Below are positions 1-33,335 of a stretch of 33,335 nucleotides of DNA, piece after piece (the first letter of the stretch is position 1; each line of letters starts with the position of its first letter). The notes beneath the pieces were generated by a model, which was not told the origin of the DNA, did no database searches, and worked only from the letters and a program-made list of their open reading frames with translations. A program made the position numbers and the translations under genes. The DNA comes from Candidatus Gastranaerophilales bacterium. GTDB taxonomy: Bacteria; Cyanobacteriota; Vampirovibrionia; Gastranaerophilales; Gastranaerophilaceae. The stretch is taken from NCBI GenBank assembly GCA_944325815.1, contig CALVBV010000013.1, positions 1-33,335 of the forward strand, in the 5' to 3' direction.

Positions 1-624
1 AGAGAAAAATTCGGTGTTCCTGCAACAGTAAAAACTATTGAATACGATCCGAACAGAAACGTAAGAATTTCATTAGTATTCTATGCAGACGGTGAAAAGA
101 GATATATTTTAACACCGGAAGGTTTGAATGTTGGTGATGTAATAGTAAGCGGCCCAGATGCAGCAATTCAGACAGGTAATGCACTTCCGCTGGATTTAAT
201 TCCATTAGGTACAATAGTTCACAACATAGAACTTTTACCTGGCAGAGGCGGAAAGATGGTTCGCTCAGCTGGTAATTTCGCTCAGGTTATGGCAAAAGAA
301 GGCAACTATGTAACTATAAAATTGCCTTCAGGCGAAATGAGAATGGTAAGAAAAGAATGTATGGCAACAATAGGAACATTGGGTAACGCCGAGTTCAAAA
401 ACTTATCAATCGGAAAAGCCGGCAGAAAAAGATATATGGGTATCAGACCGACAGTACGTGGTGTAACAATGAACCCATGTGATCACCCGCACGGTGGTGG
501 TGAAGGTAAAACCGGTCCCGGCGGACATCCTAAGACACCTTGGGGTAAACCTGCTCTTGGTTATAAGACAAGAAAACAAGGCAAAGCGTCTGATAAACTT
601 ATCGTAAGACGTAGGAAAAAGTAA
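1..624 (+). CDS. rplB: 50S ribosomal protein L2 (5' part outside window)
   Basis: The reading frame is open from base 1, so the gene starts before the window; 207 residues are present of a usual length of about 275. L2 binds 23S rRNA near the peptidyl-transferase centre and is needed for subunit joining. Visible hallmarks are IEYDPNR near the cut end, LPLRxIPxGT-like [16 protein letters not shown], the [11 protein letters not shown] block, and the C-terminal [14 protein letters not shown] loop that carries the conserved His. The TTG at 124 is an internal Leu codon, not a start. It is followed by a 100-bp spacer with a hairpin before rpsS, in the usual S10-operon order. Confidence 0.98.
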
Positions 625-642
625 TAAAATTCAGATAGGCGA

Positions 643-665
643 GGGTAAATTAATTATATTTACCC
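643..665 (+). promoter_or_regulatory. Intra-operon hairpin, rplB-rpsS spacer
   Basis: An 8-bp perfect stem (GGGTAAAT at 643-650, ATTTACCC at 658-665) with a 7-nt loop lies in the rplB-rpsS spacer. No T-tract follows, so it is not a convincing intrinsic terminator. It may be an mRNA processing or stability element, or a leftover of a repeat, because the same GGGTAAAT word forms part of the repeat unit at 7792-7912. Confidence 0.5.
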
Positions 666-724
666 CAGCTACTGGCAAAAAATATTTTTATAAACATTAA
701 TACTAATATACAAAGGAGAAATTA

Positions 725-1006
725 ATGGCACGTTCATTAAAAAAGGGCCCATACGTAGAAGAAGCTCTTCAAAAGAAAATTAACAAAATGAATGAAAATT
801 CAGAGAAGAAAGTTGTTAAGACTTGGTCAAGAGCATCCATGATAATTCCTGATATGTTGGGACATACAATAGCCGTACATAACGGAAAAACACACGTTCC
901 TGTATACGTAACGGAACAAATGATAGGTCACAAGCTGGGAGAATTTGCGCCGACCAGAATGTTTAGAGGACACGCAGGTTCTGATAAGACAGCAAAACGT
1001 AAATAG
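725..1006 (+). CDS. rpsS: 30S ribosomal protein S19
   Basis: A 93-residue protein of normal family length that starts [13 protein letters not shown], the S19 signature. It contains the conserved [23 protein letters not shown] block and ends in [13 protein letters not shown]19 sits in the head of the small subunit with S13 and contacts 16S rRNA. A strong ribosome binding site (AAAGGAGA, 712-719) precedes the ATG. It follows rplB and precedes rplV in canonical order. Confidence 0.98.
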
Positions 1007-1041
1007 ATGATTTTAAATAAACAAATATAAGGAAAATAAAA

Positions 1042-1380
1042 ATGGAAGCTAAAGCAAGACAAACAAACATAAAAATGACAGCAAGAAAACTTCGCAGAGT
1101 AATTAACGAAGTAAGAGGTAAGGCTGTTAATGAAGCTCTTGATATGTTACATTTTATGCCGTATTTTGCAGCCAGAGTGGTAGAAAAAAACTTAAAGGCA
1201 GCAGCAGCAAATGCTTTTGAAAAATCCGGCGTAAAATCAGATGCTTTAAAAGTTTCTGAAATATATGCAGATGAAAGTGTAACGTACAAAAGAGGTAAAC
1301 CAAGAGCTCAAGGTCGTATATACAGAAGACTCAAACGTACATCTCACCTCACAATAAAAGTTAGTGATGCAGTAAAATAG
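1042..1380 (+). CDS. rplV: 50S ribosomal protein L22
   Basis: A 112-residue L22, normal length. L22 is an early assembly protein whose long beta-hairpin lines the peptide exit tunnel and binds all 23S rRNA domains. The N-terminal half has the usual ARxTARKLRRVINEVRGK pattern and AAANAFEK. The C-terminal hairpin shows GKPRAQGRIYRRLKRTSHL, matching the family's PRAxGRAxxIxKRTSHI block. An AAGGA ribosome binding site lies just upstream. The 35-bp spacer to rpsS and 13-bp spacer to rpsC indicate one transcript. Confidence 0.98.
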   Translation: MEAKARQTNIKMTARKLRRVINEVRGKAVNEALDMLHFMPYFAARVVEKNLKAAAANAFEKSGVKSDALKVSEIYADESVTYKRGKPRAQGRIYRRLKRTSHLTIKVSDAVK

Positions 1381-1393
1381 AGGAAATAAGGAA

Positions 1394-2125
1394 ATGGGAC
1401 AAAAAACACATCCAACCGGATTTAGAGTAGGTATTATTAAACCTTGGGCAAGCACATGGTACGCAAGATTTAAAGAATACCGCACCTTCGTAAAAGAAGA
1501 TGATAAAATAAGAAAATTTATTAAAAAGAAATTATACGCAGCAGGTGTTGCAAATATCTTGATAGACAGAAAATCTCAGAGTTTGACGATAACTGTAGTA
1601 ACAGCAAAGCCGGGCATAGTCGTAGGCCGAGGTGGTCAAGGTATAGAAGAACTCAAAGCTGAAGTTTCAAAATATTTAGGAAAGCCAGTAATCATCAATG
1701 TGGTAGAAGTAGCAAGAATTGATGTCGATGCTTTATTGGTAGCCGAATCAGTAGCGCAGCAGCTGGAAAAACGTATACCATTCAGACGTACAATGAAACA
1801 GGCAATGCAAAGAACAATGCGTGCCGGTGCACAGGGTATAAAAATAATGGTATCCGGTCGTTTAGGCGGTGCTGAAATTGCAAGAAGCGAGTGGGCAAAA
1901 GAAGGAAGAATCCCTCTTCAAACACTAAGAGCCGATGTAGATTACGGTTTTACGGAAGCAGATACAATAATGGGTAAGATTGGTGTAAAAGTATGGATTT
2001 TCAAAGGTAATTTGATGCCCGGAGAAAAAGCAGATATGAACATCAAGTCTAAAAACTCAAAAGAATCTTCAGGCGAACGTTTTGGCGGCAGACGCGGGAA
2101 ACGCAGACCTGTAGAGACAAAATAA
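1394..2125 (+). CDS. rpsC: 30S ribosomal protein S3
   Basis: A 243-residue S3 starting MGQKTHPTGFRVGII, the family hallmark. The KH RNA-binding domain has the loop GRGGQGIEELKAEVSKYLGK. The C-terminal domain is recognised by RRTMKQAMQRTMRAGAQGIKIMVSGRLGGAEIARSEW (described here by its pattern, about residues 131-170). S3 forms part of the mRNA entry channel and has helicase activity with S4 and S5. A basic Arg/Gly-rich tail (SGERFGGRRGKRR) ends the protein, as is common. It lies 13 bp after rplV with an AAGGAAA ribosome binding site. Confidence 0.98.
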   Translation: MGQKTHPTGFRVGIIKPWASTWYARFKEYRTFVKEDDKIRKFIKKKLYAAGVANILIDRKSQSLTITVVTAKPGIVVGRGGQGIEELKAEVSKYLGKPVIINVVEVARIDVDALLVAESVAQQLEKRIPFRRTMKQAMQRTMRAGAQGIKIMVSGRLGGAEIARSEWAKEGRIPLQTLRADVDYGFTEADTIMGKIGVKVWIFKGNLMPGEKADMNIKSKNSKESSGERFGGRRGKRRPVETK

Positions 2126-2148
2126 GAAAATAACAGGAGAACAATATA

Positions 2149-2562
2149 ATGTTAATGCCAAAAAAGACAAAATACCGCAAAATGATGAAAGGAAGAATGA
2201 AAGGTACTGAAACAAGAGGTACAGAATTTGAATTTGGTCGTTATGCGTTAAAGGCTCTTGAACCCGGTTGGATAACAAGCCGTCAGATAGAAGCCGCAAG
2301 ACGTGCAATGACTCGTGAAATCAAACGTGGCGGTAACGTTTGGATAAAAATATTCCCGGATAAACCAATTACGGCAAAGCCGGCTGAAACCCGTATGGGC
2401 TCAGGTAAAGGTAATGTGGAATACTGGGTAGCAGTTGTAAAACCAAACAGAATTTTATTCGAACTTGACTATTTTGATAGAGCTGTAGCTATCAATGCTT
2501 TACAGCTGGCAGCACAAAAATTGCCTATTAAAGTAAAAGTTATAGAGAAAGAATCTGTATAA
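2149..2562 (+). CDS. rplP: 50S ribosomal protein L16
   Basis: A 137-residue L16 starting [19 protein letters not shown], the typical N-terminus. It includes [28 protein letters not shown] and the [23 protein letters not shown] block, where the conserved Arg of the RMGxGKG loop lies near the A-site tRNA. L16 organises the A-site region of the large subunit. The upstream AGGAGA site fits the first ATG; the in-frame ATG two codons later is less well placed. It follows rpsC by 23 bp. Confidence 0.98.
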
Positions 2563-2577
2563 TAAGGAAAAATAACA

Positions 2578-2781
2578 ATGAAATTAAGTGAAATGCGCGA
2601 AAAAACAGTTGATGAGTTAAAGCAATTTGTTGTTGAGTCAAAAAAACAACTACTAGACTGTAGAATAAAAAAATCAATGCATAAGTTAGAAAATACTGCA
2701 GAGATATCAAAAACAAAACGTTTAATAGCTCAAGCAAAAACTGTAATAACAGAAAAAGAAAACGAGGTAAAAAATGCCTAA
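2578..2781 (+). CDS. rpmC: 50S ribosomal protein L29
   Basis: A 67-residue two-helix protein with the L29 pattern MKLSEMREKTVDELKQFVVESKKQLLDCRIKKSMHKLENTAEI. L29 lies at the tunnel exit next to L23 and contributes to the docking site for trigger factor and SRP. An AAGGAAA ribosome binding site is upstream. Its 3' end overlaps the rpsQ start by 8 bp, which suggests translational coupling. Low sequence conservation is normal for this family; the position between rplP and rpsQ confirms it. Confidence 0.96.
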   Translation: MKLSEMREKTVDELKQFVVESKKQLLDCRIKKSMHKLENTAEISKTKRLIAQAKTVITEKENEVKNA

Positions 2782-3019
2782 GAAAGAAAAACAAGGTGTA
2801 GTTATAAGCGACAAAATGGATAAGACTGTTGTAGTAAAAGTTGCTTCATATAATCCGCACCCAAAGTATAAGAAAATTATAGAATCAAATAAAAACTACA
2901 AAGCTCATGATGAAAATAATGAATGCGGAATTGGTGATACAGTAAGAATTATTGAATCAAAACCGATTTCAGGCGACAAAAGATGGGTTGTAGAATCTAT
3001 CATAGAAAAAGCTAAGTAG
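2774..3019 (+). CDS. rpsQ: 30S ribosomal protein S17
   Basis: An 81-residue OB-fold protein. The N-terminus KKEKQGVVISDKMDKTVVVKV and the HPKYKKII and YKAHDENNECGIGDTVRIIESKPIS blocks are S17 signatures. S17 is a primary 16S rRNA binder in the platform/body. The ATG lies inside the end of rpmC, whose codons supply the GAGGTAAAA ribosome binding site (2764-2772). A 152-bp spacer with two hairpins follows before rplN, unusually long for this operon. Confidence 0.97.
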   Translation: MPKKEKQGVVISDKMDKTVVVKVASYNPHPKYKKIIESNKNYKAHDENNECGIGDTVRIIESKPISGDKRWVVESIIEKAK

Positions 3020-3087
3020 TCTGGAATGTGATTGAGTGACAAAGTGATTGAAATTTGTCAGTTATGGTTCACAAAATTGCAAAACAT

Positions 3088-3106
3088 CATTATTTTATAA
3101 ATAATG
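3088..3106 (+). promoter_or_regulatory. AT-rich hairpin in rpsQ-rplN spacer
   Basis: CATTATT (3088-3094) pairs with AATAATG (3100-3106) around a 5-nt loop. There is no T-tract after it, so its role is unknown. The same spacer holds a repeated GTGATTGA word (near 3029 and 3043) and a second, GC-rich hairpin at 3129-3148. Confidence 0.4.
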
Positions 3107-3124
3107 CGCTGTGAAAGAAAGAAT

Positions 3125-3150
3125 GTAGGTTGGGGTTTTCGCCCCAACAA
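3125..3150 (+). repeat. GTAGGTTGGG-type hairpin repeat, copy 1
   Basis: GTAGGTTGGGG / CCCCAAC forms a 7-bp GC-rich stem (3129-3135 with 3142-3148) around a TTTTCG loop, directly before the rplN ribosome binding site (AAAAGGAA near 3157). A related copy lies on the minus strand at 9171-9196 before rplF. In both cases the hairpin is sense with respect to the ribosomal transcript and sits before the next gene. It resembles short palindromic repeats starting GTAGGTTGGGT that are known as dispersed elements in many bacterial genomes; that link is from memory. Confidence 0.65.
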
Positions 3151-3171
3151 CAAATAAAAGGAAATAGAAAA

Positions 3172-3540
3172 ATGATACAACAAGAAACAAGACTGGTAGT
3201 AGCAGATAATACAGGTGCTAAAGAATTATTGGTTATCCGTGTTATGGGAAGCTCAAATAAGAAATTTGCGGCTGTAGGTGATGTTGTTGTTGCAACCGTA
3301 AAGGATGCAACTCCAAATATGACAGTAAAAAAATCTGAAGTTGTAAAAGCTGTTATCGTAAGAACAAAACACGATATCAAACGTGCAGACGGTTCAGTAA
3401 TCAGATTTGATGAAAATGCGGCTGTTATAATAAACAAAGATGGCAACCCGCGCGGAACCCGTGTTTTCGGGCCTGTAGCAAGGGAATTGAGAGACAAAAA
3501 CTTTATGAAGATTGTTTCTCTGGCACCGGAAGTTATCTAG
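3172..3540 (+). CDS. rplN: 50S ribosomal protein L14
   Basis: A 122-residue L14, exact family length when started at the ATG at 3172 ([19 protein letters not shown]). An upstream in-frame ATG at 3130 would add 14 residues encoded by the hairpin repeat and lacks a ribosome binding site, so it was rejected. Conserved blocks include ADNTGA, [27 protein letters not shown], and [31 protein letters not shown]14 forms the intersubunit bridge with h14 of 16S rRNA and is the contact site of the silencing factor RsfS. Confidence 0.98.
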
Positions 3541-3579
3541 TACGAATAATTCCAAATAAAAAGTAAATGGAGAATAAAA

Positions 3580-3915
3580 ATGGCAGACAATAAAAAAAGC
3601 TTGCATGTAAAAACCGGTGACAGAGTTATCGTCACAGCAGGCAAGGACAAAGGGAAAACTGGTAACATAAAGAAATCTATACCATCGGAATCAAAAGTCG
3701 TGGTAGAAGGTGTAAATATGATTACAAAAGCTACAAAAGCTAACCCTGCATACGGTATTCAAGGCGGATTAATCAAGAAGGAAGCACCGATTGATTCTTC
3801 AAACGTAATGATAGTATGCCCAAGCTGTGAAAAACCTACGAGAATTAAACATGCAGTAGTTGATGGAAAAAAAGTCCGCGTATGCAAAAAATGCGGTGAA
3901 CAATTAGATGTATAG
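3580..3915 (+). CDS. rplX: 50S ribosomal protein L24 with C-terminal zinc ribbon
   Basis: A 111-residue L24. The KOW motif is seen at about residues 12-40 (GDRVIVTAGKDKGKTGNI). L24 initiates large-subunit assembly by binding the 5' end of 23S rRNA. The C-terminus keeps a CPSC...CKKC zinc-ribbon pair (about residues 83-106), a form typical of Firmicutes-like L24 and not of the shorter cyanobacterial form. A GGAG ribosome binding site lies 10 bp upstream. The 39-bp gap to rplN fits co-transcription. Confidence 0.97.
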   Translation: MADNKKSLHVKTGDRVIVTAGKDKGKTGNIKKSIPSESKVVVEGVNMITKATKANPAYGIQGGLIKKEAPIDSSNVMIVCPSCEKPTRIKHAVVDGKKVRVCKKCGEQLDV

Positions 3916-3931
3916 TTAAGATTACAATATA

Positions 3932-3951
3932 TACGCGGAGTGAAGTGATTT
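3932..3951 (+). repeat. Possible remnant of the 151-bp spacer repeat
   Basis: TACGCGGAGTGAAGTGATTT in the rplX-rplE spacer resembles the sense-strand start of the element found after rpsH and rplF (TACGCCGGAGTGAAGTCC on the minus strand). It matches for about 16 bases with one gap. The short length leaves chance similarity possible. Confidence 0.35.
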
Positions 3952-3996
3952 AATAATCAGGTTTACTCCTACCGTATTAACAGAAGGAAAAGAAAA

Positions 3997-4557
3997 ATGA
4001 CTAGAACTAAAAATTTAAGAGCAAAATACAACGAAGAAGTTAAAGCAGCACTTAAAGAGAAATTTGGTTATAAAAACGATATGATGATACCAAAACTTCA
4101 TAAAATCGTTTTAAACATGGGTGTTGGCGAAGCTTCTCACAATTCAAAGATTGCTGATTCAATTCAAGCTCAGCTTACAAAAATAGCCGGTCAAAAGGCT
4201 GTTGTAACAAAGGCTAAAAAATCAATCGCTTCTTATAAATTAAGAGAAGGTATGCCGGTTGGTGCAATGGTTACTTTGCGCGGTGAAAGAATGTATGATT
4301 TCTTGCAAAAGTTAATTTGTGTAGTTCTTCCCCGTATTCGTGACTTTAGAGGAGTTTCTCCAAAGAGTTTTGATGGCAGAGGAAATTATACTTTAGGGTT
4401 GAAAGAACAATCTTTGTTCCCGGAAATCACGTATGAGGAAGTAGACTTGGTAAAAGGTATGAATGTCTCTGTTATCACAACTGCTCATACAGATGATGAA
4501 GCAAGAGAATTATTGAAATTATTAGGTATGCCATTTAAAGGCATGGGTAAAAACTAG
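3997..4557 (+). CDS. rplE: 50S ribosomal protein L5
   Basis: A 186-residue L5, slightly longer than the usual 179 or so. Signatures are [14 protein letters not shown], the TGQ-like [33 protein letters not shown] block, [33 protein letters not shown], and the C-terminal [22 protein letters not shown]5 binds 5S rRNA and contacts P-site tRNA and S13. AAGGAAAAG gives the ribosome binding site. The 81-bp spacer to rplX is longer than usual and holds a possible repeat remnant. Confidence 0.98.
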
Positions 4558-4585
4558 TGTAGATGGATTTATATCCCGATTATGC

Positions 4586-4626
4586 TAGAATGATTGTAGA
4601 AATTAAATTGCGAAAAGGAGAAAATC
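4586..4626 (+). promoter_or_regulatory. Weak internal promoter / leader before rpsN
   Basis: TGCTAGAAT (4583-4591) matches an extended -10 box (TGnTAnnnT) without a good -35 box. An AAAAGGAG ribosome binding site (4613-4620) follows in front of the rpsN ATG. It may let rpsN be expressed apart from the upstream genes. Only sequence resemblance supports this, in an AT-rich background. Confidence 0.3.
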
Positions 4627-4833
4627 ATGGCTAAAAAAGCGATGATAAATAAAGAACAAAAAAGAGAACAATTAGCAAGCCAGGGCAAATACCCGAAAGT
4701 AAGATTGCACAACAGATGCAGTATTTGCGGCAGACCTCACGGTTATCACAGAGACTTTGGTTTGTGCAGAATATGCTTAAGAAAAATGGCACATGAAGGT
4801 GTATTGCCGGGCGTTACTAAAGCAAGCTGGTAA
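4627..4833 (+). CDS. rpsN: 30S ribosomal protein S14, zinc-binding type
   Basis: A 68-residue S14 of the short zinc-binding class (type Z, usually about 61 residues). CSIC...CRIC (about residues 32-50) supplies the four zinc ligands around [12 protein letters not shown], followed by [18 protein letters not shown], the family C-terminus. S14 acts in the 30S head. In a normal spc operon rpsH follows at once; here the operon stops and rpsH lies on the opposite strand about 5 kb away. Confidence 0.97.
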
Positions 4834-4855
4834 TTAGAATCTCAAGTTAGCGTTA

Positions 4856-4879
4856 ATAACAGCAGAGTGTTGCTGTTAT
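4856..4879 (+). promoter_or_regulatory. Hairpin after rpsN
   Basis: ATAACAGCA (4856-4864) pairs perfectly with TGCTGTTAT (4871-4879) around a 6-nt loop. No T-tract follows; it lies upstream of the strong terminator at 4907-4944 and may be a 3'-end stabilising stem. Confidence 0.45.
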
Positions 4880-4906
4880 GGGGTTCTATATTATTGTGTA
4901 ATTTAT

Positions 4907-4944
4907 AAAACAAAAACTCCTGCAAGTGCAGGAGTTTTTGTTTT
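4907..4944. terminator. Bidirectional intrinsic terminator
   Basis: A 13-bp perfect stem (4911-4923 with 4928-4940) around AAGT, flanked by A- and T-runs on both sides, so it ends in U-rich RNA in either direction. It closes the rplB-rpsN operon on the plus strand and the LuxR-like gene on the minus strand, whose stop codon lies at the base of the stem (4943). Confidence 0.93.
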
Positions 4945-5161
4945 AAATTTCTAAATTATTAAGACTTTCATCATATTCTAATTCGAAATTTTGTCTGGCT
5001 ACCAATACCCGGTTGTTTGTTCCAAGCTTTCTGTAAATGCTTGATAAGTGGGCTTTGGTTGTGTGGTTAGAGATGCAGAGTTTTTCTGAGATTTCTTTGT
5101 TGTTAAGACCATTGGCTACAAGATTCATAACTTCCGCTTCTCTTTGTGTTAATTTGCTCAT
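4943..5161 (-). CDS. Orphan LuxR/GerE-type HTH transcriptional regulator
   Basis: A 72-residue protein that is almost only a LuxR-type DNA-binding domain: LTQREAEVMNLVANGLNNKEISEKL (helices 1-2) and ISNHTTKAHLSSIYRKLGTNNR (helices 3-4, recognition helix). It has no receiver, PAS or autoinducer domain. Stand-alone GerE-type proteins bind DNA as dimers and do not need phosphorylation. A GGAG ribosome binding site lies 7 bp before the ATG. Two abutting inverted repeats (5190-5224) lie in its upstream region and could be its own operator. The target genes are not known. It converges on rpsN across a shared terminator. Confidence 0.85.
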   Translation of the reverse strand: MSKLTQREAEVMNLVANGLNNKEISEKLCISNHTTKAHLSSIYRKLGTNNRVLVARQNFELEYDESLNNLEI

Positions 5162-5189
5162 TTTTTACTCCATTTTTTAGTAGCATTAA

Positions 5190-5224
5190 CTATTTATTTA
5201 TAAATAGTATACAATATTTGTATA
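5190..5224 (-). promoter_or_regulatory. Abutting palindromes in the LuxR-like promoter
   Basis: CTATTTA-TTTA-TAAATAG (5190-5207) is directly followed by TATACAA-TAT-TTGTATA (5208-5224). The second contains a minus-strand TATACT -10-like box. Two perfect 7-bp dyads side by side upstream of a small HTH gene suggest an operator for autoregulation. A further dyad TAGTAGC (5178-5184) / GCTACTA (5250-5256) encloses both. Confidence 0.55.
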
Positions 5225-5286
5225 ATATTTCTATTGTATTGTCTATTGGGCTACTAGCTAATATTTTGATATATTGAGTATATAAA

Positions 5287-5697
5287 TTATTTAATATAAA
5301 AATCGTTTATTGCAAGCGGATGCTGGAAATCCTCGTGAGAAAAGACTTGCATGACATATCGTCCTTTTTCGTAAAGAGTAAAATAATTGGCATGATAAAA
5401 TCTTTCGTCGAGCATGAGCCTGTAATCTTTTGTGCGTACAACTTCATTGCCTCCCCAGGGGGCATCTTCTGTCATTTTAAATACCTGAACACGAATAAAT
5501 TCATTATTCATCTTCTTTGGTGCTATAAACAGGTAGTACACCCGCTGGCCTTCTAAAAATGTTTTTTGCGGCTGGAGTGCTGTCTCTTGTGTAATTGGCT
5601 GTGTGTTAAAAAGAATTAAGCCTCTATCATAGGTACAGGCACAGATAATTATGATTGTGAATACTGCAATTGTTAATAATTTAACTATTCTTATCAT
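5287..5697 (-). CDS. Small putative lipoprotein, unknown function
   Basis: A 136-residue protein with an N-terminal hydrophobic segment (residues 6-20) ending in a lipobox-like ICAC, so Cys21 is the likely lipidation site. The rest is a soluble, beta-rich-looking domain with YYLFIAPKKMNNEFIRVQVFKM and a GRYVMQVF strand. No family was recognised. The ATG overlaps the stop of the upstream TPR gene in an ATGA, so the two are translationally coupled and probably act together at the cell envelope. No clear terminator was seen after it. Confidence 0.75.
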   Translation of the reverse strand: MIRIVKLLTIAVFTIIIICACTYDRGLILFNTQPITQETALQPQKTFLEGQRVYYLFIAPKKMNNEFIRVQVFKMTEDAPWGGNEVVRTKDYRLMLDERFYHANYFTLYEKGRYVMQVFSHEDFQHPLAINDFYIK

Positions 5698-7703
5698 TTT
5701 TCAAGCTGTTTTATTTTTTGATTGACCATATTCAGCATTTTTTCGTCTTTTTCAATGCCTGCATATAAGTAGTAATATTCAAGAGCTTTGTCAATATCTT
5801 GTTTTTGTTCATACGCCATGCCAAGAGAATAGTATGCATAAGGGTAGTCCGGAGAAATGCTGAGCACTTTATCAAAGCATTTTATGCATTCATCATAATT
5901 TTTTTGATTAGCAAGAATAAGTCCTTTATTAAAATAAGCATCAACATTATCCGAATCAATGATAAGCAATTTATCATAAAAACTTATTGCTTTTGCATTG
6001 TTTCCAAGCAGTTTATATAAATTAGCGATTTTAAGCATAGTAACTTTATCTTGCGGCTTGAAAACAACAGCTTTTGTGTAAAAATCTATTGCTTCATCAT
6101 ATTTTTGCAGTTTGTAAGCTTCGTCGCCTTTTTTTATTAGGTCATCGTAGGTTAATGTTTGAACCGGCAGAATAGTATTTTCTTTAATATTTGTTTGTGC
6201 ATCTGCTTCTATTTTAGGTTCTGCAAGATTTTTATGTGAATTTCTAAATTCTTTTAGTGCATTATTGTACTGAGCATTGCCCGGGGCTAGTGAAACAGCT
6301 TTTTCATAATTTACTAACGCTGTTTCAAGACAGCCCATTTTCTCATTAGAAATTGCATATCCAAAGTAGGCAGAGGCTTCTTTGTTATTGAGTTCTATAG
6401 CGTCTTCAAAGTACAATATTGCCTGGCCGTAATCTTCTTTATCATAGAGGCTGTAGCCATAAGCAATTGATGCAGATGTTAGATTTTGTAACAGGCGTTC
6501 GTTAGGCTGTTTGTCAAGCAGTTCTTTGTATATTTCAATTGCTGTTACATAGTTATTCATAGCATGCAAAGTAAGAGCTTTATTTGCAAGCAGTTCTGAG
6601 TTGTCCGGTTCTGCTTTTAATGCCATATCATAGTATTTAAGGGCATTTACATAATCTTGTTTTTTGTGGTAGCAAAGAGCCAGCTCTTTTTTAGTCTCTA
6701 TATTTGAAGAATCTTTTGAGTATGATTTTTCAAAGTTAAAAAGTGCCAATTCGTTATTATCAAGTTTTTTGTATACTAAACCAAAATTTCTGTATGCATC
6801 TGCATCATCAGGAAAAGCCGTAAGATATTCCTTGTACTGCTCTATAGCTTCTTCGTTTTTACCCATATTTCCGAGCAGGTTGGCATAATCAAATTTTAAT
6901 GCAATCAGTTTTGGATTGAGTTCAAAGACTTTCTGGAAAGCATTAAGAGCCTTGTCATTTTGATCTATATTTTGGTAAGATAGAGCAAGTTTTGCGATAA
7001 CAGCTTCATTTTCAGGGTTAGCTTCAAACGCTTTTTCCAGTATTTCTGCTGCAGCTTGATATTGTTTGGTATCATAAAGGGCCATACCGTAGTTTGCATA
7101 ATCTTTGAATGCTGTCGGGTATTTTTTATAGATATTTGAGTATATTTCGCAAGCTTTATCGGGCTGTTCAGATGCGTAATAAACATTAGCTAAATTCTCG
7201 CTTGCCTCCTGATGTTCAGGATATGCCCCTAAAAATGTATTATAATATTCAATTGCGCTTTTATAATTCTTCCTGAAATACTCTACATTAGCAAGGTTAA
7301 GGTAATTATATTTGTATTCCGGATAAATCTGCTGGGCTTGCATGAAAGAATTGTACGCATTTTCATAATCACCCATAGTCTGTAGGATATTTCCTATGCT
7401 AATATAGATAAAAGCATCATTCGGGCGCAGTTTAACAGCCTTCTTGTAAGCCCCGAGAGCATCTTCATAACGGCCTATATCAGAATACAATCCGGCGATT
7501 TTAGTGTATAGCATTGCATCATCGCCGTTGATTGCAATTGCTTTTTGAATAATATTAATAGCAGTATTATAGTCGCTTCTGTATTCATAATTGCATGCCT
7601 GCTGATATAGAGCGTGTGCCTCTTTTGTCATCTTTGCATCTGCTTGAAGCGCAGGTAATGAAACTAATATCGCCAATAAAGAAATACAAATTTTTTTGTT
7701 CAT
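5694..7703 (-). CDS. Large exported TPR-repeat protein
   Basis: A 669-residue protein made almost wholly of tetratricopeptide repeats, each with the W/Y-A-G-Y-A-F-P pattern (for example YENAYNSFMQAQQIYPEY, NALKYYDMALKAEPDN, YDECIKCFDKVLSISPDY); about 16-18 repeats can be counted. The start chosen is the ATG at 7703, which gives a signal peptide (MNKKICISLLAILVSLPALQADA) and a GAGGG ribosome binding site; an upstream TTG at 7718 was rejected. TPR solenoids are protein-binding scaffolds, here in the periplasm or on the envelope. It is coupled to the lipoprotein downstream. The partner and process are unknown. Confidence 0.92.
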   Translation of the reverse strand: MNKKICISLLAILVSLPALQADAKMTKEAHALYQQACNYEYRSDYNTAINIIQKAIAINGDDAMLYTKIAGLYSDIGRYEDALGAYKKAVKLRPNDAFIYISIGNILQTMGDYENAYNSFMQAQQIYPEYKYNYLNLANVEYFRKNYKSAIEYYNTFLGAYPEHQEASENLANVYYASEQPDKACEIYSNIYKKYPTAFKDYANYGMALYDTKQYQAAAEILEKAFEANPENEAVIAKLALSYQNIDQNDKALNAFQKVFELNPKLIALKFDYANLLGNMGKNEEAIEQYKEYLTAFPDDADAYRNFGLVYKKLDNNELALFNFEKSYSKDSSNIETKKELALCYHKKQDYVNALKYYDMALKAEPDNSELLANKALTLHAMNNYVTAIEIYKELLDKQPNERLLQNLTSASIAYGYSLYDKEDYGQAILYFEDAIELNNKEASAYFGYAISNEKMGCLETALVNYEKAVSLAPGNAQYNNALKEFRNSHKNLAEPKIEADAQTNIKENTILPVQTLTYDDLIKKGDEAYKLQKYDEAIDFYTKAVVFKPQDKVTMLKIANLYKLLGNNAKAISFYDKLLIIDSDNVDAYFNKGLILANQKNYDECIKCFDKVLSISPDYPYAYYSLGMAYEQKQDIDKALEYYYLYAGIEKDEKMLNMVNQKIKQLEK

Positions 7704-7722
7704 AACATAAGCCCTCAAGAAT

Positions 7723-7731
7723 ATTTTAGCA
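7723..7731 (-). promoter_or_regulatory. Extended -10 promoter for the TPR-lipoprotein operon
   Basis: On the minus strand TGCTAAAAT matches an extended -10 box, about 20 bp before the ATG at 7703 and just after the rplR terminator. No clear -35 box was seen. It would give the TPR operon its own transcription start. Confidence 0.45.
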
Positions 7732-7742
7732 GAAAAATAAAA

Positions 7743-7770
7743 AAATGGTGATGAAAAATCATCACCATTT
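7743..7770 (-). terminator. Intrinsic terminator of the rpsH-rplF-rplR operon
   Basis: An 11-bp stem (AAATGGTGATG at 7743-7753 with CATCACCATTT at 7760-7770) around a 6-nt loop. On the minus strand it is followed by TTTTTTATTTTT, the expected U-tract. It lies about 140 bp past the rplR stop, beyond the minisatellite. Confidence 0.9.
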
Positions 7771-7791
7771 CTAATATTTGATAAGGTAATT

Positions 7792-7912
7792 GATTTACCC
7801 CTAGGATTTACCCCTAGGATTTACCCCTAGGATTTACCCCTAGGATTTACCCCCTAGGATTTACCCCCTAGGATTTACCCCCTAGGATTTACCCCCTAGG
7901 ATTTACCCCTAG
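7792..7912 (-). repeat. Minisatellite, nine units of 13/14 bp, in the rplR 3' UTR
   Basis: Nine head-to-tail units; sense-strand unit CTAGGGG(G)TAAATC. Reading in plus coordinates, units 1-4 (7792-7843) are 13 bp, units 5-8 (7844-7899) are 14 bp with one extra C, and unit 9 (7900-7912) is 13 bp. Apart from the C4/C5 difference the units are identical. The first transcribed unit contains the rplR TAG stop codon, so the array starts exactly at the gene end and lies between stop and terminator. There are no spacers, so it is not a CRISPR. Confidence 0.97.
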
Positions 7913-8277
7913 AACATCAAGCCAGCTTCTCTTGCAGCGTCAGCAAGTGCAGCAACTCTACCGTGGTAGAGGAAGCCGCCTCTGTCGAATACAACACATT
8001 CAATGCCGGCTTTTTTAGCTTTTTTAGCGATAGCTTCACCGACAACTTTCGCAGCTTCGATGTTACCGCCGTGAGCTAATTTTTCTTTTAAGTCTTTGTC
8101 AACTGATGATGCTGAGCATATAGTTACGTGTTTTTCGTCATCAATTAACTGGGCATAAATATGTTTTGTGCTTCTATAAACAGCTAATCTCGGGAATTCA
8201 GAAGTCCCTGAAATTTTAACCCTGATAGCCTGATGTCTTTTTTGTACTTTTGGTTTTCTAATTTCTTGTTTAATCAT
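7909..8277 (-). CDS. rplR: 50S ribosomal protein L18
   Basis: A 122-residue L18 when started at the ATG at 8277 ([25 protein letters not shown]), matching family length; an upstream TTG at 8340 would add 21 residues with no support. Signatures are [20 protein letters not shown]-like [16 protein letters not shown], the [23 protein letters not shown] block, [27 protein letters not shown]18 binds 5S rRNA with L5. The stop codon is inside the first unit of the minisatellite. The next spc gene (rpsE) is missing here and lies near the right end of the window. Confidence 0.97.
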
Positions 8278-8564
8278 TTTTTCTTTAACCTTTCTTTCTA
8301 GTCGGTCTTCTGCCTCCAAGCTTAATCGTGTTGGCTTCAACCTTTCTTGTATTTACCCAAACTTTCTTGATGGTTAGTCAAGGGTTTATACGGGCTTTTT
8401 GTTATTTTACATTACTACGTGCGTAGCACCAAGCCGCCTGTGCAATCAAAGATTGCTTCACTCCATTCCGCTATCGCTTCATTTCGTAACGGCGGAATCG
8501 TAGAGTTTCGTCCTCAGTTTGCCGGCTCACCGCCGCCAAATTCGGACTTCACTCCGGCGTAGCA
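8278..8564 (-). other. rplF-rplR spacer (287 bp)
   Basis: This unusually long spacer within a ribosomal operon holds the 151-bp repeat (8415-8565) next to the rplF stop, then about 137 bp of unique sequence with a GGGTAAAT word (8351-8358, minus sense) and the rplR ribosome binding site. TTGACT is seen on the minus strand near 8380 but no well-spaced -10 box. No gene or RNA was recognised. Confidence 0.6.
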
Positions 8565-8565
8565 C
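8415..8565 (-). repeat. 151-bp direct repeat, copy after rplF
   Basis: It is identical to 9427-9577 except for one base (C at 8555, T at 9567), in the same orientation, offset 1,012 bp. It begins directly at the rplF stop codon in the sense direction. It carries inner stems GCAATC-AAA-GATTGC (8442-8456) and ATTCCGC...GCGGAAT (8465-8498), a GCCGGC palindrome, and the 9-bp word GCGTAGCAC near both ends (8421-8429, 8557-8565). It is clearly richer in GC than its surroundings and contains no plausible ORF. Confidence 0.96.
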
Positions 8566-9104
8566 TATTTTTTACCGGCTTTACCAGCTTTACGTCTGAT
8601 GTGTTCGCCTTCATACTTAACGCCTTTTCCTTTGTATACTTCCGGAGGACGTTTGCTTCTGATGAATGCTGCAACATCACCAACTGTTTGTTTGTTAGAA
8701 CCCTTAACACTGATTTTTGTGTTAGCTTCTACAGAAAGAGTAATTCCTGCAGGAGGTTCAATGATAACAGGGTGAGAGTAACCTAATGCCATATTAAGTT
8801 TTGTTCCTTCCATATTAGCACGGTAACCAACACCAACGATTTCAAGCTTCTTTTCAAACCCTTGGGAAACACCGTGAACAGCGTTTGCGATTAAGGTTCT
8901 GAATAAGCCGTGAAGAGCGTTAGTCTTTCTGTCATCAGAGTTTGGTTCTACAATGATGTGATTGTCTTGAACAGACACTTTTATTTCATCTCTAAAAGTA
9001 ACTGATTCAGTCCCTTTTGGGCCTTTTGCAGTTATAACATTTCCATCTATTTTAATTTCTACGCCTGATGGAATTTCGATAGGCTTTTTACCAATTCTTG
9101 ACAT
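8565..9104 (-). CDS. rplF: 50S ribosomal protein L6
   Basis: A 179-residue L6, exact family length when started at the ATG at 9104 (MSRIGKKPIEIPSGVEIKI), which has an AAAGGAGA ribosome binding site; 16 upstream in-frame codons were rejected. The protein has two alpha/beta domains. The C-terminal signature RSKRPPEVYKGKGVKYEGEHIRRKAGKAGKK is seen, with GVGYRANMEG and NKQxVGxxAAxIR. L6 lies near the sarcin-ricin loop. It is flanked on both sides by near-identical 151-bp direct repeats. Confidence 0.98.
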   Translation of the reverse strand: MSRIGKKPIEIPSGVEIKIDGNVITAKGPKGTESVTFRDEIKVSVQDNHIIVEPNSDDRKTNALHGLFRTLIANAVHGVSQGFEKKLEIVGVGYRANMEGTKLNMALGYSHPVIIEPPAGITLSVEANTKISVKGSNKQTVGDVAAFIRSKRPPEVYKGKGVKYEGEHIRRKAGKAGKK

Positions 9105-9170
9105 ATTATTTTCTCCTTTTTGTTTATGGGCTTTTCTGTCAATTGAACCCATTGTGTGTTTTAATTAGTT

Positions 9171-9196
9171 ATTGTTGGGCTGTGGACCCAACCTAC
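9171..9196 (-). repeat. GTAGGTTGGG-type hairpin repeat, copy 2
   Basis: On the minus strand GTAGGTTGGG-TCCACAG-CCCAAC forms a 6-bp stem (9174-9179 with 9187-9192). The flanks and stem match copy 1 at 3125-3150, with a different loop. It precedes rplF, as copy 1 precedes rplN, in the sense orientation. Confidence 0.65.
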
Positions 9197-9208
9197 TATT
9201 TCTGATAA

Positions 9209-9242
9209 CTCACCGCCGCTAAATTCTGACTTCACACCGGCG
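9209..9242 (-). repeat. Diverged partial copy of the 151-bp repeat
   Basis: CTCACCGCCGCTAAATTC followed by TGACTTCACACCGGCG matches the end of the 151-bp element (CTCACCGCCGCCAAATTCGG...) with about three differences. It shows that the element, or this part of it, is repeated independently of the two long copies. Confidence 0.75.
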
Positions 9243-9254
9243 ACTGGTAGTCTC

Positions 9255-9332
9255 ACATTTGAGGTTGACCTGGAGTTTAAAATCCATCCTGTCGGTTTAC
9301 CGTTGTCAACCGACCAAATGTCTACGTGCGTA
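9255..9332 (-). repeat. 78-bp element, copy A (105-bp period)
   Basis: It matches copy B (9360-9437) with about three base differences. It has imperfect terminal inverted repeats: ACATTTG-A-GGTTGAC at one end and GTCAACC-GAC-CAAATGT at the other, about 35 bp apart, followed by CTACGTGCGTA. It could fold into one long hairpin, like a miniature inverted-repeat element. Confidence 0.85.
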
Positions 9333-9359
9333 ATGTTTTGACATAAGACCTGTAGTTTT

Positions 9360-9437
9360 ACATTTGAGGTTGACCTGGAGTTTAAAATCCATCTTGTCGT
9401 TTAACCGTTGTCAACCGACCAAATGTCTACGTGCGTA
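9360..9437 (-). repeat. 78-bp element, copy B (105-bp period)
   Basis: The second copy of the element at 9255-9332. Its CTACGTGCGTA end overlaps the start of the 151-bp repeat at 9427, so that junction sequence is shared by both repeat families. Confidence 0.85.
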
Positions 9438-9577
9438 GCACCAAGCCGCCTGTGCAATCAAAGATTGCTTCACTCCATTCCGCTATCGCTTCATTTCGTA
9501 ACGGCGGAATCGTAGAGTTTCGTCCTCAGTTTGCCGGCTCACCGCCGCCAAATTCGGACTTCACTCTGGCGTAGCAC
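9427..9577 (-). repeat. 151-bp direct repeat, copy after rpsH
   Basis: Pairs with 8415-8565 (one mismatch in 151). It abuts the rpsH stop codon exactly as the other copy abuts the rplF stop. GCGTAGCAC recurs near its ends (9433-9441 and 9569-9577). Confidence 0.96.
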
Positions 9578-9973
9578 CTACCAGACGTAGCAGAGGATTT
9601 CACCGCCGAGGTTTTCTTTTCTGGCCTTGCGGTCTGTGAGTAACCCTTTGCTAGTTGAAACGATTGCAATACCGAGTCCGCCAAGTACCTGAGGAAGGTT
9701 CTTAGCTTTGCAGTAGCTTCTTAAGCCCGGTTTTGAGATTCTTTTTAGGTTTGTGATAACCGGTTTTTTTGCTTCGTCGTACTTAAGATCAATCACAAGT
9801 GTTTTGAAGTGACCGTCTACTTTTTCAGAGTAATCAGTAATAAAACCTTCAGATTTTAATAATTTAGCCAAAGCTACTTTAAGCTTAGAAGAAGGCATTT
9901 CTACTGACGGATGTGAAACAGCATTAGCGTTTCTGATTCTTGTTAGCATATCTGCTATCGGATCTGTGTTCAT
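9578..9973 (-). CDS. rpsH: 30S ribosomal protein S8
   Basis: A 131-residue S8, normal length. It starts [19 protein letters not shown] (family hallmark) and has the C-terminal [36 protein letters not shown] block, where STSKGLxT is the signature. S8 is a primary 16S rRNA binder and in E. coli represses the spc operon by binding its mRNA. Here it opens its own transcription unit, with a 355-bp leader region upstream and AAAAGGAAA as ribosome binding site. Confidence 0.98.
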
Positions 9974-10328
9974 CTTTTTTTTTCCTTTTCTTTTGCGAGG
10001 CGTTTGGGAGAACCGGAGTTAAGTCTAGGCTCTTGTTTTTATTTAGCAAGCCTGGCTCTTATTCCGAAATCCCTTCCGGGCCCCTTGTACTCGCTGCTTG
10101 CCGGATTAATTGTCGCTCATTGAAAAGCGTATTCCGGTAGTCCAACAACTTTACTTTAGCATGAAGTTTTTTTACATGCAAGTGATAAATATTGGATTTT
10201 ATATATAACTTTACTCTCAATATACTCAAAAATTGCCTGACTTGCTAATAGATTTTGTGCAAAATAAAAGGTTTAATAATTGTATTAAATCTTTTTCATA
10301 CTTCCAGCTATTCTTAATTCCTAAGAGC
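9974..10328 (-). promoter_or_regulatory. rpsH leader/promoter region (355 bp)
   Basis: The half next to rpsH (9974-10140) is GC-richer than its surroundings and can form nested stems, such as CCGGA/TCCGG (10101-10105 with 10133-10137) enclosing CGCT/AGCG (10114-10117 with 10126-10129). The distal half is AT-rich. A minus-strand promoter candidate is TTGCAT-17 bp-TAAAGT (about 10180 to 10153); TTGAGT-16 bp-TATATA (about 10229 to 10202) is another. A structured leader would fit autoregulation by S8, but no known leader family was recognised. No ORF was found. Confidence 0.4.
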
Positions 10329-11675
10329 CTAACGGCTCTTTTTCTTTTCAGAGCGGGTTCTGACAGAGATTTTTATCGGGGTGCCGGTAAAGCCGAAAGC
10401 TTCGCGTAATTTGTTCTCTAAGTACCTTTTATAGTGGTCTTTCAGCAAGTCTTCATTGTTTGCAAAAAGTACAAATGTCGGAGGCTCAATTGATGCCTGT
10501 GTGGAATACATTATTTTTAGCCGTTTGTTTCTGATTGTCTGCGGCGGATTAAGCGCATAAGCCTCGTTTATTATTTTATTTAATAATCCGGTTGAAACCC
10601 GTTTTGAGCGTTCTTTTTGTACTTCAACTACTCTTGTGAAAATCTGATTCAAGCGTTGGTGTGTAACTGCGCTGATGTAGATTTTAGGAACGTAGTCCAG
10701 AAACGGAATTTCGTTTGCAATTTTTTGCTCAAATTTATTAATTGTATTGGATTTTTTATCCTCAATCAAATCCCATTTGTTTATTGCAATAACCATTCCT
10801 TTGCCGGCTTCCGTAATAATTGAGGCTATTTTTTTGTCCTGATCGGAAATTCCGTTGACCGCTTCTGTAGCATCAATTACCATAAGTGCAACATCACATT
10901 CTCTAATTGAGCGGATGGCTCTGTCTACAGCAAACTTTTCTACGCCGTAATCAACTTTTGATTTTTTTCTGATACCTGCGGTATCTATGATTACAAACTC
11001 CTGTTCGTTGTATATTAGTCTTGAATCTATGCTGTCTCTTGTTGTTCCGGATATATCGGAGACTATAACTCTTTTCTCGCCGAGAAGCGCATTAACAATT
11101 GAGGATTTGCCGGCATTCGGGCGCCCGACAATTGCTATTTTTATTGTGGTGTCGTCTTCATTATTTTCATCATATTCAAAATCAGAAGTGATTTCTTCCA
11201 GCAAATCACCTACTCCGCCTGAACCGTGGAGTGCGCTAATCGCAATAGGGTCGCCGATTGCAAGAGAATAAAAATCACTTATCATAGTGATTTGATTATA
11301 AGAGTCAACCTTGTTTACCGCAAGAAATACCGGCTTGCCGGATTGTCTAAGGATATTTGCGATATCAGAATCTACAGGCGTTGCGCCTTCAATTCCGTCT
11401 ACAATAAATATAATCTTGTCGGCTTCTTCACAGGCAATTCTTGCCTGATCGTATATTGAAATCATTATTTCATCTTCATCTCCGGGAACAATACCTCCGG
11501 TGTCAATTACGGTAAAGGGTTTATTTTGCCATTCAACATCAAAATAAATCCTGTCTCTTGTAACCCCAGGAAGGTCATCCACAATCGACTGGCGTTTGCC
11601 TACAAGTCTGTTAACAAATGTTGATTTTCCTACATTAGGTCGTCCTACTACTGCGATAATCGGTTTCTTTTTCAT
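10329..11675 (-). CDS. der: Ribosome-associated GTPase Der (EngA)
   Basis: A 448-residue protein with two tandem TrmE-Era-EngA GTPase domains and a C-terminal KH-like domain. Domain 1: P-loop GRPNVGKST (11-19), DLPGVTRDR, DTGG (58-61), NKVD (121-124). Domain 2: GRPNAGKSS (184-192), DISGTTRDS, DTAG (231-234), NKWD (299-302). Der is essential for 50S subunit maturation in bacteria. The gene ends a minus-strand run with the coiled-coil, TPR, csrA and fliW genes, and precedes the rpsH cluster. The stop overlaps a short hairpin (10323-10340) with no U-tract in this direction. Confidence 0.98.
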   Translation of the reverse strand: MKKKPIIAVVGRPNVGKSTFVNRLVGKRQSIVDDLPGVTRDRIYFDVEWQNKPFTVIDTGGIVPGDEDEIMISIYDQARIACEEADKIIFIVDGIEGATPVDSDIANILRQSGKPVFLAVNKVDSYNQITMISDFYSLAIGDPIAISALHGSGGVGDLLEEITSDFEYDENNEDDTTIKIAIVGRPNAGKSSIVNALLGEKRVIVSDISGTTRDSIDSRLIYNEQEFVIIDTAGIRKKSKVDYGVEKFAVDRAIRSIRECDVALMVIDATEAVNGISDQDKKIASIITEAGKGMVIAINKWDLIEDKKSNTINKFEQKIANEIPFLDYVPKIYISAVTHQRLNQIFTRVVEVQKERSKRVSTGLLNKIINEAYALNPPQTIRNKRLKIMYSTQASIEPPTFVLFANNEDLLKDHYKRYLENKLREAFGFTGTPIKISVRTRSEKKKSR

Positions 11676-11711
11676 AAACCAAGTTTAACACAAAGTTTTT
11701 TGGGTAACAAA

Positions 11712-12368
11712 CTATTTTAAAAATCGTGAGATTTCAGACTGAATGTAATTAGCTTTGGTAATATATTTTGACAGTTGAATGTACTTGTCTCCGCCTTCTC
11801 CGTAAGGCGTTTGGAGTGTCATAAGCTCATCTACGCTCTTGTTAATATTTTCAAGCTTACCTAATGATTTGCGTATTTCAAGCGCCTGAGAGAATCGTTT
11901 CGGAAGTTTTGAAAGTATAAGACCACCCAGCAAGTCTAAACTTTTCCTAATGCCGGAATACTTGGTTTTTAGCCTGTGGGAAACTTTATTGAAGATTCCG
12001 CCGGATATTTTGGCCGAAAGACTAGTATTGTTATAGATTTCGGAAAGTTCTCGGTATTCTTCTATTAACTGTTTTTGGCGGATAAAAAGTATCTCTGCAT
12101 TTTTAAAATCATGAATGTCTTTTGCACTTTGGATTTGTGCTTCAAGAGATTTTAACTCTTCTTCTGTCCGCGTGAGTTTATATTCCAGCTTAAACAGTTC
12201 ATCTTTGACATCTTTATATGCTTCTTGCTGGAGGATATTAGAATCATAATCATTTAAGCGCCTCAGAGGCTCGGTTACGTTTCCGTGCAATGATAAATTC
12301 TCAGGCTGTAGAAAAAAGTTCTCTTTATTTGAATATAGATTTTCTTCATTAAAAAAATCTCTGCTCAT
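11712..12368 (-). CDS. Coiled-coil protein of unknown function
   Basis: A 218-residue soluble protein with no signal peptide. Residues about 45-115 are a heptad-rich coiled coil (KDVKDELFKLEYKLTRTEEE, LKSLEAQIQ, RQKQLIEEYRELSEIY). The C-terminal half is basic and probably helical. No family was recognised. It lies 15 bp after the TPR gene that overlaps csrA and 36 bp before der, so it is probably in one transcript with them. A role linked to the CsrA/FliW pair is only a guess from position. Confidence 0.7.
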   Translation of the reverse strand: MSRDFFNEENLYSNKENFFLQPENLSLHGNVTEPLRRLNDYDSNILQQEAYKDVKDELFKLEYKLTRTEEELKSLEAQIQSAKDIHDFKNAEILFIRQKQLIEEYRELSEIYNNTSLSAKISGGIFNKVSHRLKTKYSGIRKSLDLLGGLILSKLPKRFSQALEIRKSLGKLENINKSVDELMTLQTPYGEGGDKYIQLSKYITKANYIQSEISRFLK

Positions 12369-12383
12369 AACTTGATTATACTA

Positions 12384-12953
12384 TTAATCCCTATTTTCTT
12401 CAATTTTTGCTTTTATCATTTGTGCAGGATAATAATCAGGCAATATCCGCAGGCATTCGCGTATTGAATCGTACGCTTTATCTTCATCGTGAACCTCTTG
12501 ATAGTACTTTGCAAGCATGAAGTGTAATTCCGGGTCATTATAATGAATTTTTTTTGACTTTTCCATATAGCGCAGTGATGCGGAATACAGCCTGTTTTCA
12601 AACATAACGCGGGCTGTGAACTTGTAACACTCCTGATTAATCGTAGATAGAAAATCTAATCCACCGAGAAGCTGTTCTATATAATCAAGTTTTTCATTTT
12701 TTATTAAAAAATCTAAGTCTATTTCTAAAAAATTTCTAATCTGAAAATATGTCGGATAATAATGTACAATCCCTTCTAATATGGAACACAATACGAATCC
12801 CCAGTGCGACCGCGGTGAGTCAAGCCTTGAGAAAATTTCTTTTGCGCCGGCAAGGTCATTATCTAATACACACAAATAGGCATGTTCCAGTGAACCGGGT
12901 TTTATCTCAAGGATGTCTTTACCAAAAAAATAATATTGTTTAAGGTTTGACAT
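12384..12953 (-). CDS. TPR-like protein coupled to csrA
   Basis: A 189-residue cytoplasmic protein; no signal peptide. TPR-like helical pairs are visible at about 24-50 (HAYLCVLDNDLAGAKEIFSRL) and in the C-terminus (YSASLRYMEKSKKIHYNDPE, LHFMLAKYYQEVHDEDKAYDSIRECLRILPDY). The ATG lies inside the end of csrA (14-bp overlap), so translation is probably coupled. This suggests a protein-binding partner in the same process. The exact function is unknown. Confidence 0.8.
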   Translation of the reverse strand: MSNLKQYYFFGKDILEIKPGSLEHAYLCVLDNDLAGAKEIFSRLDSPRSHWGFVLCSILEGIVHYYPTYFQIRNFLEIDLDFLIKNEKLDYIEQLLGGLDFLSTINQECYKFTARVMFENRLYSASLRYMEKSKKIHYNDPELHFMLAKYYQEVHDEDKAYDSIRECLRILPDYYPAQMIKAKIEENRD

Positions 12954-13278
12954 CTTTTTTATTTATTCTTAAAGATTTCTTTTTTTCGTCTACGACAATT
13001 TCGTCATCCTTGCCCGGCGTGGTTTCCAGTTTGTCGTTCAATGCCGTGTGACCGGACTTTATCATATCAGATACGGAGTCTACTGCAGACACATTAGTAT
13101 TTTTTCCTATAAGGTTTGCAAGTTTTATTTGATAATAAATTTCTTCACGATAAATTTTGACATCTCTGTCTGCTTGTATAGCAACTTTGCAAATGCCATT
13201 TCTTGCTTCGACAATAGTGATTTCAATATTGTCGTTTATCATTATTTTTTGACCGTTTTTTCTAGTAATTACGAGCAT
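12940..13278 (-). CDS. csrA: Carbon storage regulator CsrA with C-terminal extension
   Basis: A 112-residue protein. Residues 1-60 are a CsrA domain (MLVITRKNGQKIMINDNIEITIVE...KVAIQADRDVKIYREEIY); the conserved Arg of YREE is the RNA-binding residue in known CsrA. CsrA dimers bind GGA motifs near ribosome binding sites and block or stabilise mRNAs. Usual length is 60-75, so about 50 extra residues follow (an acidic and then Lys-rich tail ending KKKSLRINKKDVKP). It sits 15 bp after fliW; its end overlaps the next gene. AAGGAT provides both ribosome binding site and a GGA motif, so self-repression is possible. Confidence 0.95.
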   Translation of the reverse strand: MLVITRKNGQKIMINDNIEITIVEARNGICKVAIQADRDVKIYREEIYYQIKLANLIGKNTNVSAVDSVSDMIKSGHTALNDKLETTPGKDDEIVVDEKKKSLRINKKDVKP

Positions 13279-13293
13279 TTTTATCCTTAAAAC

Positions 13294-13725
13294 TTAGCTG
13301 TTTTTAAACATCGGGAAGCTTATGTCGTATCCCGAGCCTGATAATACAACTTGGCCTGCAAGCTGATTATCTACATTAAATATTAGCGGGGCTAATAAAT
13401 TTATCGTAGTTCCATGAGGGTTATCCTGCGGTATTGAGGTAATATTCATTACCAATACACTTTCAACTCTCGTTATTTTTAGTTTGTCTACTACATTATC
13501 AGGAAGATCTATTGTATAATCATAATTCAGGGCTGATACGGATATTATCGGAAAAGCCAGGGACGGATCTTCGACTGACTGAAGCCATTTAAATAACGTT
13601 TCTTTATTTGGATCCAATATTACAAATTTTTTAAGATTATCAAATCCAATAATAGGTAAAACAAAATTAAAAATTCTGTTTTCCTCTATTTCTATTTCTC
13701 CAAATCTAACAGTATTTAACTTCAT
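13294..13725 (-). CDS. fliW: Flagellar assembly factor / CsrA antagonist FliW
   Basis: A 143-residue FliW. Hallmarks: TVRFGEIEIEENRIFNF at the start, FKWLQSVEDPSLAFPI, and TTINLLAPLIFNVDNQLAGQVVL. In Bacillus and Campylobacter FliW binds CsrA and relieves its repression of flagellin; free flagellin competes for FliW. The pair fliW-csrA is the classic arrangement. The purine-rich AAAGG directly touches the ATG, an unusually short spacing that makes an AAAGGAUG site like the CsrA consensus. No flagellin or flagellar gene lies in the window. Confidence 0.94.
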   Translation of the reverse strand: MKLNTVRFGEIEIEENRIFNFVLPIIGFDNLKKFVILDPNKETLFKWLQSVEDPSLAFPIISVSALNYDYTIDLPDNVVDKLKITRVESVLVMNITSIPQDNPHGTTINLLAPLIFNVDNQLAGQVVLSGSGYDISFPMFKNS

Positions 13726-13734
13726 CCTTTATTA

Positions 13735-14472
13735 CTAAAACCCCAATTGATTAGTTAACAATGTTTGTATTACCTGCGGATTTAAGGAATTGTTATTCCC
13801 GTTTCCTAATAACATGTTAAGTGTGTTATTGTTTTGTCCGCCCATTAATAAAGAAAGTTCTGTATTGTTGTTGAATAAATTCCCGAGTCCGGCATTTTGC
13901 AAAACCCGAAGAGCGTTCACGATTTCTTCATTAGTAGGCTGGGTATTCATACTTGAAAAATCTTTATATTCTTTAAATTCGCCGGGGGCAATCTCTTTAC
14001 CCCTGTTCATTTCGCGCATAATATTTTCAATTTTTTGTTTTTCATAATCACTGCGTGCTTCTTTTGAAAATCCGCTTCCGAATTTTCTCTGGATAAATGC
14101 ATCCAATTCTGTTGCATCATCAACCTTATCATTGCAGTTATCCGGGTCTTCTAAGCAGGTTTTCCCTTTTTGTGCATATCGGCCGATTTGACTGTCGGGA
14201 GATAGAGAAATTGCTTTATCATAATTTGCAAGAGCATCGTCTTTCTTGCCGATTTGGGCTGATGTCATTGCTAAATAATAATATGCAACAGCATTAGACG
14301 GATCTTTTTTAATTATTTTATTCAATGATACATAACATTGAGAATAGTTGCCGGCTTTATACATTCTTATTGCAGAGGCCAGGTCTGTGTTTGTTGTTGT
14401 TTTGCCGTTTGCGAGGTTCATTGTTGATGAACATATTACTATACTTAATAATAAAAGAATATACTTTTTCAT
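13735..14472 (-). CDS. Exported TPR protein with Asn-rich C-terminus
   Basis: A 245-residue protein with a signal peptide (residues 1-23, MKKYILLLLSIVICSSTMNLANG). Two to three TPRs follow (SAIRMYKAGNYSQCYVSLNK, AVAYYYLAMTSAQIGKKDDALANYDKAISLSPDS). The C-terminal third is low-complexity and rich in Asn, Gln and Leu (NTLNMLLGNGNNNSLNPQ). It lies 9 bp before fliW and probably heads the same operon. The function is unknown; envelope location is inferred from the signal peptide. Confidence 0.85.
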   Translation of the reverse strand: MKKYILLLLSIVICSSTMNLANGKTTTNTDLASAIRMYKAGNYSQCYVSLNKIIKKDPSNAVAYYYLAMTSAQIGKKDDALANYDKAISLSPDSQIGRYAQKGKTCLEDPDNCNDKVDDATELDAFIQRKFGSGFSKEARSDYEKQKIENIMREMNRGKEIAPGEFKEYKDFSSMNTQPTNEEIVNALRVLQNAGLGNLFNNNTELSLLMGGQNNNTLNMLLGNGNNNSLNPQVIQTLLTNQLGF

Positions 14473-14501
14473 ATCTGCCCTTCTTATTTTTTTGTCACCT
14501 T

Positions 14502-14507
14502 ATTATA
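14502..14507 (-). promoter_or_regulatory. -10 box upstream of the TPR-fliW-csrA operon
   Basis: A perfect TATAAT on the minus strand lies about 30 bp before the TPR ATG at 14472; the -35 region is weak (AAGATA at 17 bp). AGAAGGG is the ribosome binding site. Confidence 0.4.
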
Positions 14508-14564
14508 ATATACACCATACTTTATATCTTGATATACATCAGATAATTGAATTATACAATATCT

Positions 14565-15518
14565 TTATAAGGATAACAAGCTTTCTGTCAATAAATATCC
14601 GCAGATTTCTTTTTCAAGACGGATGTTGAACAGGCTGTTAATCTCTTTTATAAAGTAGCATGGACTTGTGACATTAACTTCAATAATCTTTCCGTTGATT
14701 ACATCTAAACCAGCCATCGGGATTCCCATAGAATTTAATTTTTTTGCAACCTGAGAAAAGTTGCAGTGTTCTTCAGGAGTAAGGTCAGCTTTTGTTATGT
14801 AATTATCATTATGCGTATTAAATTTAAAGTCATCATTTGTCGGAAGTTTTTTTATGCAGTATGGAAGCACTCTGTCACCGAGAGTAAGTACTCTTTTATC
14901 GCCGTTTTTTACTTCCGGAATAAAATGCTGTACCATGACAAGAGTTGTTTCATTATTTGTCATCGTATTAATTATTGTTCTGGTATTAGGGTCTCCTTCA
15001 TAGAGATACATTACGCCTGAGCCAAAACAGCGATTGAGAGGTTTAAGAACAATTTCTTTATTAAAACTTAAAAATTCTTCTATATCTTTTAATGAAGAGG
15101 TTACAATATTGTCGCTCATTAAGTCTTTAAAATAAACGCTGTGCAGTTTTTCATTAAAATCTCTAATTGCCCGGGGGGAATTGATTACACGCGGAACATT
15201 TACAAAATCAAATATATAGGTTGCATTAATATAATCAATATCAACCGGCGGATCCGGACGGAACATGACCAGGTCGAAGCTGTTGATTTCTTTTGAAATA
15301 GGTATATCCTTATAAAATATATTATCGTCTGACAAAAATGTCTCATAGCATTTCGTAAATGCAGTATCGCCTCTTAGAGAAAGATTTTGTATAGTTGTTA
15401 TGTATACATCTTTTTTTCTTTCCAAAAATTCTTTTATAAGCCAAAAATTAGTAACAAGCCGGTTAAATTCAAAATATTTAAGCTCAATTTTATCAATAAT
15501 AAACAAAATTTTTTTCAT
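14565..15518 (-). CDS. gshB: Glutathione synthetase-like ATP-grasp ligase
   Basis: A 317-residue protein of the prokaryotic GshB family, which joins gamma-glutamylcysteine and glycine using ATP. Visible motifs: MFRPDPPVDIDYINATYI near residue 85, INSPRAIRDFNEKL, the ATP-grasp core VLKPLNRCFGSGVMYL, VQHFIPEVKNGDKRV, and MAGLDVINGKIIEVNVTSP with the Mg-binding E-x-N. The CFGSG replaces the common GGxG glycine loop partly (GGRG/GGEG in typical GshB), a modest deviation. No gshA is in the window, so the substrate should be confirmed. AGGGG is the ribosome binding site; it has its own promoter, divergent from the phosphoesterase. Confidence 0.85.
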   Translation of the reverse strand: MKKILFIIDKIELKYFEFNRLVTNFWLIKEFLERKKDVYITTIQNLSLRGDTAFTKCYETFLSDDNIFYKDIPISKEINSFDLVMFRPDPPVDIDYINATYIFDFVNVPRVINSPRAIRDFNEKLHSVYFKDLMSDNIVTSSLKDIEEFLSFNKEIVLKPLNRCFGSGVMYLYEGDPNTRTIINTMTNNETTLVMVQHFIPEVKNGDKRVLTLGDRVLPYCIKKLPTNDDFKFNTHNDNYITKADLTPEEHCNFSQVAKKLNSMGIPMAGLDVINGKIIEVNVTSPCYFIKEINSLFNIRLEKEICGYLLTESLLSL

Positions 15519-15539
15519 AAAAAACCCCTCACAAAGCCT

Positions 15540-15568
15540 ATACTAGCACTAAGAAATTCTATATACAA
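15540..15568 (-). promoter_or_regulatory. gshB promoter
   Basis: On the minus strand TTGTAT (15568-15563), 17 bp, TAGTAT (15545-15540), with TGC before the -10 box forming an extended -10. It lies 22 bp before the gshB ATG and overlaps the divergent plus-strand promoter region. Confidence 0.55.
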
Positions 15569-15569
15569 G

Positions 15570-15599
15570 TTGACTTGATTGGTATAAATGAATTATGAT
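15570..15599 (+). promoter_or_regulatory. Promoter of the phosphoesterase operon
   Basis: TTGACT (15570-15575), 18 bp, TATGAT (15594-15599). Alternatively TGGTATAAA (15580-15588) can serve as an extended -10. The ATG at 15612 is close, so the leader would be short; AAAAGG (15602-15607) is the ribosome binding site. Confidence 0.55.
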
Positions 15600-15611
15600 T
15601 AAAAAGGCTTT

Positions 15612-16598
15612 ATGAAAAGATATAAAAAAGATAAAAAGGAGAGTTTTTTCTCAAAAATCATTAATTCCGTCCTGACTGTATTGATAGCCTGCGCAATCGG
15701 TACGCAGGTGTGTAATGCAACAAACAACAATCTCAGAATAGCCCAAGTGAGTGATGCTCATTTTTCTTCTTTTGAGGAAAATACTTCTTATAAATTTTTA
15801 AAAAAATCAGGAGATTTATTAAATGATGTTATTTTTCAGCTAAATACCTCAGGGCCTTATGATTTTGTAATGTTTACAGGCGATTTGGTTAATAAGCCTA
15901 AGGTCAGTGAACTGGAAAAATTTATATCATACGCAAATAAACTCCTGTATCCCTGGTACGCAATTGACGGAAATCATGATATCAGTATTGACGGCCCTCT
16001 AACAAAGGCGAAATTTTTAGAGGTTTTGGGCAATTATAATGACAATATGAAGCAGAAAAATCTTTATTATGCCTTTACTCCTAAAAAGGGGTTCAGGGTT
16101 ATCTGCCTGGATTCTATTATAGATTATAAGCTTACATCTAACGGCGAAATCTCAAATGAACAATTTTTGTGGCTTAAGGAGGAGTTGGATAAGCATAAAA
16201 AGGATGTAATAGTTTTATGCTCGCATGTTCCGCTCGTGGAACCTTATAATAGTTCGAATCACAAGTTATTAAATGATTACGAACTCTGCAGGCTTATTAA
16301 GAACCATGAAAATCCGGTAGTTGTTTTGCAGGGGCATTACCATGCTGCAAAGATAAAAGAACAGGATAATCTTCTTGTTATATCCTGCCCTTCTCTTGTT
16401 ACTTACCCGAATGCATTTCGCGTTATTAATATAAACTCTCATAAAAATAAAGTTTTAGTAGATGTATATTTAAAAGAAACAAATTTAAAGGATATACAGT
16501 CGCGTTCAAAACTTCGGCTGATGGGGTCAGAAAGGCTTTACGGTGAAGAGGGCGACAGAAATGCAAGTTTTGAATTAGAATTTAGTAAGAAGGATTAA
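15612..16598 (+). CDS. Exported calcineurin-like metallophosphoesterase
   Basis: A 328-residue protein. Lys-rich N-terminus (1-10), hydrophobic segment 16-35 and CNA-TNN suggest a signal peptide or anchor, so it acts outside the cytoplasm. The metal-binding motifs of the family occur in order: D48-x-H50 (VSDAH), GDLVN (90-94), GNHD (120-123), SHVP, and GHYHAAK. This order resembles the CpdA/Icc-type phosphodiesterases, but the substrate cannot be told from sequence. It lies 4 bp before the MBL-fold gene and its end carries that gene's AAGGA ribosome binding site, so they are co-translated. Confidence 0.9.
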   Translation: MKRYKKDKKESFFSKIINSVLTVLIACAIGTQVCNATNNNLRIAQVSDAHFSSFEENTSYKFLKKSGDLLNDVIFQLNTSGPYDFVMFTGDLVNKPKVSELEKFISYANKLLYPWYAIDGNHDISIDGPLTKAKFLEVLGNYNDNMKQKNLYYAFTPKKGFRVICLDSIIDYKLTSNGEISNEQFLWLKEELDKHKKDVIVLCSHVPLVEPYNSSNHKLLNDYELCRLIKNHENPVVVLQGHYHAAKIKEQDNLLVISCPSLVTYPNAFRVININSHKNKVLVDVYLKETNLKDIQSRSKLRLMGSERLYGEEGDRNASFELEFSKKD

Positions 16599-16602
16599 TG
16601 TT

Positions 16603-17538
16603 ATGGAAAATGATGAATTTAAAATAAAATTTAGAGGCGTGCGCGGGAGTTATCCTGTATCGCACAAAGATTTTTTGAAATACGGCGGTAACACTTCTTG
16701 CATAGAAGTCCGTGCGGGAGGGCATTTGATTATACTGGATGCCGGAACCGGTTTGATAAGTCTCGGAAACGAGCTTATGCACAAGTATATTGAATCAGGA
16801 ACTACAATTACTGACAGAACACCGGTAAGATGTACAATTCTTTTAAGCCATATTCATCTTGACCATATTCAAGGATTTCCGTTTTTTAGACCCTCTCATT
16901 TGTCCTCAACCAGAATGTGTATGCTGGGGGGTGTAAATTATAATGAGACTTTGGAAAAAGAATTGTCGAAAATCCTGTTTTCGAAGTCTTTTCCGCTTGA
17001 TTTAGGTGATATTGCTTCTGATTTAAGGATAATGGATATAAATGAAACAAATTATATTATTTTTAAAGCAGGTGAAGAGCTGCCTAAAATAGTAAGAGTT
17101 AATGAATTAAAAGAAGGTGATTATACTCCGGAGGATGTCGTTGTAACATGTTATAAGTCGTATGCACATCCACAGAACGGTGTGTTTATATATAAAATCG
17201 AGTATAAAGGTAAATCGCTGGTTTATGCTACAGATAAAGAAAGCTACCCGGGCGGAGATAAAAAGCTGGTTAAATTTGCCAAAGGGTGTGATTTGTTAAT
17301 CCACGATGCGCAGTATTCTACAGAAGATTATTTAAGTATATATGTCCCCAAACAGGGCTTCGGGCATTCAACATTTGAAATGGCGTTAGAAAGCAAACAG
17401 CAGATAGGCGCCAAAAAACTTGTATTTTTCCACTATGACCCGGGATACAATGATGATAAGCTGGATTTACTTGCGGATGAATATGCTTCGGAAGATGCTG
17501 TTTTTGCTTATGAAGGACTGGAAATGGATATTGCATGA
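16603..17538 (+). CDS. MBL-fold metallo-hydrolase (PhnP/cyclic-phosphodiesterase-like)
   Basis: A 311-residue metallo-beta-lactamase-fold protein without signal peptide. It starts KIKFRGVRGSYPVSHKDFLKYGGNTSCIEV, typical of the COG1235-type group, and has the zinc motif SHIHLDH (H83, H85, D87, H88), DAGTG at 46-50, YATDKE later as the metal-bridging Asp, and a GHST...FFHYDP end. Relatives include phosphoribosyl cyclic phosphodiesterase and predicted cyclic-nucleotide phosphodiesterases; the substrate is not certain. It is placed with a second phosphoesterase, which hints at a linked phosphate or nucleotide function. Its stop overlaps the next ATG (ATGA). Confidence 0.88.
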   Translation: MENDEFKIKFRGVRGSYPVSHKDFLKYGGNTSCIEVRAGGHLIILDAGTGLISLGNELMHKYIESGTTITDRTPVRCTILLSHIHLDHIQGFPFFRPSHLSSTRMCMLGGVNYNETLEKELSKILFSKSFPLDLGDIASDLRIMDINETNYIIFKAGEELPKIVRVNELKEGDYTPEDVVVTCYKSYAHPQNGVFIYKIEYKGKSLVYATDKESYPGGDKKLVKFAKGCDLLIHDAQYSTEDYLSIYVPKQGFGHSTFEMALESKQQIGAKKLVFFHYDPGYNDDKLDLLADEYASEDAVFAYEGLEMDIA

Positions 17539-18095
17539 AAAAAGTAGCAGTCTTATTTTTGTTAATTATAATGATATGCTGTTCGGGGTACAGAAAACCC
17601 TATAAGTATACTATTGATGCAGAAAAAGACGCCTTTTATCATAATAATGTCGGATTGAATTACCTAAAAGACAGAATATATTACGCAGCAATCCAGGAGT
17701 TTAAAATCGCAATAAGTCTTAGCCCGAATACCCAGGCAACTGCTATTTTCAAAAACAATCTGGGTGAAACATATATGTTTATTGGTTATCCTGATATGGC
17801 AAGAGTATGTTTTGAGGATGCTGTTACTCTGTACGGGTTAAATTTAAAGTATTATTTAAACCTTATGGACTGCTATAATACTCTGGGGATAACAAACAGC
17901 AAAATAAAAGAATATAAAAATTCCGAAAATCCTTATGATAAGATAAAGCTTGGCCTCTTGTATATTCAATCCGGAAGTACAAGGCAGGGAGTTATCATCT
18001 TGGATGAATTTTGCAATCAGGAACCGGATTTGATTATTACACCTGCGGTCAGGCAGTACTTGAAGGAAATTACATCCAAAATGCAGCCTATTTGA
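17535..18095 (+). CDS. Putative TPR lipoprotein
   Basis: A 186-residue protein with an N-terminal hydrophobic segment (MKKVAVLFLLIIMICCSGY); Cys15/16 may be lipidated, though the lipobox is not ideal. Two or more TPR units follow (FYHNNVGLNYLKDRIYYAAI, FKNNLGETYMFIGYPDMARV, LKYYLNLMDCYNTLGI). It is translationally coupled to the MBL-fold gene (4-bp overlap). Its 3' end overlaps the convergent hypothetical gene by 8 bp. The function is unknown; it probably acts as an envelope scaffold. Confidence 0.8.
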   Translation: MKKVAVLFLLIIMICCSGYRKPYKYTIDAEKDAFYHNNVGLNYLKDRIYYAAIQEFKIAISLSPNTQATAIFKNNLGETYMFIGYPDMARVCFEDAVTLYGLNLKYYLNLMDCYNTLGITNSKIKEYKNSENPYDKIKLGLLYIQSGSTRQGVIILDEFCNQEPDLIITPAVRQYLKEITSKMQPI

Positions 18096-18678
18096 AAAAT
18101 TTCATCATAGTCCTGTCGATGTGTTTATTTAAAGTCAGGGCTGTTTTTTGCGGTTCTTTATTTTGCAGTGCACTTGTGTTAATTATTTCAAATGCACGTT
18201 TTTCGTCACCGAGAATATTTGTAAGTGTTTCATAAAAAGTTATAATTACTTTGCGAAACTCAGCGTTTTTGTCAAACAATCCCTGGCTCATAATTCTTCG
18301 GGTCAGATTGGCCACAAATGTATAAGCTTTTAGATGAGCATTTTCTTCTTCCAGGTAATGATTTTCAAATCTTGTACCAAGGTTTCTTCTGCGTAATACG
18401 GCTAATTCTTCTCCTGAAAATAATCTGCGGTTTCCAAGTAAAAAAAGCCCCGGGTGTTCGGGCATTTTTGTGTATATAAAACTAATCACATCTGAATGAT
18501 TCGCTTCGTTCAGTGTTCTTTGCAAAGTCTTCCAGGTGTCTAAATCATTGCTTCCGTTATTGTCCAGCTGCATGGCAAGAAATGCAAACTGAAAACCATT
18601 GTCATCTTTGACATTATTTACTAATAAGTTTTTATAGCCGGTAAAATGTATTTTTGAATAATTATTATTGACTTTCAT
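18088..18678 (-). CDS. Hypothetical protein with 'IHFTGYKN' N-terminus
   Basis: A 196-residue protein with no signal peptide or membrane segment. The N-terminus MKVNNNYSKIHFTGYKNLLV has the F-x-G-Y-N/K pattern that I recall at the start of many otherwise unrelated proteins in gut Gastranaerophilales; this is from memory and unchecked. The rest is helical with charged residues (RRRNLGTRFENHYLEEENAH, AYTFVANLTRRIMSQGLFDK). No known family was recognised. It is transcribed alone, divergent from the MEMO-AMMECR1 gene. Its ribosome binding site is weak (AAAACAAAATATG). Confidence 0.65.
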   Translation of the reverse strand: MKVNNNYSKIHFTGYKNLLVNNVKDDNGFQFAFLAMQLDNNGSNDLDTWKTLQRTLNEANHSDVISFIYTKMPEHPGLFLLGNRRLFSGEELAVLRRRNLGTRFENHYLEEENAHLKAYTFVANLTRRIMSQGLFDKNAEFRKVIITFYETLTNILGDEKRAFEIINTSALQNKEPQKTALTLNKHIDRTMMKFFK

Positions 18679-18707
18679 ATTTTGTTTAAAACCGCTAAAA
18701 AAAAATT

Positions 18708-18736
18708 TTGCTATTAAAAATAAAATATCTTATAAT
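18708..18736 (+). promoter_or_regulatory. Promoter of the MEMO-AMMECR1 gene
   Basis: TTGCTA (18708-18713), 17 bp, perfect TATAAT (18731-18736). The ATG is at 18743, the expected +1 position, and there is no ribosome binding site, so the transcript is probably leaderless. Confidence 0.65.
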
Positions 18737-18742
18737 AAATTT

Positions 18743-20116
18743 ATGAATAAAAAGGCAGAGTACGCAGGAACATTTTATCCGGAAAATCCGGAAGAATTAA
18801 ATTGTCTGTTAGATTCTTTTAAGCAGGAAATAAAAATAGATTATAGAAGCAAAGCTATAATAGTTCCGCACGCAGGATACATTTATTCAGGACACTCTGC
18901 AATGGCAGGTTTTCAGTATCTGGAACCGAGTGAAAATATTTTTATAATTGCCCCTTCGCATCATGAAAATTTTAATAATATAGCGCTTCCGGAGTATACT
19001 TTTTTTGAAACTCCGTTAGGAAATCTGGAGGTCAATAACCGGCTTATTTCAGAAATTACAGAAAAGTTTCCATGTATTATTGCGGATGAAGTTTTTGATA
19101 AAGAACATTCAATAGAAGTACAGCTTCCCTTTATTCAGAATCTTTTTTTTCCGCAGAGACAAAGTGCGGTAGATTTTGTTAAAAATTTAAAAAAAATAGG
19201 CCGGAAGATAAGGATAGTGCCGATTCTTGTCGGAAACTGCGATTACAGGCTTATTTCCGATTTGATTTCAACCTATTGGGAGACTTCTTCTTTTGTAATC
19301 TCTTCTGATTTGAGTCATTATTATCCAATTCAGGAGTGCCGTCAGATTGACACTTATACGGCAACGATAATAGAGACCGGCAGAATAGAGTTTTTGCAGC
19401 CGCAGCAGGCATGCGGAATTACCGGCATTAAAGGTCTGGTTGATTTTGCTAATAACAATGAATGCTCTATGATTAGGGCTGAAATGTATAACTCCGGAGA
19501 TATTTCTAATGAAAAGGATAAAGTTGTAGGATACGGTTCGTGGTTTTTGTATACAGATACAAAAAACGATTTTATAGAAAGGTATTATTCAAGATATGTA
19601 ATTGATATTGCGAGACAGAGTATCATATCATCCATAAATCAGGAAGAGTTTATACCAAAAGGGATTCCGCCGGTAATGACACAGTATGGTGCATCTTTTG
19701 TAACACTGAAACTAAAAGGTGTATTAAGAGGGTGCATAGGTTCAGTATATCCTACAAAACCTCTTATACTGGATATAATAGATAATGCAAAAAATGCCGC
19801 ATTTCAGGATCCGAGATTTGAGCCTCTGACAGTAGACGAATTAGAGGATTTAGAGGTTTCGGTATCAATACTGTCAGCAATTGAGAGAATTAATTTTAAA
19901 GACGAGAGAGATTTGTTATCCAAAATTTATCCTTACGGGATTATACTGGCAGACAGGGATAAGCGTGCGGTATATCTTCCGGTTGTTTGGGAACAGCTGC
20001 CGGATAGAGAAATTTTCCTCAATTCTCTTAAGGAAAAAGCCGGACTTCCGCCGAATTATTTCTCAAAATCTCTTGAAGCTTATAAATTTAACGCTTTGTA
20101 CATTAGTGAAGATTAA
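18743..20116 (+). CDS. MEMO-AMMECR1 fusion (AmmeMemoRadiSam system proteins B and A)
   Basis: A 457-residue fusion starting at MNKKAEYAGTFYPENPEEL. Residues 1 to about 272 are a MEMO1 domain (VPHAGYIYSGHSAMAGF, PSHHENF, EHSIEVQLPFIQ, ISSDLSHYYP, AGITG-like ACGITGIK), with His43, His73/74, His122 and His192 in the metal-site positions. Residues about 283-457 are AMMECR1 (LRGCIGSVYPTKPL, DPRFEPLTVDELEDLEVSVSILS). In the AmmeMemoRadiSam group these domains occur with a radical SAM enzyme; the process is unknown. No radical SAM gene is in the window. The start at 18743 was chosen over an upstream frame that runs into the divergent gene. It converges on galE with a 14-bp overlap. Confidence 0.93.
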   Translation: MNKKAEYAGTFYPENPEELNCLLDSFKQEIKIDYRSKAIIVPHAGYIYSGHSAMAGFQYLEPSENIFIIAPSHHENFNNIALPEYTFFETPLGNLEVNNRLISEITEKFPCIIADEVFDKEHSIEVQLPFIQNLFFPQRQSAVDFVKNLKKIGRKIRIVPILVGNCDYRLISDLISTYWETSSFVISSDLSHYYPIQECRQIDTYTATIIETGRIEFLQPQQACGITGIKGLVDFANNNECSMIRAEMYNSGDISNEKDKVVGYGSWFLYTDTKNDFIERYYSRYVIDIARQSIISSINQEEFIPKGIPPVMTQYGASFVTLKLKGVLRGCIGSVYPTKPLILDIIDNAKNAAFQDPRFEPLTVDELEDLEVSVSILSAIERINFKDERDLLSKIYPYGIILADRDKRAVYLPVVWEQLPDREIFLNSLKEKAGLPPNYFSKSLEAYKFNALYISED

Positions 20117-21083
20117 ATTTTTCGTACTCATAAGCGGTTTTTATGCTATATTCCAAATCTTTTTCAGGAATCCAGTGAAGAATTTTATTTGCCTTGGTGT
20201 TGTCAGCTATAAGAACTGCAGGGTCGCCGGCGCGTCTGGGGCAGATTTCTATAGGAATATTTTCTCCTTTTATTCTTTCGCAAATAGTGAATACTTCTTT
20301 GACGCTGTTTCCGGTATTTGTTCCAAGATTAAAATAATTTGTCTCTCCGCCAAGGTTTAAATATTCAAGTGCTTTTATGTGTGCTTCTGCTAAATCTTCT
20401 ACATTAATATAGTCTCTTATACAGGTTCCGTCTTTTGTATCATAGTCATTGCCGAACATTTTAAAGGTCCTCTCTTTTTCTGCTTTTAAAATATTCGGTA
20501 TAAGATGTGTTTCAGGCTCATGCCACTCTCCGATTCGGCTGTCTGAGCTTGCGCCGGAGGCATTAAAGTATCTGAGCCTTACTGATTTTAACCCGTAAGC
20601 TTTATCATAATCATCCATTATTTTTTCAATCATAAGTTTAGTATTGCCGTATGGATTAATAGGGTTTTGGGGATGGTTTTCATCAATCGGAGAATATTGA
20701 GGTTCTCCGTATGTCGCAGCGGTTGATGAAAAAACAATCTTTTTTACTCCAAATTCAAGCATTGCATTTAAAAGATTTAATGTTCCGTAAACATTGTTGT
20801 AGTAATACTTTTGCGGATTTACTACACTCTCTGCAACTTGAGAATATCCTGCAAAGTGAACAACAGAGTTAATTTTGTTGACAAGAAAAACGCCTCTTAT
20901 TTCGTCTAAATTTTTAAGATTGCCTTTTATGAATTTTAGATTTCCGTAGTCTTTTAAAACGTTAATGGTCTCTTGATGTCCAAGCTCGAGGCTGTCAAAA
21001 ACAATAACATTTTCACCTTTTTCAAGAAGAGCCTTAACAAGATGGCTTCCTATGTATCCTGCGCCTCCTGTAACTAAAATCAT
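20103..21083 (-). CDS. galE: UDP-glucose 4-epimerase
   Basis: A 326-residue short-chain dehydrogenase-fold enzyme that interconverts UDP-glucose and UDP-galactose with bound NAD. The GGAGYIG NAD motif is at 6-12, the catalytic Ser/Thr at SSTAATYG (119-126), and YxxxK at Y145-K149 (YGNTK). YFNASGA, RDYINVEDLAEAH and PRRAGDPAVLIAD are GalE signatures. It supplies sugars for surface polysaccharides. Its start overlaps the recF stop by 4 bp, so the two are translationally coupled, an uncommon pairing. Other UDP-hexuronate epimerase specificity is possible but less likely. Confidence 0.94.
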   Translation of the reverse strand: MILVTGGAGYIGSHLVKALLEKGENVIVFDSLELGHQETINVLKDYGNLKFIKGNLKNLDEIRGVFLVNKINSVVHFAGYSQVAESVVNPQKYYYNNVYGTLNLLNAMLEFGVKKIVFSSTAATYGEPQYSPIDENHPQNPINPYGNTKLMIEKIMDDYDKAYGLKSVRLRYFNASGASSDSRIGEWHEPETHLIPNILKAEKERTFKMFGNDYDTKDGTCIRDYINVEDLAEAHIKALEYLNLGGETNYFNLGTNTGNSVKEVFTICERIKGENIPIEICPRRAGDPAVLIADNTKANKILHWIPEKDLEYSIKTAYEYEKFNLH

Positions 21084-22159
21084 ATAACCATTCCTTTCTC
21101 TATATTATATATTTTAACATCTTTTAAAAATTTTTCTTCAAAAAGAATAGTATCAACTGAAGTTATTATGGTTTGAACGCCGTCGTCAATGGATTTTAGA
21201 AGATAATTTTGTCTTGTTTCATCAAGTTCTGCCAGAACATCATCAAGCAGAAGTATCGGAGAATATCCTGTTTTTTCTTTTATAATCTCAAGTTCGGAAA
21301 GTTTAAGCGCAAGAACAAGTGTTCTCTGCTGGCCTTGTGATGCAAACTTAACGGCATCAATACCGTTGATTTTAAATTCAATATCGTCTCTGTGCGGGCC
21401 GGTGCAGGATTGACGACGAGCTATTTCTTCGCCGCGCCTTTTTGACAATTCATTTCTTAGATAAATGCTGATATTTTCAATTTCATCCTCCGGGCAAGTG
21501 TAATTTAAGCTGAACTCTTCTTTGGAACTTATGGTAAGATGTTTTTGTACTGCGATTTTTTCTATTTCTTTAAGGAATTTTTTCCTAAGAAATATGATGT
21601 TAGCGCCTGTTATAACAAGCTGTTCATTATAGATATCCAGCAAAGATTCATCAAGAAATTCGCATTTAAGAAGATTATTTTTTTGTATACGAATTTTATC
21701 ATATTTGGACAATCTTTCATCATAGGCAGGATATATCTGTGAGATTGCTCTATCGAGCCAGTCTCTTCTGTCCTGCGGGCTTCCTCTGAGTAGAAGAAGG
21801 TCTTTCGTGCAGAAAAGTACTGTTTTTATTATCTGCCGGAAATCACGGGGAGAGGTTTTTACTTTATTAACCTTTAGCTCTCTTTTTTTCTCTGAATTAT
21901 AAGAAAAATCAAGTTCTATATCCGTGTTATTTTTTTCAACAATGGCATTTATTTCAAACTTATTTTCTCCGAATTTTAGCAAATCGCTGATAATGCCGGT
22001 TCTTGGGCTTTTTAGGTCTGATAAAAAATAAATACTCTCCAGGATATTTGTTTTGCCCTGCGCATTTTTGCCAATAATAAGTGTTTTTTGGGTATCAAAA
22101 TTTAATATGGTATCAGTGCAGTTTCTGTAGTTTTTTAGCCCGAGTTTAGTAATTTTCAT
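21080..22159 (-). CDS. recF: DNA replication and repair protein RecF
   Basis: A 359-residue SMC-like ATPase. Walker A GKNAQGKTN is at 30-38, QGQQRTLVLALKLSE is the ABC signature region, and LLLDDVLAELDETRQ (about 307-321) is Walker B/D-loop. RecF with RecO and RecR loads RecA at gapped DNA. It is usually beside dnaN/gyrB; here it is followed by galE. An extended -10 box (TGATATACT) ends 6 bp before the ATG, and no ribosome binding site is present, so translation is probably leaderless. Confidence 0.96.
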   Translation of the reverse strand: MKITKLGLKNYRNCTDTILNFDTQKTLIIGKNAQGKTNILESIYFLSDLKSPRTGIISDLLKFGENKFEINAIVEKNNTDIELDFSYNSEKKRELKVNKVKTSPRDFRQIIKTVLFCTKDLLLLRGSPQDRRDWLDRAISQIYPAYDERLSKYDKIRIQKNNLLKCEFLDESLLDIYNEQLVITGANIIFLRKKFLKEIEKIAVQKHLTISSKEEFSLNYTCPEDEIENISIYLRNELSKRRGEEIARRQSCTGPHRDDIEFKINGIDAVKFASQGQQRTLVLALKLSELEIIKEKTGYSPILLLDDVLAELDETRQNYLLKSIDDGVQTIITSVDTILFEEKFLKDVKIYNIEKGMVI

Positions 22160-22165
22160 ATTTTT

Positions 22166-22174
22166 AGTATATCA
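22166..22174 (-). promoter_or_regulatory. Extended -10 promoter of recF
   Basis: Minus-strand TGATATACT followed by AAAAAT and the ATG (22159). The spacing puts the start of transcription on or next to the A of the ATG. The -35 region is poor, as is usual for extended -10 promoters. Confidence 0.5.
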
Positions 22175-22290
22175 CAACTTATAATTTTACAGATTATAGA
22201 AATTGGCTTGGTGGTTATCAGGTTTAGGGTTATGAAAAATTTTACAATCCATTATCTTATAGTTAACAAAATTAAAAATGAGGTATATAT

Positions 22291-22854
22291 ATGAAACAAA
22301 TAGTTCCAGAAAAAAGTTCAGAAAAAGTTGCTAAGTTCCTGAAAAAAAATTCTCTGCATAAACGAGATTTTGCAGAAATGATAGGTGTAACTCTTTCTTA
22401 TGTATATAATTTAATCGATGAAACAGTTCCGTTTTCAACACGAGGTACAACTATAGAGCGCATAGCAACAGTAATGGATATTCAGCCGGAGGAGTTTGCT
22501 GAATATAGAATCCCGCAAGAGCCGGTTTTGGTTGATGAGTCTGTAGAGATATTGAAAGAATATATTAAAGATAACAAACTCTCAGTGGTGTCATTTTTAA
22601 AGGCTTTCCCAAGGAAAAAAAGAATTGATATAGTTGATATTTTAAGAGGGGCTCTTCCTGTTCCAATAGACTATAAAGAGTTGAAACTCATCGGTACAAC
22701 GTTAAATATGCCAGAAGAAGAAATTTACAGTATGTGGGAAGGCCGTATGAGGCAGGTGCTTGAATCTGCCGGCATGAATATATATTCAAATTCTGCTCTT
22801 ATTACATCAATGTTTGATTGTGCAAGAGATTATGTATTTAATGAAAAAAAATAA
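22291..22854 (+). CDS. XRE-like helix-turn-helix regulator
   Basis: A 187-residue cytoplasmic protein. Residues about 11-63 look like an XRE/Cro-type HTH (KVAKFLKKNSLHKRDFAEMIGVTLSYVYNLIDE...TTIERIATVMDI...EEF). A second similar helical unit appears at about 84-138 (LKEYIKDNKLSVVSFLKAFP...YKELKLIGTTLNMPEEEI), as if the HTH fold were duplicated. It has no ligand or sensor domain that I can name. GAGG is the ribosome binding site. A terminator follows at once, so it is a single-gene unit. Its targets are unknown. Confidence 0.8.
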   Translation: MKQIVPEKSSEKVAKFLKKNSLHKRDFAEMIGVTLSYVYNLIDETVPFSTRGTTIERIATVMDIQPEEFAEYRIPQEPVLVDESVEILKEYIKDNKLSVVSFLKAFPRKKRIDIVDILRGALPVPIDYKELKLIGTTLNMPEEEIYSMWEGRMRQVLESAGMNIYSNSALITSMFDCARDYVFNEKK

Positions 22855-22877
22855 AGGGTAAAGCCCTTTATTTTTTT
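22846..22877 (+). terminator. Intrinsic terminator after the HTH gene
   Basis: ATAAAGGG (22851-22858) pairs with CCCTTTAT (22864-22871) around TAAAG, extended by flanking A/T runs and followed by a T-tract. The gene's TAA stop lies in the stem. Confidence 0.88.
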
Positions 22878-22905
22878 CAATTTATGTTTGTACTAAAATG
22901 GAAGT

Positions 22906-24372
22906 ATGAATTTGGATGCCGTAATAGACAGCTTGCTATCCCCTGTAGCCGACAGGGTTTCAGGTTTAATTTTTTCTTATATAACAATAGACGGAGTAAA
23001 AGTAGAGTTACTCACAGCGCTTTTGATTATATCAGCCGTTTATTTTACAATAAGAACCGGTTTTGTCGGATTCTGGGGGTTTAAGCATGCAGTAAAGCTA
23101 ATAACGAATAATTATAAACATAAAACAGACGGATATCAAAGGAAGAAGAAAGGTGAATTATCATCATTTCAGGCATTGAGCGCCACGATATCTGCATCTG
23201 CCGGGATAGGAAATGTCGCGGGTTCAGCTGCCGCTGTTTCAATCGGCGGCCCCGGAGTAATCTTTTGGATGATTATTGCAGGATTGTTTTCTATGGCGCT
23301 TAAATTCTCTGAGGTGCTTCTCGGGGTAAAATTTAGGAAAACTAATTCTGACGGTACTGTCTCCGGCGGTCCTATGTACTATATTTTAGTTGGTTTAAGA
23401 GGAAAATACTCTCAAAAATTAGCACCCGTTCTTGCAAAAACTTATGCTGTTTGTTGTATTTTTGCTATGATTGGCGGATGGAATTTATTTCAGATTAATG
23501 CTATGACAGCACAGTTTACGGAAGTAACCGGAGGCGAGAATAGTCTTTTTGCTAATAACGGATGGATTTTAGGAACTATAGTTGCTGTAATCACCTGGTT
23601 TACAATAATAGGAGGTATAAAGGCTATCGGAAAATTTACTTCAAAAGTAACTCCTGTAATGTGTTCATTGTACGTTATAAGCGCATTTTTAGTATGCCTT
23701 GTAAATATTCATCACCTTCCCGAAACTCTTGTTTTAATAATAAAAGAAGCCTTTTCTCCGAGGGCAATGACCGGCGGTGCTTTTGCCTGTATGCTCTGGG
23801 GCTTCAGGCGTGCAATGTTTGCGAATGAATCCGGATTAGGGACGGCGCCGATTGCATTTTCTGCAGTTAACACCAATAAACCGGTAGCGCAAGCGTTTAT
23901 TTCAATGCTGCAGCCCTTTGTAGACACAGTAATTGTCGGGGTTGCAACAGCTTTTGTTATTGTTGTTTCTAAAGTATATTTGAATGTAGAGGGAATTGCA
24001 GGAATTGAGCTAACATCAAAAGCATTTGCTACTGTATGTCCTTTTTTCCCTCTTCTTTTGACAATAATGGCAAGCTGTTTTGTCCTATCTACAATGCTTT
24101 GCGGTTCGTACTACGGACTTAAAGCCTGGAACTTCTTGTTCGGGAATTGTGCTTGGAAAACAAAAGCGTTCCAGGCGATTTATTGTATTTGTATAATCGC
24201 AGGTTCAGCGATGAATTTTAAAAGTATTATTAATCTATCAGATGCAGTAACACTTTTTCTTGCCGTTCCAAATCTGATAGCGGTGTTTGCTCTTTCAAAT
24301 GTTGTAATAAAAGAGTTAAAACGTTATTGTGAGCGATATCAGGTCGGTGTTAAGTTTGTAAAGTATTTATAA
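22906..24372 (+). CDS. AGCS-family sodium:alanine/glycine symporter
   Basis: A 488-residue membrane protein with about 10-11 hydrophobic segments. The family blocks are visible: RTGFVGFWGFKHA, SSFQALSATISASAGIGNVAG (described by pattern, about 82-102), the GGPGVIFWMIIAGLFSMALKFSEVLLGVKFR segment and GTVSGGPMYYI. It also has ANESGLGTAPIAFSAVNT. AGCS proteins import alanine or glycine with Na+ (AlsT, DagA, YaaJ). Exact specificity is not visible. GGAAG lies just before the ATG. It may be an independent unit between the HTH terminator and the promoter at 24382. Confidence 0.95.
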   Translation: MNLDAVIDSLLSPVADRVSGLIFSYITIDGVKVELLTALLIISAVYFTIRTGFVGFWGFKHAVKLITNNYKHKTDGYQRKKKGELSSFQALSATISASAGIGNVAGSAAAVSIGGPGVIFWMIIAGLFSMALKFSEVLLGVKFRKTNSDGTVSGGPMYYILVGLRGKYSQKLAPVLAKTYAVCCIFAMIGGWNLFQINAMTAQFTEVTGGENSLFANNGWILGTIVAVITWFTIIGGIKAIGKFTSKVTPVMCSLYVISAFLVCLVNIHHLPETLVLIIKEAFSPRAMTGGAFACMLWGFRRAMFANESGLGTAPIAFSAVNTNKPVAQAFISMLQPFVDTVIVGVATAFVIVVSKVYLNVEGIAGIELTSKAFATVCPFFPLLLTIMASCFVLSTMLCGSYYGLKAWNFLFGNCAWKTKAFQAIYCICIIAGSAMNFKSIINLSDAVTLFLAVPNLIAVFALSNVVIKELKRYCERYQVGVKFVKYL

Positions 24373-24381
24373 AATCTTTAC

Positions 24382-24410
24382 TTGCAGGGTTGTGTGAAAT
24401 AATGTAGAAT
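24382..24410 (+). promoter_or_regulatory. Promoter of the homocitrate/citrate synthase-like gene
   Basis: TTGCAG (24382-24387), 17 bp, TAGAAT (24405-24410). After it CCTAAA (24414-24419) can pair with TTTAGG (24424-24429), a small hairpin that takes in the first bases of the AGGGGGT ribosome binding site (24427-24433). Confidence 0.6.
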
Positions 24411-24439
24411 AAACCTAAAGTTATTTAGGGGGTAAAATT

Positions 24440-25744
24440 ATGCCAAAAATTTATTTCGTGGATGTTACAAACAGAGATGGGGTGCAAACTTCAAGATTGG
24501 GGCTTGCTAAACTCCAAAAGACAATCATCAATCTTATGCTTGATGATATGGGGATTACGCAGTCGGAGTTTGGCTTTCCGACAACTATGCACGAATTAAA
24601 TTACCTTAATGCCAATTTGGAACTGGTAAGAAGGAAAGTGATAACCAAAACCAAGCTTTCAGGGTGGATGAGAGCGATTGCTTCTGATGTAGAGAAATCT
24701 TTTACCAATTGTCCGCTGCTTGAAAATTGTAACCTTTCGCAATCCACTTCCGAACAGATGATTTACGGAAAATATTTAGGCAAAAAAACTCCGGATGATA
24801 TTCTTAAAATGACCTGTGAAGCGGTAGAATGCGCTGTTTCTAAAGGTGCAAAAATTATAGGTGTAAACGCAGAAGATGCCTCCAGAAGTGATTTAGATTT
24901 TTTAATAAAGCTTGCAAAAGAGGTCAAAAAGTGCGGCGCATACAGATTTAGATATTGTGATACATTAGGCTATGAAGATCCTCAGACTTCGTATGAGAGG
25001 ATTTATCGTCTGGCAAAAGAAACACAAATGCCTATAGAAATGCACTATCATAATGATCTGGGTATGGCTGTAGCATGTTCGGTAGAAGGTGCAAGAGCTG
25101 CAGTCGATGCAGGGGTTGACGCGTATATAAACACGGCAATAAACGGTATGGGAGAAAGAGCAGGAAACGCAGATTTAGTTTCCTGTCTGCTTGCAGTATT
25201 GAAATCTGCAGGATTTAAAGGCAAATATCAAATAGATGAAAATATTGATTTGAGTAAATCCTGGAAACTTGCTAAATATACGGCATACGCTTTTGGACTT
25301 CCTATTCCGATAAACCAGCCGGCGGTAGGCGACAATGCTTTTGCTCATGAATCAGGTATTCATGCTGACGGCGCCTTGAAGGACAGAAGGAATTATGAAC
25401 TTTATGATTTTGAGGAACTCGGAAGAGGTGAGCCTGAAATCATTGAAACGGGAAGAATGATTACAACCGGAGAATACGGCGGTATCAAAGGGTTTAGAAA
25501 TGTCTATGACAAGCTGGAAATTGAGTTTAAAGATGAAAACGAAGCAAGAAATATTCTTGAACTTGCAAGGTACGCTAACGTTCACACGCAAAAGCCTTTA
25601 ACAGAAAGCGAATTGAAGTTTATCTATCATTATCCTGATATAGCTGCAAGAATTATGACAGTATCGCCTTTCTATGAACCGTCCGGAGAACTCCAAAAAC
25701 GGTTAGATAAAGGAACTCTTGTTATGCCTAAACATATTATTTAA
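24440..25744 (+). CDS. Homocitrate synthase / Re-citrate synthase-like enzyme
   Basis: A 434-residue HMGL-like TIM-barrel enzyme (LeuA/NifV superfamily) that condenses acetyl-CoA with a 2-oxoacid. Motifs: VDVTNRDGVQTSR (7-19; LeuA has DTTLRDGEQ), GVNAEDASRSD (141-151), HYHNDLGMA (202-210, metal-binding His), MGERAGNADL, and NAFAHESGIHADG. The DVTNRDGVQT variant and length fit the group containing Re-citrate synthase of anaerobes such as Clostridium kluyveri, from memory. In that case it would make citrate from oxaloacetate for glutamate synthesis. Homocitrate or isopropylmalate synthesis cannot be excluded. No lysine or leucine pathway gene is adjacent. Confidence 0.8.
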   Translation: MPKIYFVDVTNRDGVQTSRLGLAKLQKTIINLMLDDMGITQSEFGFPTTMHELNYLNANLELVRRKVITKTKLSGWMRAIASDVEKSFTNCPLLENCNLSQSTSEQMIYGKYLGKKTPDDILKMTCEAVECAVSKGAKIIGVNAEDASRSDLDFLIKLAKEVKKCGAYRFRYCDTLGYEDPQTSYERIYRLAKETQMPIEMHYHNDLGMAVACSVEGARAAVDAGVDAYINTAINGMGERAGNADLVSCLLAVLKSAGFKGKYQIDENIDLSKSWKLAKYTAYAFGLPIPINQPAVGDNAFAHESGIHADGALKDRRNYELYDFEELGRGEPEIIETGRMITTGEYGGIKGFRNVYDKLEIEFKDENEARNILELARYANVHTQKPLTESELKFIYHYPDIAARIMTVSPFYEPSGELQKRLDKGTLVMPKHII

Positions 25745-25919
25745 ATAAGTTCCGGCAGAAATCAAAAATTTTTTGGTAAAAGTCTTTTTTTATTACCAGC
25801 GGCGGAATATCTTCAAATGAATTTTCCGAATATGGTCTGGGCTTGATTTTGTGTGGAATTTTGTTGGTATTTGCATAATACAAGCTTTTAAAAAATTTTA
25901 CCGGAGATATTTTGTTCAT
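25737..25919 (-). CDS. Small hypothetical protein, basic
   Basis: A 60-residue ORF (MNKISPVKFFKSLYYANTNK..., ending FDFCRNLFK), strongly basic, with a Pro-rich middle. A plausible AAAGGGA ribosome binding site lies 7-8 bp before the ATG. Its end overlaps the convergent synthase gene by 8 bp. No family was recognised. It fills an otherwise empty gap, and its codons look like those of its neighbours, but it could be a chance ORF. Confidence 0.45.
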   Translation of the reverse strand: MNKISPVKFFKSLYYANTNKIPHKIKPRPYSENSFEDIPPLVIKKDFYQKIFDFCRNLFK

Positions 25920-25967
25920 TGTTTTTTCCCTTTTTGAATATAGAAAAACAGCTAAAATTTTTTTTTG

Positions 25968-27203
25968 CTAGTTTTTGTTAAATTCTATGAAAGTATTTTT
26001 AATGACTTCGTATCCTTTAATAATTGTTTTGTAATCAACCATCTCCGCAGCTGAGTGCATATTGTATACATCAGCCAGCCCCAGAAGTGACGGCATTAAA
26101 GTATCTCCATTTGCATTTTTATTATGGCAGTAAATGTGAGTTTCAGCCCCGGCGTGGAATGATGAAATATCATTTTTAATTCCGGCCGTTTCACACGCCT
26201 TTGTGTGGACTTTTTCAATTCTGTCGTCATCTGCTTTTTCAAACGGAAGCAGGTGTACTTCAAATTCTATAGAAGCCTCTGCAAGTCCTTGATATTTTTC
26301 ATTGAACTTGTCTACAATACTTTGCATAAGAGCCTTTAATTCATTTTCTTTTTGAACACTTGCACTTCTTATTGAATAAGACGCCATACCGAGAGTATTA
26401 ATGATGTTTGTAGATGTTTTTTTCATTATTTCGGTTATGTAATCATTTGTTTTAATTCCGTTTTCAACAATTGCAGCTACGGAATTTTGGATTCCGCCGG
26501 CAACTATAGCGCCAATATTGCAGGAAGTAATTACGCCCGTTTCATCTGTATAGTATGCCCCTTGCGGAAATTCTGCTATCAGCTCTGCTGTTAATTTAGC
26601 AGCATTAAGCCTTGTACTGTCGCCGATATCAATACCGGAGTGGCCGCCTTTCAGGGCTTTTACAGTGATTTTTGCATTTGTATAACTTGCGCCTGATATC
26701 TGTAACTGTCCGAGTTTGTCTGCATCACAGACCAAAATATATTTTGATTTAATCTTATTAAATTCAACATGTTCAACCCCGCTCATGCCGGATTCTTCAT
26801 CTCTTGTAAATGTAATCTCCAGACCGCCATGATTAAAGTTAGAATGTGTCAATTCTTTTGCCAGCATTAAAGCACATGCAACGCCAACCTTATCATCAGC
26901 ACCCAGCGTTCTGCCTTGAGCTTTTATGTAATCTCCATCCAAATAAATATTTACAGGACTGTCATCGCCGACTACATCCATGTGGGAAGAAAGCATTAAA
27001 GGCTCTTTTGAGCTGTCTGCTGCAGGAACATTTATATAAACATTTCCGTAAGAATCTTTTCTTGCTTCAATATTATTTTTTGCGCAAAAATCAAGAATCC
27101 ATTCAATCACTTTTTCCTCTTTTAAAGATGGTGATGGAATTGAGACCAGATTACAAAAAATATCTAAAACTTCATTTTCTTTTCTTAATTCCTCTAAGCT
27201 CAT
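25968..27203 (-). CDS. M20 family metallopeptidase, PepT-like
   Basis: A 411-residue cytoplasmic peptidase of the M20 clan (tripeptidase T-like). Metal and catalytic motifs: SSHMDVV (H74, D76), LGADDKVG (D103), TRDEESGMSG (E136-E137), VCDAD, and NMHSAAEM near the end (His about 384). It has the GGHSG start of the lid/dimerisation domain. It would trim short peptides with two zinc ions. AAGGGGG is a strong ribosome binding site 4-5 bp before the ATG. It lies 29 bp after the zinc-ribbon gene, probably in the same transcript. Confidence 0.92.
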   Translation of the reverse strand: MSLEELRKENEVLDIFCNLVSIPSPSLKEEKVIEWILDFCAKNNIEARKDSYGNVYINVPAADSSKEPLMLSSHMDVVGDDSPVNIYLDGDYIKAQGRTLGADDKVGVACALMLAKELTHSNFNHGGLEITFTRDEESGMSGVEHVEFNKIKSKYILVCDADKLGQLQISGASYTNAKITVKALKGGHSGIDIGDSTRLNAAKLTAELIAEFPQGAYYTDETGVITSCNIGAIVAGGIQNSVAAIVENGIKTNDYITEIMKKTSTNIINTLGMASYSIRSASVQKENELKALMQSIVDKFNEKYQGLAEASIEFEVHLLPFEKADDDRIEKVHTKACETAGIKNDISSFHAGAETHIYCHNKNANGDTLMPSLLGLADVYNMHSAAEMVDYKTIIKGYEVIKNTFIEFNKN

Positions 27204-27232
27204 AGCGCCCCCTTTTAATATATTGTATAAAT

Positions 27233-27421
27233 TTAGCTTCCTTTAAAAAATCTTCTGTTTGTGCCTTCACCGTCTTTTCCTATTCTAACATGAACAGGTC
27301 TCAGACAGTTCGGGCATCTCCCGACATAGGCAGTCCCTTCTTTATTTTTATATAACCTGCCGTAAGTATGGCAGCATTCAAACCAAATACCAAGAAATTG
27401 CCGTTTTTTATTTTCCTCCAT
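27233..27421 (-). CDS. Small zinc-ribbon protein, unknown function
   Basis: A 62-residue protein from the ATG at 27421 (MEENKKRQFLGIWFECCHTYGRLY). ECCH near residue 15 and CPNC near residue 36 can supply four zinc ligands, giving a compact ribbon followed by RPVHVRIGKDGEGTNRRFFKGS. An upstream in-frame ATG at 27475 lies within the previous gene and lacks support. It overlaps the end of the glycoside-hydrolase-like gene by 14 bp. A role in nucleic-acid or protein binding is likely from the fold but not shown. Confidence 0.72.
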   Translation of the reverse strand: MEENKKRQFLGIWFECCHTYGRLYKNKEGTAYVGRCPNCLRPVHVRIGKDGEGTNRRFFKGS

Positions 27422-29234
27422 TATTTTTTTTGTCCTTTCCTGATTTTTGGGGGACAGACGATTCAGGGATAACAACTTCTTTTCTTACCGGTTTAAATAT
27501 GCTTTCGGTCAATGTGCTTATATAAGTGTCGTTTAAATGTGCATAATCAAATATTATAAGGCCGTTAAGGCAGTATTTTCGTGCGGCGTGAATCTGTTTT
27601 ATTAAATCAGACGCAGAGCCGTTCATAAATGTTACGAATAAGCCTGCGTATAATTTTGTACTTGCAGATTTATTTCTGAGAATTTCTTCCATAAGATTCA
27701 TTGCGGTTTTAGCATCACAGGTTAAGAAAAGAGGCGTAAATCCGTCTATGAAGTTATTTTTAGACCAATTTCTCCAATCTTGAAGTTTGGTGTCTAAAGC
27801 GACTTTCCGGTTAGGGAATATAACAGCCGTAAGCATTACGTTATTAGCCCTGCAAAGAACACTGACTTTTCGTACAAAACCGGTTATTTTATTACATCTG
27901 TAGAATTTCCAGTAATACCACAGAGAATCATACGGTTTTAGAATAATTGGGTCTACGCCGTACATACGTTGAAATTCTTGTCTTGCGTACTTTGTGTACC
28001 CCCAGTTAGATAAATCGTATGACGGATATCCCGGTGCAAGCGACTGGGGATATCTTATATAATCAAGGTTAATTCCGTCGGGCTGGTATTTTGTAATAAT
28101 TTCTCCAAGCAGTTCATACAAAAATGTCTGCACCTCAGGGTTTGCAGGATCAATAAAATAGCCGTTATGTTCGGATATTGAATATGCAAGTGTTGAGGAA
28201 TCCGCATTTTGTTTCTGACAGTTAGCCCAGCCGGGTTTTTTGGCTAGTATGTATTCAGGGTTTGTCTCAGGAGGTTTATTTCCTACATAAAATGTTTCAA
28301 ACCAGATGTGAACTTTTATTTTTCTTTTATGGGCTTCTGTTATCCAAATTTTTAACGGGTCAAAGCCTGTAAAATCCTCATTCTGTTTTATAAAACCATA
28401 TTTTGCCATTGTTTGCGACGGGAATATTGTTTTTCCGTGGTAGTATGTTTCCAAAAATATGTTGTTTATTCCGGTGTTGTAAAGTGTGTCTAAGACTTTA
28501 ACGATATCTTTTTGATTATAATAAGCAGGTCTTATCCAAACCCCCTTAAGTTCGCCCGGATTATAAGGTATAACCGTGGACATAGCAAGATCTGCGTATT
28601 CAATAGCTCTGGAAGCATACTTTTGTGAATCTTCGCTGTTTTTTTCAGCCTTATCAATGTAATCGTTGGCTTTTTGGATATTTTGCTGGGTTCTTTTAAA
28701 ATTGTAGCCTGAGGAGTTTTGAGCATAGTAAAGCATCATATCCTGTACTTCTTTAATACGTTCTCTTGCTGTGTATAAAAAAGTATCAGAAGTTATATAG
28801 GATGTAATAACTTTTTTGTTTAAATCTATGGATATTTTGGTTCCAACCATAATATTTTCATTTATCCATTTTTTAGCAAGCCCGTGTCCGCTAATAACAA
28901 ATCCGTTAGCCGGAATAAGCGAATCTGCCCCGCTTAAGGAAGTGACGGTATCTCCGGTAACAATAGCTTCTGTACCGTATTCATTTGTATTAGTCCTGTA
29001 TCCGAAGGCCGGTGTATATATAACAAGCTGGTTGGTACCCCTCAGGCCCGGATAATTCAATCCTTTCCAGTTGGTACTGACCTGGGGGTCTATAACGTCT
29101 ATTTTCATCATTGACTGGTTAAAAATTATTTCATTGTTTTTAGGAATATAAGGAGAATAAACATCATGTGCAAATACAATATTACACATAAAAATCATTG
29201 CAATAACTATAAATAACCAGACTCTGCTCTTCAT
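27408..29234 (-). CDS. Exported GHL10 (YngK-type) glycoside hydrolase-like protein
   Basis: A 608-residue protein with a signal peptide (MKSRVWLFIVIAMIFMCNIVFA). The start at 29234 has a GGGGA ribosome binding site and was preferred over a longer ORF from 29288. The N-terminal domain (about 25-190) is of unknown type, with beta segments. Residues about 210-570 form a family-10-like TIM barrel (ELKGVWIRPAYYN, INNIFLETYYHGKTIFPS, KIKVHIWFETFYVGN, PDGINLDYIRYPQ with the likely catalytic Asp). Related proteins act on polysaccharides or peptidoglycan-linked sugars. It is 57 bp after folE2. Confidence 0.9.
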   Translation of the reverse strand: MKSRVWLFIVIAMIFMCNIVFAHDVYSPYIPKNNEIIFNQSMMKIDVIDPQVSTNWKGLNYPGLRGTNQLVIYTPAFGYRTNTNEYGTEAIVTGDTVTSLSGADSLIPANGFVISGHGLAKKWINENIMVGTKISIDLNKKVITSYITSDTFLYTARERIKEVQDMMLYYAQNSSGYNFKRTQQNIQKANDYIDKAEKNSEDSQKYASRAIEYADLAMSTVIPYNPGELKGVWIRPAYYNQKDIVKVLDTLYNTGINNIFLETYYHGKTIFPSQTMAKYGFIKQNEDFTGFDPLKIWITEAHKRKIKVHIWFETFYVGNKPPETNPEYILAKKPGWANCQKQNADSSTLAYSISEHNGYFIDPANPEVQTFLYELLGEIITKYQPDGINLDYIRYPQSLAPGYPSYDLSNWGYTKYARQEFQRMYGVDPIILKPYDSLWYYWKFYRCNKITGFVRKVSVLCRANNVMLTAVIFPNRKVALDTKLQDWRNWSKNNFIDGFTPLFLTCDAKTAMNLMEEILRNKSASTKLYAGLFVTFMNGSASDLIKQIHAARKYCLNGLIIFDYAHLNDTYISTLTESIFKPVRKEVVIPESSVPQKSGKDKKNNGGK

Positions 29235-29291
29235 TTTCCCCAAATGTCCTTTATAAAATATTATAGAATCATAATACTTTAAATACAAGTC

Positions 29292-30083
29292 CTATCCTTC
29301 GGCTTGATAAGCCCAGGCTGAGTGGTTATGAATACTTTCCAAAGATTCACATTCCACCTCAAAAGAATCAATAATTTCATTGTTTCTTAAAAGCAGCACA
29401 ACATCTCTTAAAACATCCTCTACGAATTTAGGGTTGTTGTACGCTTTTTCTGTTACATACTTTTCATCTTCTCGTTTTAAAAGCGGGTAAAGTTCGCAGG
29501 AGGCGCATTTTTCAATATCCTTAACCAAATCCTCCAGCCATATATGCTCGTCTTCCGGATATGTTATCTTAACAGAGACTATTGCTCTCTGGTTGTGCGC
29601 GCCGTATTCCGAAATTTCTTTCGAGCAGGGGCATAGGGTTGTTACAGGAACCTTAACTCCAAGGAAAAAACGGTATTCCTCATCGTCTTCTCCGTAGTTA
29701 TCCAAAATCCCTTCAAAAAAGCAGTCATAACACATAGGCGCAGAAATTCCTGTAACAGGGGCTTTTTTATCAATAAAATATTTAAAATCAAGTTTTAAAT
29801 ATCCGCTTTTTGCATTGAGTCTGTTTATAATAGCTTCCACGCACCCTTTAATATCAACACCTAAAGTATGTTTGCTTCGCCACTCATTTAAAACCTCTAC
29901 AAAACGTGACATGTGTGTGCCCTTGTAGTGAGAAGGCAGAGAAACTCCGGCAGTAGCGGAAGAATATATTACAATATCTTCTTTATCTTTGCGCTGGATG
30001 ATTAAAGGAATCTCTATTCCTTTAATACCGACTTTTTGTATATCAACTCCTCTGGAGTCCGTTTGATTCTGGACATCTTTCAT
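29292..30083 (-). CDS. folE2: GTP cyclohydrolase IB (FolE2)
   Basis: A 263-residue enzyme of the FolE2/MptA family, which turns GTP into 7,8-dihydroneopterin triphosphate for folate or queuosine synthesis and uses metals other than zinc. The signature LCPCSKEISEYGAHNQR has the catalytic Cys151 and Cys153. SATAGVSLPSHYKGTHMSRF at 42-61 and the C-terminal ESIHNHSAWAYQ are also family marks. FolE2 often replaces FolE in zinc-poor conditions. Its ATG abuts the stop of the RWYD-repeat gene with no spacing. Confidence 0.96.
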   Translation of the reverse strand: MKDVQNQTDSRGVDIQKVGIKGIEIPLIIQRKDKEDIVIYSSATAGVSLPSHYKGTHMSRFVEVLNEWRSKHTLGVDIKGCVEAIINRLNAKSGYLKLDFKYFIDKKAPVTGISAPMCYDCFFEGILDNYGEDDEEYRFFLGVKVPVTTLCPCSKEISEYGAHNQRAIVSVKITYPEDEHIWLEDLVKDIEKCASCELYPLLKREDEKYVTEKAYNNPKFVEDVLRDVVLLLRNNEIIDSFEVECESLESIHNHSAWAYQAEG

Positions 30084-30407
30084 CTAGATTTCAACTCCCT
30101 CAAAGCTCTTTTGTTCAAGTGCAATGAGGAGTTTTAAAGCAGCCACTCTTTGAACCTTTGGCGGCGCATTTCGTAAAAGCTCAACAGCTTTAAGCATCAT
30201 AGGATCATTATCATACCAGCGGTTACCCTTACCCTGATATGTGTTAATAATTTCGTATACATGCTCTATAACCTCGCCGGCGACTTGTTCTTGAAGCTGA
30301 AGCATGAAATTTGCAGCTTCGTTTTTCGTCTCATCAGGTGATAGACGTAAAAGTTCTAAGGCTTCTTTTAAAATAGGGTCTTTATCATACCAGCGTTTGT
30401 TAATCAT
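30084..30407 (-). CDS. Hypothetical protein with duplicated RWYD motif
   Basis: A 107-residue, mainly helical protein made of two copies of one unit: KRWYDKDPILKEALELLRLS (about 4-41) and NRWYDNDPMMLKAVELLRNA (about 62-99), each ending in a Leu-rich helix with LQEQ/ALEQ. The linker (42-61) is EVIEHVYEIINTYQGKG. No known family was recognised. It directly precedes folE2 with no gap, so translation is probably coupled. GAGG precedes the ATG. It shares a 65-bp divergent region with aroQ. Confidence 0.75.
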   Translation of the reverse strand: MINKRWYDKDPILKEALELLRLSPDETKNEAANFMLQLQEQVAGEVIEHVYEIINTYQGKGNRWYDNDPMMLKAVELLRNAPPKVQRVAALKLLIALEQKSFEGVEI

Positions 30408-30472
30408 TTTTTCCTCGCATTCTTGTAGTATTATTGTAGTATAAAATTGTTATTAATAAAAGGTGTAAGATT
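30408..30472. promoter_or_regulatory. Divergent promoter region RWYD gene / aroQ
   Basis: A 65-bp AT-rich gap. Plus strand: TATAAA (30440-30445) as -10 and AAAGGTG as aroQ ribosome binding site. Minus strand: TATACT (near 30442-30437) as -10. The -10 boxes nearly coincide, so the two promoters would overlap and compete. The -35 boxes are weak. Confidence 0.4.
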
Positions 30473-30904
30473 ATGAAAATTTTATTGATTAATGGTGCCA
30501 ACCTCAATATGCTTGGGCAAAGAGAGCCTGAAAAGTACGGAACAACGACTCTTAACGATATTGAAAATTCTGTTAAAGAAAGAGCCCGTGAGCTTGGCGC
30601 AGAAGTGGAGGCCTGGCAGAGTAACCACGAAGGCGATATTGTTGACAAAATCCAGTCAGCAAAAGGCTTGTATGACGGAATACTTATTAATGCCGGAGGC
30701 TATACTCATACGAGCGTTGTAATCCGTGATGCAATAGCTTCTGTTGCAATACCTGCTGTCGAAATTCACATGACTAATATTCATGCCCGCGAAGAATTTC
30801 GTCATACATCATTGCTTTCCGGAGTCTGCATTGCTCAGGTTGTAGGTTTCAAGGAACTAAGTTATATCCTTGCTCTGGAAGGACTTGTTAATTACTTACG
30901 TTAA
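30473..30904 (+). CDS. aroQ: Type II 3-dehydroquinate dehydratase
   Basis: A 143-residue AroQ, the third enzyme of the shikimate pathway. Motifs: LLINGANLNMLGQREPEKYG (Arg17, catalytic Tyr22), QSNHEGDIVDKI, INAGGYTHTSVVIRDAI (Asn73), and EIHMTNIHAREEFRHTS (catalytic His99). AroQ forms a dodecamer and carries out trans-dehydration. The gene stands alone, divergent from the RWYD-folE2 operon, with a strong terminator after the stop. Confidence 0.97.
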   Translation: MKILLINGANLNMLGQREPEKYGTTTLNDIENSVKERARELGAEVEAWQSNHEGDIVDKIQSAKGLYDGILINAGGYTHTSVVIRDAIASVAIPAVEIHMTNIHAREEFRHTSLLSGVCIAQVVGFKELSYILALEGLVNYLR

Positions 30905-30905
30905 A

Positions 30906-30935
30906 AAAAGCTTCCCCGAGGGGAAGTTTTTTTTA
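30906..30935 (+). terminator. Intrinsic terminator of aroQ
   Basis: CTTCCCC (30911-30917) pairs with GGGGAAG (30920-30926), with the inner pair probably open (loop CGAG), flanked by A7 and followed by T8. It lies 2 bp after the stop codon. Confidence 0.9.
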
Positions 30936-31044
30936 TTCTCTCTCTCTTGTCTCGTGTCTAAGCTTTGTTAATGTCTTATGTATATATAAAGTTTAAATAC
31001 TTTTGTTGATTTCAGAGCCGAATTAATTTGTTACAAAAATTAAT

Positions 31045-31075
31045 AAAAGAGCCTCCTTTAAAAGGAGGCTCTTTT
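31045..31075. terminator. Bidirectional terminator after secY
   Basis: AAAAGAGCCTCC (31045-31056) pairs with GGAGGCTCTTTT (31064-31075) around a short AT loop. On the minus strand it is followed by a U-rich stretch. It ends the rpsE-rpmD-rplO-secY unit, so adk, map and infA, which often follow secY, are not in this operon. Confidence 0.9.
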
Positions 31076-31092
31076 GTATTATAACATTATAT

Positions 31093-32430
31093 TTATTCTT
31101 TTAAGAAAGTCTCATAATTTCTTGCAAGCAGGTGTGTTCTGACTTGATTAATCAAATCCAGAGCAACCCCGACCATAATGATTAGAGAAGTAGCACCAAT
31201 TCCCTGCAGTGTAGTAATCTTTGTGATATAACTTGCAAACGCAGGTACAAGTGCAATAATTCCTAATCCCATTGCCCCAATGAAAGTGGTTTTAGAAAGA
31301 ATTTTGTCTAAAGCCTCTGCCGTTGGTCTGCCGGGTTTTACACCGGGGATTGAAGAACCGTATTTTTTTAGGTTGTCCGCAATTTCTTTGGGCTGCATAT
31401 TAGGCATAATTGAAGCATAAAAGAATGTTAATGCGACAATCATTACAAAATATATTGCGTAATAAGTTATCCCGCTTGGGTTAAAGATTTTGTTCAGAAC
31501 AAGAACCACATCCTGCACCCATCCTGCCGGAAGGTTCGCCTGACCTACAAGGCTCAATATCGTTGACGGGAACAGTAATATTGCAACAGCAAAGATAATC
31601 GGCATTACACCGCCCGGATTAAGTTTGAACGGAATAAATGTATTAACTCCGCCGTAAACTTTATTTCCAACCTGTCTTTTCGGGTTTACAATTATTACTT
31701 TTCTTATAGCTTCCTGCATTATTACGATGAATACCATTGTAATAAAGAATATAGTAAGTAAAAGTATTAATCCCCACATAAGCGCAGAGTCGTTTGAGAC
31801 CATCTGCCAGGTTCTTGAAGAGTATAGCGGAATACCTGATATAATACCTACAAAGATAATCAGAGAACCGCCGTTTCCAATACCCTTTTCGGTTATTAAT
31901 TCCGACATCCACATTACAAGAACAGAACCTGCTGTAAGTGTAATCACAGAAGATATATAAAACATAATATGATTAACACCTGCAGTAATTGCGCCTGGAA
32001 GGTGTGCCATATAACCCATAAAGATTATTCCTTGGAAAACAGCAAGAACAACAGTAAAAATTCTTGTGTATTGAGATATTTTACGCCTTCCGGCTTCTCC
32101 GTCTTCTTTTTGTAATTTTTCCAATGCGGGAATTATTACTGCCATCAATTGCATGATAATTGATGATGTAATGTATGGCCCGATACCCAGTGCAAATATA
32201 GAAACTTTTCCAAGAGCACCGCCTGAAAACAAATCTAAGAATCCTAGAATATTGTTTCCGGAAGCTATTCTTGAAAATATTTCATTATTTATGCCGTAAA
32301 CTGGCAGATGGATTCCGAATCTGAAAAGTACAAGCATAAGAAAAGTAAAGATTAGCTTTTCTTTCAAGCCTGACGCGTTCCACATTGACATCAAATCTGC
32401 CGTGGTAGGCATTCTCATTCCGCCTGTCAT
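31093..32430 (-). CDS. secY: Protein translocase subunit SecY
   Basis: A 445-residue integral membrane protein with about 10 hydrophobic segments, the channel of the Sec translocon. Family marks: FRFGIHLPVYGI near the start, FSGGALGKVSIFALGIGPYITSSIIMQL (plug region and TM2 by pattern), QLEKLQKEDGEAGRRKISQYTRIFTV-like segment, and PGxRPGxPTAEALDKILSK near residue 360. The ATG overlaps the rplO stop by 1 bp (TAATG), so they are translationally coupled. A terminator follows. Confidence 0.98.
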   Translation of the reverse strand: MTGGMRMPTTADLMSMWNASGLKEKLIFTFLMLVLFRFGIHLPVYGINNEIFSRIASGNNILGFLDLFSGGALGKVSIFALGIGPYITSSIIMQLMAVIIPALEKLQKEDGEAGRRKISQYTRIFTVVLAVFQGIIFMGYMAHLPGAITAGVNHIMFYISSVITLTAGSVLVMWMSELITEKGIGNGGSLIIFVGIISGIPLYSSRTWQMVSNDSALMWGLILLLTIFFITMVFIVIMQEAIRKVIIVNPKRQVGNKVYGGVNTFIPFKLNPGGVMPIIFAVAILLFPSTILSLVGQANLPAGWVQDVVLVLNKIFNPSGITYYAIYFVMIVALTFFYASIMPNMQPKEIADNLKKYGSSIPGVKPGRPTAEALDKILSKTTFIGAMGLGIIALVPAFASYITKITTLQGIGATSLIIMVGVALDLINQVRTHLLARNYETFLKE

Positions 32431-32879
32431 TATACTAATTCAACCTTTCCGCCTGCTGCTTCAATTTTTTCTTTTGCTGATGGAGTTACATAATCAGCTT
32501 TTACGGTAATAGCTTTTTTGATTTCTCCGTTACCTAAAATTCTTAAGCCATCGCAAGACGGATGAGCTTTTCTAATACCTTTCAATGACTCTAAAGAAAT
32601 TTCAGTGATTTCTAAATCAGCAAGTCTGCCAACATTGATTTCAGCATAATTACGTTTATTGATTACCTGGAATCCTTTTAGTTTAGGCAGTCTTCTGTAA
32701 GAAGGCATTTGACCGCCTTCAAAACCTCTTTTAGAAGCTCTGCCGGAACGTTGTCCTTCACCGTTATGACCGCGGCAGGATGTTTTACCGTGTCCTGAAG
32801 AACGTCCTCTGCCGACTCTTTTGGATTTGCCTGTTGCACCTTCAGCAGGTCTTAAATCTTCTAGTGTTATATTTGTCAT
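32430..32879 (-). CDS. rplO: 50S ribosomal protein L15
   Basis: A 149-residue L15, normal length. The N-terminal Gly/Arg-rich tail (KRVGRGRSSGHGKTSCRGHNGEGQRSG) and FEGGQMPSYRRLPKLKGF are signatures; it ends VTPSAKEKIEAAGGKVELV. L15 links 23S rRNA domains and is a late assembly protein. The tail has a Cys (TSCRGH) where many relatives have a Thr/Ala-rich run. It is 21 bp after rpmD with a weak AGGAAT ribosome binding site, and coupled to secY. Confidence 0.98.
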   Translation of the reverse strand: MTNITLEDLRPAEGATGKSKRVGRGRSSGHGKTSCRGHNGEGQRSGRASKRGFEGGQMPSYRRLPKLKGFQVINKRNYAEINVGRLADLEITEISLESLKGIRKAHPSCDGLRILGNGEIKKAITVKADYVTPSAKEKIEAAGGKVELV

Positions 32880-32900
32880 TTTATAATTCCTCTTTTTTGT

Positions 32901-33089
32901 CTATTCAACTACTTCAACAAGATGTGAAATTTTATTAACCATACCCATAATTGTAGCACTGTTGTGGTGTGCGACAATCTGGTTTGTTTTGCTTAACCCT
33001 AAAGCTTGAGCAACTTTTCTCTGAGCTTCTGAGCAGCCGATTAAACTTCTAACAAGTTTTATTTTTATTTCTTTTGTTTTTTCTGCCAT
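32901..33089 (-). CDS. rpmD: 50S ribosomal protein L30
   Basis: A 62-residue L30 (IKIKLVRSLIGCSEAQRKVAQALGLSKTNQIVAHHNSATIMGMVNKISHLVEV). The IGCSEAQRKxxxALGL and GMVNKISHLV blocks are typical. L30 is a small 23S rRNA binder often absent from Cyanobacteria and plastids, so its presence agrees with a non-photosynthetic, more Firmicutes-like spc set. The gap to rpsE is 48 bp, and AAGGAT is the ribosome binding site. Confidence 0.96.
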   Translation of the reverse strand: MAEKTKEIKIKLVRSLIGCSEAQRKVAQALGLSKTNQIVAHHNSATIMGMVNKISHLVEVVE

Positions 33090-33137
33090 TTTTATAATCC
33101 TTATTTTACTAATTTATCTAAAAATTTGAATAGCCTA

Positions 33138-33335
33138 TTAGTTTAATAATTCAGCCATTGTCAAACCGCGTTTTTTAGCAACCTCATTAAACGGTCTTAA
33201 AGATTTAAGCGCGTCTAAAGTAGCATTAGCAGCGTTAAGCGGAGATTTTGAACCTAAAGATTTTGAAAGAATATTTTCAATACCTGCAAGTTCAAGAACT
33301 GAACGAACAGCACCGCCGGCGATAATACCGGTACC
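33138..33335 (-). CDS. rpsE: 30S ribosomal protein S5 (5' part outside window)
   Basis: The last 65 residues of S5 are encoded here; the frame runs off the right edge. [46 protein letters not shown] is the classic S5 C-terminal domain, and the protein ends [13 protein letters not shown]5 acts in decoding fidelity and mRNA unwinding. In most bacteria it directly follows rplR; here rplR is about 25 kb to the left, so the operon is broken between these genes. Confidence 0.97.

Follow-up and report, generated by a model that had tools for sequence, protein, structure and literature searches.

A candidate flagellin–FliW–CsrA homeostasis switch in a Gastranaerophilales bacterium

Described FliW–CsrA systems and the fliW–csrA locus

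The closest described systems are Hag–FliW–CsrA of Bacillus subtilis, whose CsrA reportedly has 74 residues, the CsrA–FliW pair of Campylobacter jejuni and the CsrA–FliW complex of Geobacillus thermodenitrificans (PDB 5DMB). For CsrA, passages of PMC7652899 describe a geometry in which a hairpin site tethers the dimer and a second site lies at the Shine-Dalgarno sequence, together with the SELEX consensus RUACARGGAUGU. For C. jejuni, sections of PMC7829508 describe a CsrA of 75 residues in which positions 51 and 55 are needed for FliW binding and the last 15 residues are dispensable for it.

The stretch of DNA analysed here (the window, 33,335 nucleotides) is contig CALVBV010000013.1 (C13) of a MAG of 1.84 Mb that is 99.8% complete (GCA_944325815.1, Candidatus Gastranaerophilales bacterium). 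On its minus strand follow, in order, glutathione synthetase, TPR245, fliW, csrA, TPR189, a 218-residue coiled-coil-like gene and der, with the following features:

13735..14472, minus strand: TPR245, a 245-residue TPR protein with a signal-peptide-like N terminus (TPR_2, E 1.5e-8), conserved upstream of fliW
13723..13730, minus strand: AAAGGATG, with its ATG starting fliW; suggested as a CsrA site, not conserved
13294..13725, minus strand: fliW, 143 residues, CsrA antagonist (PF02623, E 1.7e-34, 118.7 bits against a curated cut-off of 25)
13284..13288, minus strand: AAGGA, the csrA Shine-Dalgarno sequence, with AAGGA upstream of csrA in 57/59 relatives
12940..13278, minus strand: csrA, 112 residues (PF02599 over residues 1-52, E 4.9e-20, 71.7 bits against a curated cut-off of 27)
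13114..13278, minus strand: CsrA residues 1-55, the RNA-binding core, containing R44 as well as I51 and N55, the positions of FliW contact
13057..13113, minus strand: CsrA residues 56-74, a C-terminal extension as in FliW-partnered CsrA, aligning with 5DMB chain D; predicted helix 44-74
12943..13056, minus strand: CsrA residues 75-112, lineage-specific tail, acidic and then basic at its end (DDEIVV...SLRINKK), predicted to be disordered
12940..12953, minus strand: overlap of the csrA end and the TPR189 start, 14 bases
12384..12953, minus strand: TPR189, a 189-residue TPR protein; conserved neighbour, independent of flagella
11712..12368, minus strand: 218-residue coiled-coil-like protein, adjoining the cassette in the window's genus only

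The sequence-only reading had described a 112-residue CsrA, fliW beside csrA, a TPR gene overlapping the csrA end, and AAAGGATG where fliW begins, all of which we confirm. It had further taken FliW and CsrA for a pair of the flagellin-controlling kind, and this is borne out by the Pfam scores, by matches to 5DMB and by co-occurrence with flagellin. FliW matches the FliW chain of 5DMB over residues 2-140 (E 5e-18) and CsrA matches over residues 2-74, where, unlike in the Geobacillus protein, the chain continues into a tail that has no counterpart. Both proteins score below the NCBIfam equivalog cut-offs (CsrA, 54.2 against 70.1 bits for TIGR00202 and 60.9 against 73 for NF002469; FliW, 124 against 208 for NF009798 and 118.2 against 130 for NF009793). 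This CsrA is the single match in the whole genome. Across the family table, R44, implicated in RNA binding, as well as I or V at position 51 and N55, is present in 70/70 rows, which include genome G030 twice and leave out G055. The same holds for position 51 (59/59) and N55 (59/59) in the 59 named relatives, which are long-tailed matches of 61-88% identity from a scan of named genomes with the window CsrA; three short Paenibacillus matches came out of that scan besides. N55, V/I51 and an extension past the E. coli length, the last judged from sequence and the predicted helix 44-74, are the features of a FliW-antagonised CsrA.

The locus resembles that of B. subtilis in the adjacency and order of fliW and csrA and in the retained N55. 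The short spacing of the two genes is compatible with the translational coupling that part of PMC6529632 reports, and the flagellin leaders (see below) likewise have two GGA sites, one at the Shine-Dalgarno sequence, as passages of PMC7652899 describe. Unlike in B. subtilis, the pair has no adjoining flagellin gene, the genomes of the window's genus hold 6 to 11 flagellin matches each, and CsrA is longer. With C. jejuni CsrA it shares the V/I51 and N55 contacts and a C terminus that runs beyond the length of E. coli CsrA, as far as sections of PMC7829508 describe these, and differs in its length and in a further, predicted disordered tail.

Flagellin genes and CsrA-type sites in their leaders

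Scanning the open reading frames of the window by eye brought up no evident flagellar gene, and the earlier statement that none is in view is true within the window; it reflects the limits of the window, however, since the search for flagellar genes elsewhere in the genome, which had been proposed alongside it, found nine Flagellin_N matches over the cut-off as well as FlhA. The nine matches lie on eight contigs other than the fliW–csrA contig. The matches to the FlhA/FHIPEP family in this genome (G000) are at C22:3682-5673, C85:153-2129 and C32:13647-14681, in frames of 705, 703 and 500 residues; three such matches point to an additional export apparatus or else to contamination (2.14%).

Among 191 genomes of the family (Gastranaerophilales-type MAGs), csrA was found in 70, fliW in 72 and flagellin in 77, and every genome bearing csrA or fliW has flagellin, while the 114 flagellin-negative genomes contain neither gene. 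At the genus level the tallies are 18 for csrA, 18 for fliW and 19 for flagellin, of 41 genera. Five of the 77 flagellin-bearing genomes are without both genes (G004, G019, G051, G084 and G163), two of them being only 74-75% complete. The absence of csrA from all 114 flagellin-negative genomes makes CsrA look like a dedicated flagellar regulator, and the lineage offers a clean comparison, its genomes retaining csrA only while they retain flagellin. Flagellin numbers vary: G084 (L239), with no fliW or csrA match, has one flagellin where its csrA-bearing congeners have five or six, and G092 (L070 and others) has at least 20 matches (20 of 30 candidates scored), and several of these lie in short frames of ~160-190 residues.

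We then consider the 88 flagellin leaders, 48 of which belong to loci that searches returned or that lay within fetched regions, and the other 40 of which were taken from listed matches before their own leaders had been seen; one spurious, non-flagellin leader (L039) was removed before counting (88 of 89 kept). Leaders of 261 ORFs of at least 200 residues with a Shine-Dalgarno-like stretch served as controls, and motifs were counted from -80 to -19, so that the 18 nt next to the start codon lie outside the counts. ACARGGAWG, which derives from the SELEX consensus, occurs in 14/88 flagellin leaders and 0/261 controls (shuffled-set mean 0.1). The motif CANGGANG, formulated after the leaders had been seen and counted over related leaders that are not independent, occurs in 30/88 compared with 1/261 (shuffles: mean 0.55, maximum 4), and each of seven scrambled motifs appears 0-1 times in either set. 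The GGA of the 30 CANGGANG sites lies at -29 to -45 from the ATG, with a Shine-Dalgarno GGA 18-34 nt further downstream in 29/30, so that 29 leaders hold two sites, one of them at the Shine-Dalgarno sequence; 58/88 leaders are without the strict motif. Within the genome of the window, CANGGANG is present in two of the eight leaders read:

G000:C89, flagellin leader: CACGGACG, hairpin
G000:C3, flagellin leader: CAAGGATG

Stems around all 30 sites average 3.0 pairs compared with 1.18, above each of 2000 re-pairings, with stems of at least three pairs at 12/30 sites only; the sites thus show a tendency to lie in hairpin loops. In 11 chosen hairpins, both sides have changed in 7/9 pairs and the covariation score exceeds all 500 shuffles; this test leans towards structure because the hairpins were selected among the 12 whose stems have three or more pairs, whereas the test on all 30 does not. 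The strict motif is missing from all 10 leaders of genus g40 and from 6/7 of g25, and a CARGGAWG site or hairpin is found in 8/11 leaders of g6 compared with 0/10 of g40. Judged by its sequence, the arrangement in the flagellin leaders matches the hairpin and Shine-Dalgarno geometry reported for CsrA.

The FliW-contact residues of CsrA, taken together with the CsrA-type leader sites, lead us to the known flagellin–FliW–CsrA homeostasis switch in a flagellated Gastranaerophilales bacterium, a reading to which we assign a probability of roughly 0.87 and in which binding, repression and partner switching are what we infer. The analysis itself shows what the two genes are, that the contact residues and the leader sites are there, that the genes co-occur with flagellin and that their absence is clean. 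In such a switch, dimeric CsrA would bind the flagellin mRNA leader both at an ANGGAN site in a hairpin loop and at the GGA of the Shine-Dalgarno sequence, blocking translation. FliW, whose gene lies directly upstream of csrA and is probably co-transcribed with it, would bind CsrA at the helix bearing I51 and N55, leading to release of the mRNA, and flagellin that is not exported would in turn bind FliW. CsrA would be a dedicated flagellar regulator in this lineage, lost along with the flagellins, and its 38-residue tail a disordered, lineage-specific appendage. The switch would thereby be placed in a non-photosynthetic sister lineage of cyanobacteria, in a gut bacterium, and through the leader sites many flagellin genes become targets that can be tested directly. 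A literature search on Gastranaerophilales-type organisms with CsrA or FliW gave no linking paper among the matches listed, and one on CsrA, FliW and cyanobacteria gave no title on the subject among the matches listed.

Alternative readings and the neighbouring genes

Membership in the CsrA family is what would favour a CsrA that regulates carbon storage globally in this bacterium, FliW being one antagonist among several; given that csrA is missing from the 114 flagellin-negative genomes and that a single control leader carries CANGGANG, we regard this as very improbable, and CsrA in the lineage looks like a flagellar rather than a carbon regulator. Hardly more probable is direct repression of fliW translation by CsrA at AAAGGAUG, as the sequence-only reading had proposed, which would create a feedback loop. 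AAAGGATG does stand at the fliW start of the window, and GG immediately precedes the fliW ATG in 9/59 relatives compared with 3/261 control genes, the latter being biased against GG at this position because they were chosen for a Shine-Dalgarno sequence further upstream. The exact site, however, recurs at the fliW start in only 1/59 relatives and ANGGATG in 3/59, and within the genus GGATG is found there in the window and one other genome only (the start in G162 is not resolved). The 8-mer itself occurs three times in the window where 1.8 are expected, which is chance level (three or more in 32/100 shuffles), 188/200 shuffles fold at least as well as the window's fliW leader, and 63 fliW leaders contain neither CARGGAWG nor a CsrA-type hairpin upstream. 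The proposal consequently finds no footing in conservation, frequency or folding. With the TPR245 stop 9 nt upstream of fliW, it is more likely that fliW translation depends on coupling to TPR245. In csrA leaders, CARGGAWG is found in 3/69 and a hairpin in 5/69; the csrA Shine-Dalgarno context (window 13284-13288; csrA leaders L243-L301) is very constant.

Conserved gene order is the argument for treating TPR245, FliW, CsrA and TPR189 as one functional regulatory module. TPR189 adjoins csrA in 67/69 loci and TPR245 lies upstream of fliW in 67/69, the remaining two reaching a contig edge in each case; the order TPR245–fliW–csrA–TPR189 is unbroken across 18 genera at every locus where the contig extends far enough, and fliW–csrA–TPR189 recurs in 18/18 loci from elsewhere in the class, in different families and orders (18 of 22 non-family genomes with FliW). 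Against this, TPR189 is found in 180/191 family genomes, and at 22 sites lacking fliW–csrA (20 in flagellin-negative genomes of our choosing, the other two in G021 and G084, whose genus is mostly flagellated) TPR245 lies directly against TPR189, with a gap of at most 20 nt in 20 and of 51 and 84 nt in two, and with no csrA or fliW remnant found between them. As the order is kept in 18/18 loci outside the family, the presence of the pair looks ancestral and its absence a clean loss, and as the TPR genes remain adjacent where fliW, csrA and flagellin are missing, they have a flagella-independent function. We therefore consider a single module very unlikely, if slightly less so than the two preceding alternatives, and the earlier suggestion of a new regulatory module with the TPR and coiled-coil neighbours falls with the occurrence of these genes in genomes without fliW, csrA and flagellin. 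The coiled-coil gene was rejected as a module member: it is present in 154/191 genomes and lies near csrA in 8/8 loci of the genus, and no other locus read has it there. The reading of TPR189 as a chaperone of the T3SS type (NCBIfam SctY, E 1.9e-4, well under the cut-off) was likewise rejected, the gene being present in flagellin-less genomes.

The C-terminal tail of CsrA

Within the flagellin–FliW–CsrA switch, the tail is the only odd part of an otherwise ordinary arrangement. The earlier figure of a 50-residue tail stands as regards a real extension and has to be corrected in its length: 57 residues follow N55, and since the first ~19 can be aligned with the extension at the C terminus of CsrA in its 5DMB complex with FliW, the truly extra part amounts to ~38 residues (75-112). 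The comparison with relatives that had been suggested finds the tail there as well, so that its absence from relatives, named beforehand as grounds for refutation, does not apply. CsrA has 111-115 residues in all nine genomes of the window's genus, 111-119 in the sister genera g28, g29 and g40 (bar one row cut by a contig end), 107-116 across the 59 named relatives and 78-96 in the remaining genera; lengths of 131 and 151 (two rows) were script start errors and are excluded, and 106 (one row) reflects a contig end. In 26 CsrA sequences the mean column identity is 0.94 over residues 1-55, 0.74 over 56-75 and 0.42 over 76-90, and climbs again to 0.61 in an acidic patch (91-98) and 0.67 in a basic patch (99-108). 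AlphaFold predicts a single helix for residues 44-74, and a folded tail domain was rejected on block means of pLDDT of 41-46 from residue 81 on and a pTM of 0.43. The tail beyond residue 74 is thus real, has kept its length within the genus as well as in three sister genera, is conserved in its end motif and is predicted to be disordered.

By analogy with C. jejuni, the 38-residue tail may be dispensable for FliW binding, and it would most likely act as a tether or a mild aid to RNA affinity. It is very improbable that its end forms a short linear motif docking a second partner, perhaps the cytoplasmic TPR189; if it did, the flagellin switch would have an extra input without equivalent in B. 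subtilis or C. jejuni. By loose patterns of our own devising, two kinds of end motif cap variable linkers across the family, a basic, strand-like ...hxhxKK in the window's genus and several others and a helix-like F..xKh in yet others.

Elsewhere, the window returned zero matches to Rfam, and an S10/spc-like ribosomal cluster, recognised by eye, lies in three pieces on both strands (124-4557, plus; 7909-9973, minus; 31093-32879, minus) with unrelated genes between them.
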